The notes below the pieces were generated by a model. That model searched no databases. It was not told the origin of the DNA and saw only the letters and a list, made by a program, of their open reading frames with translations. Position numbers and translations under genes: made by a program. Of a stretch of 57,691 bases of DNA, positions 1-57,691 are shown piece after piece. The stretch comes from an uncultured SAR86 cluster bacterium (GTDB lineage: Bacteria > Pseudomonadota > Gammaproteobacteria > Magnimaribacterales > AG-339-G14). Each line of letters begins with the position of its first letter. The first letter of the stretch is position 1. The stretch spans positions 1 to 57,691 of the forward strand of contig CABZES010000008.1 of the NCBI GenBank assembly GCA_902524805.1, written 5' to 3'.

Positions 1-131
1 AATATATCGGAAAGGTTTTGTATTTATCTTATCAAGGTTGTTTAGAAAATATTATCTGTTATCCAAAGATAACTAAAAAAATAAAACTTAATAAATTTAG
101 AAATTCTCCAATTACCTTTGATTTTCTTTGA
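1..131 (+). CDS. DsbD N-terminal (alpha) domain-like protein, 3' end only
   Basis: The frame is open from the window edge (codons begin at base 3) to a TGA at 129-131, giving about 42 residues. They contain YQGC followed seven residues later by CYP and then a Lys-rich strand. This is the signature around the second redox cysteine of the DsbD alpha domain (E. coli WQGCADAGFCYPPETK). In full-length DsbD this domain is followed by eight membrane helices and a thioredoxin domain. Here translation stops about 20 residues after the motif and aroQ begins 32 bases later, so the protein ends with the alpha domain. It is either a stand-alone alpha-domain protein or one with a different domain order. 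dsbD lying before aroQ-accB-accC is a familiar order in Pseudomonas-type genomes, which supports the call. The 5' part lies outside the window. Confidence 0.6.
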   Translation, partial: YIGKVLYLSYQGCLENIICYPKITKKIKLNKFRNSPITFDFL

Positions 132-135
132 AATA

Positions 136-155
136 TCAATAAAATTCAATAAAAT
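136..155 (+). repeat. Tandem 10-bp direct repeat upstream of aroQ
   Basis: Two back-to-back copies of TCAATAAAAT end 8 bases before the aroQ ATG. No Shine-Dalgarno sequence is visible between the repeat and the start codon. The repeat could be chance in AT-rich sequence, or an A-rich ribosome standby or enhancer element. Confidence 0.4.
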
Positions 156-163
156 ACGTAAAC

Positions 164-598
164 ATGAAAAATATCATTTTATTGAATGGCCCTAATCTTA
201 ACTTGCTAGGAACTAGAGAAAAAGAAATCTATGGCTCTTTAACTTTGGAAGAAATTGAAAAAAATCTTTTAAAAATAGCTAAGAAAAAATCAGTAAATCT
301 TTCTTGTTTTCAAAGCAATGCAGAACATGAGCTTGTAGATGCAATTCAGGCTGCAAAAACTGATGGTGTTTCCTGTATTTTATTTAATCCTGGGGCCTTC
401 ACCCATACTAGTGTGGCATTAAGAGATGCCATCTTGGGAGTAGATATACCAATGATTGAAATCCACATTAGTAATATCTATGGCAGAGAAATGTTTAGAG
501 AGAAATCTTATTTTTCTGATATAGCTTTAGGTATTATTTCTGGATTTGGAGATAAGGGCTACGAAGCAGCATTGAATTTAGCAATAGAAAAAACTTAG
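164..598 (+). CDS. aroQ: Type II 3-dehydroquinate dehydratase
   Basis: Catalyses dehydration of 3-dehydroquinate to 3-dehydroshikimate, the third step of the shikimate pathway, in the cytoplasm; the active form is a dodecamer. At 144 residues it has the family's usual length. Visible motifs are NGPNLNLLG at residues 8-16, the catalytic Tyr23 in [14 protein letters not shown] at 74-83 with Asn75 and His81, and EIHISN carrying the catalytic His101. It is first in a run with accB and accC, an order common in Gammaproteobacteria. The ATG at 164 matches the family's N-terminus. The stop codon TAG begins the TAGGAG sequence that serves as ribosome-binding site for accB, suggesting linked translation. 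Confidence 0.96.
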
Positions 599-606
599 GA
601 GTCAAA

Positions 607-1068
607 ATGGACATAAGAAAAGTAAAAAAATTAATCGAAATGTTAGAAAATTCTTCTTTGAATGAAATTGAAATTAAGGAAGGAGAAGAGTCCGTAAAGC
701 TAGTGAAATCTGCGGGATTTAATCAAGCCCCTCAGATGGTATCTACTCCTTCGCAAGTTATCGAACAGCCTGTAACAGAAAAAAAATCATCTGAACAGAC
801 TACTGAAGAGGTCAAGCCTGAAACAATAGATGGTAAAAGCATAAATTCTCCCATGGTAGGAACTTTTTATAGCTCTCCTAATCCAGGCGCTGATTCTTTT
901 GTAAAAGTTGGAGATAAAGTTTCTGAAGGCGATGTTTTATGTATTATTGAAGCCATGAAAATGATGAATGAGGTCAAGTCTGACTACAATGGAGTAATTA
1001 AGGAAATCTTAATTTCTGACGCTGAACCAGTCGAATACGGTGAAGCACTTTTTATAATAGAGGAATAA
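607..1068 (+). CDS. accB: Biotin carboxyl carrier protein of acetyl-CoA carboxylase
   Basis: Carries the biotin that shuttles carboxylate from AccC to the AccAD carboxyltransferase, making malonyl-CoA for fatty-acid synthesis. The 153-residue protein has an N-terminal helical dimerisation region (about 1-35), a Pro/Ser/Thr/Glu-rich linker (about 40-75) and a C-terminal biotinyl domain with the EAMKMMN motif. Lys118 is the expected biotinylation site. GGAG overlaps the aroQ stop 5-10 bases before the ATG. The accC ATG follows the accB stop with no spacer, so the two are almost certainly co-translated, as expected for subunits needed in fixed ratio. Confidence 0.97.
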   Translation: MDIRKVKKLIEMLENSSLNEIEIKEGEESVKLVKSAGFNQAPQMVSTPSQVIEQPVTEKKSSEQTTEEVKPETIDGKSINSPMVGTFYSSPNPGADSFVKVGDKVSEGDVLCIIEAMKMMNEVKSDYNGVIKEILISDAEPVEYGEALFIIEE

Positions 1069-2409
1069 ATGTTCTCTAAAATTTTAATCGCCAATAGAGG
1101 TGAAATCGCCTTGAGGGTTCTTAAAGCTTGCAAGGAAATGGGTATAGGCACAGTAGCCATATATTCTGAAGCTGATAAAGATTTAAAACATGTGAAGATG
1201 GCTGATGAAGCAGTTTGCATTGGTCCTCCCGAGTCTTCAAAAAGTTATCTAAATATTCCGGCGATAATCAGCGCATGTGAATTGACTAATGCTGAGGCAA
1301 TTCATCCTGGAGTTGGATTCTTAGCTGAAAACGATCATTTTGCTGAACAAGTAGTTGGTAGTGGCTATACTTTTATTGGACCTGATCCTGAATCCATAAG
1401 AGTTATGGGAAATAAAATTTCTGCAAAAGAAATGGCTTTAGATGCTGGATTACAATGTGTTCCAGGAAGCGGAAGAGTTTCTGCAACAAATAGAGAAACT
1501 TTGAAAAAAGCTAAAGAAATAGGCTATCCAATTATGATTAAAGCAGCAGCAGGCGGAGGTGGAAGAGGTATTTCTATAGTGCATGATGAAGAAGATCTTA
1601 TTCCAAAAATGAAAGTAACTCAGCAAGAAGCTTTGAATAGCTTTGGAAGTGATGAAATATATTTAGAGAAATTTCTCGATAGTCCTCGACATATTGAAGT
1701 TCAGGTGTTGGCCGATAATTTTGGAAACGCCTTGCATTTTTTTGAAAGAGATTGCTCAATCCAAAGGAAAAATCAAAAAATAGTTGAAGAAGCGCCTGCA
1801 TTAAATATTCCAGAGGAAAAGAAGCAAGATCTTTTTAAATTGTGTACAGAATGCTGTAAAAAAATGGAATACAAAGGTGCTGGAACCTTTGAATTTTTGT
1901 ACAAGGATGAAGAATTTTATTTTATAGAAATGAACACCCGATTACAGGTTGAACATACTGTCTCAGAAATGATTACCGATTTTGATTTAGTGAAACTTCA
2001 AATTGGAATAGCTGCTGGAGAAAAGCTAAAAATTAGTCAGAAAGATATTAGCGTTCGTGGTCATGCAATTCAGTGTCGAATCAATGCAGAGCATCCTAAA
2101 ACTTTTATTCCCTCACCAGGAAAAATTACGGAATGGGGGAAGCCAGGCGGTATAGGAGTTAGGGTGGATTCTCATGTCTACGATGGTTGCATAATTTCTC
2201 CCTATTATGATGCTTTGATTGCAAAAATTTGCACTCATGGTGCTGATAGAGAAGAGGCTTTATGTAGAATGTCTTTTGCTTTAGAAGAATTTTTTGTTGA
2301 AGGGATAGATACTAATAAGGATCTACAAGAAATCATTATGAGTGAAGAAAACTTTAGAAAGGCAAATATATCTATAAACTACTTACAAAATGTTTTAGAT
2401 ATAAATTGA
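1069..2409 (+). CDS. accC: Biotin carboxylase subunit of acetyl-CoA carboxylase
   Basis: ATP-dependent carboxylation of the biotin on AccB using bicarbonate. At 446 residues it matches the usual length of about 449. Visible are the N-terminal KILIANRGEIALR motif, the glycine-rich ATP-grasp loop AAAGGGGRGI near residue 160-170, the EKFLDSPRHIEVQVL segment, the catalytic FIEMNTRLQVEHTVSE region near 285-300 and the C-terminal HAIQCRINAEHP motif. Its TGA stop overlaps the leuS ATG by one base (TGATG), so leuS sits in the slot where many relatives have prmA. Confidence 0.97.
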   Translation: MFSKILIANRGEIALRVLKACKEMGIGTVAIYSEADKDLKHVKMADEAVCIGPPESSKSYLNIPAIISACELTNAEAIHPGVGFLAENDHFAEQVVGSGYTFIGPDPESIRVMGNKISAKEMALDAGLQCVPGSGRVSATNRETLKKAKEIGYPIMIKAAAGGGGRGISIVHDEEDLIPKMKVTQQEALNSFGSDEIYLEKFLDSPRHIEVQVLADNFGNALHFFERDCSIQRKNQKIVEEAPALNIPEEKKQDLFKLCTECCKKMEYKGAGTFEFLYKDEEFYFIEMNTRLQVEHTVSEMITDFDLVKLQIGIAAGEKLKISQKDISVRGHAIQCRINAEHPKTFIPSPGKITEWGKPGGIGVRVDSHVYDGCIISPYYDALIAKICTHGADREEALCRMSFALEEFFVEGIDTNKDLQEIIMSEENFRKANISINYLQNVLDIN

Positions 2410-4805
2410 TGAAAGAAGATTCTTACAACCCCTCTGAAATAGAGAAAAAAATACAATCTTACTGGAAAAAAAATAACTCTTTTGAAGTAAATCCAGATAG
2501 TAAAAAAGAAAAATATTACTGTCTGAGTATGTTTCCTTATCCTTCAGGTGAATTACACATGGGACATGTAAGAAATTATACCATTGGAGATGTAATTTCT
2601 AGATACCAAAGAATGAAAGGTAAAAATGTACTTCAGCCTATGGGTTGGGATGCTTTTGGTTTGCCTGCCGAAAACGCAGCTATTCAAAATAACGTATCTC
2701 CAAAAAAATGGACAGAGGAAAATATTTTATTCATGAAGAAGCAATTAAATTCTCTTGGGTTTGCTTATGACTGGCGAAGAGAGCTTAAAACTTGTGATGA
2801 AGATTATTACAAATGGGAACAATGGCTTTTTTGTGAAATGTACAAAAAAGGCTTAGTAGTTAGGGAAAAAGCAGAAGTGAATTGGGATCCTGTTGATGAG
2901 ACGGTTCTAGCTAATGAACAGGTCATTGATGGTAAAGGATGGAGATCTGGGGCAGACGTTGAAAAAAAAATAATAGACCAATGGGCTTTTAAAATAGAAG
3001 ATTTTGCAGAAGAACTTCTGTCTGAACTTGAGTCATTAAAAGAATGGCCCGAACAGGTAAAAACAATGCAAAAAAATTGGATAGGCAAGTCCATAGGAAT
3101 GGAATTTTCTTTTAATTTATCAAATAAGCGTCAAATAAATGTTTTTACTACTCGTCCGGATACCATAATGGGTGTTTCATTTATTGGTCTGTCTCTTACC
3201 CATCCAATAGTTTCTGAATTAGCTAACGAAAATAATGAACTAAAAGAATGGATAGAATTAAATGCAAAAGGCTCAAGCAACGAAGCCAATAGATCTTCAC
3301 TAGAAAAAAAAGGATTTAAATTAGAAATAAAAGCTGAACATCCAATATCAAAAGAAGAAATTGAAGTTTGGGTAGCTAATTTTGTATTAATGGAGTATGG
3401 GTCTGGAGCATTAATGGCTGTTCCTGGTCATGACCAAAGAGATTTTGAATTTGCGAAGAAATACGATATTAAAATCAAACAGGTTATTGATACTGGAGAA
3501 GGCGAACTAAAAGAATTAAACGCTGCAATAATGGAAAAAGGCTTACTTATAAACTCAGGAATAGATCTTGATGGATTAAATTTTAACGAAGCATTCGAAA
3601 AAATTTCTAATCTTGCTAAAAAAAATAATTTTGGATCTAAAAAAATAAATTATCGTCTTAAAAATTGGGGTATTTCAAGACAAAGAAAATGGGGTGCTCC
3701 TATTCCTATGATGATAAACACAGAAAACTCATCCGATGTGATTCCATTTTCGGACTTAAAAGAAGAAGAAATAAATTCTGAAATTTTAATTAAAAATGGA
3801 AAAAAGTACATAAAAGAAAAAGATACTTTTGATACTTTTCTTGAGTCATCTTGGTATTTTGCGAGATTTGCCTCCTACAATTCATCAGATAAAATCTTCA
3901 ATGATGAAGTCGATCATTGGTTGCCAGTAGATCAATATATTGGTGGCATAGAACACGCCATTTTGCATTTACTTTATGCAAGATTTTTTTCAAAAGCGTT
4001 AAATGATTTGGGTTTAATAAAATTTAGAGAGCCTTTTAAAAAGCTACTCTGCCAAGGTATGGTTCTTAAGGATGGATCAAAAATGTCAAAATCTAAAGGT
4101 AACACTGTCAACCCACAGGAGCTTATAGATGTATATGGAGCTGATACAGTTAGACTTTTTTCTATGTTCGCGTCTCCTCCAGAACAATCTCTAGAGTGGT
4201 CAAACGATGGAGTAAAAGGTTCTCATAAATTTCTAAATAAGTTGTGGAATTTATCATCAAAGCTAACTCATCAAACAGTGAAAAATGAAAATTCTGTTCT
4301 TGACCTAAAACCTTTGGAAATAAAGTTAAATCAAACCATTAAAAAAGTCTCTGATGATTATGAGAGGAGAAATTCCTTTAATACTGCAATTGCAGCAATA
4401 ATGGAACTTTTAAATAATATCCCTAAAGATTTCATGAAAGATGAAATTACAGAAGATGAAAGAAAACTTTTTAAAAAATTAATAGACTCATCTCTTCTCA
4501 TGCTTAGTCCAATTGCTCCTCACATAACACACGAACTTTGGAATAAATTAGAAAATGGCAAAGAAATTTTAAATGAATGTTGGCCTGAATTTGATCCAAA
4601 CCTTTTAGAAGAAAAAAATTATAAAATGATAGTTCAAGTGAATGGAAGATTAAGAGGATCTTTGATGTTAGATGAGGAAAAGTCTAAAGAAGAAATAATA
4701 GAGCTTTCGAAAGAAGTAGAGAATGTTAAAAAATACATATTAGATAAAGAAATCTCAAAAACCATTTTTGTAGAGAAAAAATTAGTCAACTTTGTTGTAA
4801 ATTAA
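2409..4805 (+). CDS. leuS: Leucyl-tRNA synthetase
   Basis: Class I synthetase that charges tRNA-Leu with leucine. An in-frame TTG at 2406 would add one residue, but the ATG at 2409, forming a TGATG overlap with accC, is the better start and gives 798 residues. Motifs in order: FPYPSGELHMGHVRNYT (HIGH-type motif), the CP1 editing domain with TTRPDT and VPGHDQRDFEFA, and KMSKSKGNTV (KMSKS loop). A C-terminal domain ends in IVQVNGRLRG and a short tail. It is shorter than the typical 860 residues. All catalytic and editing motifs are present, so the reduction probably lies in linkers. leuS-lptE-holA is a classical gammaproteobacterial order. Confidence 0.97.
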   Translation: MKEDSYNPSEIEKKIQSYWKKNNSFEVNPDSKKEKYYCLSMFPYPSGELHMGHVRNYTIGDVISRYQRMKGKNVLQPMGWDAFGLPAENAAIQNNVSPKKWTEENILFMKKQLNSLGFAYDWRRELKTCDEDYYKWEQWLFCEMYKKGLVVREKAEVNWDPVDETVLANEQVIDGKGWRSGADVEKKIIDQWAFKIEDFAEELLSELESLKEWPEQVKTMQKNWIGKSIGMEFSFNLSNKRQINVFTTRPDTIMGVSFIGLSLTHPIVSELANENNELKEWIELNAKGSSNEANRSSLEKKGFKLEIKAEHPISKEEIEVWVANFVLMEYGSGALMAVPGHDQRDFEFAKKYDIKIKQVIDTGEGELKELNAAIMEKGLLINSGIDLDGLNFNEAFEKISNLAKKNNFGSKKINYRLKNWGISRQRKWGAPIPMMINTENSSDVIPFSDLKEEEINSEILIKNGKKYIKEKDTFDTFLESSWYFARFASYNSSDKIFNDEVDHWLPVDQYIGGIEHAILHLLYARFFSKALNDLGLIKFREPFKKLLCQGMVLKDGSKMSKSKGNTVNPQELIDVYGADTVRLFSMFASPPEQSLEWSNDGVKGSHKFLNKLWNLSSKLTHQTVKNENSVLDLKPLEIKLNQTIKKVSDDYERRNSFNTAIAAIMELLNNIPKDFMKDEITEDERKLFKKLIDSSLLMLSPIAPHITHELWNKLENGKEILNECWPEFDPNLLEEKNYKMIVQVNGRLRGSLMLDEEKSKEEIIELSKEVENVKKYILDKEISKTIFVEKKLVNFVVN

Positions 4806-5279
4806 ATGAAAGCATTATTATTTTTTATTTCTTTTACTTTTATATCCTGCGGTTTTGCACCTATAAATAATGCAAGCAATGAATCAAAGGATGTTTTTAT
4901 TTCCTTTAAAGAAAATTTGCTTAATAATAAATTCATAAAAAATATAGAAAGAAATAGTAAATTTCTCAATCTTTCGTTAACAAATTCTAATGAAGCAGAA
5001 ATTAATATTGAAATACTTGATCATAGGATCTCAAAATATACAGGAGCTACTGATAGGAATTTCTTTTCGGCAACTGGAATCATAGAGTATGAAATTTCTA
5101 TGATAATAAGTAAATCAAATAAATCTAAAAGATTTAATTTTACCTCGTCTGAAAACTTTCCTTACGATACAAATAAAATTTTATCTAATGAAAAAAAAAT
5201 TGAAGAACTTGAAAAGATGTTTTTTTTCGAAGCTCAAAATCAACTAAAGAATTTTTTATACATATATTTCAATGGATAA
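4806..5279 (+). CDS. lptE: LPS-assembly lipoprotein LptE
   Basis: Outer-membrane lipoprotein that plugs the LptD barrel during lipopolysaccharide insertion. The N-terminus is a lipoprotein signal peptide with a hydrophobic run and the lipobox FISCG (Cys16), followed by the short GFAPI segment typical of the family after the lipidated Cys. The remaining part is poorly conserved, as usual for LptE; the ATDRNFFSATGIIEYEI region resembles the family's central strand. Start follows the leuS stop directly and the 3' end overlaps holA by 8 bases. The assignment rests on the lipobox, size (157 residues) and leuS/holA context. A run of eight T at about 5220-5227 lies within the gene. Confidence 0.82.
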   Translation: MKALLFFISFTFISCGFAPINNASNESKDVFISFKENLLNNKFIKNIERNSKFLNLSLTNSNEAEINIEILDHRISKYTGATDRNFFSATGIIEYEISMIISKSNKSKRFNFTSSENFPYDTNKILSNEKKIEELEKMFFFEAQNQLKNFLYIYFNG

Positions 5280-6195
5280 AAAAAACATTTTTTCGATTCA
5301 TGGCCCAGAGCAATTTTTAATAGAGCTAGAAAGAAATAAATTAGTTTATAAATTAAAAAAAGACGGGTATATCGAAAGAAAAATTTTCTTTTCTAAGGCT
5401 CCTTCTTTCTCTTATGAGAAATTAATGGAAGAACAATTCAGTGATATGTTCTCCTCAAAAAAAATAATTGATTTAAGACTGGAAAACGCTCCTTCAAAAA
5501 GTGAAGGAGAATTATTGGAAGAATTCTGTAAAAATTTATCTGAAGAAAATAGTATTATTATGTCGGTAATTGGTTTAGAGAATGTTAAATCTAGGGCATG
5601 GTTTAAAAAATTATTGAACTACAGCAAAGATTTAGAAATTAAAAAGATTTGGCCTAATCAGAAAAAGCAGTGGCTAAAAGAACTGTCTAAAAGGTTTAAT
5701 ATTAAGATTTCTGAAGAGGAAATTGACTTAATTATAGAAAAGACTCAAGGAAATTTACTTTCCTCTTATCAAGAGCTAAAAATAATCAAAGCATTGAACG
5801 ATAGTTCTGAAAGTAATTTTGTTTCGGAAAATTCTAATTTTGATATTTTTAATTTATCAAATTCAATCTTAAAAGATGATTTAGAAGAATCTCTTAAAAT
5901 ACTTGAATATTTAAAACTTCAAAAAGGTTCTGAAGCTTTAGTTATTTGGAGTCTATTTAGAGAGATTGAAAGAATCTCTTTTTTAAAAGAAGATCCAAAT
6001 ATTAAATTAAATGGTCCTTTTGATTATGTAGATAATATAAAAATAAAAAGCAGAAAACTAAATGATCAGCAAGTAATTTATTTTAAGAAAAAAATTGCTT
6101 TTTTAGACACTAGCTTTAAAACTGGAAAAGATAATTTTTGGAGCAATGTTGAAAGAATAATTATTGAATTTATTAAACCAGAGTTTCTTCAATAA
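5272..6195 (+). CDS. holA: DNA polymerase III delta subunit
   Basis: Clamp-loader wrench that opens the beta sliding clamp. The 307-residue protein aligns in size and overall character with HolA: an N-terminal IHGPEQFLIELERNKL region, a central segment with GNLLSSYQELKII, then the helical collar domain. Sequence divergence is high, as is usual for this subunit, so position directly after leuS-lptE carries much of the weight. It overlaps lptE at its start and, unusually, its last 23 bases overlap the 3' end of the convergent aminotransferase gene. Confidence 0.87.
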   Translation: MDKKNIFSIHGPEQFLIELERNKLVYKLKKDGYIERKIFFSKAPSFSYEKLMEEQFSDMFSSKKIIDLRLENAPSKSEGELLEEFCKNLSEENSIIMSVIGLENVKSRAWFKKLLNYSKDLEIKKIWPNQKKQWLKELSKRFNIKISEEEIDLIIEKTQGNLLSSYQELKIIKALNDSSESNFVSENSNFDIFNLSNSILKDDLEESLKILEYLKLQKGSEALVIWSLFREIERISFLKEDPNIKLNGPFDYVDNIKIKSRKLNDQQVIYFKKKIAFLDTSFKTGKDNFWSNVERIIIEFIKPEFLQ

Positions 6196-7006
6196 ATTTT
6201 TTTAAAACCTTGCTGTATACATTATCTGAGTTAGAGACTTGAACCTCATCAATTTCTGAAACAAGGAGTATACCTTTTGTGGTATTTGTAATCCAAATCT
6301 CATCAGAATTCATAAAATCTTCTACACTAATTTTTGATTCAGTTATTTTTATTCCTATTTTATTTACAATATCGATTATTACAGATCTCGTAATACCAGG
6401 AAGAATGTTGTTTTCTAAAGATGGAGTTTTTACTTCATTATTTTTAACACAAAACACATTACTTACTGCCCCTTCAGTAATATAACCATTTTCCTGAAGA
6501 ATTATTTCAAAAAAGTTTTCTTCAGATGCCTGAATTTTATACATAACATTTGCTAATAAAGAAGTAGATTTAATATTGCTTTTTCTCCAACGAAAATCTT
6601 TTTTTAAGCTGGCTTTGATAGCAGTCATTTGAGCATTTGGGATGTTTTTAAGAGGAAATGAACAGACAAAAATTGTTGGGCTAGGACTTGGGCCCGGAAT
6701 ATGATCTCTTATATCTTCATGCCCTCTAGAAATTTGTAGATAAATTATTTGATTACTTAAGTCATTTTTTTCTATGACTGACTCAAGAATATTTTTCACT
6801 TCTTGGCGAGAATAATTAATTGATATTTTTATATCTTTTAAATTTATAAATAATCTATCTAGATGATCTTCTATTTTAAAAGGTTTGTTGTTGTATGAAG
6901 CAATTACTTCATAAATGGCGTCTCCAAAAAGAAACCCTCTATCAAGAGGAGATATTTTAGCTTCTTTTAAGTCTAAAAATTTTCCGTTTAAGTAGCAAAT
7001 TGACAT
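6173..7006 (-). CDS. Class IV (branched-chain/D-amino acid type) aminotransferase
   Basis: PLP-dependent fold-type IV aminotransferase, most likely D-alanine aminotransferase: interconverts D-alanine plus 2-oxoglutarate with pyruvate plus D-glutamate, the latter a peptidoglycan precursor. The N-terminal YLNGKFL, ISPLDRGFLFGDAIYEVI, the IKSTSLLANVMYK segment carrying the expected PLP lysine, and EGAVSNVFCVK are all class hallmarks. PabC and IlvE share this fold and cannot be excluded by motifs alone. Position directly after dacC in an envelope cluster favours the D-amino acid role. It is the last gene of the minus-strand run and its 3' end overlaps holA by 23 bases. Confidence 0.8.
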   Translation of the reverse strand: MSICYLNGKFLDLKEAKISPLDRGFLFGDAIYEVIASYNNKPFKIEDHLDRLFINLKDIKISINYSRQEVKNILESVIEKNDLSNQIIYLQISRGHEDIRDHIPGPSPSPTIFVCSFPLKNIPNAQMTAIKASLKKDFRWRKSNIKSTSLLANVMYKIQASEENFFEIILQENGYITEGAVSNVFCVKNNEVKTPSLENNILPGITRSVIIDIVNKIGIKITESKISVEDFMNSDEIWITNTTKGILLVSEIDEVQVSNSDNVYSKVLKKFIEETLV

Positions 7007-8158
7007 TTACTGAACTTCATCTTGCATAAAAAAAGAATAGATATAGAAAGCTAAAGACTCAATATAGGGCCAAATAAATCCTTCTGTATTTATGCTTTCT
7101 AAAGCAACTAGATCAAAAGAAGAATTAATTTCGTCATTAATTACAATATCTAATCTATCAACTTTTTCACCCTTTTCTATTGGAGCAGTAATACCTAAAT
7201 TTTTAGAAACAATCATTTCTATATTTTTAAATTCAGGTTTTGTTAGGGTAAGGTAAATATCCTTCTCTGGACCAATAAAAACTAGATCTTTGGAGCCTGC
7301 CCAAATATCAACTGATGAAACTTCTTGAAATTTGGATAGAATTTTTTTTGTTTTAAAAAATCTAAATCCATAATCTAACAACCTTCTACTGTCTTGTAGT
7401 CTAGTTTTTTCCGAGGAACTGTTGAGCGTTACAGCTATTAACCTCATTTCATCTCTTTCAGCAGAGGCAACTAAACAATATCCAGAATCATTTGTATGGC
7501 CTGTTTTTATTCCATCGATAGAATCGTCCTGCCACAAAAGACTATTTCTATTTAATTGTCTTATATTATTGTATGTATATTCTTTCTCTTTGAAAAGAGC
7601 ATAATTATTTGGAAAATCATCTATAAGCCTAATGCTTAATTTTGCAATATCGTTAGCAGTAGAGTAATGATTTATATCTGGAAGACCGGTAGGGTTAACA
7701 AAATTTGTATCTTTTAAATCTAATTGCTTGGCATAATCATTCATGAGGTCGGCAAACGCTACTTGGGAGCCTGCAATTTTTTCTGCTAAAGCACAGCTTG
7801 CATCGTTTCCAGATTGAATAACCATTCCTTTTAATAATTCTGAGATCGAAACTTCAGTACCTTCCTTGATAAACATTCTAGAGCCTTCCATACGCCAGCA
7901 TTCTTCACTTATTTCAACCATAGAATTTTCTGAAATAAAGCCTTTTGAGATCTGATCAGATACTACGTAAGAGGTCATAATTTTAGTTATGCTAGCTAAT
8001 CCGCTAGATTCGTTAGGTTTACTTGAAGTTATGACTGTTCCAGTTTTAGCATCCATTAATAAAAAGCTCGTTGCAGAAACCTCAGGTGGGTTTGGTATCA
8101 AAGCCTGTGAAAAGACATTTTGCGATATTAAAAGAAAAACAAAGATTAACTTTTTCAT
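7007..8158 (-). CDS. dacC: D-alanyl-D-alanine carboxypeptidase (PBP5/6 family)
   Basis: Removes the terminal D-Ala from peptidoglycan pentapeptides at the periplasmic face. Signal peptide at about residues 1-18 (cleavage after VFSQA-type residues). Catalytic triad motifs are complete: SxxK S56-I-T-K59, SxN S116-G-N118 and KTG K218-T-G220. A beta-rich C-terminal domain and a final amphipathic helix of aromatic and hydrophobic residues fit membrane anchoring as in E. coli PBP5. Length 383 is standard. The aminotransferase gene starts at the next base, and release of D-Ala next to a D-Ala aminotransferase makes biochemical sense. dacA and dacC cannot be told apart here. Confidence 0.94.
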   Translation of the reverse strand: MKKLIFVFLLISQNVFSQALIPNPPEVSATSFLLMDAKTGTVITSSKPNESSGLASITKIMTSYVVSDQISKGFISENSMVEISEECWRMEGSRMFIKEGTEVSISELLKGMVIQSGNDASCALAEKIAGSQVAFADLMNDYAKQLDLKDTNFVNPTGLPDINHYSTANDIAKLSIRLIDDFPNNYALFKEKEYTYNNIRQLNRNSLLWQDDSIDGIKTGHTNDSGYCLVASAERDEMRLIAVTLNSSSEKTRLQDSRRLLDYGFRFFKTKKILSKFQEVSSVDIWAGSKDLVFIGPEKDIYLTLTKPEFKNIEMIVSKNLGITAPIEKGEKVDRLDIVINDEINSSFDLVALESINTEGFIWPYIESLAFYIYSFFMQDEVQ

Positions 8159-8160
8159 AA

Positions 8161-9132
8161 CTATTTTCCTATACTTGCTATTTCTTCACTTAAAAGAAAA
8201 ACCGTCATTGCATATTTAGAACTAGGATTATATCTTGTTATTGCATAAAGGTTCTTATCACCCAACCAAAATTCATCCTTTGCATTATCATTTGGAAAAA
8301 GCGAAATTTGAATATATTCGTCGATAAAATCACGCTTTTTTTCAACTTTAATGTCTAAATCTTTATATGACTTTAATTTGAAGGAAGATTTAATTAGTTT
8401 ATTGCTTTTCTTTGCATTTGCTTTCATGGCAATAAAGCCATTTTTATTCCATCCTCTTTTATTTCCTTGAGTAGAACTTAGAAAATTTGCAACGCTACCA
8501 ATTGCATCTGCAGGATTATTTAAAATATCTTTTTTTCCATCCCCGTCAAAGTCTATTGCAAGTCTGCGATAGTTATCAGGCATAAACTGAACAAAACCCA
8601 TTGCTCCAGCATATGAGCCTTTTATTTGAAGAGGATCAAAATTCTCTTCACGAGAAAGCAAAAAATATTCCTCAAGTTGAGTTTTAAAAAAGCTTCTTCT
8701 TCTTGGATAATCAAATGCTGCGGTAGTTAAGGCGTCAATAACTCTTGTGTTACCTTTATATCCACCATAATTAGTTTCTAGTCCAATTATTGCAGCAATT
8801 ACTTCCCTAGGAATTCCATATTCTTCTTCAGCTTTTATAAACCATTTTTTGTAGGTTTTTATAAATCTGATCCCATTTTGGACTCTAGTCAAAGAAACTC
8901 TTTTTTTGTAATCGTCCCAAGAGGTTATTTTTTCTGAAGGGTTATTCATTAGATCAATGATTTTTTGCTGCTTATTAGCTTGAGATAAAGTTTTAGAAAT
9001 ATATTCTTTTGAGAAGTTATGTTCCTCATGCATGAGGTTTATAAATTCCTGAACATCGTCTCTATCTAAATAATTTGCAAAAAAAATATTACTAAAAAGA
9101 ATTAAGATAAAAAAACTTATAAATTTTTTCAT
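8161..9132 (-). CDS. mltB: Lytic murein transglycosylase B
   Basis: Cleaves the MurNAc-GlcNAc bond of peptidoglycan, producing 1,6-anhydro ends. N-terminal signal peptide about 1-19 with no lipobox Cys, so this copy is probably soluble periplasmic or anchored by an uncleaved helix, unlike lipoprotein MltB of E. coli. Catalytic Glu119 lies in AIIGLETNYGG. GSYAGAMGFVQFMPDNY and DFDGDGKKDILNNPADAIGSVANFL are family signatures. Length is 323 residues. It lies between rodA and dacC with 0-2 base junctions; rlpA, often in this slot, is absent. Confidence 0.93.
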   Translation of the reverse strand: MKKFISFFILILFSNIFFANYLDRDDVQEFINLMHEEHNFSKEYISKTLSQANKQQKIIDLMNNPSEKITSWDDYKKRVSLTRVQNGIRFIKTYKKWFIKAEEEYGIPREVIAAIIGLETNYGGYKGNTRVIDALTTAAFDYPRRRSFFKTQLEEYFLLSREENFDPLQIKGSYAGAMGFVQFMPDNYRRLAIDFDGDGKKDILNNPADAIGSVANFLSSTQGNKRGWNKNGFIAMKANAKKSNKLIKSSFKLKSYKDLDIKVEKKRDFIDEYIQISLFPNDNAKDEFWLGDKNLYAITRYNPSSKYAMTVFLLSEEIASIGK

Positions 9133-10239
9133 TCAAACCTCTTTCCTTAAAGATAAAATTATTCCAATAGTTAACAAATTCACTATCAAGGCCGTTCCTC
9201 CTTGACTTAAAAATGGTAATGGCATTCCAACAACAGGTAATATTCCAATTACCATCGAAATATTAATAGAAATATATGCTAAAAGAACTATTGATAAAGT
9301 TCCAGAAACTATTTTTGCAAATCTATTTGTGCTCCGAAATGCAACTAACAAGAGCCTGAATATTAAAATTCCATAAACGAATAAAAGCATACAAACACCC
9401 GCAAGACCAAACTCTTCTGCAATGACTGAAAATATGAAGTCAGAGTGACTTTCTGGAATAAAATTTAACTGACTTTGAGAGCCATTAAGAAAGCCCTTTC
9501 CAAATAAGCCTCCTGAACCTACTGCAATTTTGGATTGGACAATATTCCATCCTGCTCCGTAAATGTCAGCCTCCGGATTAAATAGCGTTAAAACTCTTTG
9601 TTTTTGATACTCATAAAGATTAAGCCAAATTATGGGTAATGATAAAATTCCCAGAAATGCTCCTGAATATATATACACCCATGGGAATCCTGAAATAATT
9701 ACTGGTAGCATTCCTGCTAATAAAACAATTAGAGAGGTTCCTAAATCTGGCTGAATGGCAACAAGATAAAAACATAAAAAAGTTAACAAAATTACTAACC
9801 ACATGTCTTTCATTTCGGTTTTTAAATTTCTTGTTAGAAAAGATGCAGCGGATATAGGAAGTATAAATCTAATAAGCTCAGAAGGTTGAAAAGTAAACAA
9901 CCCCAAATCAATCCATCTTTTTGTTTCTGAATTTTCAGAAGGAAAAAATAAGACAATCACCAAAAGAAATAAAGCTGGCCAAAAACTATGTAAGTAAAAT
10001 ACCTCCATTTGTCTAAAATTTGAAAAAGCTAAAAAAAACATTCCTACCAACCCAACAAATAAGTAAATTCCTTGTCTAACAGTCATTTCTAGAGAATTGC
10101 TTGCGCTATAAATCATTGCTAACCCAAAAAAACACAGAACAATAACACTTAATACTATCCAAAAATCAAATGATAAGATTTGATTTTGGTTTCTATTAAT
10201 TTTTAGATTTACAGAAAAACTTAAAGGATTATTTTTCAT
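9133..10239 (-). CDS. rodA: Rod-shape peptidoglycan glycosyltransferase RodA
   Basis: SEDS-family integral membrane glycosyltransferase that polymerises lipid II for cell elongation, working with PBP2. The 368 residues form about ten hydrophobic segments. Recognisable SEDS features are the segment with IQPDLGTSLIVLLAGM, GAGWNIVQSKIAVGSGGLFGKGF, FIPESHSDFIFSVIAEEFG, and the final PVVGMPLPFLSQGGTALI. The first four bases overlap the mrdA stop, indicating coupled translation of the enzyme pair. It predicts a rod-shaped cell, or one that elongates. Confidence 0.96.
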   Translation of the reverse strand: MKNNPLSFSVNLKINRNQNQILSFDFWIVLSVIVLCFFGLAMIYSASNSLEMTVRQGIYLFVGLVGMFFLAFSNFRQMEVFYLHSFWPALFLLVIVLFFPSENSETKRWIDLGLFTFQPSELIRFILPISAASFLTRNLKTEMKDMWLVILLTFLCFYLVAIQPDLGTSLIVLLAGMLPVIISGFPWVYIYSGAFLGILSLPIIWLNLYEYQKQRVLTLFNPEADIYGAGWNIVQSKIAVGSGGLFGKGFLNGSQSQLNFIPESHSDFIFSVIAEEFGLAGVCMLLFVYGILIFRLLLVAFRSTNRFAKIVSGTLSIVLLAYISINISMVIGILPVVGMPLPFLSQGGTALIVNLLTIGIILSLRKEV

Positions 10240-12038
10240 TTTTTTGAATATAAATTGATTGCTTTTCTTACTAAAGGAGCGGCTACAGCGCTTCCAGACT
10301 CACCATTTTCTATAATGGCCACTACGACTAATTTTGGTTCTTCTACGGGTCCATACCCAACAAACAAAGCATGATCTCTTAATGATTTATCTACTCTCAG
10401 CAGCTCATATTCAGTTTCTATAATACTTTTTACTTGGGCCGTACCTGTTTTTCCTGCAATTCTAATATTTCTATCATAAATATTATTTGCCGTTCCATTT
10501 GAGGCTTCCACCACTCCAAGAAGAGATTTTTCTATTCTTTTCCAATTCAAATCATCAATCAGAGAGATATTCTTTTTTATTACTGTTTCAGTATTTTCTT
10601 CTCCAATCTTTTCAATAATTCTAGGCTGAACTAACTCGCCTTTATTTGCTAATGCGGAATAAGCTACAGCTATCTGTAATGGTGTGGCAGTTATATAGCC
10701 TTGTCCAATTCCCATATTAATTGTATCTCCTTTAAACCATGATTCTCCTATATAACCTAGTTTCCATTTTCTTGAGGGTAAGATTCCCGTTCCCTCCCTT
10801 ATGGTAAGTCCGCTCTGTTCTCCAAAACCAAATTTTTCTAAGAATGGCGATAAGTTATTTATTGTCAAATCATATGCAAGAGAATAAAAATAAACATCCG
10901 ATGATTCTATTATTGCTTTGTTCATATCTACCTTTCCATGGCCGCCTTCTTTCCATCCTCTATATGGCCTTTGATCTCCTTCCACTAAATATTCTCCAGA
11001 ATCTAATATTTCTTTTTCCCAAGAGATAGTTTTTGCTTCTAAAGCTGCCATGCCAACGAAAGGCTTCAAAGTTGAAGCTGGAGGGTATTGCCCTGACAGG
11101 GCTCTATTAAAAAGAGGACTGTCTTGATCAGAAAATAAATTTCTTACTTCATCGTAATCATTAATAGTATTCAATAGATTAGGATCGTATGTTGGTGAAC
11201 TTATCAAAGCTCTTATCAGGCCAGTCTTTGGCTCAATTGCTACCAGAGCACCTTTCCTGCCCTTGAAGTCATAAAAAAGTTTTTTTTGCAATTCTAAATC
11301 AATTGAGAGCCTTAAATTTTTCCCTTTTTTTGGCGGCTCTATTGATATGTTTCTTACTAATTTTCCAAATGAATCTCTTTCCTGAATTCTAAAACCTATA
11401 TCTCCTCTGAGGATGGAATCTAGATCTTTTTCAATTCCTGTCTTGCCAACTTTTAGTCCAGAATATTTTGTTAATTCTGGATTATTAAAAATTTCCTGCT
11501 TGGAAATATTCCCTACATATCCTAAAACTGGCGCCATTATTTCTTTATGAATTACATTTCTAGAAAAAGAGGAAATAATTTCGGCACCTTTTATCTTTTC
11601 CAAGTTGACGCTAATTTTTGCGATTTGTTTTTCGCTTAAATTTTTTATTAAAAAATAAGGCTCATTTGGATTTTTTCCTGTAGCTCTTATAAAAAAGTCA
11701 CTTTCAATTTTACTGTAATTCAATTCAAGCAAGTCAGAAATTTGTTTTAAGAAAAAGCTTGGGTTCTCAATAATATTTGGGTTAATTTGCAAATCTTGTT
11801 GGATATTATTTTCTACTAAAAGAACATCGTTTGAATCATAAATAAAGCCTCTTTGAGGAAAAATTTTCGATTGATAGAGTCTATTTGACTCTGATTGAGT
11901 CTTAAAATCGTCTGCTTGAAAATAAGATAAGTTTAAAATTTGTAAGAAAGCAAAAAAGAGCAGAAAAATAAATGGGCTCAAGAAAACTATTATTCTAAAG
12001 ACTTCGTTGGAGTCTTTTTTGTTCTCAAATGATGACAT
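10236..12038 (-). CDS. mrdA: Penicillin-binding protein 2, elongasome transpeptidase
   Basis: Class B PBP that crosslinks peptidoglycan during elongation. One N-terminal membrane helix (about residues 15-38) is followed by the pedestal domain with FPQRGFIYDSN, then the transpeptidase domain. Active-site motifs are SxxK S322-T-L-K325 (in YPPASTLKP), S379-S-D381 and K530-T-G532. Length 600 compares with 633 in E. coli. Its start overlaps the rsfS stop by one base. rlmH, normally between rsfS and mrdA, is missing. Confidence 0.96.
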   Translation of the reverse strand: MSSFENKKDSNEVFRIIVFLSPFIFLLFFAFLQILNLSYFQADDFKTQSESNRLYQSKIFPQRGFIYDSNDVLLVENNIQQDLQINPNIIENPSFFLKQISDLLELNYSKIESDFFIRATGKNPNEPYFLIKNLSEKQIAKISVNLEKIKGAEIISSFSRNVIHKEIMAPVLGYVGNISKQEIFNNPELTKYSGLKVGKTGIEKDLDSILRGDIGFRIQERDSFGKLVRNISIEPPKKGKNLRLSIDLELQKKLFYDFKGRKGALVAIEPKTGLIRALISSPTYDPNLLNTINDYDEVRNLFSDQDSPLFNRALSGQYPPASTLKPFVGMAALEAKTISWEKEILDSGEYLVEGDQRPYRGWKEGGHGKVDMNKAIIESSDVYFYSLAYDLTINNLSPFLEKFGFGEQSGLTIREGTGILPSRKWKLGYIGESWFKGDTINMGIGQGYITATPLQIAVAYSALANKGELVQPRIIEKIGEENTETVIKKNISLIDDLNWKRIEKSLLGVVEASNGTANNIYDRNIRIAGKTGTAQVKSIIETEYELLRVDKSLRDHALFVGYGPVEEPKLVVVAIIENGESGSAVAAPLVRKAINLYSKK

Positions 12039-12361
12039 TACAAATTAGGATCCCATAAACTTTCTAAATCATATAGTTCTCTTGCAGAGGACGACATTAT
12101 ATTAAGAACTACTTCTCCCAAGTCTATTAAGACCCAATCTTTAGAACCTCTCCCCTCAAATCCATAAATTTTAATTTTATTTTTTTTTAAAACTTCAGTA
12201 ATTTTTTTTGAAATAGCGGAAATATGCGGAGTTGAGGTTCCTGTTGTAATGATTAATTGTTCTGTAAAAGCATCTATTTTTGATAAATCTAAAATTTTTG
12301 TGTCTAGTGCTTTAATCTCTTCAAGATTTTCTTTTATTAAATTTTTTAATTTTTTATCCAT
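12038..12361 (-). CDS. rsfS: Ribosomal silencing factor RsfS
   Basis: Binds ribosomal protein uL14 and blocks subunit joining when nutrients are scarce. The 107-residue protein has the family core with TGTSTPHISAISKKI in the middle and the C-terminal signature DWVLIDLGEVVLNIM followed by ARELYDLESLW. The gene starts one base after the nadD stop, the usual nadD-rsfS pairing. Confidence 0.95.
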   Translation of the reverse strand: MDKKLKNLIKENLEEIKALDTKILDLSKIDAFTEQLIITTGTSTPHISAISKKITEVLKKNKIKIYGFEGRGSKDWVLIDLGEVVLNIMSSSARELYDLESLWDPNL

Positions 12362-12994
12362 TTAGTTTTTGTAAAGCGAATTTAATTTTATATAGTCTAG
12401 TACCTCATTATCGAGAGCAATTTCCTTAAATTCGGATTTATAAACGTTTTCTCTAATATCGCTTGAAGAGATATCTAGCATTAGATTTTCAGCAAAAAAA
12501 ATATTTCCGTGTCCAGTTAAAAAATCTGATAAAGATGAAGTTATATTTTTTTTAAAATCGTTTATATATTCTGAAGGAAAAAAATAATTTGGCCTCTTTA
12601 TTACAATTAAAGAACAAAGATTTAATAATTCTTCCCAATTCTTCCAACTTTTAAAATTAGCAAATGCGTCTTGACCTAAAATAAAACTGAAATGTTGATT
12701 AGTTTTATATTCTTTATGAAATTCTCTTAGAGTCTCAAATGTATAAGAAACTTCTTCCTTTAAAACCTCTCTATTGTCTATGTGCACTCCTTTGTTTTTT
12801 TTAAATGCTATATCTAGCATCTCTATTCGTTTATCGCCGTCAACAAAATGAATATTTTTTAATACTGGTTTTCCCGATGGGATGATAAAAATTTTTTCAA
12901 AGTCTATAATTTTTTGAATATCTGAAATTAAACTTGTGTGGCCAACATGAACAGGATCAAATGATCCGCCGAAAATTCCAATAGTCTTAGCCAT
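12362..12994 (-). CDS. nadD: Nicotinate-mononucleotide adenylyltransferase
   Basis: Transfers AMP from ATP to nicotinate mononucleotide to give deamido-NAD. N-terminal GIFGGSFDPVHVGHTSLI contains the HxGH nucleotidyltransferase motif. FILGQDAFANFKSW and the C-terminal ISSSDIRENV (SSTxIR type) complete the family signature. Length 210 is normal. It lies 8 bases after proA and directly before rsfS on the minus strand. Confidence 0.95.
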   Translation of the reverse strand: MAKTIGIFGGSFDPVHVGHTSLISDIQKIIDFEKIFIIPSGKPVLKNIHFVDGDKRIEMLDIAFKKNKGVHIDNREVLKEEVSYTFETLREFHKEYKTNQHFSFILGQDAFANFKSWKNWEELLNLCSLIVIKRPNYFFPSEYINDFKKNITSSLSDFLTGHGNIFFAENLMLDISSSDIRENVYKSEFKEIALDNEVLDYIKLNSLYKN

Positions 12995-13002
12995 CTATAT
13001 AT

Positions 13003-14265
13003 TTATTCTCTTAGTTGCCCTGATCCTTCAACAATAAATTTTTGACTGGTCAAGCCCTCCAAGCCCACAGGACCTCTTGCGTGTAATTTATCCGTTGAAA
13101 TTCCTACTTCAGCGCCTAAGCCATATTCAAAACCGTCTGCGTAACAAGTTGGAAGATTATGCATAACGGAGCTTGAGTCTATGTTGGAAAGAAAATTATT
13201 TTTTGCTTTTATGTCTTCAGTAACGATGCAATCTGTATGTCCTGATCCATAAGTATTTATATGCCTAATTGCTTCATCAATTCCATCTACTATTTTAATT
13301 GAAAGAATTGGCTCTAAATATTCTGTTTTCCAGTCATCTTCTTTGGCGTCTTTAACTTTGATAATTTTGCTTGTCTCTAAGCAGCCCCTTAATTCGACAC
13401 CATGTTTTTGAAAACTTTTTTCCATCTTGGGCAAAAATTCGCCTGCAACTTCCTTTGATACTAGTAAAGTTTCCATGGCTCCACAAATGCCATACCTATA
13501 AACCTTTGCATTTAAAGAAATATCTAGGGCTTTTTTTAAATCAGCATTGTCATCAATAAACACATGGCACAAACCTTCATAATGTTTGAGAACTGGCACT
13601 TTAGAATCATCAGCTATCACTTTGATCAAACTTTTGCCTCCTCTAGGGATAATCAGATCAACCTTATCTTCTGACTTAATTAGTTGGTTAACTAATGCTC
13701 TATCTTGATTTTTTAACAACTGTATAGCTTTCTCTGGTAAGTCTGCCGAAATTAAGCCATCAATCATACATTTTTCAATTTCTTTATTAGTTTTGCTTGC
13801 TTCGGATCCTCCTCTCAAGATACATGCATTCCCAGATTTCAAACACAGCGCAGAAGCATCGGCTGTAACATTAGGTCTAGATTCATAGATAATCCCAATA
13901 ACACCCAGAGGTACCCTCATTTTACTTACTAAAAATCCAGAAGGAGACTTAGATTTTTTTGTTGTTTCTCCTACAGGATCATTTAAATCAATAACTTTTT
14001 TTAATCCAGAAATCATAGAGTCAATTCTTTTGTCATCAAGTTTGAGCCTGTCAATAAAGCTATCTTGCAGATTTAAAGTACTGGCATGCTCCATGTCCTC
14101 ATTATTAGCAAGTTTTAAAATTCTTCTATTAGAATCAATGCTTTCAGCAGCTTGCTCTAAAGCCTTATCTTTTTGCTTTTTAGAAGAACTTCTTAACTGT
14201 TCTTTAGTAGATTGTGCATCTTCTAAAATTTGATCTAATTCCAAAGTATTATTTTTATTATTCAT
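13003..14265 (-). CDS. proA: Gamma-glutamyl phosphate reductase
   Basis: NADPH-dependent reduction of glutamyl-5-phosphate to glutamate-5-semialdehyde in proline synthesis. The frame is open to 14304, but the upstream part is hydrophobic and unlike the family. The ATG at 14265 gives a normal 420-residue protein beginning MNNKNN. Signatures include GVIGIIYESRPNVTADASALCLKSGNACILRGG and the catalytic Cys in the YRYGICGAMETLL region. HARGPVGLEGLTSQKF lies near the C-terminus. It is first in the minus-strand run leading into the nadD-mrdA cluster, as in Pseudomonas-type genomes. proB is not in the window. Confidence 0.95.
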   Translation of the reverse strand: MNNKNNTLELDQILEDAQSTKEQLRSSSKKQKDKALEQAAESIDSNRRILKLANNEDMEHASTLNLQDSFIDRLKLDDKRIDSMISGLKKVIDLNDPVGETTKKSKSPSGFLVSKMRVPLGVIGIIYESRPNVTADASALCLKSGNACILRGGSEASKTNKEIEKCMIDGLISADLPEKAIQLLKNQDRALVNQLIKSEDKVDLIIPRGGKSLIKVIADDSKVPVLKHYEGLCHVFIDDNADLKKALDISLNAKVYRYGICGAMETLLVSKEVAGEFLPKMEKSFQKHGVELRGCLETSKIIKVKDAKEDDWKTEYLEPILSIKIVDGIDEAIRHINTYGSGHTDCIVTEDIKAKNNFLSNIDSSSVMHNLPTCYADGFEYGLGAEVGISTDKLHARGPVGLEGLTSQKFIVEGSGQLRE

Positions 14266-14310
14266 GTAAGGTATTATTGCAACTATTATAAGCCTTAGAA
14301 ACAAAATTTG
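14266..14310. promoter_or_regulatory. Divergent proA / dedA promoter region
   Basis: The 45-base gap between divergent genes contains an exact TATAAT read on the minus strand at 14290-14285, 19 bases before the proA ATG. No convincing -35 element lies 17 bases upstream. The plus-strand signal for dedA is not clear. Confidence 0.4.
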
Positions 14311-14901
14311 ATGTTTGAGTTCAGTTCTATTTTAGAATTTTTAGAAGAAAATCCTAATTGGATAAATATAATTATGTTTCTTTTGGTATTTGTAGAATCC
14401 TTAATAATTTTAGGCCTATTTACTCCTGCAACCCTTATTATCCCTGGAATAGGAGCTTTAGCAGCCTCAATTAATATTAGTCCATTTGAAATAGTCTTTT
14501 GGGCTTCTTTAGGAATGATTATTGGAGATACAGTGAGTTTTTTAATTGGAAAACTAATAGGAAATAAAGTGGAAGATTGGATCCCAGACAAGTATCATCT
14601 TTATCTGACTCAAGCAAGAAAATTCATAAAAAGAAGAGGAATAATAAGTGTTGCCTTGGGTAGATTTGCTGGTCCCTTAAGATGTACTGTGCCATTCATA
14701 GCTGGCTCATTGGGCATGAAATCTAAATATTTTTTTCCAGCCGAAATTCTTGCTTCTCCAGCTTGGGCTAGTCTTTACGTTTTAACTGGATACTTCTTAG
14801 GTGTTATTTTCGTTGAATATTTTACTTATGCGTTAATAGCAATAATTCTTATTGCTTCAATATACACAGTTTATAAAGACCCTTTAAAGTCTAGGAAATA
14901 G
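14311..14901 (+). CDS. DedA/VTT-domain membrane protein
   Basis: DedA-family integral membrane protein; members are implicated in recycling undecaprenyl phosphate or other lipid carriers across the membrane. The 196 residues (ATG at 14311; an in-frame TTG at 14308 is less likely) carry a first hydrophobic segment ending GLFTPATLIIPGIGALAA. They also carry the central family motif GRFAGPLRCTVPFIAGSLGM and a final Trp/Tyr-rich helix. About four or five membrane segments are seen. The exact substrate cannot be given. It converges on the acyl-CoA synthetase gene with one base between stops. Confidence 0.88.
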   Translation: MFEFSSILEFLEENPNWINIIMFLLVFVESLIILGLFTPATLIIPGIGALAASINISPFEIVFWASLGMIIGDTVSFLIGKLIGNKVEDWIPDKYHLYLTQARKFIKRRGIISVALGRFAGPLRCTVPFIAGSLGMKSKYFFPAEILASPAWASLYVLTGYFLGVIFVEYFTYALIAIILIASIYTVYKDPLKSRK

Positions 14902-14902
14902 T

Positions 14903-16462
14903 CTAGCCAGAAACACCACGATCTTGCCCTTCCCAGTATGGTTCCCTTAATTCTCTTCTTAAAACTTTTCCTGAAGGATTTCTGGGAAGCATCTCAATAA
15001 ATTCAATAGATTTGGGACATTTGTAAGAAGCTATCTTTGATTTTGTAAAAGAAATTATATCTTCCGAACTTAAATTGCTGTCTTGAGATAGGACAACAAA
15101 CCCTTTTGTTGACTCTCCCCATTTTTTATCTGGAACCCCAATCACTGCTGCATCTAGTATTTCAGCATGACTCATCAAAGCATTTTCTACTTCGGCAGGA
15201 TAAATATTTTCTCCTCCTGAGACTATCATGTCTTTTACTCTATCGTGAATGTATAAAAAACCTTCTTCGTCAAAAAAACCTGCGTCTCCTGAATAAAACC
15301 ATTCATCTTGAATGGACTTTTCAGTTGCTTCAGAATTATTCCAATACCCTTTCATGTTTAAATCAGACTTAGTTAAAATTTCACCAACATTGCCTTGGCT
15401 AACCTCCATCCCATCTTCGTCTATAATTTTTATTTCTACCCCTGGAAGAGCCTTTCCGCAAGACCTTAATTTGTTTCTTTGCGGGTCATGATCCTCAGGG
15501 ACAAGACAAGTAATAGCGCCGGATGTCTCAGTTAAACCATAAACTTGGTAGAAACCGCATTTCATAATTTCAATAGCTTTTGTAACAGTATCTTCAGCAA
15601 TTGGAGAAGCCCCATATAGAACCATTTTTAGAGAGGAAAAATCCGTTTTTTCTATGTTTGGATGTTGAATTAAAAATAAAATTACTGCAGGCACCCACAA
15701 AACCATTTCTATCTTTTCAGATTCAACTAACTCTAAAATTAATCCTGGATCAACCTCTGGAATGATAACGTTGTTACATCCTTGAAGTAATCCCCAAATT
15801 CCAAAATTTGTTCCTGCAACATGGTAAACCGGCATGCAAATCATGGATTTCGAGCCTGAAGGAAAAGGGATTGTTTCGATAGTTAAATCTGTTGCCGCAT
15901 AAAAATTTTTATTCGTTAGTTGAACTCCTTTAGGGTGACCTGTTGTTCCAGAAGTATAAAGCTGAATAACATCGTCATCTTCATTAGAAGATAGGTTTGG
16001 ATCAATATCTTTAGAGGATTTTTTCCAGTCTTCATAAACTAACCAATCTTTATGGTCGCCGTCAATGCAAATTATTTTTTTTAATAATAATTTTTCTTCT
16101 ATTTGATCTATGACACTAAAGAAATCAGAACTAACGAAAAGAACTTCGCTTTTTGAGTCTTCTAGAACATAGGCAACCTCTTCAGCTGCTAACCTCCAAT
16201 TAACTCCAACTACAACCGATTTAGTTTTAAGCGAGCCAAAAAATATTTCAAAAAAGTAATCAGTATTTTTTGCTAAGTAAGCCACTCTAGAATCAGGTTC
16301 AATTCCTAAGTCAAGAAGTCCTTGAGCGACTAAATTTGAATTAGAATCAAATTCTGCATAAGTTTGTTCTCTATCTAAAAACTTTATAGCAGTATCTGAA
16401 GCTGATTCTTTGCATCTCCACCTTAAGCTCTCAGCTAGTGAATCTTGTAATTGAATATCCAT
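14903..16462 (-). CDS. AMP-binding acyl-CoA synthetase
   Basis: Adenylate-forming enzyme that activates a carboxylic acid, probably a fatty acid, to its CoA thioester. The 519-residue sequence has the P-loop LYTSGTTGHPKGVQL (about 168-182) and the YGLTETSG motif. GDAGFFDEEGFLYIHDRVKD with SGGENIYPAEVENAL and the C-terminal catalytic Lys in PRNPSGKVLRREL follow. Chain-length preference cannot be read from the sequence. The gene is 12 bases downstream of dut and may be co-transcribed with coaBC-dut. FadD-type enzymes are about 560 residues, so this is the shorter FadD3/Acs-like class. Confidence 0.9.
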   Translation of the reverse strand: MDIQLQDSLAESLRWRCKESASDTAIKFLDREQTYAEFDSNSNLVAQGLLDLGIEPDSRVAYLAKNTDYFFEIFFGSLKTKSVVVGVNWRLAAEEVAYVLEDSKSEVLFVSSDFFSVIDQIEEKLLLKKIICIDGDHKDWLVYEDWKKSSKDIDPNLSSNEDDDVIQLYTSGTTGHPKGVQLTNKNFYAATDLTIETIPFPSGSKSMICMPVYHVAGTNFGIWGLLQGCNNVIIPEVDPGLILELVESEKIEMVLWVPAVILFLIQHPNIEKTDFSSLKMVLYGASPIAEDTVTKAIEIMKCGFYQVYGLTETSGAITCLVPEDHDPQRNKLRSCGKALPGVEIKIIDEDGMEVSQGNVGEILTKSDLNMKGYWNNSEATEKSIQDEWFYSGDAGFFDEEGFLYIHDRVKDMIVSGGENIYPAEVENALMSHAEILDAAVIGVPDKKWGESTKGFVVLSQDSNLSSEDIISFTKSKIASYKCPKSIEFIEMLPRNPSGKVLRRELREPYWEGQDRGVSG

Positions 16463-16474
16463 AATTCTCCTTTT

Positions 16475-17026
16475 TTAATCTTTTCCTGACGATCCAAATC
16501 CTTTTGCACCTCTTTCGGTTTCATCAAAACGATCTACCATTTTAAATACTGGAGAAGCTACCTCAAAAAACATCATTTGGGCAATTCTATCTCCCCTGTT
16601 TATTGTAAAAGAATTTTTTGATCTATTCCAAAGAGAAATCATAATTTCTCCTTGATAATCCGAGTCAATCAAACCAATTAAGTTTCCTAAAACAATACCG
16701 TTCTTATGGCCTAATCCTGATCTTGGCAAAATGAATGCCGCATAACCTGGATTACCTATAAAAATTGAAAAGCCAGTTGAAAATAAATATGTTTCATTAG
16801 GCTCAAGAACTTTAGAATCCTCTATATTAGTTCTCAAATCCAAAGCAGCAGACCCATCTGTATTGAATTTGGGTAGAGGAATATCGTCTCCTAAATTATT
16901 ATCAATAATTTTAATTTGGACATTAATGCTATTTGCTTTTTTTGGTGATGAGTCTGATTTAACAAAATTAGATATAAGATTTGGCAAAATAAACCCAATA
17001 ATTCTTTTCAAGATCCATCTAATCAT
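16475..17026 (-). CDS. dut: dUTP diphosphatase with N-terminal hydrophobic extension
   Basis: Hydrolyses dUTP to dUMP and pyrophosphate, keeping uracil out of DNA and feeding dTMP synthesis; trimeric. The five dUTPase motifs are present: [40 protein letters not shown] and the C-terminal [10 protein letters not shown]. The family normally starts near the residue-36 region here (INVQIK). This protein carries about 35 extra N-terminal residues, including a short amphipathic or hydrophobic helix ([18 protein letters not shown]). No internal ATG offers a shorter start, and the ATG at 17026 abuts the coaBC stop exactly, so the extension may be real. Confidence 0.93.
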
Positions 17027-18223
17027 TTAAAGATTTTCTGCTATGAATTCAATTATATTTCTTGATAGTTTCTTTTTAGATACTTTGCTAATTTTTTTTT
17101 CTATTTTTTTGGTAATTAAATAAACTTCATTTTCATCAGAATCAAAGCCAATCGAATCATCAGAAACATCATTTGCAATAATCAAATCTAAATTTTTCTC
17201 TTTTAGTTTTTTCTTTGCATTTTCTATGATGTTTTGAGTTTCTGCAGCAAAACCAATTACTTTTAGATCTCCTTTATTTTCTGAAACAGATTTTAAAATA
17301 TCTTGGTTTTTAGTTAATTCTAAATTTAAATTATTACCTTTTTTTTGCTTCTTAATTTTCTGATTTTCATATTCTTCAGGTTTAAAATCAGAAACTGCTG
17401 CTGTCGATATAAATAGATCGAAATTATTTATAGCCTTATCTACTTCTTTCAACATTTCATCTGCAGATTCAACATTTATTCTATCTACTTCGTTAGGTGT
17501 TTCTAGGCTTACAGGTCCACTTATTATACTCACAAGGCCTCCTGCATCTCTTGCAGCTTCAGCAATTGAAAATCCCATCTTTCCAGAGCTTCTGTTTGAA
17601 ATATATCTAACTGGATCAATTTTTTCTCGTGTTGGTCCAGCTGTAATTAATATTTTTTTTCCTGCTAAAAGACCTTGTGAAAAACTTGAAGCAATTTGAT
17701 TAATGATTTGTTGCGGCTCAGACATTCTGCCGAACCCTTCATCGCCACAGGCTTGTTCTCCTGAATCAGGTCCTATAGAAATAAAATTATTATTTATTAG
17801 TTTTTTAAAATTTTCTTGCGTCCTAGAATCAGACCACATGGCTTGATTCATAGCCGGAGCAAAATATATCTTACATACTGCAGCTAAACAAACTGCAGTC
17901 ATTAAATCATCTCCTTTTCCAGAAGCTAATCTTGCTATTGAATTAGCAGAACATGGAGCAATAAGAATAATGTCACTCCATTTGGCCAGTTCAATATGTC
18001 CCATAGCAGCCTCGGCTTTTGTGTCTAATAGATCAGTGTGAACTTGATTTCCAGACAAAGCTTGCATAGTGAGAGGAGTGATAAATTCTTGTGCGGCTTC
18101 TGTCATCAGAACTCTTATGTTTGCACCCGATGTTTTAAATAGTCTAATAATTTCTGCAGCTTTATAAGCAGCTATGCCTCCAGTGACGCATAAAAGTATA
18201 TGTTTGTTAGCTAGTTGTTTCAT
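17027..18223 (-). CDS. coaBC: Bifunctional phosphopantothenoylcysteine decarboxylase/synthetase
   Basis: Joins cysteine to 4'-phosphopantothenate (CoaB, C-terminal) and decarboxylates the product (CoaC, N-terminal, FMN) in coenzyme A synthesis. The flavoprotein half shows CVTGGIAAYKAAEI, an APAMNQAMW segment and the active-site loop with EQACGDEGFGRMSEP near 155-170. The CoaB half begins near residue 190 with ILITAGPTREKIDPVRYISN, SSGKMGFSIAEAA and a central KKQKKGN stretch. Length 398 is normal. coaBC-dut is a conserved pair. A minus-strand TATAAT lies 11 bases upstream of the ATG. Confidence 0.96.
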   Translation of the reverse strand: MKQLANKHILLCVTGGIAAYKAAEIIRLFKTSGANIRVLMTEAAQEFITPLTMQALSGNQVHTDLLDTKAEAAMGHIELAKWSDIILIAPCSANSIARLASGKGDDLMTAVCLAAVCKIYFAPAMNQAMWSDSRTQENFKKLINNNFISIGPDSGEQACGDEGFGRMSEPQQIINQIASSFSQGLLAGKKILITAGPTREKIDPVRYISNRSSGKMGFSIAEAARDAGGLVSIISGPVSLETPNEVDRINVESADEMLKEVDKAINNFDLFISTAAVSDFKPEEYENQKIKKQKKGNNLNLELTKNQDILKSVSENKGDLKVIGFAAETQNIIENAKKKLKEKNLDLIIANDVSDDSIGFDSDENEVYLITKKIEKKISKVSKKKLSRNIIEFIAENL

Positions 18224-18300
18224 TTACTTAAGAATTATACTCCAGATAGGTTTCAAAGAAGTTTAGATTCTGGTATAAAACAACTCCTTTTGAGGTTTTT
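18224..18300. promoter_or_regulatory. Divergent coaBC / rpmB promoter region
   Basis: This 77-base divergent spacer has a minus-strand TATAAT (18239-18234) close to the coaBC ATG. On the plus strand it has TATAAA (18274-18279) preceded at 17 bases by TTTCAA, a plausible promoter for rpmB with a leader of about 15 bases. These are visual matches only. Confidence 0.45.
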
Positions 18301-18537
18301 ATGAGTAAGCAGTGTCAAGTAACTGGTAAGGTACCAATGTCTGGAAACAATGTTTCCAAGGCAGTTAATAAAACTCGTAGGAGATTTATGCCAAATTTAC
18401 ATAAACATAAGTTTTGGGTTGAATCTGAAAATCGTTTTATCACCTTAAATATTTCCACCAAGGGGCTCAGAATCATTGATAAAAAAGGAATAGACCAAGT
18501 TCTAGAAGACATCAGATCAAGGGGAGAAAAAATATGA
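18301..18537 (+). CDS. rpmB: 50S ribosomal protein bL28
   Basis: Large-subunit ribosomal protein. The 78-residue sequence begins [18 protein letters not shown], the typical L28 start, followed by [12 protein letters not shown] and ending with a [11 protein letters not shown] segment. A short AGGTTT sequence, not a strong Shine-Dalgarno, precedes the ATG. The stop overlaps the rpmG ATG (ATGA), so the two are translationally coupled, as in E. coli where rpmB-rpmG follow coaBC. Confidence 0.97.
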
Positions 18538-18689
18538 GAGAAAAAATAAAACTAGTATCTTCAGCAGGAACTGGCCACTTTTACACTACCGATAAAAATA
18601 AAAGCAGCACTCCTGATAAAATAGAAATGAAGAAATTCGACCCTAAAGCTAAAAAACACGTCTTATACAAAGAAGAAAAAATTAAGTAA
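18534..18689 (+). CDS. rpmG: 50S ribosomal protein bL33
   Basis: A 51-residue protein beginning [19 protein letters not shown] and ending [11 protein letters not shown], the standard L33 pattern with a [10 protein letters not shown] segment. It has no cysteines, so it is the zinc-independent (C-) form. The ATG lies within the end of rpmB (ATGA overlap) and the stop is one base before the GTG of maf. The gene is too short for many ORF callers. Confidence 0.97.
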
Positions 18690-18690
18690 A

Positions 18691-19308
18691 GTGTCTGGCA
18701 TTTATCTTGCCTCAAGGTCTCCTAGACGAAAAGAAATTTTGGAATCTTTAGAGGTTGAATTTGAAATAATCGACTATCCTCATAAAGAATCTAATCCGTT
18801 TAAAAATGAATCTCCATATGAGTTCATTGAAAGAAATACCAAAGAAAAATCTATAGCAGCTTTTGCATATCTGCAAGAAAATCAACAAAAAATTCTTCCC
18901 GTGCTTACAGCTGACACAATTGTTAGCTTAGATGACAGAATTTTTGGTAAACCAGAAAATAAAGATCATGCAATTTCTATGCTCTTGGAACTATCTGGGC
19001 AATTCCACAATGTTATTTCCTGTGTTGCAATTGGGGTTATGGATAAATCCAGTTCTGATACTGTAAATTTTCATATGAATATTGTAGAAACTAAGGTTTT
19101 ATTTAAAACACTTACAGCTTTTGAATGCGGAAAATATTGGGATACAAAAGAACCATTGGATAAAGCAGGAAGTTATGGCATTCAAGGTATTGGAGCAACT
19201 TTTGTTGAAAAAATAATTGGCAGTCATTCCAATGTTGTCGGATTGCCTATTTTTGAAACTTGTAAAATTTTGGATAATTTAAAGATTAATTATTGGTTTT
19301 CTAAATAA
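18691..19308 (+). CDS. maf: Maf-type nucleoside triphosphate pyrophosphatase (YhdE-like)
   Basis: Hydrolyses non-canonical or dTTP/UTP-type nucleotides to monophosphates as a house-cleaning enzyme. Starts with GTG one base after rpmG. The N-terminal IYLASRSPRRKEIL, the VLTADTIVSLDDRIFGKP motif and the C-terminal GSYGIQGIGATFVEKIIGSHSNVVGLP motif are Maf hallmarks. The last favours the YhdE (dTTPase/UTPase) subfamily over YceF. Length is 205 residues. It takes the position that mutM has after rpmG in E. coli. Confidence 0.93.
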   Translation: MSGIYLASRSPRRKEILESLEVEFEIIDYPHKESNPFKNESPYEFIERNTKEKSIAAFAYLQENQQKILPVLTADTIVSLDDRIFGKPENKDHAISMLLELSGQFHNVISCVAIGVMDKSSSDTVNFHMNIVETKVLFKTLTAFECGKYWDTKEPLDKAGSYGIQGIGATFVEKIIGSHSNVVGLPIFETCKILDNLKINYWFSK

Positions 19309-19346
19309 TTAAAAAAGATACTCATTGATTGCTATAAAATTAGTTA

Positions 19347-20876
19347 ATGAAATTAACTAGCTTAATTGGCTCTTTGGGCTTGGGTGCTTCTATAGTTTTA
19401 ATTTTCGAACCTTTTAACTATTGGTTTTTAAGTTTTTTCATCCCCCTATCGTTTTACTTACTAATTAAGGATAAAAATGTCATACAGTCTTTTGTTCTGG
19501 GTTGGTTTTTAGGATTTGGATTATGGGTATTTGGTATTTTTTGGATAGAAAATAGTATTTACTTTTATGGAGGAGCATCAAAAATTACATCTTTCTTTTT
19601 AGTGATTTGTTTGTCAGCTTTTTTGGCTACTATCAGCGGTCTATTTTTTTCTTTATTTGCATATTGCAAGACAAAAACTGAATTCGATATTTTATTTTTA
19701 TTCCCTTCTATATGGGTTGGCACTGAATGGTTGAGAGAATTTTTATTTTCTGGATTTCCATGGTTTTACTTAGGGTATGCAACTTTAGATAATTTCTTCG
19801 TTTCTGGTTTTATTCCAATTTTCGGAGTTTTTGGAATGAGTTTTACCTTAATCTTTATTCCAGCACTCATTTTTACACTTTTCAAAAGCTTGATACGAAA
19901 AAACGAATACAAGAAAAAACTAGCTTATTCAGCTTTTTTGGTTTTAATCTTTTTTTCTTCTTCTATGGCTTATCAAACTGAATGGACAAAAGAAAAGGAA
20001 GAAATAAATGTTGTTGTTATTCAACCTAACATTAGCATCGAAGAAAAATGGAACTATCAAGGAGAAATTGAATCAATCAATCTTTTCAAGTCAAAAATGA
20101 TAGAACATTCTTTGAAATCAGAAAATAAAGAAATCTTATCAATAGTTTTTTGGCCAGAAGTATTTTTACCTGGCTTAAGCTCAAGATATAAGAAAGTGAT
20201 TGATGAAATAGAAAAGTATGTTGCAGATTATAATATCGCTTCAATTTTTGGGACTTTGACTGAGACTGCTTATGAAGAAAAAGGGATTACAAATTCTTTA
20301 GTTTCTTTGGGAAAATTGAATGGTAAATTTGATAAACAAAAATTAGTTCCTTTTGGAGAATATATTCCATTTACTATTTTTGATTCTTTATTTAATTTTT
20401 TTAATTTCAATCGTCCAAATATAGTTTCTTCAAACAATAATGTTCTTATTCAATCTGACAGCCTGAATATATCTTCAGCTATCTGTTATGAAATAGCTTT
20501 TCAAGATATATTTTTAAAACATGGCAAGCAAAGCAATATTTTGTTTAACGCAAGTAATGATAATTGGTTCGGAAATACAATTGGGCCACATCAACATTTA
20601 CAAATAGCGAGATACAGAGCTGCAGAAAATAGAAAGCCTCTAATAAGGAGCACTAGTACTGGAATAAGTGCATTGGTAGATAAATTTGGAAATATTATTG
20701 AAAGTATCGATTTAGATAATGAAAAAAATATCCTATTAAATTCTAAAGAGATAGAATCTATTATATTTTCTAGAAGCGGTCATACGCCTTTTGTAAGAAT
20801 TGGAAAATGGCCTTCAATTTTTTTTATTTTATTTATTATGTTCATTGCTTTTTTAATTAGAATACTTAGAAGATGA
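19347..20876 (+). CDS. lnt: Apolipoprotein N-acyltransferase
   Basis: Adds the third acyl chain to the N-terminal Cys of lipoproteins, the last step of lipoprotein maturation, at the periplasmic face of the inner membrane. The N-terminal 210 residues hold six or seven hydrophobic helices, with GFPWFYLGYA in the fourth or fifth. A nitrilase-fold domain follows with the catalytic triad Glu271 (FWPEVF), Lys332 (KLVPFGEY) and Cys380 (SAICYEIAF). A final helix anchors the C-terminus. Length 509 is normal. Four bases overlap the next gene, itself a lipoprotein. corC, the usual lnt neighbour, is absent. Confidence 0.96.
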   Translation: MKLTSLIGSLGLGASIVLIFEPFNYWFLSFFIPLSFYLLIKDKNVIQSFVLGWFLGFGLWVFGIFWIENSIYFYGGASKITSFFLVICLSAFLATISGLFFSLFAYCKTKTEFDILFLFPSIWVGTEWLREFLFSGFPWFYLGYATLDNFFVSGFIPIFGVFGMSFTLIFIPALIFTLFKSLIRKNEYKKKLAYSAFLVLIFFSSSMAYQTEWTKEKEEINVVVIQPNISIEEKWNYQGEIESINLFKSKMIEHSLKSENKEILSIVFWPEVFLPGLSSRYKKVIDEIEKYVADYNIASIFGTLTETAYEEKGITNSLVSLGKLNGKFDKQKLVPFGEYIPFTIFDSLFNFFNFNRPNIVSSNNNVLIQSDSLNISSAICYEIAFQDIFLKHGKQSNILFNASNDNWFGNTIGPHQHLQIARYRAAENRKPLIRSTSTGISALVDKFGNIIESIDLDNEKNILLNSKEIESIIFSRSGHTPFVRIGKWPSIFFILFIMFIAFLIRILRR

Positions 20877-21490
20877 AAAAAATTAACTTATTTATCATTT
20901 CCTTTTTAATAATTAGCTGCAGCATTACTCCAAATTTTGAGAAATATTCAATGATAGAGCCTGATAATTTTAGTAAATTAAATAAAAATAGAACTCATAT
21001 TCTAATAAATTTAGATGAGCAAACTCTTTTACTAAAAACAAGAAATAAAGAAAAAATATTTCCGATATCCTCTTCGGCTTATGGAATTGGGAATATAAAA
21101 AATAGTTTTAAAACTCCTTTAGGTGCTCACGTAATTTCGGAAAAAATTGGTAATAGGGTTCCCAAAGGAGCTATTTTCAAAGGTAGGATCTGGACCAATG
21201 AAATAGCTAAGATTGTAAAAGAACCTATTGATATACCTGAGGATGTTATAACTTCGAGGATTTTATGGCTAGATGGCTTAGAGGAAAATAGAAATAGAGG
21301 TGGTATTGTTGATTCTAAATCTAGATATATATATATTCATGGCACTGCTGAAGAAGGGTTGATCGGAAAGCCGGCTTCTCTAGGATGCATAAGAATGCTC
21401 AATGACGATGTAATAGAAATATTTAAAAAAGTTAGAGTTGGAACTCAAGTATTGATTTTTACAAACAAGGATCCATATAAAACATTATGA
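20873..21490 (+). CDS. L,D-transpeptidase (YkuD domain) lipoprotein
   Basis: Predicted periplasmic peptidoglycan-modifying lipoprotein. Lipobox IISC with Cys16, then a short linker and a YkuD catalytic domain. Residues about 42-70 form the first strands, ending in the active-site motif with His156 in YIYIHGTAEE and Cys172 in ASLGCIRM (HGT...S-x-G-C-x-R). The catalytic Cys, His and Arg are all present. It could crosslink peptidoglycan 3-3 or attach a protein or cap to the wall; the sequence does not say which. It overlaps lnt by 4 bases and the next gene by 4 bases, so it is made together with its own lipidating enzyme. Confidence 0.88.
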   Translation: MKKINLFIISFLIISCSITPNFEKYSMIEPDNFSKLNKNRTHILINLDEQTLLLKTRNKEKIFPISSSAYGIGNIKNSFKTPLGAHVISEKIGNRVPKGAIFKGRIWTNEIAKIVKEPIDIPEDVITSRILWLDGLEENRNRGGIVDSKSRYIYIHGTAEEGLIGKPASLGCIRMLNDDVIEIFKKVRVGTQVLIFTNKDPYKTL

Positions 21491-22047
21491 AAATATTAAA
21501 AGTCCTTTCATTCACTGTAGTTATTTTTTTTTCAGGTCTGAGTCTTTCAGAGTCAGAGAAAAGTTTAGATTCATGCCCTAATTTACTAGATCATGAATTA
21601 AGAATTCTGGATTCAAATAAAACTGAAAATCTATGTAAATACAAAGATAAAGTAATTTTAGCAGTAAACGTTGCTAGTAGATGTGGCTTCACTTATCAAT
21701 ATGAAAGCTTACAAGCACTATACAAAAATTATTCAGATAAAGATTTTGTTATTTTAGGGTTCCCTTCAAGAGATTTTATGTTTCAAGAATACAACGACGA
21801 AGGAGATGTTAAAGAATTTTGTAGTACTAACTATGGGGTCACTTTTCCTCTTTATGCTACTTCTAGTGTAACAGGAAAAAAAGCGAACTCATTTTATAAG
21901 CAAATCTCCAAAGAATCAGGCTCTCAGCCATCTTGGAATTTCACCAAATACTTAATTTCTAGAGAAGGCAAAATAATAGATACTTTTTCAAGCAACGTTG
22001 AGCCTAATAGTCCTCAAGTAATCAAGGGTCTAGAATCTCTTTTATAA
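21487..22047 (+). CDS. Secreted glutathione-peroxidase-family thiol peroxidase
   Basis: Reduces hydroperoxides using a thiol donor. An N-terminal signal peptide (about 1-21) directs it to the periplasm. The GPx fold follows with peroxidatic Cys66 in NVASRCGFTYQYESLQALY, GFPSRDFMFQE carrying the expected Gln, FCSTNYGVTFPLY, and PSWNFTKYLI with the Trp and Asn of the catalytic tetrad. Usual GFPCNQFGGQEP is changed to GFPSRDFMFQEY, so one common second-site Cys is lost; Cys in EFC remains as a possible resolving residue. The last gene of this plus-strand run, it overlaps the rpiA 3' end by 6 bases. Confidence 0.87.
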   Translation: MKILKVLSFTVVIFFSGLSLSESEKSLDSCPNLLDHELRILDSNKTENLCKYKDKVILAVNVASRCGFTYQYESLQALYKNYSDKDFVILGFPSRDFMFQEYNDEGDVKEFCSTNYGVTFPLYATSSVTGKKANSFYKQISKESGSQPSWNFTKYLISREGKIIDTFSSNVEPNSPQVIKGLESLL

Positions 22048-22698
22048 AATTCTCGCTTTACTGGAATCAGCGCTGATGACTTTATCTGCCTTTGTAGTTG
22101 CAAAAATTCCGTTATCTACAACCCCAGGTATTCTATTAAGTCTTATTTCAGTCTCGTATGGCACGTCAAAGTTTAGGTTAATAACGTCTATTATTTGATT
22201 ACCACTATCAGTAAGGAAACCTACTCTATATGTTGGCTTCCCCCCCATCGCTACTATCTGCCTTGCCACGTAACTTCGTGCCATAGGCACAACTTCAATT
22301 GCCAATGGAAAAGATCCTAATTTTTTTACGATTTTGCTATCATCTATAATACAAATAAATTCTTTAGATGCTGCAGCTATGATTTTTTCTCTTGTGTGAG
22401 CTCCCCCACCTCCTTTTATCAATTCAAATTTTTCATTTACTTCGTCTGCTCCGTCTACGTAAAGATCAGGGCCGCCAACATCATTTAATTCTGAAATTTC
22501 AAATCCTTCGGACTTTAAGATATCACTACTTGCTTCTGAGCTAGAAACTAATGCTTTGAATTCTGGCTTTTCTCTTTTAATAATTTCAATAAAACAGTTT
22601 GCAGTTGAGCCTGTTCCAATGCCTAAGATAAAATCTTTATGAAATCTTCCCTTAATTAATTCGTAAGTATAAGAAGCTACTAATTCTTTTGATGTCAT
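22042..22698 (-). CDS. rpiA: Ribose-5-phosphate isomerase A
   Basis: Interconverts ribose-5-phosphate and ribulose-5-phosphate in the pentose phosphate pathway. The 218-residue protein shows LGIGTGSTANCFIE (phosphate loop), YVDGADEVNEKFELIKGGGG with the catalytic Asp and neighbouring Glu, and REKIIAAASKEFICIIDDSK. It ends in RIPGVVDNGIFA. Length is normal. Divergent from ilvA across 69 bases, the same pairing seen in E. coli relatives and Pseudomonas (rpiA-ilvA). Confidence 0.96.
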   Translation of the reverse strand: MTSKELVASYTYELIKGRFHKDFILGIGTGSTANCFIEIIKREKPEFKALVSSSEASSDILKSEGFEISELNDVGGPDLYVDGADEVNEKFELIKGGGGAHTREKIIAAASKEFICIIDDSKIVKKLGSFPLAIEVVPMARSYVARQIVAMGGKPTYRVGFLTDSGNQIIDVINLNFDVPYETEIRLNRIPGVVDNGIFATTKADKVISADSSKARIL

Positions 22699-22767
22699 GA
22701 GTACTTTCGTTTAATTTAGTGGAACTTAATCTTTCTGAAAGTATAATGCTTTGCTCCAAATATCACT
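22699..22767. promoter_or_regulatory. Divergent rpiA / ilvA promoter region
   Basis: A plus-strand TATAAT at 22742-22747 lies 20 bases before the ilvA ATG and probably forms its -10 element. No good -35 match is visible. The minus-strand promoter of rpiA is not obvious. Confidence 0.4.
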
Positions 22768-24300
22768 ATGAATAAATATAGTAAAAAATATATAGACAAA
22801 ATTTCATCATCAAAAGTTTACGATGTTGTTATCAAAACTCCTATTACTAAGGCGGAATCAGTTTCTACTCAATTTTTGAATAACGTTTTCTTAAAAAGAG
22901 AAGATCTTCAACCAACTCATTCTTTTAAAATTAGAGGTGCATACAACAAAATTTCTAATTTAGTAGAAACAGAAAAAATAAAACATGTAGTTACTGCGTC
23001 CGCAGGAAATCACGCCCAGGGAGTAGCTTATTCAGCAAAGAGCTTAAAGATTAAGTCGACAATTTTCATGCCTAAAACTACACCATCCATTAAGGTAGAT
23101 TCAGTAAAAAATTTAGGCTCAAAAGTTATTCTTGTTGGCGATAACTTTGATGCAGCTTTAAAAGAATCTTTGGTTTATTGCAAAACAAAAAAACTTCCTT
23201 TTATTCATCCTTTTGATGATCCCCTAGTGATAGCTGGCCAAGGAACAATTGGAAAAGAAATTCTAGAGCAATTTAATGAAAAAATAGATATTATTTTTGT
23301 AGCAGTTGGAGGCGGTGGCTTAATTTCAGGAGTAGGTGCCTACATAAAAACCATTAATCCGAAAATAAAGATAATTGCTGTTGAAGCTGCAGACGCAGCT
23401 GGACTCAATAGCTCTCTAGTAGCCAAAAAAAGAATAAAACTAAAAGAAGTAGGATTGTTTGCAGATGGCGCTGCCGCTAAGCAAATTGGTAAAAATAATT
23501 ATAAATTGATAACAGAATGGATCGATGGCTCTATAACTGTGACAACAGATGAAATTTGTGCAGCCGTTAAGGATACTTTTATAGATACCCGAACTATTCC
23601 TGAGCCAACTGGAGCTCTAGCTTTAGCGGGCTTGAAAAAATATGTAATTAGCAAAAAGATAAAAAATAAAAATTTGATCGCTACTTATTGTGGATCAAAT
23701 CTTAATTTTGAATCTCTTGCTCACATTGTTGAAAGATCAAAAATGGGGGAGAAAAAAGAAATGATTTTTACTATCAATATTCCTGAAATAAAAGGAACTT
23801 TTAGAAAATTATGCAAATCTATTGGTCAAAAAAATATTACAGAATTCAGTTACAGATTAGATAAAACTCAAGAAGCTAAAATTCTTCTAGGATTAGAGTT
23901 TAGTAAAGGGGAAGAAGAAAAAAAATCTTTTGTTAAATCAATGAAAAATAAAAAATATAAAATAACTGATTTAAGTGATGATGAAATATCAAAAGTTCAT
24001 TTGAGATATATGTCAGGCGGTAGAGCACCAGAATTTTTAGATGGAAATGTGGAAGAAGTTTTTAAAGTAGATTTTCCAGAAAGGCCTGGAGCATTAATGC
24101 AATTTTTAGAATTATTGAAAGATAAATGGAATATCACCCTGTTTCATTACAAAAACCAAGGTTCTATATATGGGGGTGCTCTAGTAGGGTTTTCCTTAAA
24201 ACCATCTCAATTAGAAAATCTTAATAAAGACTTGTTAAAAACTGAATACCCATTTTTAAGAGTTTCGGATAATGCCGGTTACAAAGCATTCTTAAAATAA
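22768..24300 (+). CDS. ilvA: Threonine deaminase, biosynthetic
   Basis: PLP enzyme converting threonine to 2-oxobutyrate, the first step to isoleucine. The PLP Lys lies in LKREDLQPTHSFKIRGAYNKI near residue 62. ASAGNHAQGVAYSA and the phosphate-binding VGGGGLISGVG loop are clear. From about residue 325 two ACT-like regulatory domains follow (FTINIPEIKGTFRKLCKSI... and KVDFPERPGALMQFLELL). This indicates the isoleucine-inhibited biosynthetic form rather than the catabolic TdcB. Length is 510, as in E. coli. Its 3' end overlaps the convergent fau gene by 22 bases. Confidence 0.96.
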   Translation: MNKYSKKYIDKISSSKVYDVVIKTPITKAESVSTQFLNNVFLKREDLQPTHSFKIRGAYNKISNLVETEKIKHVVTASAGNHAQGVAYSAKSLKIKSTIFMPKTTPSIKVDSVKNLGSKVILVGDNFDAALKESLVYCKTKKLPFIHPFDDPLVIAGQGTIGKEILEQFNEKIDIIFVAVGGGGLISGVGAYIKTINPKIKIIAVEAADAAGLNSSLVAKKRIKLKEVGLFADGAAAKQIGKNNYKLITEWIDGSITVTTDEICAAVKDTFIDTRTIPEPTGALALAGLKKYVISKKIKNKNLIATYCGSNLNFESLAHIVERSKMGEKKEMIFTINIPEIKGTFRKLCKSIGQKNITEFSYRLDKTQEAKILLGLEFSKGEEEKKSFVKSMKNKKYKITDLSDDEISKVHLRYMSGGRAPEFLDGNVEEVFKVDFPERPGALMQFLELLKDKWNITLFHYKNQGSIYGGALVGFSLKPSQLENLNKDLLKTEYPFLRVSDNAGYKAFLK

Positions 24301-24851
24301 CCTTCGGGAGTTATCAGTCCTCCTAATTTTAAATCATGAGGCTCAATATCAAGTTCATTCACTATTTGAAATTCATATCCAAGTCCAAGGCATTTGTTTG
24401 GTTTAATTCCAGATAGAGAAAAGTCATAGAAGCCACCTCCATATCCCAACCTAAAAAGATTTTTATTTACAGCTCTTAAAGGAATTAATATCAAATCAAG
24501 GTCTTTTATTTCTATTTCATTCATGCTTTTGGAAGGCTCTAAGACACGATATTTATTCTCTATAAAACTATCCTCTTTTGAATATTCTAAAAAATTTAAT
24601 TTTTTATTATTTTTGACTTCTGATATTTTCGGCAAAAAGATATTTATTCCTCTCTCATCTAAATATTCGTTTAAATCCTTCGTACTCACTTCATTATTCA
24701 GAGAAAAATAGGATCCAATTTTTTTATATTTTGAAGTATCAATAAATTTTTTAAAATTTTTTAAAATCTTAGAATCTAAATTAATTTTTTGCTTTGTAGA
24801 AAGATTAGAGAAATGCCGTTTGATATTATTTCTAGCTTCTTTTTTTGTCAT
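24279..24851 (-). CDS. fau: 5-formyltetrahydrofolate cyclo-ligase
   Basis: ATP-dependent conversion of 5-formyl-THF to 5,10-methenyl-THF, a folate salvage step linked in E. coli to persister formation. The 190-residue protein begins with a KKEARNNIKRHFSNL segment and has DLILIPLRAVNKNLFRLGYGGGFYDF, whose GYGGGFYD is the family signature. The gene lies 8 bases downstream of the 6S RNA, the arrangement conserved from E. coli (ssrS-ygfA) to Pseudomonas, and is probably co-transcribed with the RNA. Confidence 0.93.
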   Translation of the reverse strand: MTKKEARNNIKRHFSNLSTKQKINLDSKILKNFKKFIDTSKYKKIGSYFSLNNEVSTKDLNEYLDERGINIFLPKISEVKNNKKLNFLEYSKEDSFIENKYRVLEPSKSMNEIEIKDLDLILIPLRAVNKNLFRLGYGGGFYDFSLSGIKPNKCLGLGYEFQIVNELDIEPHDLKLGGLITPEGYFKNAL

Positions 24852-24856
24852 CGATC

Positions 24857-25031
24857 AAGGCTTTCCCAAGTTACCGCTATTAAATTTCCCTGAACCGAAA
24901 GTTCAGGTCGGGAAGAATCTCTTTCCTTCAGGCTGCCCTATTGGGCGCTCAACAGGAGTTAGTATCAAAATCCCTAGTTATTTTGTATCGGCTCAAAGTG
25001 TTATTTAACTGGCAAATAACCCAGGAAGCAA
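24857..25031 (-). ncRNA. ssrS: 6S RNA
   Basis: Regulator that binds sigma-70 RNA polymerase by mimicking an open promoter. The RNA lies between zapA and fau on the minus strand, its conserved gammaproteobacterial location. The 5' GCUU-CCUGGGUUAU pairs with the 3' GUAACUUGGG-AAAGC to form a long closing stem with G-U pairs. Near the 5' end is GAGCCGATA, also present in E. coli 6S RNA. A GAACTTTCGGTTCAGG hairpin in the 3' half resembles the E. coli GAACCAAGGGTTC hairpin. Ends are estimated from the stem to within a few bases. Confidence 0.9.
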
Positions 25032-25036
25032 AGAAA

Positions 25037-25042
25037 ATTATA
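25037..25042 (-). promoter_or_regulatory. -10 element of the 6S RNA promoter
   Basis: An exact TATAAT on the minus strand ends about 6-8 bases before the predicted 5' end of the 6S RNA. The -35 region would fall inside the end of zapA, where no strong TTGACA match is seen. The RNA therefore probably has its own promoter besides read-through from zapA. Confidence 0.6.
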
Positions 25043-25049
25043 ACAAAAT

Positions 25050-25427
25050 TTAAAGTTTAGATAACTCTGAAATTTCATCAACCAACTTCAAACTCAAGGT
25101 ATCGTCAACTTCTTTTTTTTGCTCTTCTTTGGAATCTTCTATTTCACTTTTCGTGCTTTTCTTTTTTTTAGTCGCTATTTGTTCAGTGTTTGATGAGCTT
25201 TCTTTATTAGATTCGTTCATCATTTCGTTGGTAATTTCCAAACCAGCTAACAGTGCTACTTTTTCAACAGAAAGAAATTTTGTTTGTCTTTTAAGTTTTT
25301 TTATTTTTTTATTCAAATACTCAGCAGCATTTAACAATGCCTCCTGCTCTTCTTCTGGACAATAGAGTTGATAGTCAATTCCTGCTATTTTTAAAGATAT
25401 TATGTCTTTTGATTCTTCATCGCTCAT
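25050..25427 (-). CDS. zapA: Cell division protein ZapA
   Basis: Binds and bundles FtsZ at the division ring. The first 75 residues match the ZapA core: SLKIAGIDYQLYCPEEEQEALLNAAEYLN, then a predicted helix with VEKVALLAGLEITNEMM. From about residue 78 an unusual Ser/Glu/Lys-rich tail (containing TKKKKSTKSEIEDSKEEQKK) precedes a short hydrophobic end, so the usual coiled coil is replaced or extended by a charged region. Length is 125 against about 105. Overlaps the upstream ZapB-like gene by 4 bases and precedes 6S RNA, confirming identity. Confidence 0.9.
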   Translation of the reverse strand: MSDEESKDIISLKIAGIDYQLYCPEEEQEALLNAAEYLNKKIKKLKRQTKFLSVEKVALLAGLEITNEMMNESNKESSSNTEQIATKKKKSTKSEIEDSKEEQKKEVDDTLSLKLVDEISELSKL

Positions 25428-25612
25428 GTAGACTCCAATTTATTAATTAGATTTTCAATTTTATTCCTAGTTAATTCAAGTTTTTCTTTTAAATTTTTAT
25501 TTTCAATATTTAATTTTGAATTTTTATTTCTTAGGTCCTTATTAGCCTCACGAAGTTTTTTTGATAGATCTAAAAGTTCACCTAGGTTTTTTTCTAAATT
25601 ATCTTTCGGCAT
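25424..25612 (-). CDS. ZapB-like small coiled-coil protein
   Basis: A 62-residue protein that is almost entirely a heptad-repeat helix rich in Lys, Glu, Asn and Leu (LGELLDLSKKL...NKIENLINKL). Small coiled coils of this kind immediately upstream of zapA are common in Gammaproteobacteria and are annotated as TIGR02449 or ZapB-like; ZapB interacts with ZapA at the division site. Function is inferred from context and coiled-coil nature only. It overlaps zapA by 4 bases, indicating linked synthesis. Confidence 0.75.
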   Translation of the reverse strand: MPKDNLEKNLGELLDLSKKLREANKDLRNKNSKLNIENKNLKEKLELTRNKIENLINKLEST

Positions 25613-25667
25613 ACTTAATTTTAGTCTTCTGCTAGAAGAGAAGCCACAATAATATAAAATACCTTAG

Positions 25668-26966
25668 ATGAAAGAATATCTTGAAAGAAGGAAAAAACTA
25701 ATATCAAAAATGCCAAAAAATTCTTTGGCGATTATTTTTGGATCGAATAGTTTAATTAGAAATGGAGATGTTGAATTCCCATTTCGTCAAAATAGCGATT
25801 TTTTTTATCTTACTGGATTTGAAGAGCCTAATGCCGTTGCGATTATTGAATCCGATGATTCTGGGGAATTCACTATATTTTGCCAAGATAAAGATCCTTC
25901 TAAAGAACAATGGGAAGGAAATAGAATGGGTCCAAAGAATTGTAAAAACATAGGAGCAAAGGAAGGATTTTCTATTGAAGTTTTTAGTGAAGAAATCTCT
26001 AATTTTTTAATAAACAAAGAAAGAATTTATTATCAAAAAGATCTAAATAATAGTTTAGAGGATATAGTTAATAAAAATATTGCAATGTTAAAAAAAACCA
26101 CCTCTAGATCTAATAATTTTGTTCCTGAAGAAATTCATTCAATTGACTCACTCCTTCATGAAATTAGATTGCTAAAAACTAAAGAGGAAATAAAAATTAT
26201 TAGAAAAGCTTGTGAGATATCTTCTGCTGCGCATATTAGAGCAATGAAAAATGTATATCCAGAAATGTATGAGTATCAGCTGGAAGCTGAGTATGTCCAT
26301 GAATTCATGAAAAATGGAGCCAAAGCTTGTGCCTATCCTTCTATAGTTGGTGGAGGTAAAAATGCATGCATTCTTCACTACAATGAAAATAAGGATCAAC
26401 TTTTAGATGGTGATTTGGTTCTTGTAGACGCAGGGTGTGAATTTAAAGGATATGCAAGTGATATTACAAGGACCTTTCCAATTAACGGAAAATTTTCTAA
26501 AGCCCAAGAAGCAGTTTACGAAATTGTCTTGGAGGCAAACAAGGAATGCATTAAAACGGTAAGAAAAAACTTTACGCCAAATGATACTGAAAAAAAGGCT
26601 GTAGAGATTATTACTCAAGGGTTATTGGATTTAAATATTCTGAATGGAGAAATTAAGGAATTGATTGAAAGAAAGGCTTATCATGATTTTTACATGCATA
26701 GAGTTGGTCATTGGATGGGTATGGATGTTCATGATGTCGGTAGTTATGGATTAAATGGAAATTGGAGGAAATATTTGCCCGGTATGATTACAACTATAGA
26801 GCCGGGTATCTATTTTAAGCAGGATCTTAAAAACGTACCTAAAGAATTCTTAAATATTGGAATTAGAATTGAAGATGATGTTTTGGTCACCGATGGAGAT
26901 CCAGAGGTTTTAACATCGTCCGTTCCAAAAGATTTAAAAAAAGTTGAATCTATTATGAGATCTTAA
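25668..26966 (+). CDS. pepP: Xaa-Pro aminopeptidase
   Basis: Metallopeptidase (M24B) that removes the N-terminal residue preceding proline. N-terminal domain (about 1-160) with FPFRQNSDFFYLTGFEEPNAV. The pita-bread catalytic domain holds the dinuclear metal ligands in LVDAGCEFKGYASDITRTFP (two Asp), HRVGHWMGMDVHDVG (His), TTIEPGIYF (Glu) and GIRIEDDVLV (Glu). Length 432 is normal. Divergent from zapAB, with pepP then ubiH, exactly the conserved gammaproteobacterial order. Its TAA stop is followed directly by the GTG of the ubiH-family gene. Confidence 0.95.
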   Translation: MKEYLERRKKLISKMPKNSLAIIFGSNSLIRNGDVEFPFRQNSDFFYLTGFEEPNAVAIIESDDSGEFTIFCQDKDPSKEQWEGNRMGPKNCKNIGAKEGFSIEVFSEEISNFLINKERIYYQKDLNNSLEDIVNKNIAMLKKTTSRSNNFVPEEIHSIDSLLHEIRLLKTKEEIKIIRKACEISSAAHIRAMKNVYPEMYEYQLEAEYVHEFMKNGAKACAYPSIVGGGKNACILHYNENKDQLLDGDLVLVDAGCEFKGYASDITRTFPINGKFSKAQEAVYEIVLEANKECIKTVRKNFTPNDTEKKAVEIITQGLLDLNILNGEIKELIERKAYHDFYMHRVGHWMGMDVHDVGSYGLNGNWRKYLPGMITTIEPGIYFKQDLKNVPKEFLNIGIRIEDDVLVTDGDPEVLTSSVPKDLKKVESIMRS

Positions 26967-28097
26967 GTGAATTTCGATATTTTAGTAATTGGCTCGGGAG
27001 TTGTTGGCTCTGCTCTAGCAATAAAAGTTTCAAAGTTAGGTTATAAGGTAGCTATAGTTGATTCAAAAGAGTCTCCGCCAAATAGCTATAGACACTTATC
27101 AATAAATCAAAGAAGCAAATCCTTTCTTAATGAGATTGGTATCTGGAAGGATATAAAAGATTCGGCATTTCCGTATGGACGGATCAAAGTATGGGATCAA
27201 GAAGGAACTGGCTTTATAGACTTTAACGCCGAGGAAGCGCAATTAGCAAACCTTGGTTACATAATTAGAGAGGGAGAAATTCAAAAAAATTTAATACAGA
27301 AATTTAAGGAAAATAAAGTTGAAAATTTCTGGGGAGAAACTGTTAAACAAATTAACTTTTCAACTAATAAAATTTTCTGTGAAACAGACAAAAAAGTCCT
27401 CACAGCTAAGTTGATTGTTGGAAGTGATGGTATGAATTCCAAGATAAGAGAATTATCAAAAATTAGTTATAGGTCTTGGAGTTACAACCAAACGGCAGTT
27501 GTGGCAAACTTTAAAACTTCAATTAACGAAAGTTGTATTAAGCAAACTTTTACATCTATAGGACCTCTTGCTCTTCTTCCAATTAATGATCATGAATCCA
27601 CTATGATTTGGTCTATAGATGATGATGTATCTTATAAGTTTCTTGCAATGTCTGATGCAGAATTTACAAATGAAGTTATAAAAAAATTCGGTGAACAAAT
27701 TGGAAAATTGGCAATGACTTCTAAAAGACAACATTTTCCTTTGCATCATCTTTCGGCCAAAACCTTTGCAAAAAAAGGCGTCTTTCTAGTTGGAGATTCT
27801 GCTCATCATATTCATCCTTTAGCAGGATTGGGTCTTAATTCAGGAATTGGAGACGCAGCATGTTTATCTGAGTTAATTGAATCAAATGGTTTAGAAAATT
27901 TAGAAGAAATAATCTCAGCCTATAATCGAAAAAGGATACCCATTAACCTAGGCCTTGCTGCTAGCATGGAAGCATTTAAAAGAGGCTTTGGACAAAAAAA
28001 TATTTGGATGAAACTATTCAGAAATACTGCCTTCAATATTGCAAATAAAATTTCTCCTTTGAAGAAAAAATTTATGGAATTAGCTACTGAACTTTAG
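26967..28097 (+). CDS. ubiH: UbiH/UbiF/VisC-family FAD monooxygenase
   Basis: Flavoprotein that hydroxylates the ubiquinone precursor ring. Starts with GTG. The dinucleotide-binding DILVIGSGVVGSALAIKVSKLGYKVAIVDS at the N-terminus, the middle GSDGMNSKIRELS motif and the second FAD motif GDSAHHIHPLAGLGLNSGIGDA are class hallmarks. Length 376 is slightly short against about 390-400. UbiH, UbiI and UbiF are close relatives, so the ring position acted on is uncertain; position directly after pepP favours UbiH. Only one such gene lies here, whereas E. coli has ubiH and ubiI adjacent, so a broader-specificity hydroxylase is possible. Confidence 0.88.
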   Translation: MNFDILVIGSGVVGSALAIKVSKLGYKVAIVDSKESPPNSYRHLSINQRSKSFLNEIGIWKDIKDSAFPYGRIKVWDQEGTGFIDFNAEEAQLANLGYIIREGEIQKNLIQKFKENKVENFWGETVKQINFSTNKIFCETDKKVLTAKLIVGSDGMNSKIRELSKISYRSWSYNQTAVVANFKTSINESCIKQTFTSIGPLALLPINDHESTMIWSIDDDVSYKFLAMSDAEFTNEVIKKFGEQIGKLAMTSKRQHFPLHHLSAKTFAKKGVFLVGDSAHHIHPLAGLGLNSGIGDAACLSELIESNGLENLEEIISAYNRKRIPINLGLAASMEAFKRGFGQKNIWMKLFRNTAFNIANKISPLKKKFMELATEL

Positions 28098-28110
28098 TTT
28101 CTTTCTTAAA

Positions 28111-28521
28111 TTACACAAACCCAAGGTACATTCCTATTAAAAAAGTAAGAACGCAAATACAACCGGATGCAAAACTTAAAATTTTTCGTTCTTTTGGTCC
28201 TTCCTCTTTGGATAGAAGAGAAAGAAAAAGACTCATGCTGACAAAGAAACTTCCCACAAATATATACCACCACAGAACTTGAGAAAAAAAGGAAAAGGTT
28301 AAGATCCAATAAAATAAATCAAATAATAAAGTTAAGAATCCGGGAATAAAATTTAAAAAAGTGCCTAAAAAGTAAGTAATTACAAATATGAGCAGGAAAG
28401 ATATCCCAACATAATTTTTAAATCTTCCATCCGAATTAGCTTTTTCATTCGTAAAAGAGCCTAAAGAAGCAACTGCGCTTCCAATAAAAAAGAACCACCA
28501 GATTGTTTTTATAATAAACAT
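28111..28521 (-). CDS. Small four-helix membrane protein ending the haem operon
   Basis: Not recognised. 136 residues with about four hydrophobic helices (about 3-20, 38-75 in two segments, 78-102 and 113-135), a Trp-rich first helix (TIWWFFFIG), a cluster of aromatics in the third helix (LWWYIFVGSFF), and basic-acidic loops (NEKANSDGRFKN; KEEGPKERK). It contains no histidine, which argues against HemJ, the unrelated four-helix protoporphyrinogen oxidase that needs a conserved His. It begins two bases after the hemG stop. The tight coupling suggests a role with HemG at the membrane, for example docking or quinone access, but this is inference. Confidence 0.8.
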   Translation of the reverse strand: MFIIKTIWWFFFIGSAVASLGSFTNEKANSDGRFKNYVGISFLLIFVITYFLGTFLNFIPGFLTLLFDLFYWILTFSFFSQVLWWYIFVGSFFVSMSLFLSLLSKEEGPKERKILSFASGCICVLTFLIGMYLGFV

Positions 28522-28523
28522 AT

Positions 28524-29048
28524 TTATTTATCACTCAGTAGATTTGAAAATTTCTGCACTCTTTCCCAATCAGTAAAATCGTATTTATTTTTGGTATTAG
28601 TTGGTCCTTTAGTGATGAACATAATTAACCGAATCATAAATTTATCAAAGTATTTATATGAAGGATAATCAACAACTCCAGCAAAAACATCGATTATTTT
28701 CGGATTCCATTTTGTATTATTCAAAAACTTAAGAATATAAGGATTTGTATCTCTATTGTTTTTCTCTTTTTTTCTGGCAACAACATTTACACTAAAAAAA
28801 GCATTTTCTTTTTGAGACAAAATATCAATATTTTCATCGATAAATTTAAATAATTCCTTGCGATAATTTCCGTATCTTATACTAGCTCCAACGATAATCT
28901 GATCGAAGTTATTTAAATTTTTAGTTTTGACTTTATCTAATGAAATTAACTCTACTACAAAGGAGTGAGCAAGGTTTTCAGAAATTTTTTTGGAAATTTT
29001 TTCAGTATGCCCATCTACAGATGAATAAATAATTAGACTTTTTTTCAC
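28524..29048 (-). CDS. hemG: Flavodoxin-type protoporphyrinogen oxidase
   Basis: FMN enzyme that oxidises protoporphyrinogen IX to protoporphyrin IX, passing electrons to the quinone pool. The N-terminal IIYSSVDGHTEKISKKI is the phosphate-binding loop. GASIRYGNYRKEL, FFSVNVVARKKEKN, the insertion with AGVVDYPSYKYFDKFMIRLIM and the C-terminal YDFTDWERV match E. coli HemG closely. Length 174 against 181. It lies between hemF and the membrane protein with 1-2 base gaps. HemG is the PPO type of many Gammaproteobacteria, so this gene looks vertically inherited even if others in the locus are not. Confidence 0.93.
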   Translation of the reverse strand: MKKSLIIYSSVDGHTEKISKKISENLAHSFVVELISLDKVKTKNLNNFDQIIVGASIRYGNYRKELFKFIDENIDILSQKENAFFSVNVVARKKEKNNRDTNPYILKFLNNTKWNPKIIDVFAGVVDYPSYKYFDKFMIRLIMFITKGPTNTKNKYDFTDWERVQKFSNLLSDK

Positions 29049-29049
29049 T

Positions 29050-29865
29050 TCATTTCCATTTTGCTGAGGGAGGCATCGACATAAGTATAGCTTCAGTGGA
29101 TCCTCCGGTTTTTAACCCAAAAAGCGTTCCTCTATCCCAAATCAAATTAAATTCTACGTATCTTCCTCTTTTTATAAGCTGTTTTTCTTTCTCTTCATTA
29201 TTCCATTCTTTATTTTTGTGAAGATTTATTATTTCAGAAATAGCCTCGAATGTTTTATTACCAACTTCTTTAATAAAATTAAAATCTTTTTCCCAGTCAT
29301 CCGTATTTAAATGATCAAAGAAAATACCTCCCACTCCTCTTGCTTCTTCTCTGTGAGGCAGATAGAAATATTCATCACAATTTTTTTTAAATTCTTCATA
29401 GTAATTTTTGTCAGTAGGATCGCAAGATTCTTTCATTTTTCTATGGAAAGTTTCTGTATCATTTTTATTTTCAAAGGTTGGCGTCATGTCAGCTCCTCCT
29501 CCAAACCAAGAGTCTCCAGTCACTAAAAACCGAGTATTGAAATGAAATGCTGGAATTTTTGGGGATGCCATGTGAGCAACTAAACTAATGCCAGATGCCC
29601 AATAATTAGCAGATTTTTCTGTACCCTTAACTTGTGATCTATAATCTTCTGAAAATTTTCCTGATACAGTTGAAATGTTAACTCCAACTTTTTCAAAAAT
29701 ATTTCCTTGCATTATGCTCATCTCGCCTCCGCCTGAGCCTTTATGAGACCAAAGTTTTCTTTCAAATTTTCTACCGGGATCTATTTCTTCAAAAGCCAAG
29801 CAAAATTTATCTCGAAGTGAAGTAAACCAGGCTGAAGCCTCTTCTTTTTTTTGATCTATTTCCAT
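29050..29865 (-). CDS. hemF: Oxygen-dependent coproporphyrinogen III oxidase
   Basis: Decarboxylates two propionates of coproporphyrinogen III to vinyls with O2, giving protoporphyrinogen IX. The 271-residue protein is a little shorter than E. coli HemF (299). Visible are GSGGGEMSIMQGNIFEKVGVN, FNTRFLVTGDSWFGGGADMTP and HREEARGVGGIFFDH. The C-terminal part has GRYVEFNLIWDRGTLFGLKTGG. An aerobic lifestyle is implied by choice of HemF; no HemN is seen in the window. The start overlaps the hemH stop by one base. Confidence 0.96.
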   Translation of the reverse strand: MEIDQKKEEASAWFTSLRDKFCLAFEEIDPGRKFERKLWSHKGSGGGEMSIMQGNIFEKVGVNISTVSGKFSEDYRSQVKGTEKSANYWASGISLVAHMASPKIPAFHFNTRFLVTGDSWFGGGADMTPTFENKNDTETFHRKMKESCDPTDKNYYEEFKKNCDEYFYLPHREEARGVGGIFFDHLNTDDWEKDFNFIKEVGNKTFEAISEIINLHKNKEWNNEEKEKQLIKRGRYVEFNLIWDRGTLFGLKTGGSTEAILMSMPPSAKWK

Positions 29866-30872
29866 TACTTCCAGATATAAGTTTGTTTTTGAAGAAAATC
29901 TTTAATGAAGTGAATATGTTGTTTCGAATCATTTAAGCATGGAATGTAACCAAACTTTTCTCCGCCAGCATCAATAAAAATTTCTTTATTTTCATCATCT
30001 ATCTCCTCAATAGTCTCTAAACAATCGACACTAAACCCTGGAGCCACAACCAAAATATTCTTTATATTTTCTGACGGTAAATTTTCCATAGTTTCGCTAG
30101 TGTAAGGCTTCAACCACTCTGCTCTGCCGAATCTAGACTGAAAAGTTGTAATATATTTATCTTCATCTAACCCTAATCTTTCAGCCACCAAGCGTGTAGT
30201 TTTTTTACATAAACAATGATATGGATCTCCCTTGATAAAATTTCTTTTCGGTATTCCGTGGTAAGAAAAAATAATTTTCTGAGGAGATTCATTTTCCAAT
30301 TTTTCTTTAATAGAATCTGATAAAGCAATGATATAGCCTTCGTCATCGTGATAACTATTTATAAAATTTAGATTTGGAACCCACCGCCACTTTGAAAGAA
30401 CTCTGGAGACTTCGTCAAATACACTTCCAGTAGTAGTTCCAGAATATTGGGGAAATAAAGGTAATACGATTAAGTTTCTACAATTTTTATTCTTTAAAGC
30501 TATAAGACCTTCCTCTATGCTGGGATTTCCATACCTCATTGCTAATTCAATTTCATAATTGTTAGGCAACTCTTTTAAAAGTTTACTTACTAATTTTTCT
30601 GAATAAACTAATAAAGGAGAGCCTTCCTTTGTCCAAACAGATTCATAAAGTATTGCAGATTTTTTGGGCCTAAAAATAAGAATTATTCCATTTAAAATAA
30701 ACCACCAAATAAATTTTGGAATTTCTACTACTCTTCCATCAGATAAAAATTCTTTCAAGAATTTTCGTACATCGCCTGTTTGAAAACTATCTGGAGTTCC
30801 TAAGTTGCATAATAATACTCCAATTTTCTCTGAAGACTCGTGTTCAAAATTTTGTTCGCCAAGAAACTTCAT
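29865..30872 (-). CDS. hemH: Ferrochelatase
   Basis: Inserts Fe2+ into protoporphyrin IX, the final step of protohaem synthesis, at the inner face of the membrane. The N-terminal IGVLLCNLGTPDSFQTGDVRKFLKEFL, the mid-region LPLFPQYSGTTTGS and the metal-site motif FSYHGIPKRN with conserved His are clear. QSRFGRAEWLKPYT and the C-terminal PGFSVDCLETIEEIDDENKEIF complete the signature. Length 335 is normal for the proteobacterial form. Overlaps hemE by 4 bases (ATGA) and hemF by one base. Confidence 0.96.
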   Translation of the reverse strand: MKFLGEQNFEHESSEKIGVLLCNLGTPDSFQTGDVRKFLKEFLSDGRVVEIPKFIWWFILNGIILIFRPKKSAILYESVWTKEGSPLLVYSEKLVSKLLKELPNNYEIELAMRYGNPSIEEGLIALKNKNCRNLIVLPLFPQYSGTTTGSVFDEVSRVLSKWRWVPNLNFINSYHDDEGYIIALSDSIKEKLENESPQKIIFSYHGIPKRNFIKGDPYHCLCKKTTRLVAERLGLDEDKYITTFQSRFGRAEWLKPYTSETMENLPSENIKNILVVAPGFSVDCLETIEEIDDENKEIFIDAGGEKFGYIPCLNDSKQHIHFIKDFLQKQTYIWK

Positions 30873-31891
30873 GCGAATGCTTCTCTAATTTTTTTTACGA
30901 AAATTCTTACATTATCTTCAGGTGTAGTCTTGAGAACTCCATGTCCTAAACCGCAAACCCAACCAGCTCTTTGCTCCATCGAAAAAGAGGAAGTTTCTTC
31001 TATAAACTTATCTAAGTTTTTTTCCATAATATTCTGTGGTTGAGTCATAACCTTTTCATCAAAATTTCCTTGAATAAAACCTTCTCTAGATTTAGAGAAA
31101 AAATTTCCTAATGAGTGATTGGAGTCTATTCCTAATCCTGCTAAGGGGATTAAGGACTCTTTTTTTATTTTTTCTATCAAAGAGTAATCAACTCCATCTT
31201 TAGCATAATAACCAACCTTTTTTTTAAAATTTATTACAATTTCTTCAAAAACCACTTTTATATATTTGGCAAAATCTAATCTATTTAATTGATTAGCTGC
31301 CGAATCAAAGATCATTACCATTTCAGCTCCTGCTTTAATTTGGATTGAAATATTTTCTCTTAATAAAGGAATTATTTGATCATTAATAATATTCCAGTCA
31401 AATTCTGAAAGTTTATCAATCGAATTTTCTTTATTTTTTCCCATCGCATAAGAAATTAATGTCCATGGTCCACCTATGAAACCAATCATGGACTTATCCT
31501 TTGGGAGTTTTTCAATTGTTCTTTCTATAGCTTCGGCTTGAAAGTTTAGTGATTGGGCGGGAAGACGCTGATTAAATAATTTTTTATAATTTTTTGAGGT
31601 TAATAACTCAGAAAATTTAGGTCCTGGATCATATTTTAAATTCATCCCTAATGATTCTAATGGAAATAAAATATCGCTAAACAATATGGCAACATCAAAA
31701 TCAAAATCTTCAATTGGTCCCATGGCAGTCTCTGCCGCAAGTTTTGGTGATTTGCAGAGCTCTTCAAATGTAAAAGATTTTTTTAAATTTTGATAGTGAG
31801 AATGATACCTCCCTGCTTGTCTCATAAGCCAAATTGGAGGAATTTTTTGTGGCTTACCTTGCAATGCATTTAAAAACCTATCGTTTGGCAT
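30869..31891 (-). CDS. hemE: Uroporphyrinogen decarboxylase
   Basis: Decarboxylates the four acetate side chains of uroporphyrinogen III to coproporphyrinogen III. The N-terminal PIWLMRQAGRYHSHYQNL contains the Arg-rich substrate loop, followed by AILFSDILFPLESLGM with the catalytic Asp region, IGFIGGPWTLISYA, and the C-terminal GLGHGVLKTTPEDNVR. Length 340 is normal. It starts 6 bases after hemB. Confidence 0.96.
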   Translation of the reverse strand: MPNDRFLNALQGKPQKIPPIWLMRQAGRYHSHYQNLKKSFTFEELCKSPKLAAETAMGPIEDFDFDVAILFSDILFPLESLGMNLKYDPGPKFSELLTSKNYKKLFNQRLPAQSLNFQAEAIERTIEKLPKDKSMIGFIGGPWTLISYAMGKNKENSIDKLSEFDWNIINDQIIPLLRENISIQIKAGAEMVMIFDSAANQLNRLDFAKYIKVVFEEIVINFKKKVGYYAKDGVDYSLIEKIKKESLIPLAGLGIDSNHSLGNFFSKSREGFIQGNFDEKVMTQPQNIMEKNLDKFIEETSSFSMEQRAGWVCGLGHGVLKTTPEDNVRIFVKKIREAFA

Positions 31892-31897
31892 TATTTA

Positions 31898-32890
31898 TTA
31901 TAATTCTCTTGCTATTTCCTTTGCTGAATAAGTTAAGATGCAGTCAGCTCCAGCTCTTTTAAAAGAAATTAAAGATTCTTTCATCGCTTCTTTTGAAAGC
32001 CAGCCCTTTTCTATAGCGGCTTTCAACATTGAATATTCACCGCTTACTTGGTAAACAAAGGTTGGCATTTTGAATTCATCTTTAACAGCTTTTAGCACAT
32101 CCAAAAATGGCAAGCCTGGTTTTACCATGACTATATCTGCACCCTCTTCAATATCCATTGCTACTTCCTGCAAAGCTTCATTGACGTTGCTGATAGCCAT
32201 CTGATAGGTATCTTTAGTCTTATTCCCAAAAAATTTTGCAGATTCTACTGCATCCTTAAATGGACCATAAAATTTGGAACTGTATTTTGCTGCGTAAGCC
32301 AATATCACAGTATTTTTAAAGTTATTGTCTTCTAGGGCCTCTCTAATGACCCTGACTCTTCCATCCATCATATCCGAAGGGGCAATAACATCTGCTCCTG
32401 CTTTTGCTAAAACTAAAGCCTGTTCTTTCAAAGTTAACAAAGAAGCATCATTATCTACATCGTTATTATCATCAAGGACGCCGTCGTGTCCGTGAGTTGT
32501 ATAAGGATCTAATGCTACATCCACGATGACAATAAGATCAGGAAAAGACTCTTTAATTTGTTTAATTGCTTTTGAAAGAAAATTATTTTCATTTAAAGCT
32601 TCTAGGCCTGCAGCATCTTTTTTTGATTCCTCTATTACAGGAAAAACTGCTACAGATTTAATCCCTAAAGATACTATCTCTTCTATCTCTTTGTTTAAAA
32701 CGTCTAAACCAAATCTTTTAATTTCAGGCATCGAATCAATATTTTCTGTACCTTCTAAATTTTCTTTAATAAAAATTGGTTGGATTAAATCATCTACTGA
32801 TAAATTTACCTCAGCAACCATGGATCTCAATCCTGATTTAGATCTAGTTCTTCTCAGTCTTGTGAGTGGGAATTTCCTATTTAAATTCAT
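31898..32890 (-). CDS. hemB: Porphobilinogen synthase (delta-aminolevulinate dehydratase), non-zinc type
   Basis: Condenses two 5-aminolevulinates to porphobilinogen. Active-site lysines lie in YAAKYSSKFYGPFKDA and VMVKPGLPFLDVL. The metal-site region reads DVALDPYTTHGHDGVL, with Asp and Ala in place of the Cys ligands of zinc enzymes. This predicts the Mg2+/K+-dependent class found in Pseudomonas and Alphaproteobacteria. Length is 330. It follows the hemC-hemD fusion by 24 bases on the same strand. Confidence 0.96.
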   Translation of the reverse strand: MNLNRKFPLTRLRRTRSKSGLRSMVAEVNLSVDDLIQPIFIKENLEGTENIDSMPEIKRFGLDVLNKEIEEIVSLGIKSVAVFPVIEESKKDAAGLEALNENNFLSKAIKQIKESFPDLIVIVDVALDPYTTHGHDGVLDDNNDVDNDASLLTLKEQALVLAKAGADVIAPSDMMDGRVRVIREALEDNNFKNTVILAYAAKYSSKFYGPFKDAVESAKFFGNKTKDTYQMAISNVNEALQEVAMDIEEGADIVMVKPGLPFLDVLKAVKDEFKMPTFVYQVSGEYSMLKAAIEKGWLSKEAMKESLISFKRAGADCILTYSAKEIAREL

Positions 32891-32914
32891 TTTTCTTAAA
32901 TTTGGGATGAGATA

Positions 32915-34417
32915 TTACTTTGCTTGCTTAATTTTTTCTAGCCAATCTTGATATTTGAGATAAGGATAAACTTTTCCAGGAATGATTGTACTGATTTCCT
33001 CAAACGTTCTACCAAGGCCGCAAGCATGGCTTCTGTCTATTATTTCAGGATATTTCTCCACAGCGTATTCAAATGAACTGGCACTCATCCAATAAAAATG
33101 AGTAACATTCTTTATTTCCTCAGGAAGTTCTTTTTTTATCAGCCTATAAGTTGGAATAATTTCTTTATCTCCCTTAGGCGCAGCTTCATGAGAGATTTTA
33201 TACCATTTTATTTTTTTTAAGATATTTTCAGGAGGAGACTCCATTTCACCCAAGCTATCTGAAGTACCATTTATCCATATGCCTTTGCGTGAAAGAGACA
33301 GCCACGTCTTAATTCCACTGGTCCAAATAGTATTGGAATCTTTTATGTTATTAAAACTATCAAGTCCATTGCTTCGGCTTACGTAAATTCCTGAATTATT
33401 TATGTCTTTCAATGCTCTTGAAGAATCTTCAATAGTTTCTCGGTCAAAAAAAGAAGAATTTTCTAGCTTTTCAGGATAAATACTTTGAATTTTTGAAAAC
33501 GATTCATCTGTGAATTTTGCTTTAGGAAAAAAACTGTTTTCATTTAGTCTAATTCCTTCCTCTGTTTCTCCTTTTAGATTTAACACTTCTCCCATTTCCA
33601 GAATTTGATGGCTTACTCCAATTTTTTGGTGACAACCTCCGCCATATTCTTTTAGTATTTTTCTTTCTTTTTCTACTGATTTAAAAACTTCCTCATTATT
33701 AATTTTCGTTAATATTTCTAAAATTACTTCATCGTTTGATCGTGATTCAATTGCTAAGGCACCTTGAGCTGGAGCTGATGGATTCTCTGACAAGGGCAAG
33801 ACCATCCAATTTAATTCTTTAAAAAAACTCAAAACTTCTTTCTTTTCTTTTAAAAATTTTGTTGAGTCGCCATTTAATATTCTATCTAATGCTGCTTTTG
33901 CCATTACAAGACCATCGACATCAGATCCTATTAATTTTTTTATTCGCGTTGAGATATTTCCACGAATATTTAAAAATTTAATTTTTTTTGGTTGCGATGG
34001 TAAAGCTTTGGGAAGAAAATTTGAAAGATTTTCTTTGCGCCTAGGAGAAGAGGTATATATGGAAATATCATCCTTTGGAATTGAATTTTTTTTAAAAATT
34101 AATATATCTCTCAGATCTGCTCTTTCGATAGTTGCAGAAATTTTTGTTCCTTCTTCCATCTCAACTGGCAAATCTTTCCAAGAATGCACAGCTAAGTCGG
34201 CATTTTTTTCAATCAACTCATTTCTGATATCATTGGTAAAAACTCCGATTTCAGGCATTTTGTTTAGCGGAGTGTTTAGATCGATATCACCCTGAGTGTC
34301 TTTTTGTATATATTTAATTTCCATTTTTGGAAAATATTTTAAAATTCTTTTGCCTACAATCTCAGCTTGAATTTGAGCCAAAGGACTTTTTCTGGAAATT
34401 ATTGTTAGTGTTTTCAA
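32915..34417 (-). CDS. hemC: Hydroxymethylbilane synthase fused to a divergent HemD-like domain
   Basis: Residues 1-310 are HemC, which polymerises four porphobilinogens: ISRKSPLAQIQAE, VHSWKDLP with catalytic Asp82, SSPRRKEN, RGNISTRIKKL, SAPAQGALAIE, and Cys262 in EYGGGCHQKIG for the dipyrromethane cofactor. Residues about 340-500 resemble uroporphyrinogen III synthase (IYVSRSNGLDSF at the start; FYWMSASSFEYAVEKYPEIIDRSHACGLG at the cosubstrate-pocket side) but are strongly divergent. Length 500 fits a HemC-HemD fusion, which would form and cyclise the tetrapyrrole in one polypeptide. A TTG start at 34417 gives a normal HemC N-terminus; no ATG lies close by. No separate hemD is in the window. 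Confidence 0.87.
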   Translation of the reverse strand: MKTLTIISRKSPLAQIQAEIVGKRILKYFPKMEIKYIQKDTQGDIDLNTPLNKMPEIGVFTNDIRNELIEKNADLAVHSWKDLPVEMEEGTKISATIERADLRDILIFKKNSIPKDDISIYTSSPRRKENLSNFLPKALPSQPKKIKFLNIRGNISTRIKKLIGSDVDGLVMAKAALDRILNGDSTKFLKEKKEVLSFFKELNWMVLPLSENPSAPAQGALAIESRSNDEVILEILTKINNEEVFKSVEKERKILKEYGGGCHQKIGVSHQILEMGEVLNLKGETEEGIRLNENSFFPKAKFTDESFSKIQSIYPEKLENSSFFDRETIEDSSRALKDINNSGIYVSRSNGLDSFNNIKDSNTIWTSGIKTWLSLSRKGIWINGTSDSLGEMESPPENILKKIKWYKISHEAAPKGDKEIIPTYRLIKKELPEEIKNVTHFYWMSASSFEYAVEKYPEIIDRSHACGLGRTFEEISTIIPGKVYPYLKYQDWLEKIKQAK

Positions 34418-34518
34418 TATAACTCTTTATTATAATTAATTAGCTAATTATAAATTCTCTGTACAAAAAGAGTAATAATGTTTTAAATATACAAAAAATA
34501 TTCTCTACAAATTACCAA
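34418..34518. promoter_or_regulatory. Divergent haem-gene promoter with mirror-image -10 elements
   Basis: A perfect inverted repeat, TTATAATTA (34430-34438) and TAATTATAA (34445-34453), separated by ATTAGC, places one TATAAT on each strand (plus 34431-34436; minus 34452-34447). Transcription to the left would start about 20-25 bases before the hemC TTG. Transcription to the right would start about 75 bases before the hemA ATG. The symmetry suggests mutually exclusive or jointly regulated promoters. No Fur box is visible. Confidence 0.55.
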
Positions 34519-35769
34519 ATGAACTATAAAAAATTTTTTTCTGATGAACTCACATCTCTGAAGTCTCAAGGTCTTTATAGAAAATTTAGAGAGATAAATA
34601 GAAATAAGAAAAATTTTCCTAAAGCGACTGAAAGGTTCGAAGGCAAGGAAAGAGCAGTCGAAGTCTGGTGTAGTAATGACTATCTTAACTTGAGCCAACA
34701 TCCTGTCGTCATAATGGAGTCCACGAAGGTAACTAAAGAATTAGGGACTGGTTCTGGAGGAACTAGAAATATATCTGGTACATCAACATATCATGCTGAT
34801 TTAGAGAAAAGTCTTGCAGAGCTTCATAGCAAGGAAGCAAGTCTATTATTTCCTTCAGCTTATACTGCAAATCAATCGACACTGTGGACTCTTTGTAAAA
34901 AACTCGGTGGATGCGAAGTATATTCAGATGAGTTGAATCATGCTTCAATGATTCAAGGAGTTAAAAATGCTAATGTACCAACCCACGTATTTAGACATAA
35001 TGATACGAACCACTTAGAAGAATTACTTAAAACCTCTAATGCCAATACCCCAAAAATAATTGTGTTTGAATCTCTTTATTCTATGGAAGGTTTAAGATCG
35101 CCTATTAAGAAAATAGTATCTCTTGCTAAGAAATATAACTGTCTTACATACTTAGATGAAGTTCACTCAGTAGGTCTTTACGGACCCGAAGGAAGAGGTA
35201 TTGCTGCAGAATTAGGTGTTTCAGATGAAATTGATATTATTAATGGAACTCTTTCAAAAGCTTTTGGTCAGATGGGCGGATATGTCGCAGCCAGTAAGGA
35301 TATAATTGATTTTATAAGAAGTTTTGCTCCTGGTTTTATTTTTACTTCATCTGCAAATCCAAGCATTGCAGCAGCTAGTTTAGTAGCAATAGATCTTGCT
35401 AAAGGAGCTGGCTTACTTAGAAAGAATATAAAAAATAATTCTGATTTAATAAGACAAGGTCTAAGAGATTCTGAAATTCCGTTTCTTGAAAATGACAGTC
35501 ACATCGTTCCCATCCATCTTTACGATCCTGACCTTTGTAAAGAAGCAGCCAACGTTTTAATAAATGAGCATGGTATTTACATTCAACCAATTTTCTATCC
35601 AACAGTGCCGAAAGGAGATGAAAGATTTAGAGTTACAATCACTCCTAAACACTCTGCGGAAGATATTCAGACTTTTGTTGGAGCACTAGATCAAGTCTGG
35701 TCCAAATTAAATCTTAAACGTGCTCAAAAAGAGAAGTCCAAAGTAAATAAGATTTCTAACTTATTTTAA
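34519..35769 (+). CDS. hemA: 5-aminolevulinate synthase
   Basis: PLP enzyme that condenses glycine with succinyl-CoA to 5-aminolevulinate, CoA and CO2. The start ([24 protein letters not shown]...FPKAT) is specific to ALAS among alpha-oxoamine synthases. [61 protein letters not shown] and [13 protein letters not shown] with PLP Lys247 follow, then SYAPGF-like [11 protein letters not shown] and [18 protein letters not shown]. Similarity to alphaproteobacterial ALAS is high by eye. Most Gammaproteobacteria instead use GtrR/HemL, so this gene is probably acquired. It has a leader of about 75 bases and a strong terminator. Confidence 0.95.
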
Positions 35770-35793
35770 GATATCATTTAACCCGATTCGCTT

Positions 35794-35822
35794 TATCTCA
35801 ATGCCTCTAAAACATTGAGATA
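35794..35822. repeat. Stem-loop H1, related to H3
   Basis: A perfect 10-base stem, TATCTCAATG / CATTGAGATA, encloses a 9-base loop starting CCTCTA. It lies 24 bases after the hemA stop. The core ATCTCAATGCCTCTA recurs in H3. Confidence 0.7.
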
Positions 35823-35872
35823 GGCCCATCCCAGTTTTTAAAAAAATTTTCTAAATTCTAATTTTGGAAGAC

Positions 35873-35904
35873 AAAAAATATCCCGCTCAGACGGGATATT
35901 TTTA
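35873..35904. terminator. Bidirectional rho-independent terminator for hemA
   Basis: A 12-base perfect stem AAAAATATCCCG / CGGGATATTTTT with loop CTCAGA is followed by T-rich sequence on both strands. It is the clearest intrinsic terminator in the window. On the plus strand it ends hemA transcription about 100 bases after the stop; on the minus strand it can end the receptor transcript. Confidence 0.88.
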
Positions 35905-35954
35905 TTTGATTCTTTTACAGTCAGGGCTCAAAGCTCTCCAACCTTGAACCCTGT

Positions 35955-35987
35955 CTAATCTCAATGCCTCTACTTCATTAAGGTTAG
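35955..35987. repeat. Stem-loop H3, related to H1
   Basis: CTAATCTCAATG pairs with CATTAAGGTTAG (one mismatch and one G-U if transcribed on the plus strand) around a 9-base loop again starting CCTCTA. The left arm and loop share ATCTCAATGCCTCTA with H1, while the right arms differ, each largely complementary to its own left arm. Confidence 0.6.
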
Positions 35988-36014
35988 ATTTTTCAATCCA
36001 GACTTAGGGGGTGA

Positions 36015-36060
36015 TTCTTGAGGAAGCTCTATATAAATGGAAGTGAAACTTCCTCAAGAA
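36015..36060. repeat. Stem-loop H4 downstream of the receptor gene
   Basis: A perfect 12-base inverted repeat (TTCTTGAGGAAG / CTTCCTCAAGAA) with a 22-base loop lies 9 bases past the receptor stop. The loop contains GGAAG, which can pair alternatively with the same CTTCC arm. No U-tract follows on the minus strand, so it is not a classical terminator; it may protect the receptor mRNA 3' end. Confidence 0.6.
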
Positions 36061-36069
36061 AAATCTAGA

Positions 36070-38220
36070 TTAGAAACTGTAATTTAAAGAAACTCTTGCG
36101 TTCAATTCCTCTCCAACACTTACTTGGTGAGTAGAATGAGCGTGAGGGAAATAAACAGTATCAGTTAAGTTTTCGATATTTAACTGAACTGAAAGATCGT
36201 CAGAAAGCGTCCAATATCCGGCAGCATCCCATCTAGTGTAATCGGGAAGTATTCCGCCTGATCTTGCGCCATCTTTAGCTTGAGATTCACCTTGAGAGGT
36301 AAATCCAATTCCCCAGCCAAATGTGTCATTTACTTGATAGTTAATCCACCCAGAAAGAGTAGATTCAGGAATTTCTTTAGCCTGAGTCCCTGGAGTGGTT
36401 TCTCCATCAAAGTTTGCATAACCAAATGCGGCGTATAATTGATCGCTAATTTGACCTTTAAGCTCAAGCTCAAAACCATCAACAGATAAATTAGTTGTTT
36501 CGGCAGTTCCTTCACCATCTGCTCTACCTACAACGTTGTCACTATCGAAATAATTGGCAGTGAACATAAGATCTGGATTTATTTCCATTTTGAAACCAAT
36601 TTCAGTATTTTCAAAAGTATCTGGGTCAGTTATTGCTGCGCCAGCACTTTGTTTCTTATATTGCTCTCCAGCTTTAGGATAAAAACTTTCGCTGTAAGCA
36701 ACGAAGAAAGAAACATTCTCTTGAGGCTTCAAAGTTAATCCAGCTCTTGGTGAGAAAATATCTCTATCATTCACTGTTGTTGCACCGGAAGCTGTTCTAG
36801 TATCGTTAACTGTTAATTCCATTTGGTCGAATCTTCCACCGATAGTAACTAACACATTTTCATTAATGCTTATCTGGTCCTGAAGTGAAATTGATGTAAT
36901 TTCTACGTCAGTTTCTGTTCTAGCATAAAAAGCACCTGCTTGATCAAAGTGAGTAGTGTTGGCAACGCCGTCGCTATTTTGGGAAAAATCCATTGGTCTC
37001 CCTAGAGTGAATGTTTCCTTATTAGATTTTTGTCCACTACTAGCAGTACAGTCGGCAGCATTATCAAGAGCAGAATTTCCATCGTGTGAAGAAAAACACT
37101 TATAGTAACGTTGGTTTTTATTTTCTGTTTCAAGAACTTCTAAACCAGCTAAAATAGTATGAGTAGCTGTTCCAATCTCTAACTCATTAACCCAGTCAAC
37201 GTTAAAAATTGTGCTTTCTCTTGCAGTGACATCTAAGTAACCATCGGCGTCAATTGTTCCTACAGTAGGAGTACTAGCAGCTGCTGGAGCGTACTTAGAA
37301 ACATATAAATTTTGATACATTTTATCGAAATCGTTCATAGTTAATGAAACTATTACTCTACTTGTATCAGATAGTTCGCGAGTCAATTTGGCTCTAATTA
37401 TGTCTGCTTCAGTAGTTTGTGTATTTATCTCAGGAGTTCCAAAGACGTAATCTTTCAATTCTTCTACTGGTAGATAGCTTGTTAAGCTTGTTGGAATACC
37501 GCGATCAATGAATCTTTCATGATCTACATATTCATAAGATAAATCTAATGTGGAATCAGCATCTAATTCAGTCCTTGAAACAATGTTGAATCCAAGTCGG
37601 TCACCATCAAAGAAGTCTCTGTGATTTTCCAATGTATCGCTATGCAACATAAGTCTTATAGCAGTGCTATCGGAAGTGTCCATGTTTGTGTCAATCGCTA
37701 CATCGAATGCACCGAAACTATCTATCCCAGCATCAACAGATCTAAAAGATTCGCCAATTACTGGTTTCTTTGTAACACGGTTAATTAGTCCACCTCTGGC
37801 GTCACGACCGAATAATAAAGCGTTAGCGCCCTTAATTACCTCTACCTGCTCAATATTGTATAAAGAACGGTAGTATTGAACGTCGTCTCTAGCGCCATCT
37901 AAATAAAAGTTTGCAGTAGATCTTACACCTCTAAAAACCATAGCATCTCTATGACCTTCTCCTTGAGTAGTGTTTACCCCTGGTGTGTAACGAACTATAT
38001 CTCCTAGCTCTCTGTATCCTTTTTTCCTAATTTCATCATCTGTAATAATAGAAACTGATTGCGGAACATTTAAAACAGGAACAGGAGTTTTAAAAGCAGT
38101 AACTTGGTCAGATTGTAAGACCTTACCTTTAACTTCTAGTTCTTCTGTATCTTGTGCAAATAATAAACTGGAGGAAATAAGTCCTACAGTAATAAAAATA
38201 CCAATTAAAAGTTTTTTCAT
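36070..38220 (-). CDS. TonB-dependent ferric-siderophore receptor
   Basis: Outer-membrane gated barrel importing an iron-siderophore complex using TonB energy. Signal peptide about 1-22 (ends LLFAQ). The plug domain follows (about 45-155) with VPVLNVPQSVSIITDDEI, LGDIVRYTPGV, FRGVRSTANFYLDGARDDVQYYRSLYNIEQVEVIKGANALLFGRDARGGLINRV. The rest is a beta-barrel ending in the Phe-terminated strand ARVSLNYSF. Length is 716. The plug pattern is that of FhuA/Fiu/FecA-type siderophore receptors rather than vitamin B12 or polysaccharide receptors; the ligand is not identifiable. Two Fur boxes precede it. No siderophore synthesis genes are nearby, so it likely uses foreign siderophores. Confidence 0.92.
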   Translation of the reverse strand: MKKLLIGIFITVGLISSSLLFAQDTEELEVKGKVLQSDQVTAFKTPVPVLNVPQSVSIITDDEIRKKGYRELGDIVRYTPGVNTTQGEGHRDAMVFRGVRSTANFYLDGARDDVQYYRSLYNIEQVEVIKGANALLFGRDARGGLINRVTKKPVIGESFRSVDAGIDSFGAFDVAIDTNMDTSDSTAIRLMLHSDTLENHRDFFDGDRLGFNIVSRTELDADSTLDLSYEYVDHERFIDRGIPTSLTSYLPVEELKDYVFGTPEINTQTTEADIIRAKLTRELSDTSRVIVSLTMNDFDKMYQNLYVSKYAPAAASTPTVGTIDADGYLDVTARESTIFNVDWVNELEIGTATHTILAGLEVLETENKNQRYYKCFSSHDGNSALDNAADCTASSGQKSNKETFTLGRPMDFSQNSDGVANTTHFDQAGAFYARTETDVEITSISLQDQISINENVLVTIGGRFDQMELTVNDTRTASGATTVNDRDIFSPRAGLTLKPQENVSFFVAYSESFYPKAGEQYKKQSAGAAITDPDTFENTEIGFKMEINPDLMFTANYFDSDNVVGRADGEGTAETTNLSVDGFELELKGQISDQLYAAFGYANFDGETTPGTQAKEIPESTLSGWINYQVNDTFGWGIGFTSQGESQAKDGARSGGILPDYTRWDAAGYWTLSDDLSVQLNIENLTDTVYFPHAHSTHQVSVGEELNARVSLNYSF

Positions 38221-38237
38221 AATATACCTCGGAATGA

Positions 38238-38266
38238 ATGATAATGATTATCATTACAAATGTAAA
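38238..38266 (-). promoter_or_regulatory. Promoter of the siderophore-receptor gene
   Basis: Read on the minus strand, TTTACA (38266-38261), a 17-base spacer and TATCAT (38243-38238) form a good sigma-70 promoter with the spacer and -10 covered by a Fur box. The ATG is about 18 bases past the -10. Confidence 0.6.
38240..38258. promoter_or_regulatory. Fur box 1 (receptor promoter)
   Basis: GATAATGATTATCATTACA matches the Fur consensus GATAATGATAATCATTATC at about 15 of 19 positions. It covers the predicted -10 element and spacer, so iron-loaded Fur would block RNA polymerase. Confidence 0.85.
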
Positions 38267-38267
38267 G

Positions 38268-38286
38268 GAGAATGATTATCATTTAC
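38268..38286. promoter_or_regulatory. Fur box 2 (upstream of receptor promoter)
   Basis: GAGAATGATTATCATTTAC is a second good Fur match, 28 bases from the first and just upstream of the -35 element. Paired boxes suggest cooperative, tight iron repression. Confidence 0.8.
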
Positions 38287-38334
38287 AAAAGGTATATCTT
38301 TATAACCAGAATATTCTTCTAGAAAGAGAAATTT

Positions 38335-38976
38335 TTAAGATATTTTGCCGTTTTTCAAAGTAAAAACTTTATTACCCATAAAATCGGCATCTTCAACCTC
38401 GTGTGTCACCATAATGCAAGAAATTTGATTCTTTAATAAAATTTCTTTCGTCTCATTTCTTAAATTTTCTCTCAATTCTTTATCTAGAGAACCAAAAGGC
38501 TCATCCATTAGCAAGATTTTTGGTTTCGGTGCAATTGCTCTAGCAATAGCAACTCTCTGTTGCTCTCCCCCAGAAAGGTTATTAGGATAAGAATCTACGT
38601 ATCGATCAACTTTAAAAGTTTTAAGTAAATTGAGAGCTAATTTTCTTTGCTCTGTTTTGGAGCCTTTAAGCCCAAAACATACATTTTGCATAATAGTAAG
38701 GTGAGGAAATAAACCCTTCTCTTGCAAAACTAGTCCAATATTTCTTTTGTGAGTTGGAACAAAAAAACTTTCTGATACTACCGGGCTCCCATTTATAAAA
38801 ATTTCTCCTTTATATGGATTTTCAAGGCCGGCTAAAACTCTTAATAAGGAAGTCTTTCCAGAACCTGAACCTCCTAAAATAGAAATAATTTCTCCTTTTT
38901 TTAAATCTAGATCTATCCCCTTTAAGATATCTTGATCTTTAGTATAAGAAAGAAAAATATTTTTAGTTTTTAACAT
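38335..38976 (-). CDS. fbpC: Ferric-iron ABC transporter ATPase, short form
   Basis: Hydrolyses ATP to drive Fe3+ import through FbpB. Walker A GGSGSGKTS near residue 35, Q-loop region VLQEKGLFPHLTIMQNVCFGL, signature LSGGEQQRVAIARAIA, Walker B ILLMDEPFGSLD and the H-loop His in MVTHEVEDA are complete. The QEKGLFPHLTIMQN segment and partner genes point to the ferric-iron class. At 213 residues it lacks the C-terminal TOBE regulatory domain of typical FbpC/CysA ATPases (about 350). Its first 14 bases overlap the end of fbpB. Confidence 0.9.
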   Translation of the reverse strand: MLKTKNIFLSYTKDQDILKGIDLDLKKGEIISILGGSGSGKTSLLRVLAGLENPYKGEIFINGSPVVSESFFVPTHKRNIGLVLQEKGLFPHLTIMQNVCFGLKGSKTEQRKLALNLLKTFKVDRYVDSYPNNLSGGEQQRVAIARAIAPKPKILLMDEPFGSLDKELRENLRNETKEILLKNQISCIMVTHEVEDADFMGNKVFTLKNGKIS

Positions 38977-40606
38977 CTTCTAATCTTTTTCCTGGTCTAG
39001 ACGTTCTTATTGTTTTTGTTAAAAAATAGATTGGAACTAGTCCTACTAGCACTATCGCGATAGACGGTGCCGCTGCTTCAAACATTCTTTCTTCTGAAGC
39101 ATATATATAAGTCGATACTGCTAGGGTATCAAAGTTAAAAGGTCTTAATATTAAAGTAGCTGGAAGTTCCTTTATAACTTCAGAAATAACCAAAATAATA
39201 CTAGTTAAAAAGCTAGTCTTTAACAAAGGCAAATGAATGCTTTTAAGCAACTTAAAATTAGAAGCATTTAAAGTTTTGGCTATATCGTCCATAAAGGGGC
39301 TTACTCTTAGAAATCCCGATTCAATAACTGAATTAGATAATGCATAGGCTTTAATAATGTATGCAATTATCAACCCAATAATCGAGCCTGTAATAATGAA
39401 GTTGAAATAACTGTAGAAAATATAATTATCTAAAAAATTAAAAATTTGCATAATTCCAATAGCAAGGATTAACCCTGGGATAGCATATCCTAATGTAAGA
39501 GAAGAACTCATGTAAGGTAAAAATTTGTTATTTTTCAATCTAATTGAAAAATTAATTATTAAAGATAAAAGGGTGCAAAAGAGTGCAGCTAAAATCGCTA
39601 GGTAAATAGTATTTACAGAGTTTTTGATAAACTCTTCGTTAAAGAAGTCTAATTTATAATTTATTGCCCAATTCAATAATTCCAAAATTGGCAAGATAAA
39701 TCCTATAAATAAAGGAATAAAACAAATAAACGAAGCAAAAATATTTTTAAAACCCTTTAATTTTATTTGAGTCATTTCTCCATAAACAGGGGCTCCTGAA
39801 GTATAAGAAAGATTTTTTCTTGACAGTCTTTCTAAAAATATAAAAAAAGTGACAAAAATTAAAAGCAATGAAGATAGCTGCATTGCAGTTTGAAGATCAT
39901 AGAGTCCATACCAGGTTCTAAAAATTCCTGTCGTAAAAGTAGGAATTGCAAAATGTTCAACAGCGCCGAAATCAGAGAGTGTTTCCATTATGACCAACAT
40001 TAATCCAGCAACGATTGCTGGTCTTATCATTGGTAAAACTAATTTAAATACTATCCCTAAGTTATTAAGACCAAGAGTTTTTCCGACCTCTAAAATAGAC
40101 CGAGATTGATTAATTAAAGCCATTCTAGTTGCTAGGTATATATAAGGGTACAAAGTAAAAGAAAAAACTATGATTGCTCCAAAAATATTTCTTATATTTG
40201 GAAAAAAAATATAATTTGGGTTTAAAGAAAAAATTTCTCTTACTAAATTATTTGCACTTCCAAATGAATCAAAGAGACCTGTGAAAGTATATGCCAAAAT
40301 ATAGGGAGGAACCGCCAAAGGAAGAATTAAAGCCCAATCAAAAAGTCTTCGTCCTGAGAAATTATAATTTGAAATTACCCATGCTGTCCCTACTCCGAGA
40401 GCTAAAGAAATTACTGAAACTCCTAAAACAAGAAAAATCGAATTATAAATATAGCTATCTAAAACATAGGTTACGAGATGCGTCCAATTATCTGAATAAT
40501 TCCCAAGCAAACTTGATAAAACTACCAAGAGAGGAGATAAGAAAACTAAAAAAATTAGAAAAGGAAAAATTACCCATGGGTCTGATAAAGTTTTTTTAAA
40601 AAACAC
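38963..40606 (-). CDS. fbpB: Ferric-iron ABC transporter permease
   Basis: Inner-membrane channel of an FbpABC (AfuABC/HitABC) system. The 547-residue protein is a fusion of two permease halves, each about six helices with an EAA loop. The first loop is SILEVGKTLGLNNLGIVFKLVLPMIRP near residue 170-200 and the second DDIAKTLNASNFKLLKSIHLPLL near 445-470. Starts with GTG. It lies 49 bases downstream of fbpA and overlaps fbpC, so all three are one operon under the fbpA promoter. Confidence 0.93.
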   Translation of the reverse strand: MFFKKTLSDPWVIFPFLIFLVFLSPLLVVLSSLLGNYSDNWTHLVTYVLDSYIYNSIFLVLGVSVISLALGVGTAWVISNYNFSGRRLFDWALILPLAVPPYILAYTFTGLFDSFGSANNLVREIFSLNPNYIFFPNIRNIFGAIIVFSFTLYPYIYLATRMALINQSRSILEVGKTLGLNNLGIVFKLVLPMIRPAIVAGLMLVIMETLSDFGAVEHFAIPTFTTGIFRTWYGLYDLQTAMQLSSLLLIFVTFFIFLERLSRKNLSYTSGAPVYGEMTQIKLKGFKNIFASFICFIPLFIGFILPILELLNWAINYKLDFFNEEFIKNSVNTIYLAILAALFCTLLSLIINFSIRLKNNKFLPYMSSSLTLGYAIPGLILAIGIMQIFNFLDNYIFYSYFNFIITGSIIGLIIAYIIKAYALSNSVIESGFLRVSPFMDDIAKTLNASNFKLLKSIHLPLLKTSFLTSIILVISEVIKELPATLILRPFNFDTLAVSTYIYASEERMFEAAAPSIAIVLVGLVPIYFLTKTIRTSRPGKRLEDVKN

Positions 40607-40655
40607 AATTTAATATAGCAAACTCTTCTTTGTAGAAAAATATACATGCATCGTT

Positions 40656-41687
40656 TTACTCCCAGCCTACTCTATCCATGAGCTTGACTGCGGCTGGATT
40701 AAACTCACCATAATTAGATACCGATAGCTGATCCTCCTTAAAGCTTTCTCCAAATTTTAAAATATAAAAATTTGGTTGTACTTCTGAAATAATTGGATAT
40801 TCATAAGTATTATTTACTATGTGGCTTTGAGCATATTTTGATAAAAGAAATTCTATTAACTTTTCCGCGTTTTCTTTATTTTTTGAAGACTTAAGTATTC
40901 CTGCGCCACTAATGTTTATATGAGTTCCTCTTCCTAATTGGTTAGGAAAATGAAGTCCTACTTTTTGAGCTGCATTTTTTTGTTCGGATCCTTTTTTTCC
41001 AGATAACATTAATCCAATATAGTAACTATTTGCTATAGCGATATCAGCTTCTCCATTTGCTACTGCCATAATTTGTGCTCTATCATTTCCTTGAGGTTTT
41101 CTCGCAAAGTTGCTTACAAATGACTTTGCCCATTTCTCTGTTTCTTTGACGCCATTATGAGCAATCAAAGATGCGACTAATGATTGATTGTATAGATTAT
41201 TAGAACTACGAATAGCGATTCTACCTTTCCATATTGGGTTAGATAGGTCTTCATAAGATAAATTTTTTAATTCCTCTTTAGAGACATTTTCAGGGTTATA
41301 AAATAAAACCCTTGACCTTTTAGCTAAACCCACCCACTCATCATTTGGACCTCTTAGCCTTTTTGGAACTATAGATTTTATTTTAGAAGATTCTATGCTC
41401 TGAAAAAATCCATCTTTTTGAAGTTTCCACAAATTTCCTGCATCAACGGTGATAAAAATATCCGCGGGTGACCTATCTCCTTCAGATTTTAATTTTTCTA
41501 CTAGCGCTTTACCCTTCGCAGAAATTACATTTACTTTTATGCCTGACTGATCAGTAAATTCCTGATACAAAACATCATCTGTATCATAATGCCTAGAAGT
41601 ATAGAGATTAACTTCAGAAGCAAAAATTAACTCAGAACTTAAAATTATTAGTAAAAAAAATGAAGAAAATTTAATTTCTTTTAACAT
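40656..41687 (-). CDS. fbpA: Periplasmic ferric-iron-binding protein
   Basis: Captures Fe3+ (or iron released from siderophores) and hands it to FbpB. The frame is open to 41801, but the ATG at 41687 is preserved after a GGAG site 9-10 bases upstream and starts a signal peptide (FSSFFLLIILSSELIFA). The mature part begins SEVNLYTSRHYDTDD, with GKALVEKLKSEGDRSPADIFI, and the iron-binding pair of tyrosines in ANSYYIGLM, as in FutA and FbpA. The mature region also carries GRIAIRSSNNLYNQSLVASLI. Length 343 is normal. A Fur box covers its promoter. Confidence 0.94.
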   Translation of the reverse strand: MLKEIKFSSFFLLIILSSELIFASEVNLYTSRHYDTDDVLYQEFTDQSGIKVNVISAKGKALVEKLKSEGDRSPADIFITVDAGNLWKLQKDGFFQSIESSKIKSIVPKRLRGPNDEWVGLAKRSRVLFYNPENVSKEELKNLSYEDLSNPIWKGRIAIRSSNNLYNQSLVASLIAHNGVKETEKWAKSFVSNFARKPQGNDRAQIMAVANGEADIAIANSYYIGLMLSGKKGSEQKNAAQKVGLHFPNQLGRGTHINISGAGILKSSKNKENAEKLIEFLLSKYAQSHIVNNTYEYPIISEVQPNFYILKFGESFKEDQLSVSNYGEFNPAAVKLMDRVGWE

Positions 41688-41715
41688 ATTAAAACTCCGT
41701 AAATTGTGGCAAAGA

Positions 41716-41744
41716 ATGATAATGATTCTCATTGTATCTTTCAA
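41716..41744 (-). promoter_or_regulatory. Promoter of the fbpABC operon
   Basis: On the minus strand TTGAAA (41744-41739), a 17-base spacer and TATCAT (41721-41716) form a promoter with the same -10 and spacing as the siderophore-receptor promoter. The -10 lies about 28 bases before the fbpA ATG. Confidence 0.65.
41718..41736. promoter_or_regulatory. Fur box in the fbpA promoter
   Basis: GATAATGATTCTCATTGTA (minus strand AATGAGAATCATTATC) is a strong Fur match that overlaps the -10 and spacer. It implies repression of fbpABC when iron is sufficient. Confidence 0.85.
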
Positions 41745-41781
41745 GAAAGTTTTAGATGCCTGAATCAGGAAGGAAATTAAT

Positions 41782-42474
41782 TCATTCTGAAGGAGTTGCA
41801 TTAATTAATGATTGGATCATTTCGTTAAAATAAAAATAATTTACTCCGGGTTTGCTCTTTTTAGTTTCAAAAACCATTGCTTTAGCAACTATGTCCCCTT
41901 CTATACTTTTAAATTTAGATAAAGGTCCTACCAAAAAAATATCTAAAATTTTAGAAAAAAAATCAGCGAGTGAGGTATCCCATTTCTCTGTGTGACCTTT
42001 TCCTTGAAGATGTCCTGGTCTAAAAAAGTTTGTTGATTTGAAACCAAGTTTAATTATTTCATTTTCAACTTTACCTTTTAAATCCATATACGTATTGATA
42101 GATCCCTCATTTACTCCTACGGCAGATATTAAAGATATTGTTTGAGCGCCTAAAGACTTGGCTTTTTTTGCTGCCTTTATTATTAACTCAAAATCAGTCT
42201 TCATAAAAATGTCTTTTTTTTCTTTGCTCATTACTAGCAATTCCCAAGCTCTTAGTTTTGTTCCTAAACAAATATAGGCATGATCTATTTTAGGAAGGTC
42301 AAGATCTTCAAAATTAAATTCTTTAAGAATTACCTGTTCTATTCTGTCATCAAATTCTTCTTTTTTTCTTCTATTGATTGCAATAATTGGTCCCTCAAAA
42401 GCTTTGAGATGAGATAAAGTCAAAGAACCAGTAAATCCAGTTGAACCAAAAATTAAAGATGAGTTGTTTTTCAT
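41782..42474 (-). CDS. TIP30/HTATIP2-like NAD(P)-binding protein
   Basis: Atypical short-chain dehydrogenase-like protein of 230 residues. The Rossmann motif SLIFGSTGFTGSLTLSHL opens the protein, followed by AINRRKKEE. A central HAYICLGT and ISLISAVGVN, then FFRPGHLQGKG, are typical of the HTATIP2/YwnB-like family. Substrate is unknown. It sits between the iron-transport operon and the tRNA gene and is not clearly part of either. Confidence 0.7.
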   Translation of the reverse strand: MKNNSSLIFGSTGFTGSLTLSHLKAFEGPIIAINRRKKEEFDDRIEQVILKEFNFEDLDLPKIDHAYICLGTKLRAWELLVMSKEKKDIFMKTDFELIIKAAKKAKSLGAQTISLISAVGVNEGSINTYMDLKGKVENEIIKLGFKSTNFFRPGHLQGKGHTEKWDTSLADFFSKILDIFLVGPLSKFKSIEGDIVAKAMVFETKKSKPGVNYFYFNEMIQSLINATPSE

Positions 42475-42512
42475 ATTTTTCTGCGAGGGACTAATTGTAT
42501 TGAAGTTTTAAA

Positions 42513-42589
<77 letters not shown>

Positions 42590-42593
42590 TTTT

Positions 42594-44378
42594 TCATTCG
42601 TCTAAGAAACCTTTTAAGTGCCCTGATCTTGATGGATGTCTTAGTTTTCTCAAAGCTTTCGCCTCAATTTGCCTTATTCTTTCTCTAGTTACATCAAATT
42701 GCTTACCAACTTCTTCCAGTGTGTGATCCGTATTCATTCCAATTCCAAATCTCATTCTTAGTACTTTTGCTTCTCTTGCCGTGAGGCTGCCTAAAACACC
42801 TCCAGTGGCTTCAATTAGATTTGATTCAGTAGCTGAATCAATCGGAGAATCCAATAAAGGATCCTCTATAAAATCTCCTAAAGTTGTATCATCTTCGTCT
42901 CCAATAGGCGTTTCAGTTGATATAGGTTCTTTTGCAATTTTTAATACTTTTCTGATTTTATCTTCTGGCATTTCCATTCTGACACTTAATTCTTCGGGAG
43001 TAGGCTCTCTTCCGTTTTCTTGAAGCATTTGTCTTGAGATTCTGTTTAATTTATTTATTGTTTCGATCATATGGACAGGAATTCTTATCGTTCTTGCCTG
43101 GTCAGCAATCGATCTTGTGATTGCCTGTCTGATCCACCAAGTGGCGTAAGTAGAGAATTTATAGCCTCTTCTGTACTCAAATTTATCAACCGCCTTCATT
43201 AATCCAATATTGCCTTCTTGAATTAAATCAAGAAATTGTAAGCCTCTATTCGTATATTTCTTTGCTATTGAGATAACTAACCTCAAATTTGCTTCAATCA
43301 TATCTTTTTTGGCTCTTCTGATTTTAGTTTCCCCTTTTGTCATTTTTGCAGCTAATTCTTTTAGTTCGGAAACTGTCATTCCAATTTCTTTTTCGATACC
43401 TTTAATTTTTTGTTGAATTGCTTTGACGTCATCTTTGTAATCAACTAATTCGCCAACATAATTTTTTTTACTTTTAAAAATTGGGTCTAAGAATTTTAAA
43501 TTTGTCGAATTTTCTTTAAAAACATCTAAAAATTCTTTTCTGGGCATTTTACTTTTTTGAACACACAGATTATAGATTTCTCTTTCGAGTCGCCTAACTT
43601 GCCTAGCCATAATTCTTGGTTTCAATGAAATAACTTCAAATTTTTTAGGAGATAATTTTAAAAATTTAAAAGTCTCGCCTAATTTATCTAATTCTTTGAT
43701 TGCTTCAGGACTTGTTCTACCTTTTGAAGCAATTGCTTTTTCGGCTTTGTTATATAAACGTTTTACGGCAGAAAATCTTTTGTTTAGCTCATCTAAGTCT
43801 ATCCCAGTATTTTCTTCTTCCTCACCATCAGAATGTTCTCCTGCTTGAGGGCCTGGAAGTACTTCTTCCTCTTCGTCCATAAACCCTACTACTAGATCAG
43901 AAATTCTTTTATCCTCTTTTTTTATTAGCGCATATTCCAATAATATTTCTTCAATAATTCCAGGAAAGTGAGCACAGGCATGCAAAAGATCCCTGGCACC
44001 TTCTTCAATACTTTTTGCTATCGTAATCTCGCCTTCTCTCGTAAGTAGATCTACCGATCCCATTTCCCTCATATAAAGTCTCACTGGATCAGTGGTTCGA
44101 CCTACCTCAGATTCAATCGCTCCCATTTCATTTTCAGTAATTGCGGGTTGAGCATTCTGCGCAGCATTAGCTAGAAAATCTGACCCATCTTCAGGAGCAT
44201 TTTCTAAAACTTGAAGACCTAAGTCGTTTACCATCTGAATTACTTCATCTAACTGATCGGGGTCAGAAACATCATCGGGCAAAAAGTCATTTATATCAGC
44301 GTAGGTGATAAAGCCTTGTTCACGGCCCTTTTCAATGAGTTCCCTCAGGCCATTATTTTCAATATCTTCGTCGTACAT
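42594..44378 (-). CDS. rpoD: RNA polymerase primary sigma factor (sigma-70)
   Basis: Directs RNA polymerase to housekeeping promoters. The 594-residue protein has region 1.1 (about 1-75) and region 1.2 with [27 protein letters not shown]. An acidic non-conserved stretch ([21 protein letters not shown]) comes next. Region 2 then has [43 protein letters not shown], and region 4.2 has [22 protein letters not shown]. Slightly shorter than E. coli (613). Downstream, after 4 bases, is tRNA-Ile, so transcripts probably need processing at the tRNA 5' end to separate them. A minus-strand TATAAT at 44413-44408 is a likely own promoter. Confidence 0.97.
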
Positions 44379-44474
44379 ATTTTTAATTCTTTAAAAAAAG
44401 GTTGGAAATTATATAACTTTGTAACCTTTAATCATAATTTTTTAATTGTGGTCTAGAGATCATATTTCAATAGT
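44379..44474 (-). promoter_or_regulatory. rpoD promoter region
   Basis: The 96 bases between dnaG and rpoD contain a minus-strand TATAAT (44413-44408) about 30 bases before the rpoD ATG, with no good -35. It allows rpoD transcription independent of dnaG. Confidence 0.45.
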
Positions 44475-46241
44475 TTAGATATTTTTGAGAAGCATAAGTT
44501 CGCGTTCGTCTAGATCATCGAATTTATTCATAAGAAGTTTTTTAAGTTCTATCTTATCTTGATCGGAAATAGAATCATTTTCGTATTTTCTTTTTAGTTG
44601 ACTAAGTAAATTTTCTTTGTCATTTTTCATAAGAAAATTAATTGCCTGAATTAAATAATCTTCGGATTCATCAGGCGCTATTAAATTTTTATCTTCTGCT
44701 AGATCAATTAAAAACTGCTTTTTTCCTTCAAAAGCCTGAAGAATCATAGGAAAAGTTAAATTTTCTTTACTTCTCAAGAAGATTAAAAACTGCGACATAA
44801 AAGAATCTTTTTCTAAAAAAATATCTAATGCAGGTAAGCTTGAAAGATTTGGGCTATCCATTAAAACTTTAATAATGCTTTTTGAAACTTTATCTAATTC
44901 TATTTTTTCTTCCTTTGCTTGATTTTCTTTCCTAACATCAGGTTCTCTTTGCTTTTCAGGTTGTTTTATTTCTTCTAATTCAATACCTAATTTCTTTGAA
45001 AATTCTTGAAATAATATTTTCTTAAAATTGCTTGAAGGCATTAATTTCATTTTGTCTAAAAATTCTTTCATCGCTGATGCTTTTGACTCAACAGAGTCGT
45101 CATATTTTTTTAAGATATTTTCAAACAAATATTCGGATAATACTTTTGAATTTTCTATTCTTTTTTCAAATTCCTCTTTGCCTTCTTTTTCAAGTAAGCT
45201 AGAGGGATCTTCGCCTTCAGGCAGGAACATAAATTTTATTTTTTTACCGTCTCTCAATCCTGAAAGGCTTATATTTAATGCAGATTCGGCAGCTTTTACT
45301 CCAGCACCATCTCCATCAAAACAAAATACTATTTCGTCTACATGTGCAAATAATTTGTCGATGTGAGCTTTGCTAGTTGCTATACCTAAGGTAGCAACAG
45401 CATAACTAATACTATTGGAAAATAGAGATAAAACATCTGTATATCCTTCAACAACAACTATCCGATTTATTCTTTTTTTATTTTTGAGAATTTCACTCAA
45501 GCCATAAAGCTCTCTGCCTTTTTTGAAAACTTCAGAATCCGAGGAGTTTAAATATTTAGGATTATCAGTCGAATCAATTACTCTTCCTCCAAATCCTATA
45601 ATTTGACCTCTTTGAGATTTGATTGGAAAAATAATTCGATTCCTAAAAACATCATAAACCTTATTGTTCTTTTCGCTAGTTTTAAAAAGACCTGCATCAA
45701 CCTGTTGTAATTCTGTATCAAGAGTTTTTTTAAAAAAAGTAGATAAGTTGTCCCATCCTTTTGGAGCAAAACCTAATTGAAAAGTTTTTATTGTTTCTTC
45801 GTTTATTCCCCTATTTAAAAGGTAATTTTTTACGTCAAATTCATTTTCACCTCTAAATAAATTTTTTACATAGAAATCAGTGGCTAAAGTATTCAACTCA
45901 AAAATTTTTTTATTTTTTTCAGAGTTTTTGTTATTTCCAGTTTTAGGAATTTCTAAACCAGCATTATTAGCTAAAATTTCTATAGCCCCTTGAAAGTCAT
46001 GTGATTGATAGTTCATTAAAAATCCAATTGCATTTCCCGAAGCTCTGCATCTAAAACAATAATAAAATTGTTTTTGTTGACTAACGCTAAAAGAAGGTTT
46101 GCTTCCGTCGTCACAAAAAGGACATAAAGCCCAATGATCCTTTCCTTTTTTATTTAAAGGAATGTGAGAATCTACTAGTGAAACAATGTCAGTTTCATCG
46201 AGCAATCTTTGGATGAATTCGTCGGGTATAAAAGCCGCCAT
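44475..46241 (-). CDS. dnaG: DNA primase with four-cysteine zinc ribbon
   Basis: Makes RNA primers for replication. N-terminal zinc ribbon with Cys40-x2-Cys43 and Cys62-x2-Cys65 (CPFCDDGSKPSFSV and YYCFRC). The usual second ligand in E. coli is His (CPFH), so here the site is Cys4 instead of Cys-His-Cys-Cys. The TOPRIM core has RIVVVEGYTDVLSLF, AVATLGIA and EIVFCFDGDGAGVKAAESAL near residues 255-320. A C-terminal helicase-binding region is present. Length 588 against 581 in E. coli. It lies 2 bases after ruvX and upstream of rpoD; rpsU, its usual upstream neighbour, is not here. Confidence 0.95.
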   Translation of the reverse strand: MAAFIPDEFIQRLLDETDIVSLVDSHIPLNKKGKDHWALCPFCDDGSKPSFSVSQQKQFYYCFRCRASGNAIGFLMNYQSHDFQGAIEILANNAGLEIPKTGNNKNSEKNKKIFELNTLATDFYVKNLFRGENEFDVKNYLLNRGINEETIKTFQLGFAPKGWDNLSTFFKKTLDTELQQVDAGLFKTSEKNNKVYDVFRNRIIFPIKSQRGQIIGFGGRVIDSTDNPKYLNSSDSEVFKKGRELYGLSEILKNKKRINRIVVVEGYTDVLSLFSNSISYAVATLGIATSKAHIDKLFAHVDEIVFCFDGDGAGVKAAESALNISLSGLRDGKKIKFMFLPEGEDPSSLLEKEGKEEFEKRIENSKVLSEYLFENILKKYDDSVESKASAMKEFLDKMKLMPSSNFKKILFQEFSKKLGIELEEIKQPEKQREPDVRKENQAKEEKIELDKVSKSIIKVLMDSPNLSSLPALDIFLEKDSFMSQFLIFLRSKENLTFPMILQAFEGKKQFLIDLAEDKNLIAPDESEDYLIQAINFLMKNDKENLLSQLKRKYENDSISDQDKIELKKLLMNKFDDLDERELMLLKNI

Positions 46242-46243
46242 AA

Positions 46244-46654
46244 TTATTTTTTTTCTCTCAAAAAAGAATCAACAATGAGTTTGGCAGCTAACCCATGGTT
46301 GTTTTTCTTTATTTCTTTTTCATTTTTATTTAAATCTTTCATGATCTGCTTAGCTTCATAAGTAGTTAGTTTTTCATCAACAAAACTTATCTTGATATTA
46401 ATACCTTTTTCAAGTTTTTTAGAAAAATTTCTTATTTCTAATGACATTTCACTTTCACTATTATCTATATTCAAAGGCAAACCTATAACAATTATCTTAA
46501 TATCCCATTCAGCAATCAAATTTTTTATCTCTATAATTAATTCTTTTCTATTTTTAAATTTCTTTGAAAAATAAGTAGAACAATTATTTGTTATTTGTTC
46601 TCCTATTGCGAATCCAACATTTTTTAATCCATAATCAATTCCTAAAACATTCAT
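46244..46654 (-). CDS. ruvX: RuvX/YqgF-family RNase H-fold protein
   Basis: Implicated in pre-16S rRNA 5'-end maturation or Holliday-junction processing. The frame is open to 46684, but the ATG at 46654 forms an ATGA overlap with the upstream TonB-domain gene and gives MNVLGIDYGLKNVGFAIG, the standard start. VIGLPLNIDNSES and VDEKLTTYEAKQIM are the other RNase H-fold motifs, and acidic residues in IDYG and NNHGLAAKLIVDSFL complete the site (the last usually reads DxxAAxxIL, here with His instead of Asp). Length is 136. The order gshB-tonB-like-ruvX matches Pseudomonas. Confidence 0.92.
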   Translation of the reverse strand: MNVLGIDYGLKNVGFAIGEQITNNCSTYFSKKFKNRKELIIEIKNLIAEWDIKIIVIGLPLNIDNSESEMSLEIRNFSKKLEKGINIKISFVDEKLTTYEAKQIMKDLNKNEKEIKKNNHGLAAKLIVDSFLREKK

Positions 46655-47211
46655 TTTAAAATTTCTTGATTTCCAAACTTCCAATCTCTTATGATAGTGA
46701 TTTCGGCAAAATCTGACATTTCCTCAGGAAATTGATTAAATGGAGAAGCCATTTCAATTATTTCCATTGCTACTTGATCTAATTTCTGATTTCCAGAAGC
46801 CTTTATAAGGGCATAGTCTAAAAGAGCTCCATTTTTTCCTAAAGTTACTGATAAAGTTAATTTTAATGGTGCAGATGAATCAACAAAATCAGGGTAGTTC
46901 AAGTTGCCGATAGTTTCTATTTTTCTCTGCCATGCACTTACGTATTTATTTGCAGCAAGATTTTTCTCTTCTTTTGTTTGTAATTTTTTTGAAAGAATCT
47001 CTTTTTTTGAGCCAAGATTCTCATCTGTTTTTTGAAATTGATCAAAATCAGAGGGCCTATCAAATCTTTGATAATTAGAAAATTCTAAATTAACACTAGT
47101 AACAAAATTTTTAGAAAGAGTATTTTTAGTTTCTGTAAATGATAGAAAAAAAATCAGTAAAATATGTAGACCAAAAGAAATTGCAAGAAAAAAGTTAAAT
47201 CTAACAAACAT
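46651..47211 (-). CDS. TonB C-terminal-domain energy transducer
   Basis: Inner-membrane-anchored protein that couples proton-motive force to outer-membrane receptors. One N-terminal helix (about residues 6-26), a charged periplasmic linker, and a C-terminal TonB-like domain (from about 90) with YVSAWQRKIETIGNLNYP, LTLSVTLGKNGALLDYALIKASGN and LDQVAMEIIEMASPF. The linker lacks the long Pro-Glu/Pro-Lys repeats of classical TonB. TonB-like genes before gshB and ruvX are typical of Pseudomonas relatives. It could serve the siderophore receptor elsewhere in this window, but exbB/exbD are not here. Confidence 0.86.
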   Translation of the reverse strand: MFVRFNFFLAISFGLHILLIFFLSFTETKNTLSKNFVTSVNLEFSNYQRFDRPSDFDQFQKTDENLGSKKEILSKKLQTKEEKNLAANKYVSAWQRKIETIGNLNYPDFVDSSAPLKLTLSVTLGKNGALLDYALIKASGNQKLDQVAMEIIEMASPFNQFPEEMSDFAEITIIRDWKFGNQEILK

Positions 47212-47217
47212 TAGCTT

Positions 47218-48150
47218 TTAGGATTCAACAAAATTAAAGACTTCTTCCATTAAATTGACTCCTTTTTGATCTAAAAGCTCTCTGAAGCAGGTTGGACAAG
47301 TAATATTTATTTCTGTTAAAAAATCGCCAACTATATCTAAACCAGCTATAAGAATTCCTCTTTCTTTAAGTTTAGGGGCAATCTTAGATGCAATGTTTAA
47401 TTCAATTTTGTTTAATTTTTCTATGGATGCTATTCCTCCTGCTGCTAAATTACCTTTAAATTCGCCCATTGCAGGGGTTCTGACCACCGCATATTCGGAT
47501 GGCTTTCCGTTAATTACCAAAATTCTCTTGTCACCTTCATAAACTCTTTCAATAAATTTTTGGACCATTATTTTCTCTTTGAAATCTTTCGTAACTTTTT
47601 TTAATTTATTAGTTAAGTCGTTCTGATTAAAATTAATTTTTTCTATTCCTTGGCCGCCCATCAAATTCAGTGGCTTAACAACAACGTCTTTATATTTCTC
47701 AATGAAATTCAAAATCAAATTTTTATCTGAAGTAATAATAGTTTCTGTACAAAATTCTAAATATTCTAAAATAGATATTTTTTCATTGAAATTTCTCAAT
47801 GAGGACGGTTTATTGTAAATTCTTACTCCATCATTTTCTGCAGAATCTAAAACATATGTATTATTAATATAGCCCATATCAAAAGGAGGATCTTGTCTCA
47901 TAAAAATAACATCTAAATCTTTTAAAAATATTCTATTTTCATCATCAAGAGAAAACCAATTTTTAGGATTCATATTCACTTTTATTTTAGAACTTAATGC
48001 ACAGGCATCTCTCCCATCAAAAAATAAATTATTTGATTCTATGTAGAAAACATCATGATTTCTTTTTTGAGCCTCGTAAATTAGAAGAAGAGTTGAGTCT
48101 TTTTTGAAGTCAATATTAGAAATAGGGTCCATCACAACAGCTATTTTCAT
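47218..48150 (-). CDS. gshB: Glutathione synthetase
   Basis: ATP-grasp ligase that adds glycine to gamma-glutamylcysteine. The N-terminal KIAVVMDPISNIDFKKDST, MRQDPPFDMGYI, the nucleotide-binding VVKPLNLMGGQGIEKI, RILVINGKPSEYAVVRTPA and LAAGGIASIEKL, and the C-terminal EINITCPTCFRELL are family features. Length 310 against 316 in E. coli. It overlaps rsmE by 4 bases; rsmE-gshB is the E. coli order too. Confidence 0.95.
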   Translation of the reverse strand: MKIAVVMDPISNIDFKKDSTLLLIYEAQKRNHDVFYIESNNLFFDGRDACALSSKIKVNMNPKNWFSLDDENRIFLKDLDVIFMRQDPPFDMGYINNTYVLDSAENDGVRIYNKPSSLRNFNEKISILEYLEFCTETIITSDKNLILNFIEKYKDVVVKPLNLMGGQGIEKINFNQNDLTNKLKKVTKDFKEKIMVQKFIERVYEGDKRILVINGKPSEYAVVRTPAMGEFKGNLAAGGIASIEKLNKIELNIASKIAPKLKERGILIAGLDIVGDFLTEINITCPTCFRELLDQKGVNLMEEVFNFVES

Positions 48151-48857
48151 TTCTTCACTCCATAAAGGGCCTTAATCATAGACAAAGCTACTATAGGCAT
48201 AGTTTCAGTTCTAAAAGTTAAATTACCACATGAAATACCTTTGAAATTATTTTTTTTAAAAAAGTTTTTTTCTTCTTCTGAAAAGCCTCCCTCTGGACCA
48301 ATTGCAAGATCTATAGATGAAAATAACTCTAAATCTTGCATATTATTTCTAGCTTTAGGGTCTAAAAAAATTTTAGATTTTGATTTCGATAAAGATACCC
48401 ATTCCTGTAATGAACCAGAGTAAATTTTTGGGACCCAATTCAAACCTGATTGTTCACAGGAATTAAAAGCTATTGACTCCCATCTCATAATTTTTTTTTC
48501 ACTAGGTAACTTAGAAAATTTAGTTTTTTTTGTTTTTATACTGCTTATTGAATCAATTCCTGATTGGCAAACTTCTCTTATAACTTTGTCAAAAGATTTA
48601 ATCTCTGCAACCGCAATATTTATGGATGGAATTTGTTTGTTTTGAAAATTTATATCGGAGATTCTTTCTAAAGTAATATTTTTTTTATTTTGTTCTATGA
48701 CTTTTGCATTAAAGAAATATCCATTGCCATTAAACAATTCAACATCTTGTTCTTTTTTAATATTTATCACTTTTAAGTGATGAGAAGTGGCAATATTTAT
48801 ATTAATTGAGTTTTTTTCTTCCTTTTTAAAAGGATAAAAAATTCGTGGTATTCTCAT
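48147..48857 (-). CDS. rsmE: 16S rRNA (uracil-1498-N3)-methyltransferase
   Basis: SPOUT-family methyltransferase acting on 16S rRNA U1498. The N-terminal part is a PUA-like domain beginning RIPRIFYP. The catalytic half has CQSGIDSISSIKTKK, a middle SIAFNSCEQSGLNWVPKI and the knot motif DLAIGPEGGFSEEEKNFF with LTFRTETMPIVALSMI. Length 236 is normal. First gene of a minus-strand run through gshB, the TonB-domain gene and ruvX to dnaG. Confidence 0.94.
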   Translation of the reverse strand: MRIPRIFYPFKKEEKNSININIATSHHLKVINIKKEQDVELFNGNGYFFNAKVIEQNKKNITLERISDINFQNKQIPSINIAVAEIKSFDKVIREVCQSGIDSISSIKTKKTKFSKLPSEKKIMRWESIAFNSCEQSGLNWVPKIYSGSLQEWVSLSKSKSKIFLDPKARNNMQDLELFSSIDLAIGPEGGFSEEEKNFFKKNNFKGISCGNLTFRTETMPIVALSMIKALYGVKK

Positions 48858-48900
48858 TGGATAAATCGTACATTATTTTAAAAAAAAATTGATATTCTAA

Positions 48901-49458
48901 ATGAAAATAATTCTAATTAGACATGGGGAAGCAGCTTCATCTTGGGAAGAATCTGCAGATCCAGGATTAAGTGATTTAGGAAAAGCTCAGGCTGAAGCGT
49001 GTTCAAATGAATTATTAAAATTAAAAAATATACGCACTTACAGTCTAATCTCAAGTCCTTTAACTAGAGCAAAGGAAACTTCTGAACCACTTTCTAAAGA
49101 AATAAATGTACCTGTTTCCATAAATCCACTTTTTGCTGAAATACCATCGCCTGGAATCAATTTATCTGAAAGGAAAGAATGGTTACAAAAAATATTTAAA
49201 ATGAAATTATCAGATTTAGAAACACCTCAAAAAAAATGGAAAGATGCTATAATTACTGAACTTGAAAATTTAGATAAACCCACAATCATTTTTTCACATT
49301 TTATGGTAATTAATATTATAGTTAGTTACTTGAAGAAGAGTGATTTAATAGTCAACTTTTACCCCGACAATTGTTCAATAACCAATCTATCGAGAGATAG
49401 TAAAGGGAGAATCGAATTATTAAATTTAGGTTCTGAACTTCAGACTGAGTTAAATTAG
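48901..49458 (+). CDS. SixA-like histidine phosphatase
   Basis: Histidine-phosphatase superfamily protein of 185 residues. Catalytic RHG with nucleophilic His8 at LIRHGEAASSW and the second-site residues SSPLTRAKETSEPL (Arg and phospho-pocket), with FSHFMVINIIVSYL providing the second His. SixA dephosphorylates phosphohistidine proteins and is about 160 residues; this is a little larger and may act on a sugar or nucleotide phosphate. It lies 5 bases upstream of fis. Confidence 0.78.
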   Translation: MKIILIRHGEAASSWEESADPGLSDLGKAQAEACSNELLKLKNIRTYSLISSPLTRAKETSEPLSKEINVPVSINPLFAEIPSPGINLSERKEWLQKIFKMKLSDLETPQKKWKDAIITELENLDKPTIIFSHFMVINIIVSYLKKSDLIVNFYPDNCSITNLSRDSKGRIELLNLGSELQTELN

Positions 49459-49462
49459 ATAA

Positions 49463-49708
49463 ATGGTAAGTAATCAAGAAAGAAGGACATTGAGATATCA
49501 GGTCGGAATATCTCTAAGAAGATATTTTAAAGAACTTGACGGAAGTAAAGCTTCTGAGGTTTATCAAATGGTTATGAACGAAGTTGAAGGACCGATGCTC
49601 GAAGAAGTTATGAATTTCTGCAATGGAAATAAATCTGAAGCTTGTAAAGTTCTTGGAATAAATAGAGGAACTTTAAGAAAAAAACTCAAACAGCATAAAA
49701 TTAAATAA
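49463..49708 (+). CDS. fis: DNA-binding protein Fis
   Basis: Nucleoid-associated protein that bends DNA and stimulates rRNA promoters. The 81-residue form lacks the first 15-17 residues of E. coli Fis (98), which form the beta-hairpin arms used for Hin/Gin recombination stimulation. It retains the dimerisation helices (LDGSKASEVYQMVMNEVEGPMLEEVM) and the helix-turn-helix (GNKSEACKVLGINRGTLRKKL). fis-purH-purD is a conserved order in Pseudomonas relatives, with only 3 bases to purH. No Shine-Dalgarno is obvious. Confidence 0.95.
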   Translation: MVSNQERRTLRYQVGISLRRYFKELDGSKASEVYQMVMNEVEGPMLEEVMNFCNGNKSEACKVLGINRGTLRKKLKQHKIK

Positions 49709-49711
49709 TTA

Positions 49712-51274
49712 ATGTCCAAAAATAAATCTATCAAAATTAAAAGGGCTTTAATAAGCGTCTCTGATAAGGAGGGTATCGTTGATTTTGCGAGAAAACTTTA
49801 TAAATTGAATATAGAAATTATATCAACTGGGGGCACTGAAAAATTATTAAGAAAAAATAAAATACCTGTTGTTTCTGCTGAAAAATTTTCAGGTTCACCG
49901 GAAATGATGGGAGGAAGAGTAAAAACTTTGGTTCCACAAATTCATGGTGGAATTCTTTCTCGCAGAAAAGAGGATAAAGAAGAAATCAAAAAATACGGTA
50001 TCAAAGAAATTGATCTTGTAGTGGTGAATCTCTACCCGTTCGAAGAAAAAATAAAGAAACCTGGTATTGAATTAGAAGAAGCAATAGAAAATATTGATAT
50101 CGGAGGACCTACAATGTTGAGATCAGCTGCTAAAAACTTTTTTCATGTTGCTGTAGTTTCATCTCCAAATCTTTATGATCCATTTATTACCAACCTGAAA
50201 AATGACAATGGTAAGTGTTCGTATGAAACTAGAAAAAACTTATCTTTAAAAGCTTTTGAGCACGTGGCCAATTATGATGTTGCCATTGCTAACTTTTTAT
50301 CTACCTTTAATGGCGAGATACCAGAAAACATTTTCAGTAGCCATAAATTGAAGCAAGTATTGAGGTATGGTGAAAATCCACATCAAAAAGCAAATTTTTA
50401 TATAAGTTCTGGGTCTGATGGAGCTGGCATTACATCCGCGGAGCAGATCCAGGGAAAAGAACTTTCTTATAATAATATTGCTGACACCGATGCAGCAATT
50501 GAATGCGTTTCGAATTTTGAAAAGCCTTCTTGTGTGATTGTTAAACATGCAAATCCTTGTGGTGTTGCTTCTGGAAAGACTTTACTTGAAGCCTATGAGA
50601 AAGCTTTTTCTTGTGATGAAACCTCTGCATTTGGAGGCATAATTGCTTTAAATAAAGCCTTAGATAAATTTACTGCAAAAAAAATTATTGATAATCAATT
50701 TGTAGAAGTCATTGCCGCTCCAGCCATTAATCCAGCTGCAAAAAAAATTATTTCTGCAAAAAAGAATATTCGTCTTTTATTAATTAAAGATTTATTTAAA
50801 AAGCCAGCAGGGTTTAAAACCTTAACAATAAATCAAGGTATTCTGGTTCAAAATGTTGACGATGGAGTGGTATTGAAAAAAGATTTAAAAGTTGTAACCA
50901 AGAAAAAACCAACTTCAAAACAAATTAACGATGCCTTGTTTGCTTGGCGGGTAGGTAAGTATGTCAAATCTAACGCAATTGTTTACGCAAAAAATAATAT
51001 GACTCTTGGCATAGGAGCAGGTCAAATGAGTAGAATCGACAGTGCTGAAATTGCAGCAAGTAAAGCTAAAAAAAGAGGTTTTGATCTTAAAGGAGCTTCA
51101 ATGGCATCAGATGCATTTTTTCCATTTAGAGATAGTATTGATGAGGCAGCAAAAAATGGAATTCAATGTGTTATACAACCTGGTGGATCAATAAGAGATA
51201 AAGAAGTTATTAAGGCAGCTAATGAAGCTAATATGATTATGTTTTTCACTAGCATGCGTCACTTCAGACATTAA
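49712..51274 (+). CDS. purH: Bifunctional AICAR formyltransferase / IMP cyclohydrolase
   Basis: Catalyses the last two steps of IMP synthesis. The N-terminal IMP cyclohydrolase domain has RALISVSDKEGIVDFARKLYKL and STGGTEKLLRKN, then MMGGRVKTLVPQIHGGIL. The C-terminal formyltransferase domain starts near 200, has the KHANPCGVASG catalytic motif and CETSAFGGI-type SCDETSAFGGIIA, and ends DAFFPFRDSIDEAAKNGI with the RHFRH terminus. Length 520 is normal. purD starts one base after its stop. Confidence 0.97.
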   Translation: MSKNKSIKIKRALISVSDKEGIVDFARKLYKLNIEIISTGGTEKLLRKNKIPVVSAEKFSGSPEMMGGRVKTLVPQIHGGILSRRKEDKEEIKKYGIKEIDLVVVNLYPFEEKIKKPGIELEEAIENIDIGGPTMLRSAAKNFFHVAVVSSPNLYDPFITNLKNDNGKCSYETRKNLSLKAFEHVANYDVAIANFLSTFNGEIPENIFSSHKLKQVLRYGENPHQKANFYISSGSDGAGITSAEQIQGKELSYNNIADTDAAIECVSNFEKPSCVIVKHANPCGVASGKTLLEAYEKAFSCDETSAFGGIIALNKALDKFTAKKIIDNQFVEVIAAPAINPAAKKIISAKKNIRLLLIKDLFKKPAGFKTLTINQGILVQNVDDGVVLKKDLKVVTKKKPTSKQINDALFAWRVGKYVKSNAIVYAKNNMTLGIGAGQMSRIDSAEIAASKAKKRGFDLKGASMASDAFFPFRDSIDEAAKNGIQCVIQPGGSIRDKEVIKAANEANMIMFFTSMRHFRH

Positions 51275-51275
51275 T

Positions 51276-52541
51276 ATGAAAGTTTTGGTTATAGGCTCTG
51301 GAGGAAGAGAACATGCGCTTGTTTGGAAACTTGCTCAAAGCGATTTGTGCGAGAAGATTTTTGTTGCTCCTGGAAATGCCGGCACTACTGATGAACCAAA
51401 AACAGAAAACGTAGATTTAAGTGCTGAAGATTTAGAAGGTTTATTGGAATTTGCAAAAAAAAAAGAAATTGATATCACTATTGTAGGCCCTGAAGCACCC
51501 TTAGTTTTAGGCCTTATTGATTTGTTCGAAAAAAATAATTTGCTTTGTCTAGGTCCTAATAAACTTGCTGCTCAAATGGAAGGCTCAAAGATTTTCATGA
51601 AAGATGTTTTAAAGAGAGGGAATATTCCTACTGCAACATATGAAGTGTTTAAGGATCCTGAGTCTGCAAGAAAATTTTTAGAAAAATGTGACATCCCCAT
51701 TGTTCTTAAAGCGGATGGGCTTGCGGGTGGAAAAGGAGTAATCATTGCTTGTTCTAGAGATGAAGCTTTAGAAGCACTGAATTCTCTTATGGTAGAACAA
51801 AAACTTGGATCTGCTGGAGACAATCTTGTTATCGAAGAATTTCTGAAAGGTGAGGAAGCTAGTTTCATAGTTTTGTGTGATGGGAAAAGTGTAATTCCTT
51901 TAGCAAGCTCTCAAGACCACAAGCAAAGAGATGATGGTGATAAAGGGCCCAATACTGGTGGAATGGGTGCATACTCCCCTGCTCCATTAATTACAGAAGA
52001 GATAAATGAAGAAATTATGAATGACATAATTCTCCCAACTTTAGCTGAATTAAAACGAAGAGACATAGATTACAGAGGCTTTTTATATGCTGGTTTGATG
52101 ATTGATGAGCAAGAAATTAAAGTCCTGGAATACAACTGTAGGTTTGGAGATCCAGAAACTCAGCCCATATTGATGAGAATGAAAAGTGATTTTCTTAGTT
52201 TATGCTTGAAGGCTGCAAAACAAGAATTAAAAGGAGAGCAGATTGAGTGGGATGAAAGATTTGCTTTGGGTGTTGTTATGGCTTCAAATGGCTATCCTGA
52301 AAAATATGAAACTGGTTTTCCAATTTCAGGAATAGATGAAGAGAATGAAACTACTAAGGTATTTCATTGTGGGACTAAGAAAAAAGGTGATGAAATTATT
52401 TCAAATGGTGGTCGAGTTCTTTGTGTTACTGGATTAGGTAGTAATTTAGATAATGCTTTTGAAAAAGCTTATGAAACTACATCTAAAATTACCTGGAATG
52501 GTGCTTTTTATAGAAAAGATATAGGAAAAAGGAATCAATAA
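51276..52541 (+). CDS. purD: Phosphoribosylamine-glycine ligase
   Basis: ATP-grasp enzyme that forms glycinamide ribonucleotide, the second step of purine synthesis. VLVIGSGGREHALVWKL at the start, VGPEAPLVLGL, LGPNKLAAQMEGSKIFMKD, VLKADGLAGGKGV, SSQDHKQRDDGDKGPNTGGMGAYSP and EYNCRFGDPETQP are diagnostic. Length 421 is normal. The gene converges with trpC across 36 bases, where I see no clear terminator hairpin. Confidence 0.97.
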   Translation: MKVLVIGSGGREHALVWKLAQSDLCEKIFVAPGNAGTTDEPKTENVDLSAEDLEGLLEFAKKKEIDITIVGPEAPLVLGLIDLFEKNNLLCLGPNKLAAQMEGSKIFMKDVLKRGNIPTATYEVFKDPESARKFLEKCDIPIVLKADGLAGGKGVIIACSRDEALEALNSLMVEQKLGSAGDNLVIEEFLKGEEASFIVLCDGKSVIPLASSQDHKQRDDGDKGPNTGGMGAYSPAPLITEEINEEIMNDIILPTLAELKRRDIDYRGFLYAGLMIDEQEIKVLEYNCRFGDPETQPILMRMKSDFLSLCLKAAKQELKGEQIEWDERFALGVVMASNGYPEKYETGFPISGIDEENETTKVFHCGTKKKGDEIISNGGRVLCVTGLGSNLDNAFEKAYETTSKITWNGAFYRKDIGKRNQ

Positions 52542-52577
52542 TTTTCCTTCGGATTTTTAAATTAAGTTATTAACTCA

Positions 52578-53360
52578 TTATGCGAGTATATCTTTTAGCG
52601 CTCTTCCAGGACTTAACTCTTTCATAAAGCTCTCACCGATAAGGAAAGAATGAATACCTTGCTCTTTAAAAAATAAAATATCTTCTCTAGAGCTTATACC
52701 GCTTTCAGAAACTACAATCACATCTTCGGATATTTCCTTAGCAAGTTTTACGGCCAAACTTTTATTGACCTCAAAAGTTTTCAGATCTCTATTATTTATA
52801 CCAACCAACTTAGGATCAATTGTTAAAGCTTTATTTAATTCTTCATCGGAGTGAACTTCAATTAAAACATCAAGATTAAGCTCTTTTGCCAATTGAGAAA
52901 AGTCTTTTAATTGCACTAAATCGAGAGCAGCAACTATCAAAAGTATACAGTCTCCGCCTGAAGCTTTTGTTTCATATATTTGATATGGGTCAATCATGAA
53001 ATCCTTTCTTAAAATTGGTAATGCACAAGTGTTTCTTACCATATCTAGGTACTCCAATTTTCCCTGAAAGAATGGTTCGTCTGTTAGGACACTTAATGAG
53101 GTAGCGCCATTTGCTTCATAATCCTTTGCAATCTCTTTTGGCTCAAAATCCTCTCTTATAATGCCTTTGCTTGGCGATGCCTTCTTGATTTCAGCAATAA
53201 TAGCTGTTTCTTCTTTAGAAACTTTCTTAGAAACTGCCTCAATAAAACCTCTTTTCTGATATTTTTCAAAATCTTGCTCTAAAGATGAAATTGGCCTATG
53301 AGAAATAGACTTTTTAAGAGTTTCTTTGGTGGTTTCTATTATTTTATTAAGCTGATTCAT
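52578..53360 (-). CDS. trpC: Indole-3-glycerol phosphate synthase
   Basis: Cyclises CdRP to indole-3-glycerol phosphate. (beta/alpha)8 protein of 260 residues, without the TrpF domain that E. coli TrpC carries. Visible are AEIKKASPSKGIIREDFEP, LPILRKDFMIDPYQIYE, LVGINNRDLKTFEVN and VVSESGISSREDI, then FLIGESFMKE. Last of trpE-G-D-C, overlapping trpD by 14 bases. trpF, trpA and trpB are not in the window. Confidence 0.96.
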   Translation of the reverse strand: MNQLNKIIETTKETLKKSISHRPISSLEQDFEKYQKRGFIEAVSKKVSKEETAIIAEIKKASPSKGIIREDFEPKEIAKDYEANGATSLSVLTDEPFFQGKLEYLDMVRNTCALPILRKDFMIDPYQIYETKASGGDCILLIVAALDLVQLKDFSQLAKELNLDVLIEVHSDEELNKALTIDPKLVGINNRDLKTFEVNKSLAVKLAKEISEDVIVVSESGISSREDILFFKEQGIHSFLIGESFMKELSPGRALKDILA

Positions 53361-54378
53361 TTAAATTATTGGAAAAAGTAGCTAATTCTTTAAGCTTATC
53401 TTCGGCTAATCCCGACCTAATTACATCGATTGCTATCTCAAACGATTTTTCAAAGCTACTTACAAGGTCAGATACATAAATTACTGCAGCAGAATTTAAA
53501 CTTGTTATGTCTTCGCCAGATTTAAAACCTTCATTTTGTAGAGTTGCTTTTATGAGTTGCAGACTTTCCTGTGGAGAACTTATCTGTAAATCGTTTAAAT
53601 CTTTCTGATGAATATCAAAAACTTTTGGATCAATTTCATATTCGGAAATTTTATTGTTTTCTAATTCTGCTACAAATGTTTTATCTACTGAACTTATTTC
53701 ATCAAGGCCATCTTTCGAATGGAAAACCATTGCTTTAATTGTTCCAAGATTTTTTAAAGTTTCTGCAACAGGCAAAATCCATTGAGGATCATAAACTCCA
53801 ATACTTTGTCTTTTTGCACCTGCGGGATTTGTAAGTGGGCCAAGTAAATTAAATATAGTCCTGTCGGCAATTCGTTTCCTTACTGGCATGACATATTTCA
53901 TTCCTGGATGAAAATTTTGAGCAAACATAAATCCTATACCTATTTCGTCAATACATCTTGCAACTTGGTTTGGATTTAGGTTTAAATTTACATTTGCAGC
54001 CTCTAATACATCTGCACTTCCACTTTTTCCAGTTGCTGTCCTATTGCCATGTTTAGCAATCTTTACTTTTGCAGCTGCTGCTACCAAACCTGCAGTTGTA
54101 GAAACATTCATCATTCCCTTTCCTAAACCCCCCGTTCCACAGCAATCTACTAAGTTATCTTGTGAGTTGACTTTTACTTTCAATAATGATTTTCTCATTG
54201 CTTGAACTGCTCCAGTTAGTTCATCCGATGTCTCTCCTTTATTGGAAAGGTTCAATAAAAAGTCTTCAATTTCAGTTTCAGATATTTCTCCTAAGAATAT
54301 TTTTTGAAAAATAGTTGCAGATTCTTCTTGTGTTAAGTTTTTTGTAGAAGATTTATTTATTATTTCTGAACTATTCAT
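53347..54378 (-). CDS. trpD: Anthranilate phosphoribosyltransferase
   Basis: Transfers ribose-5-phosphate from PRPP to anthranilate. The 343-residue protein shows the [18 protein letters not shown] loop, [22 protein letters not shown] (PRPP and anthranilate contacts) and [19 protein letters not shown]. It is not fused to TrpG, unlike E. coli TrpGD. Overlaps trpG by 4 bases at the start and trpC by 14 bases at the end. Confidence 0.96.
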
Positions 54379-54941
54379 TTACTATCTAGAAAATTCGAAA
54401 GAATTTTTTTTCCTTTATTAGTCATTATGGACTCTGGATGAAACTGAACTCCTGAAATTTTTAGATTAGCATGTTGAATTCCCATAATCGTTCCGTCTGA
54501 AGTTCTTGCATTGACTATCAAATCTTCTGGTAAAGATTCTGATTCAATGATTAAAGAATGATATCTTGTAACAGCCAAATTATTATCGATATTTTCAAAT
54601 AAAAAGTTTGAATCATGATCAATAATTGAAATTTTTCCATGCATAGGCCTGCTCGCCTTAACAATTTTTCCTCCAAAGGCTTCACCAATGGCTTGATGAC
54701 CAAGGCAAACTCCTAGAATAGGAATTTTTTCTTTGAAATATTTTATTAAGTCGATTGATATTCCTGCCTCTTTTGGTGAGCAAGGGCCTGGGGAGATTAC
54801 TAAATATTTTGGTTTTAAAGCTTCCGCTTCTTGAATGGTGATTTTATCATTTCTAAAAACCTTAACTTCTTGTCCAAGCTCGCCAAAGTATTGAACTAAG
54901 TTATATGTGAATGAATCATAATTATCTATCATTAATAACAT
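54375..54941 (-). CDS. trpG: Anthranilate synthase glutamine amidotransferase component
   Basis: Supplies ammonia to TrpE from glutamine. Class I amidotransferase of 188 residues: [31 protein letters not shown], the nucleophilic Cys79 in [15 protein letters not shown], and His/Glu of the triad in [11 protein letters not shown] near 165-175. May also serve PabB (as in Bacillus), since no separate pabA is seen. Adjacent to trpE with a one-base overlap. Confidence 0.95.
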
Positions 54942-56290
54942 TAATCCATGTCCTCTATCGCTTTTATTATTGATTGCGCCTTATTAAGAGATTCCTGAAA
55001 TTCGGCTTCAGGATCTGAATCATAAACCACTCCTCCACCTGCTCTGACAGTTAGTTCTTTTGCTTGAATTACAGCTGTTCTGATTGCTATCGCTAAATCC
55101 ATATTTCCTGTCCAAGATAAATAACCTATCGCACCACCATAAACTCCTCTTCTATCGGACTCTAGTTCATCAATTATTTCCATAGCTCGAACTTTTGGAG
55201 CTCCAGAGAGAGTTCCGGCTGGAAAAGTAGCTTTGAGAACATCAATGGGCGAATACCCTTCCTTTAATTCACCAACTACATTTGATACAAGATGCATCAC
55301 GTGTGAATATTTTTCAATTTTCATTTGTTCTGTAGTTTTTACAGAGCCAATCTTGGCAATTCTTCCTACATCATTTCTTCCCAAATCAATCAACATTAAA
55401 TGCTCAGCGATTTCTTTGGGATCATTTTTTAATTTGGAGGCAAGTTCTTTGTCTTCTGTCTCATTTTCGCCTCTTTTAATTGTTCCAGCGATTGGTCTTA
55501 CTGTGACTTCGTTATTTTGTAACCTAACAAGAATTTCTGGCGAAGCGCCAACAATATATAAATCGTCAATTTTCAAAAAATACATATAGGGACTTGGATT
55601 TAATTTTCTTAATGATTTGTATAGATTTAATGGAGATCCTTTAAAAGGTGTCTTAAATTCTTGGCCATAAACAACCTGCATGACATCTCCATCGACAATA
55701 TATTTTTTGATTTTTTCTATTGCATTTAAATAATCAGCTTTTTTAACAGAAGATGTAAAATTTATATTTCCTTTAGTTTCTCTTTTCTTGTCTTTAATTG
55801 GTTCTAATAATTTTTTATGAATTTCTTCGATTCTTTTAATACATTCTCCCTCTTTATCTTTTGAACCATTCACAACAATAAATAAAGATTTTTTTAGGTT
55901 ATCAAAAATAATTACTTCGTCAGAAATCATTAAAGATATGTCTTCATAATTTAGTTTTGGTTTTGTAGATTTAGCTAATTTTCCTTCAATTTCCCTTATA
56001 GTCTCGTAACTAAAATAGCCAACTAACCCTCCATGAAACTCAGGCAAAATCTCATTTTTTTCAATATTTATGCCTTTTAGAAAAGCATCTATTTCCTCTA
56101 AAGGATTTTTAGATAAAGAAATTTTCTTATCTGTAGGCAAACCAATAATAGAATATCTTGCCCATTTTTCTCCGCCTTCAACTGACTCAAAAAAATATGA
56201 ATTCTTACTATTTTCAAATTTTAAATAAATCTCTAAAGGAGAATCTAGTTCTCCTGAAATTTCTTTAAAAAAAGCTTTTTTAATTTTCAT
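54941..56290 (-). CDS. trpE: Anthranilate synthase component I
   Basis: Converts chorismate plus ammonia to anthranilate. The 449-residue protein is short against 490-520, mainly at the N-terminus. The tryptophan-binding [18 protein letters not shown] remains, so feedback inhibition by tryptophan is likely. Chorismate-binding motifs include [57 protein letters not shown] and the final [17 protein letters not shown]. No leader peptide with tandem Trp codons is present upstream, since the DUF192 gene overlaps its start by 11 bases, so attenuation at this site is unlikely. Confidence 0.95.
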
Positions 56291-56708
56291 ATTTTAAAGA
56301 TGAGTCTATTTTTTTATATTCTTCCAATAATTCTCCTCTATTTGCTTCAATTACAATTAAAGCAGGATGACAAATTTTTTTTGTAGAAAATGGCTTTCCT
56401 TTCTCCAAAACAATTTTACTTTCATCAATAAATAAAATATCTAAAGGAATGGAGGTATCCTTCATCCACATACACCTAATTTTTCTTTCATTATTCCAAA
56501 TAAAGTTTACTTGATGATTTTGTGAAAGTTTTTCAGTATTCATTAGACCCTGCTTTCTGTTTTTATTATCTCTTAAGTCTTTGACACATATATTTCTATC
56601 AGGCATGAATTTGAAATCATAATCACATTTTAAATTTTGAGATTCTAACGAAATTGAATTTATAGAAAAAAAACTAATTAGAATTGTCTTTAAGATTTTT
56701 AATAGCAT
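56280..56708 (-). CDS. Secreted DUF192 family protein
   Basis: Small exported domain of unknown role. The frame is open to 56774, but the ATG at 56708 gives a signal peptide ([19 protein letters not shown]) and overlaps the rpe 3' end by 35 bases. The mature part has the DUF192 core: [50 protein letters not shown], with the characteristic R-x-x-GLM and the WMKDT...PLDILFID motif. Function of DUF192 is not established. It takes the place of gph between rpe and trpE and overlaps trpE by 11 bases. Confidence 0.8.
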
Positions 56709-57342
56709 CAATATAACTAGATTTATTAAAAATTGCTGACCCCGCAACAAAAGTGTCTGCTCCTGCAGAGGCAACCTCAGAAATATTTGATTCTTTTATA
56801 CCTCCATCTACCTCTAGTCGAATATCTTTTTTCAATTCATCGATGATTTTCCTTAGACTTGAGATCTTTAAAATAGTTTCAGGAATAAATTCTTGACCTC
56901 CAAAACCTGGAAAAACACTCATAAGCAAGACCATATATAAATCTTCTAAAAAAGGATTTAAATTATCTAGAGGAATATCAGGATTTAAAACTAATCCAGG
57001 TTTACAGCCTAGGTCTTTTATTAATCGGATAGACTTTTCAGTATCTTTTGATGCTTCTGGATGAAATGTTATAGAAGTTGCTCCAGAATCAGCAAACATT
57101 TTTATTAAATCGTCAACAGGTTGTGCCATTAAATGAACATCTATAGGACAATCTATATTCGCATCTCTTAGAGACTTACATACCATCGGTCCTATAGTTA
57201 AATTTGGAACGAAGTGATTATCCATGACATCAAAATGAATCCAATCAGCGCCGGCTAGAAGCACCTCTTTCACTTCTTCTCCTAGCTTTGCAAAGTCAGC
57301 AGACAGAATAGAAGGTGCTATTACATTGGATTGTTTTGGCAT
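56674..57342 (-). CDS. rpe: Ribulose-phosphate 3-epimerase
   Basis: Interconverts ribulose-5-phosphate and xylulose-5-phosphate. TIM-barrel protein of 222 residues: [36 protein letters not shown] with metal ligands (His, Asp), [28 protein letters not shown] and [12 protein letters not shown]. rpe ahead of trpE is conserved in Pseudomonas and E. coli neighbourhoods. Starts 9 bases after murU. Confidence 0.96.
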
Positions 57343-57351
57343 CTTTGAATT

Positions 57352-57691
57352 TTACCCTTCGCTTATAGAGACGTCTAATGAGTCAAGGTCTTTTTTTGAA
57401 TTTATATTGACTACTTGTCCATTATAAACTTCTCCAGAAATTTCTCTTTTATTCACAAAAGGCAAGAGAATATCGCTCCATAATTTAAGTTTCGTAACTT
57501 CGTTTGTTTGAAAAGTTTTTGGATTTATTATTCCTATTCCTGAATAAGTTAACTCATTTGAATTTTTATTAACAAATATACAATCGTTTTTTAAATTCAT
57601 ATCCCCATTATTATTTTTTTTCTTAGTTAAAAGAATCAAATGAGCCATTTTTTTTAAATCAAAATTTATCAGTCTAGAAAAAGGATAATCT
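57352..57691 (-). CDS. murU: N-acetylmuramate alpha-1-phosphate uridylyltransferase, C-terminal part
   Basis: Makes UDP-MurNAc in the anhydro-MurNAc recycling pathway described in Pseudomonas. The reading frame is open through the window edge (upstream residues DYPFSRLINFDLKK), so the true start lies outside. The visible 112 residues include LTYSGIGIINPKTF, WSDILLPFVNKREISGEVYNG and a last strand with INSKKDLDSLD, the C-terminal end of the nucleotidyltransferase fold. The family assignment rests on these motifs; another sugar-phosphate nucleotidyltransferase is possible. Confidence 0.72.
   Translation of the reverse strand, partial: DYPFSRLINFDLKKMAHLILLTKKKNNNGDMNLKNDCIFVNKNSNELTYSGIGIINPKTFQTNEVTKLKLWSDILLPFVNKREISGEVYNGQVVNINSKKDLDSLDVSISEG

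Follow-up and report, generated by a model that had tools for sequence, protein, structure and literature searches.

Hairpins between hemA and a TonB-dependent receptor gene

The spacer beyond hemA in the genome of an uncultured SAR86 cluster bacterium contains two similar hairpins, and the question is whether they belong to a functional RNA or to a repeat family, and which of the neighboring genes they go with. The window analyzed is the whole stretch of 57,691 nucleotides (positions 1 to 57,691 of contig CABZES010000008.1, assembly GCA_902524805.1). Three covariance models were used, representing the helix of genus g3 (R1), the hairpin (R2) and the P1/P2 helix together with hairpin H3 (R3). 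The features of the locus are as follows, with E-values from R2, whose training set, like that of R3, included the window copies:

34519-35769, plus strand: hemA, 5-aminolevulinate synthase (ALAS; NCBIfam TIGR01821, above cut-off), convergent neighbor of the receptor gene
35794-35822, hemA side of the terminator: hairpin H1 (R2 match, E 2.7e-6; diverged counterpart in genome G006)
35874-35903, either strand: intrinsic terminator with T-runs on both sides
35922-35953, minus strand: hairpin A (R2 match, E 8.4e-5; C.A mismatches on the plus strand are G-U pairs on the minus strand)
35955-35987, minus strand: hairpin H3 (R2 match, E 3.6e-6; compensatory pairs; inside an R3 match)
35995-36071, minus strand: P1/P2 helix (inverted repeat I2; minus-strand folds in 21 sequences)
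36071-36064 and 36002-35995, minus strand: arms of P1 (compensatory pairs)
36060-36049 and 36026-36015, minus strand: arms of P2 (compensatory pairs between subclades)
36003-36013, minus strand: C-rich bulge CACCCCCUAAG, unpaired, on the 3' side of P1/P2
36070-38220, minus strand: TonB-dependent receptor (TBDT) of siderophore type (Pfam Plug and TonB_dep_Rec)

The spacer (35770-36069) separates two convergent genes, hemA ending at 35769 on the plus strand and the receptor gene at a stop codon at 36072-36070 on the minus strand, and the terminator at 35874-35903 is common to both transcripts. The fold of the whole spacer has a z of -4.4 relative to shuffles, none of 200 of which was as good. 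For the receptor the nearest NCBIfam family is TIGR01783, with a score slightly under the cut-off. Genes for an ABC transporter substrate-binding protein, permease and ATPase (substrate not settled) lie upstream of it in the same direction.

H1 is formed by TATCTCAATG-CCTCTAAAA-CATTGAGATA, with 10 perfect pairs and a 9-nt loop that reads CCUCUAAAA on the plus strand and UUUUAGAGG on the minus strand. H3 is formed by CTAATCTCAATG-CCTCTACTT-CATTAAGGTTAG, with 12 possible pairs and a loop of 9 nt whose minus-strand sequence is AAGUAGAGG. With a spacing of 163, the two have 15 identical bases in common (ATCTCAATGCCTCTA), and identity over 25 nt is 84%; an exact repeat of at least 15 bases arose in 2 of 3,000 dinucleotide shuffles of the 300-base spacer. 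Coordinates, folds and the 15-base identity thus agree with the original prediction, which described two related hairpins with a common sequence and a 9-base loop in each. It also gave H3 one mismatch and one G-U pair, which is true on both strands by way of different pairs, since the plus strand has one C.A mismatch and one U.G among its possible pairs and the C.A becomes a G-U on the minus strand, which counts among the indications of the strand discussed below. Hairpin A, which had been overlooked, belongs to the same family as H1 and H3, and its loop contains GGAGAG on the minus strand. An R3 match spanning 35955-36071, H3 included, has an E-value of 1.1e-22, again with the window copy among the training sequences.

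Two further observations concern the heme genes of the window. C4-pathway ALAS (hemA) is present here in a gammaproteobacterial SAR86 genome. Close relatives of the protein were found in genomes named SAR86 cluster bacteria, while the nearest non-SAR86 relatives found are mostly from Alphaproteobacteria (45-52% identity), which suggests acquisition of hemA by horizontal transfer. The hemC gene (32915-34417) has a product of 500 aa in which the hydroxymethylbilane synthase match is limited to the N-terminal ~280 aa; the C-terminal part would therefore extend the enzyme, perhaps as a heme-pathway domain fused to it.

Strand and origin of the RNA

The strand of the RNA was assessed by folding 17 homologous hairpins separately on each strand. 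G-U pairs numbered 23 on the minus strand versus 3 on the plus strand, and the folding energy was lower on the minus strand in nearly all of the hairpins, with hairpin A as the clearest case. The P1 helix has eight wobble pairs on the minus strand and none on the plus strand, a count that is biased because P1 pairs were chosen from minus-strand folds. Given the surplus of G-U pairs and the better energies, the RNA most likely runs with the receptor gene and against hemA.

An independent match is provided by genome G003, whose sequence was not used in building R2. In this genome the R2 match (E 9.7e-7) lies directly behind the receptor stop codon, and the gene past the terminator is not hemA. 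Because the element follows a TBDT there without hemA as a neighbor, we place H3 and A in the 3' UTR of the receptor gene, not in that of the convergent hemA. The original prediction that H1 and H3 flank the hemA terminator stands as regards position, since the terminator does lie between them, but its link to hemA fails for H3 and A, the RNA being assigned to the other strand. The G-U count and G003 both speak against a plus-strand RNA, either a hemA 3' UTR or an anti-Shine-Dalgarno RNA of the 'cuckoo' type.

Read on the minus strand, the receptor stop codon is followed by the P1/P2 helix with its C-rich bulge, then by H3, A and the terminator. P1 begins within the stop codon for both receptor types, so a conserved separate promoter is unlikely. 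Unrelated receptors are unlikely to have a promoter in common within their coding sequences, which makes the receptor mRNA the most likely source of the RNA.

The bulge retains a CCCCU core in most g1 and g3 sequences, mostly as UCUCCCCCU in g3 and as ACCCC(C)UAA in G003-G005. By eye, the minus-strand terminator loop of locus L056 (G005), CCCCCUAAG, repeats the motif of this bulge, and the terminator loop in G004 (L057) reads CUCCCUAAG. Several other features were considered and set aside. Intramolecular pairing between bulge and loop (UCUCC/GGAGA) is possible in g3 and has no g1 counterpart by eye. Small ORFs in the P1/P2 region are short and vary in frame between relatives, and an extension by stop-codon read-through shifts frame between G000 and G006 (both by eye). 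The element has no tRNA match that would point to a tRNA-like remnant, and the only tRNA found lies at 42516-42589. Separately, in some g3 genomes receptor and element are separated by a 30-aa ORF preceded by a ribosome-binding-like AGGAGAG (L125:2886-2978, minus strand), and a similar short ORF between receptor and RNA element is seen by eye in L124.

Conservation and covariation among SAR86 relatives

In an alignment of the 17 hairpins, AGAG in the minus-strand loop is invariant, two-sided changes occur in 9 of the 10 stem pairs, and 91.6% of cells are paired. The covariation score was reached by none of 500 shuffles and every slide was worse, for sequences that are few and related and with shuffle controls that leave phylogeny in. 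Many stem positions differ between the G003-G005 and G000-G006 subclades. Over the aligned stretch, the spacer on the receptor side shows 88-90% identity in G001, G002 and G006, and in G004 and G005 the same positions hold hairpins with other stems; those of G005 are CTGAACTCAGAG-CCTCTCCCG-CTTTGAGTTCAG and CAAACCCAATA-CCTCTGCCG-TATTGGGTTTG. Genus g2 has one hairpin only, with a T-run behind it on the minus strand. P2 changes between subclades from GAGGAAG/CTTCCTC to GAGGCGG/CCGCCTC, replacing A-U, A-U by C-G, G-C, and two-sided compensatory changes between subclades also occur in P1 and H3.

Conservation extends beyond that of the neighboring genes. Between the window and G001, G002 and G006, the 151-nt element is 90-91% identical, compared with 75% for the receptor coding sequence, 78-83% for hemA and 43-49% for receptor fourfold sites, so that the non-coding element exceeds both flanking genes. 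Hairpin(s) and helix are kept in 7/8 genomes of the window genus and in 5/7 of a second genus. The hairpins are limited to two genera (g1 and g2) and the P1/P2 part to three: in g3, P1/P2 has a nearly invariant core ~100 bases past the receptor stop codon, without H3 and A. Absence from relatives with the same neighbors, which the original prediction regarded as telling against it, was seen in one exception, so that this check speaks for the prediction. The exception is the g3-type genome represented by L127/L148, in which the element was not found though hemA and the receptor are present. Neither G007 nor the hemA locus of genus g4 gave a match to the element. Homologous hairpins in relatives, compensatory stems, a constant loop core and conservation above that of the flanks support the claim of a functional RNA, and comparison of the relatives demonstrates selection on structure and loop.

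Receptor exchange

The receptor facing hemA is homologous to that of the window in most element-bearing relatives (identity is 80% for L142 of G006 and 44-50% for the tested genomes of g2 and g3). In L144 (G005), the receptor next to hemA is 28% identical over 164 aa to that of the window, and its 3' element is homologous; the G003 receptor, judged by its last residues, is also of a type other than that of the window. Homology breaks at the stop codon, the 3' element being homologous and the coding genes unrelated beyond the general receptor fold. On this comparison the element is independent of the identity of the receptor gene, and the retention of a 3' UTR while the coding gene is exchanged is strong sequence evidence for a function of the 3' UTR itself.

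The exchange is an observation in its own right: in the G004/G005 subclade the receptor opposite hemA was swapped for an unrelated TonB receptor (L144:4552-6741 versus window 36070-38220). In genus g4, an FTR1-family iron permease (PF03239; L137:2744-3652, minus strand) faces hemA, which is again an iron gene.

Possible functions of the element

These results make it reasonably likely that the structured minus-strand RNA is a lineage-specific 3' UTR of the TBDT mRNA that works post-transcriptionally, and the element is probably regulatory. We infer a post-transcriptional role, action in trans and a binding partner. The transcript would run from the receptor stop codon through the P1/P2 helix and its bulge and one or two AGAG-loop hairpins to the terminator. 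Its role would be that of a regulatory RNA derived from the 3' UTR, or of a site on the iron-uptake mRNA that binds a protein or RNA. The stems would serve as scaffolds, and contact would be made by the conserved unpaired parts, namely the AGAG loops and the C-rich bulge. Because the receptor gene lies downstream of co-directional ABC transporter genes, the RNA would report expression of the uptake locus.

The main rival is an ordinary 3' end, in which stable hairpins and terminator would shield the receptor mRNA and end convergent transcription, with no specific partner involved. The convergent genes with their common terminator, and the T-run of its own behind the single g2 hairpin, are consistent with this. 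However, a barrier needs neither an invariant AGAG loop nor a conserved unpaired C-rich bulge; it does not call for conservation above that of coding sequence, and the element survives receptor exchange. We therefore regard an ordinary 3' end as possible but doubtful.

The second rival concerns H1, the least conserved hairpin, which sits in the hemA 3' spacer, beyond the terminator as seen from the receptor. In G006 its loop region AATGCCTCTAC is retained and the stem sequence has changed; the hemA sides of G005 and G004 have an A-like and H3-like stretch (by eye), and G001, G002 and g2 are without a separate H1. The simplest reading is that H1 arose by duplication of the inner hairpins, with the copy landing on the hemA side of the terminator and decaying in part. 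Since the hairpin copies have the same orientation and the genes are convergent, the hemA and receptor 3' UTRs are complementary. The hemA-side plus strand and the receptor-side minus strand match perfectly over 15 nt in the window (H1 versus H3), over 15 nt with two U-G pairs in G006, 14 nt with one U-G in G005 and 10 nt with G-U in G004. In each of the four genomes the duplex energy between these 3' UTRs surpasses 299-300 of 300 shuffles. In most combinations the duplex match (z) is better within the G000/G006 and G004/G005 subclades than between them. The hemA 3' UTR (H1, plus strand) might thus bind the receptor 3' UTR (H3/A, minus strand) through their loops and couple heme synthesis to iron uptake, a messenger-messenger pairing that all of this complementarity would fit. 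However, H1 is missing in G001, G002 and genera g2 and g3, hemA is not adjacent in G003, the G004 match is short, and direct duplication of a hairpin is by itself enough to create such complementarity, which could be a by-product. We consider messenger pairing unlikely, and hold similarly slim expectations for a mutual loop-loop switch between hemA and receptor mRNAs that would operate free of Hfq in SAR86, with the hemA-side copy tracking the receptor-side loops in each subclade.

A protein partner is a further possibility. Hfq (PF17209) was found in 0/40 family genomes, 13 near-complete ones included, with control genomes positive, which makes a classical Hfq-dependent sRNA unlikely. CsrA (PF02599) is encoded in 34/40, including the genome of the window and 13/13 near-complete genomes. 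The element might therefore bind CsrA, its GGA hairpin loops titrating the protein or allowing it to control the receptor mRNA. The loops of hairpin A do carry GGA (GGAGAG, GGGAGAG), but GGA is absent from the loops of H3, H1 and g2, and the invariant part is AGAG. As in CsrA-titrating RNAs, there are several hairpins with purine-rich loops in genomes that encode CsrA; unlike in those RNAs, GGA is not present in each hairpin loop. A CsrA-binding element is thus improbable; hairpin A, unlike H3 and H1, might be a partner of CsrA.

A dispersed repeat or mobile element family, the other possibility raised by the original prediction on the strength of two similar copies within 165 bases, is very improbable, since R1, R2 and R3 gave no second strong locus in any genome (genomes partly incomplete) and the weak extra matches that were opened lie mostly inside long open coding frames. 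Across 40 genomes, some of them incomplete, this is the sole locus that R2 matches strongly; R3 matches at this locus in 7/8 genomes of the genus (E ~1e-22), and R1 matches 14 g3 loci. Rfam 15 at gathering score gave no match in the element, either in the window or in six related loci. In a relaxed search all matches were far under their cut-offs, among them a rimP leader (28.3 bits versus a cut-off of 47) that we take to be a chance overlap with the terminator.

Comparison with known systems

Constant loops on differing stems are also a feature of the ar14 or 'cuckoo' sRNA family of Alphaproteobacteria (NfeR1), in which tandem hairpins have constant loops carrying CCUCCUCCC, an anti-Shine-Dalgarno motif, and strongly differing stems (PMC10746234). 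The SAR86 element likewise has constant loops (AGAG) on stems of different sequence. However, CCUCCUCCC does not occur in its plus-strand loops (CCTCTACTT, CCTCTAAAA, CCTCTCCCG and CCTCTGCCG), which have CCUCU, and on the likely strand the loops end in AGAG(G), roughly the complement; bacterial class and gene context also differ. Without this motif, and with the opposite strand as the likely one, the SAR86 element is not, by its sequence, a member of the family as described in PMC10746234.

Closest as a functional class are the 3'-UTR-derived bacterial sRNAs, such as SroC and SkatA (reviewed in PMC9438474). Like these, the SAR86 element would be a structured 3' UTR that ends in an intrinsic terminator, and it is conserved more than its host gene would require; its placement in the 3' UTR up to the mRNA terminator follows from sequence evidence (G-U pairs, position and G003). 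Such sRNAs are defined by a separate stable RNA fragment, made by processing or from an own promoter, and the SAR86 element is a candidate for this class. The classical cases have Hfq or ProQ as partner, and Hfq was not found in the SAR86 family. A small-RNA theme around iron and TonB-dependent receptors is also found in Caulobacter, where pulse expression of the iron-starvation sRNA RusT lowers TonB-receptor mRNAs (PMC11005374). RusT is a separate intergenic, Hfq-bound transcript, whereas the RNA of the SAR86 family, in which Hfq was not detected, would be part of a receptor mRNA as its 3' UTR.

SAR86 is among the most abundant uncultured bacterial groups of the ocean. Should the element act as a regulator, this group, in which no Hfq was found, would possess a conserved non-coding element tied to iron uptake.
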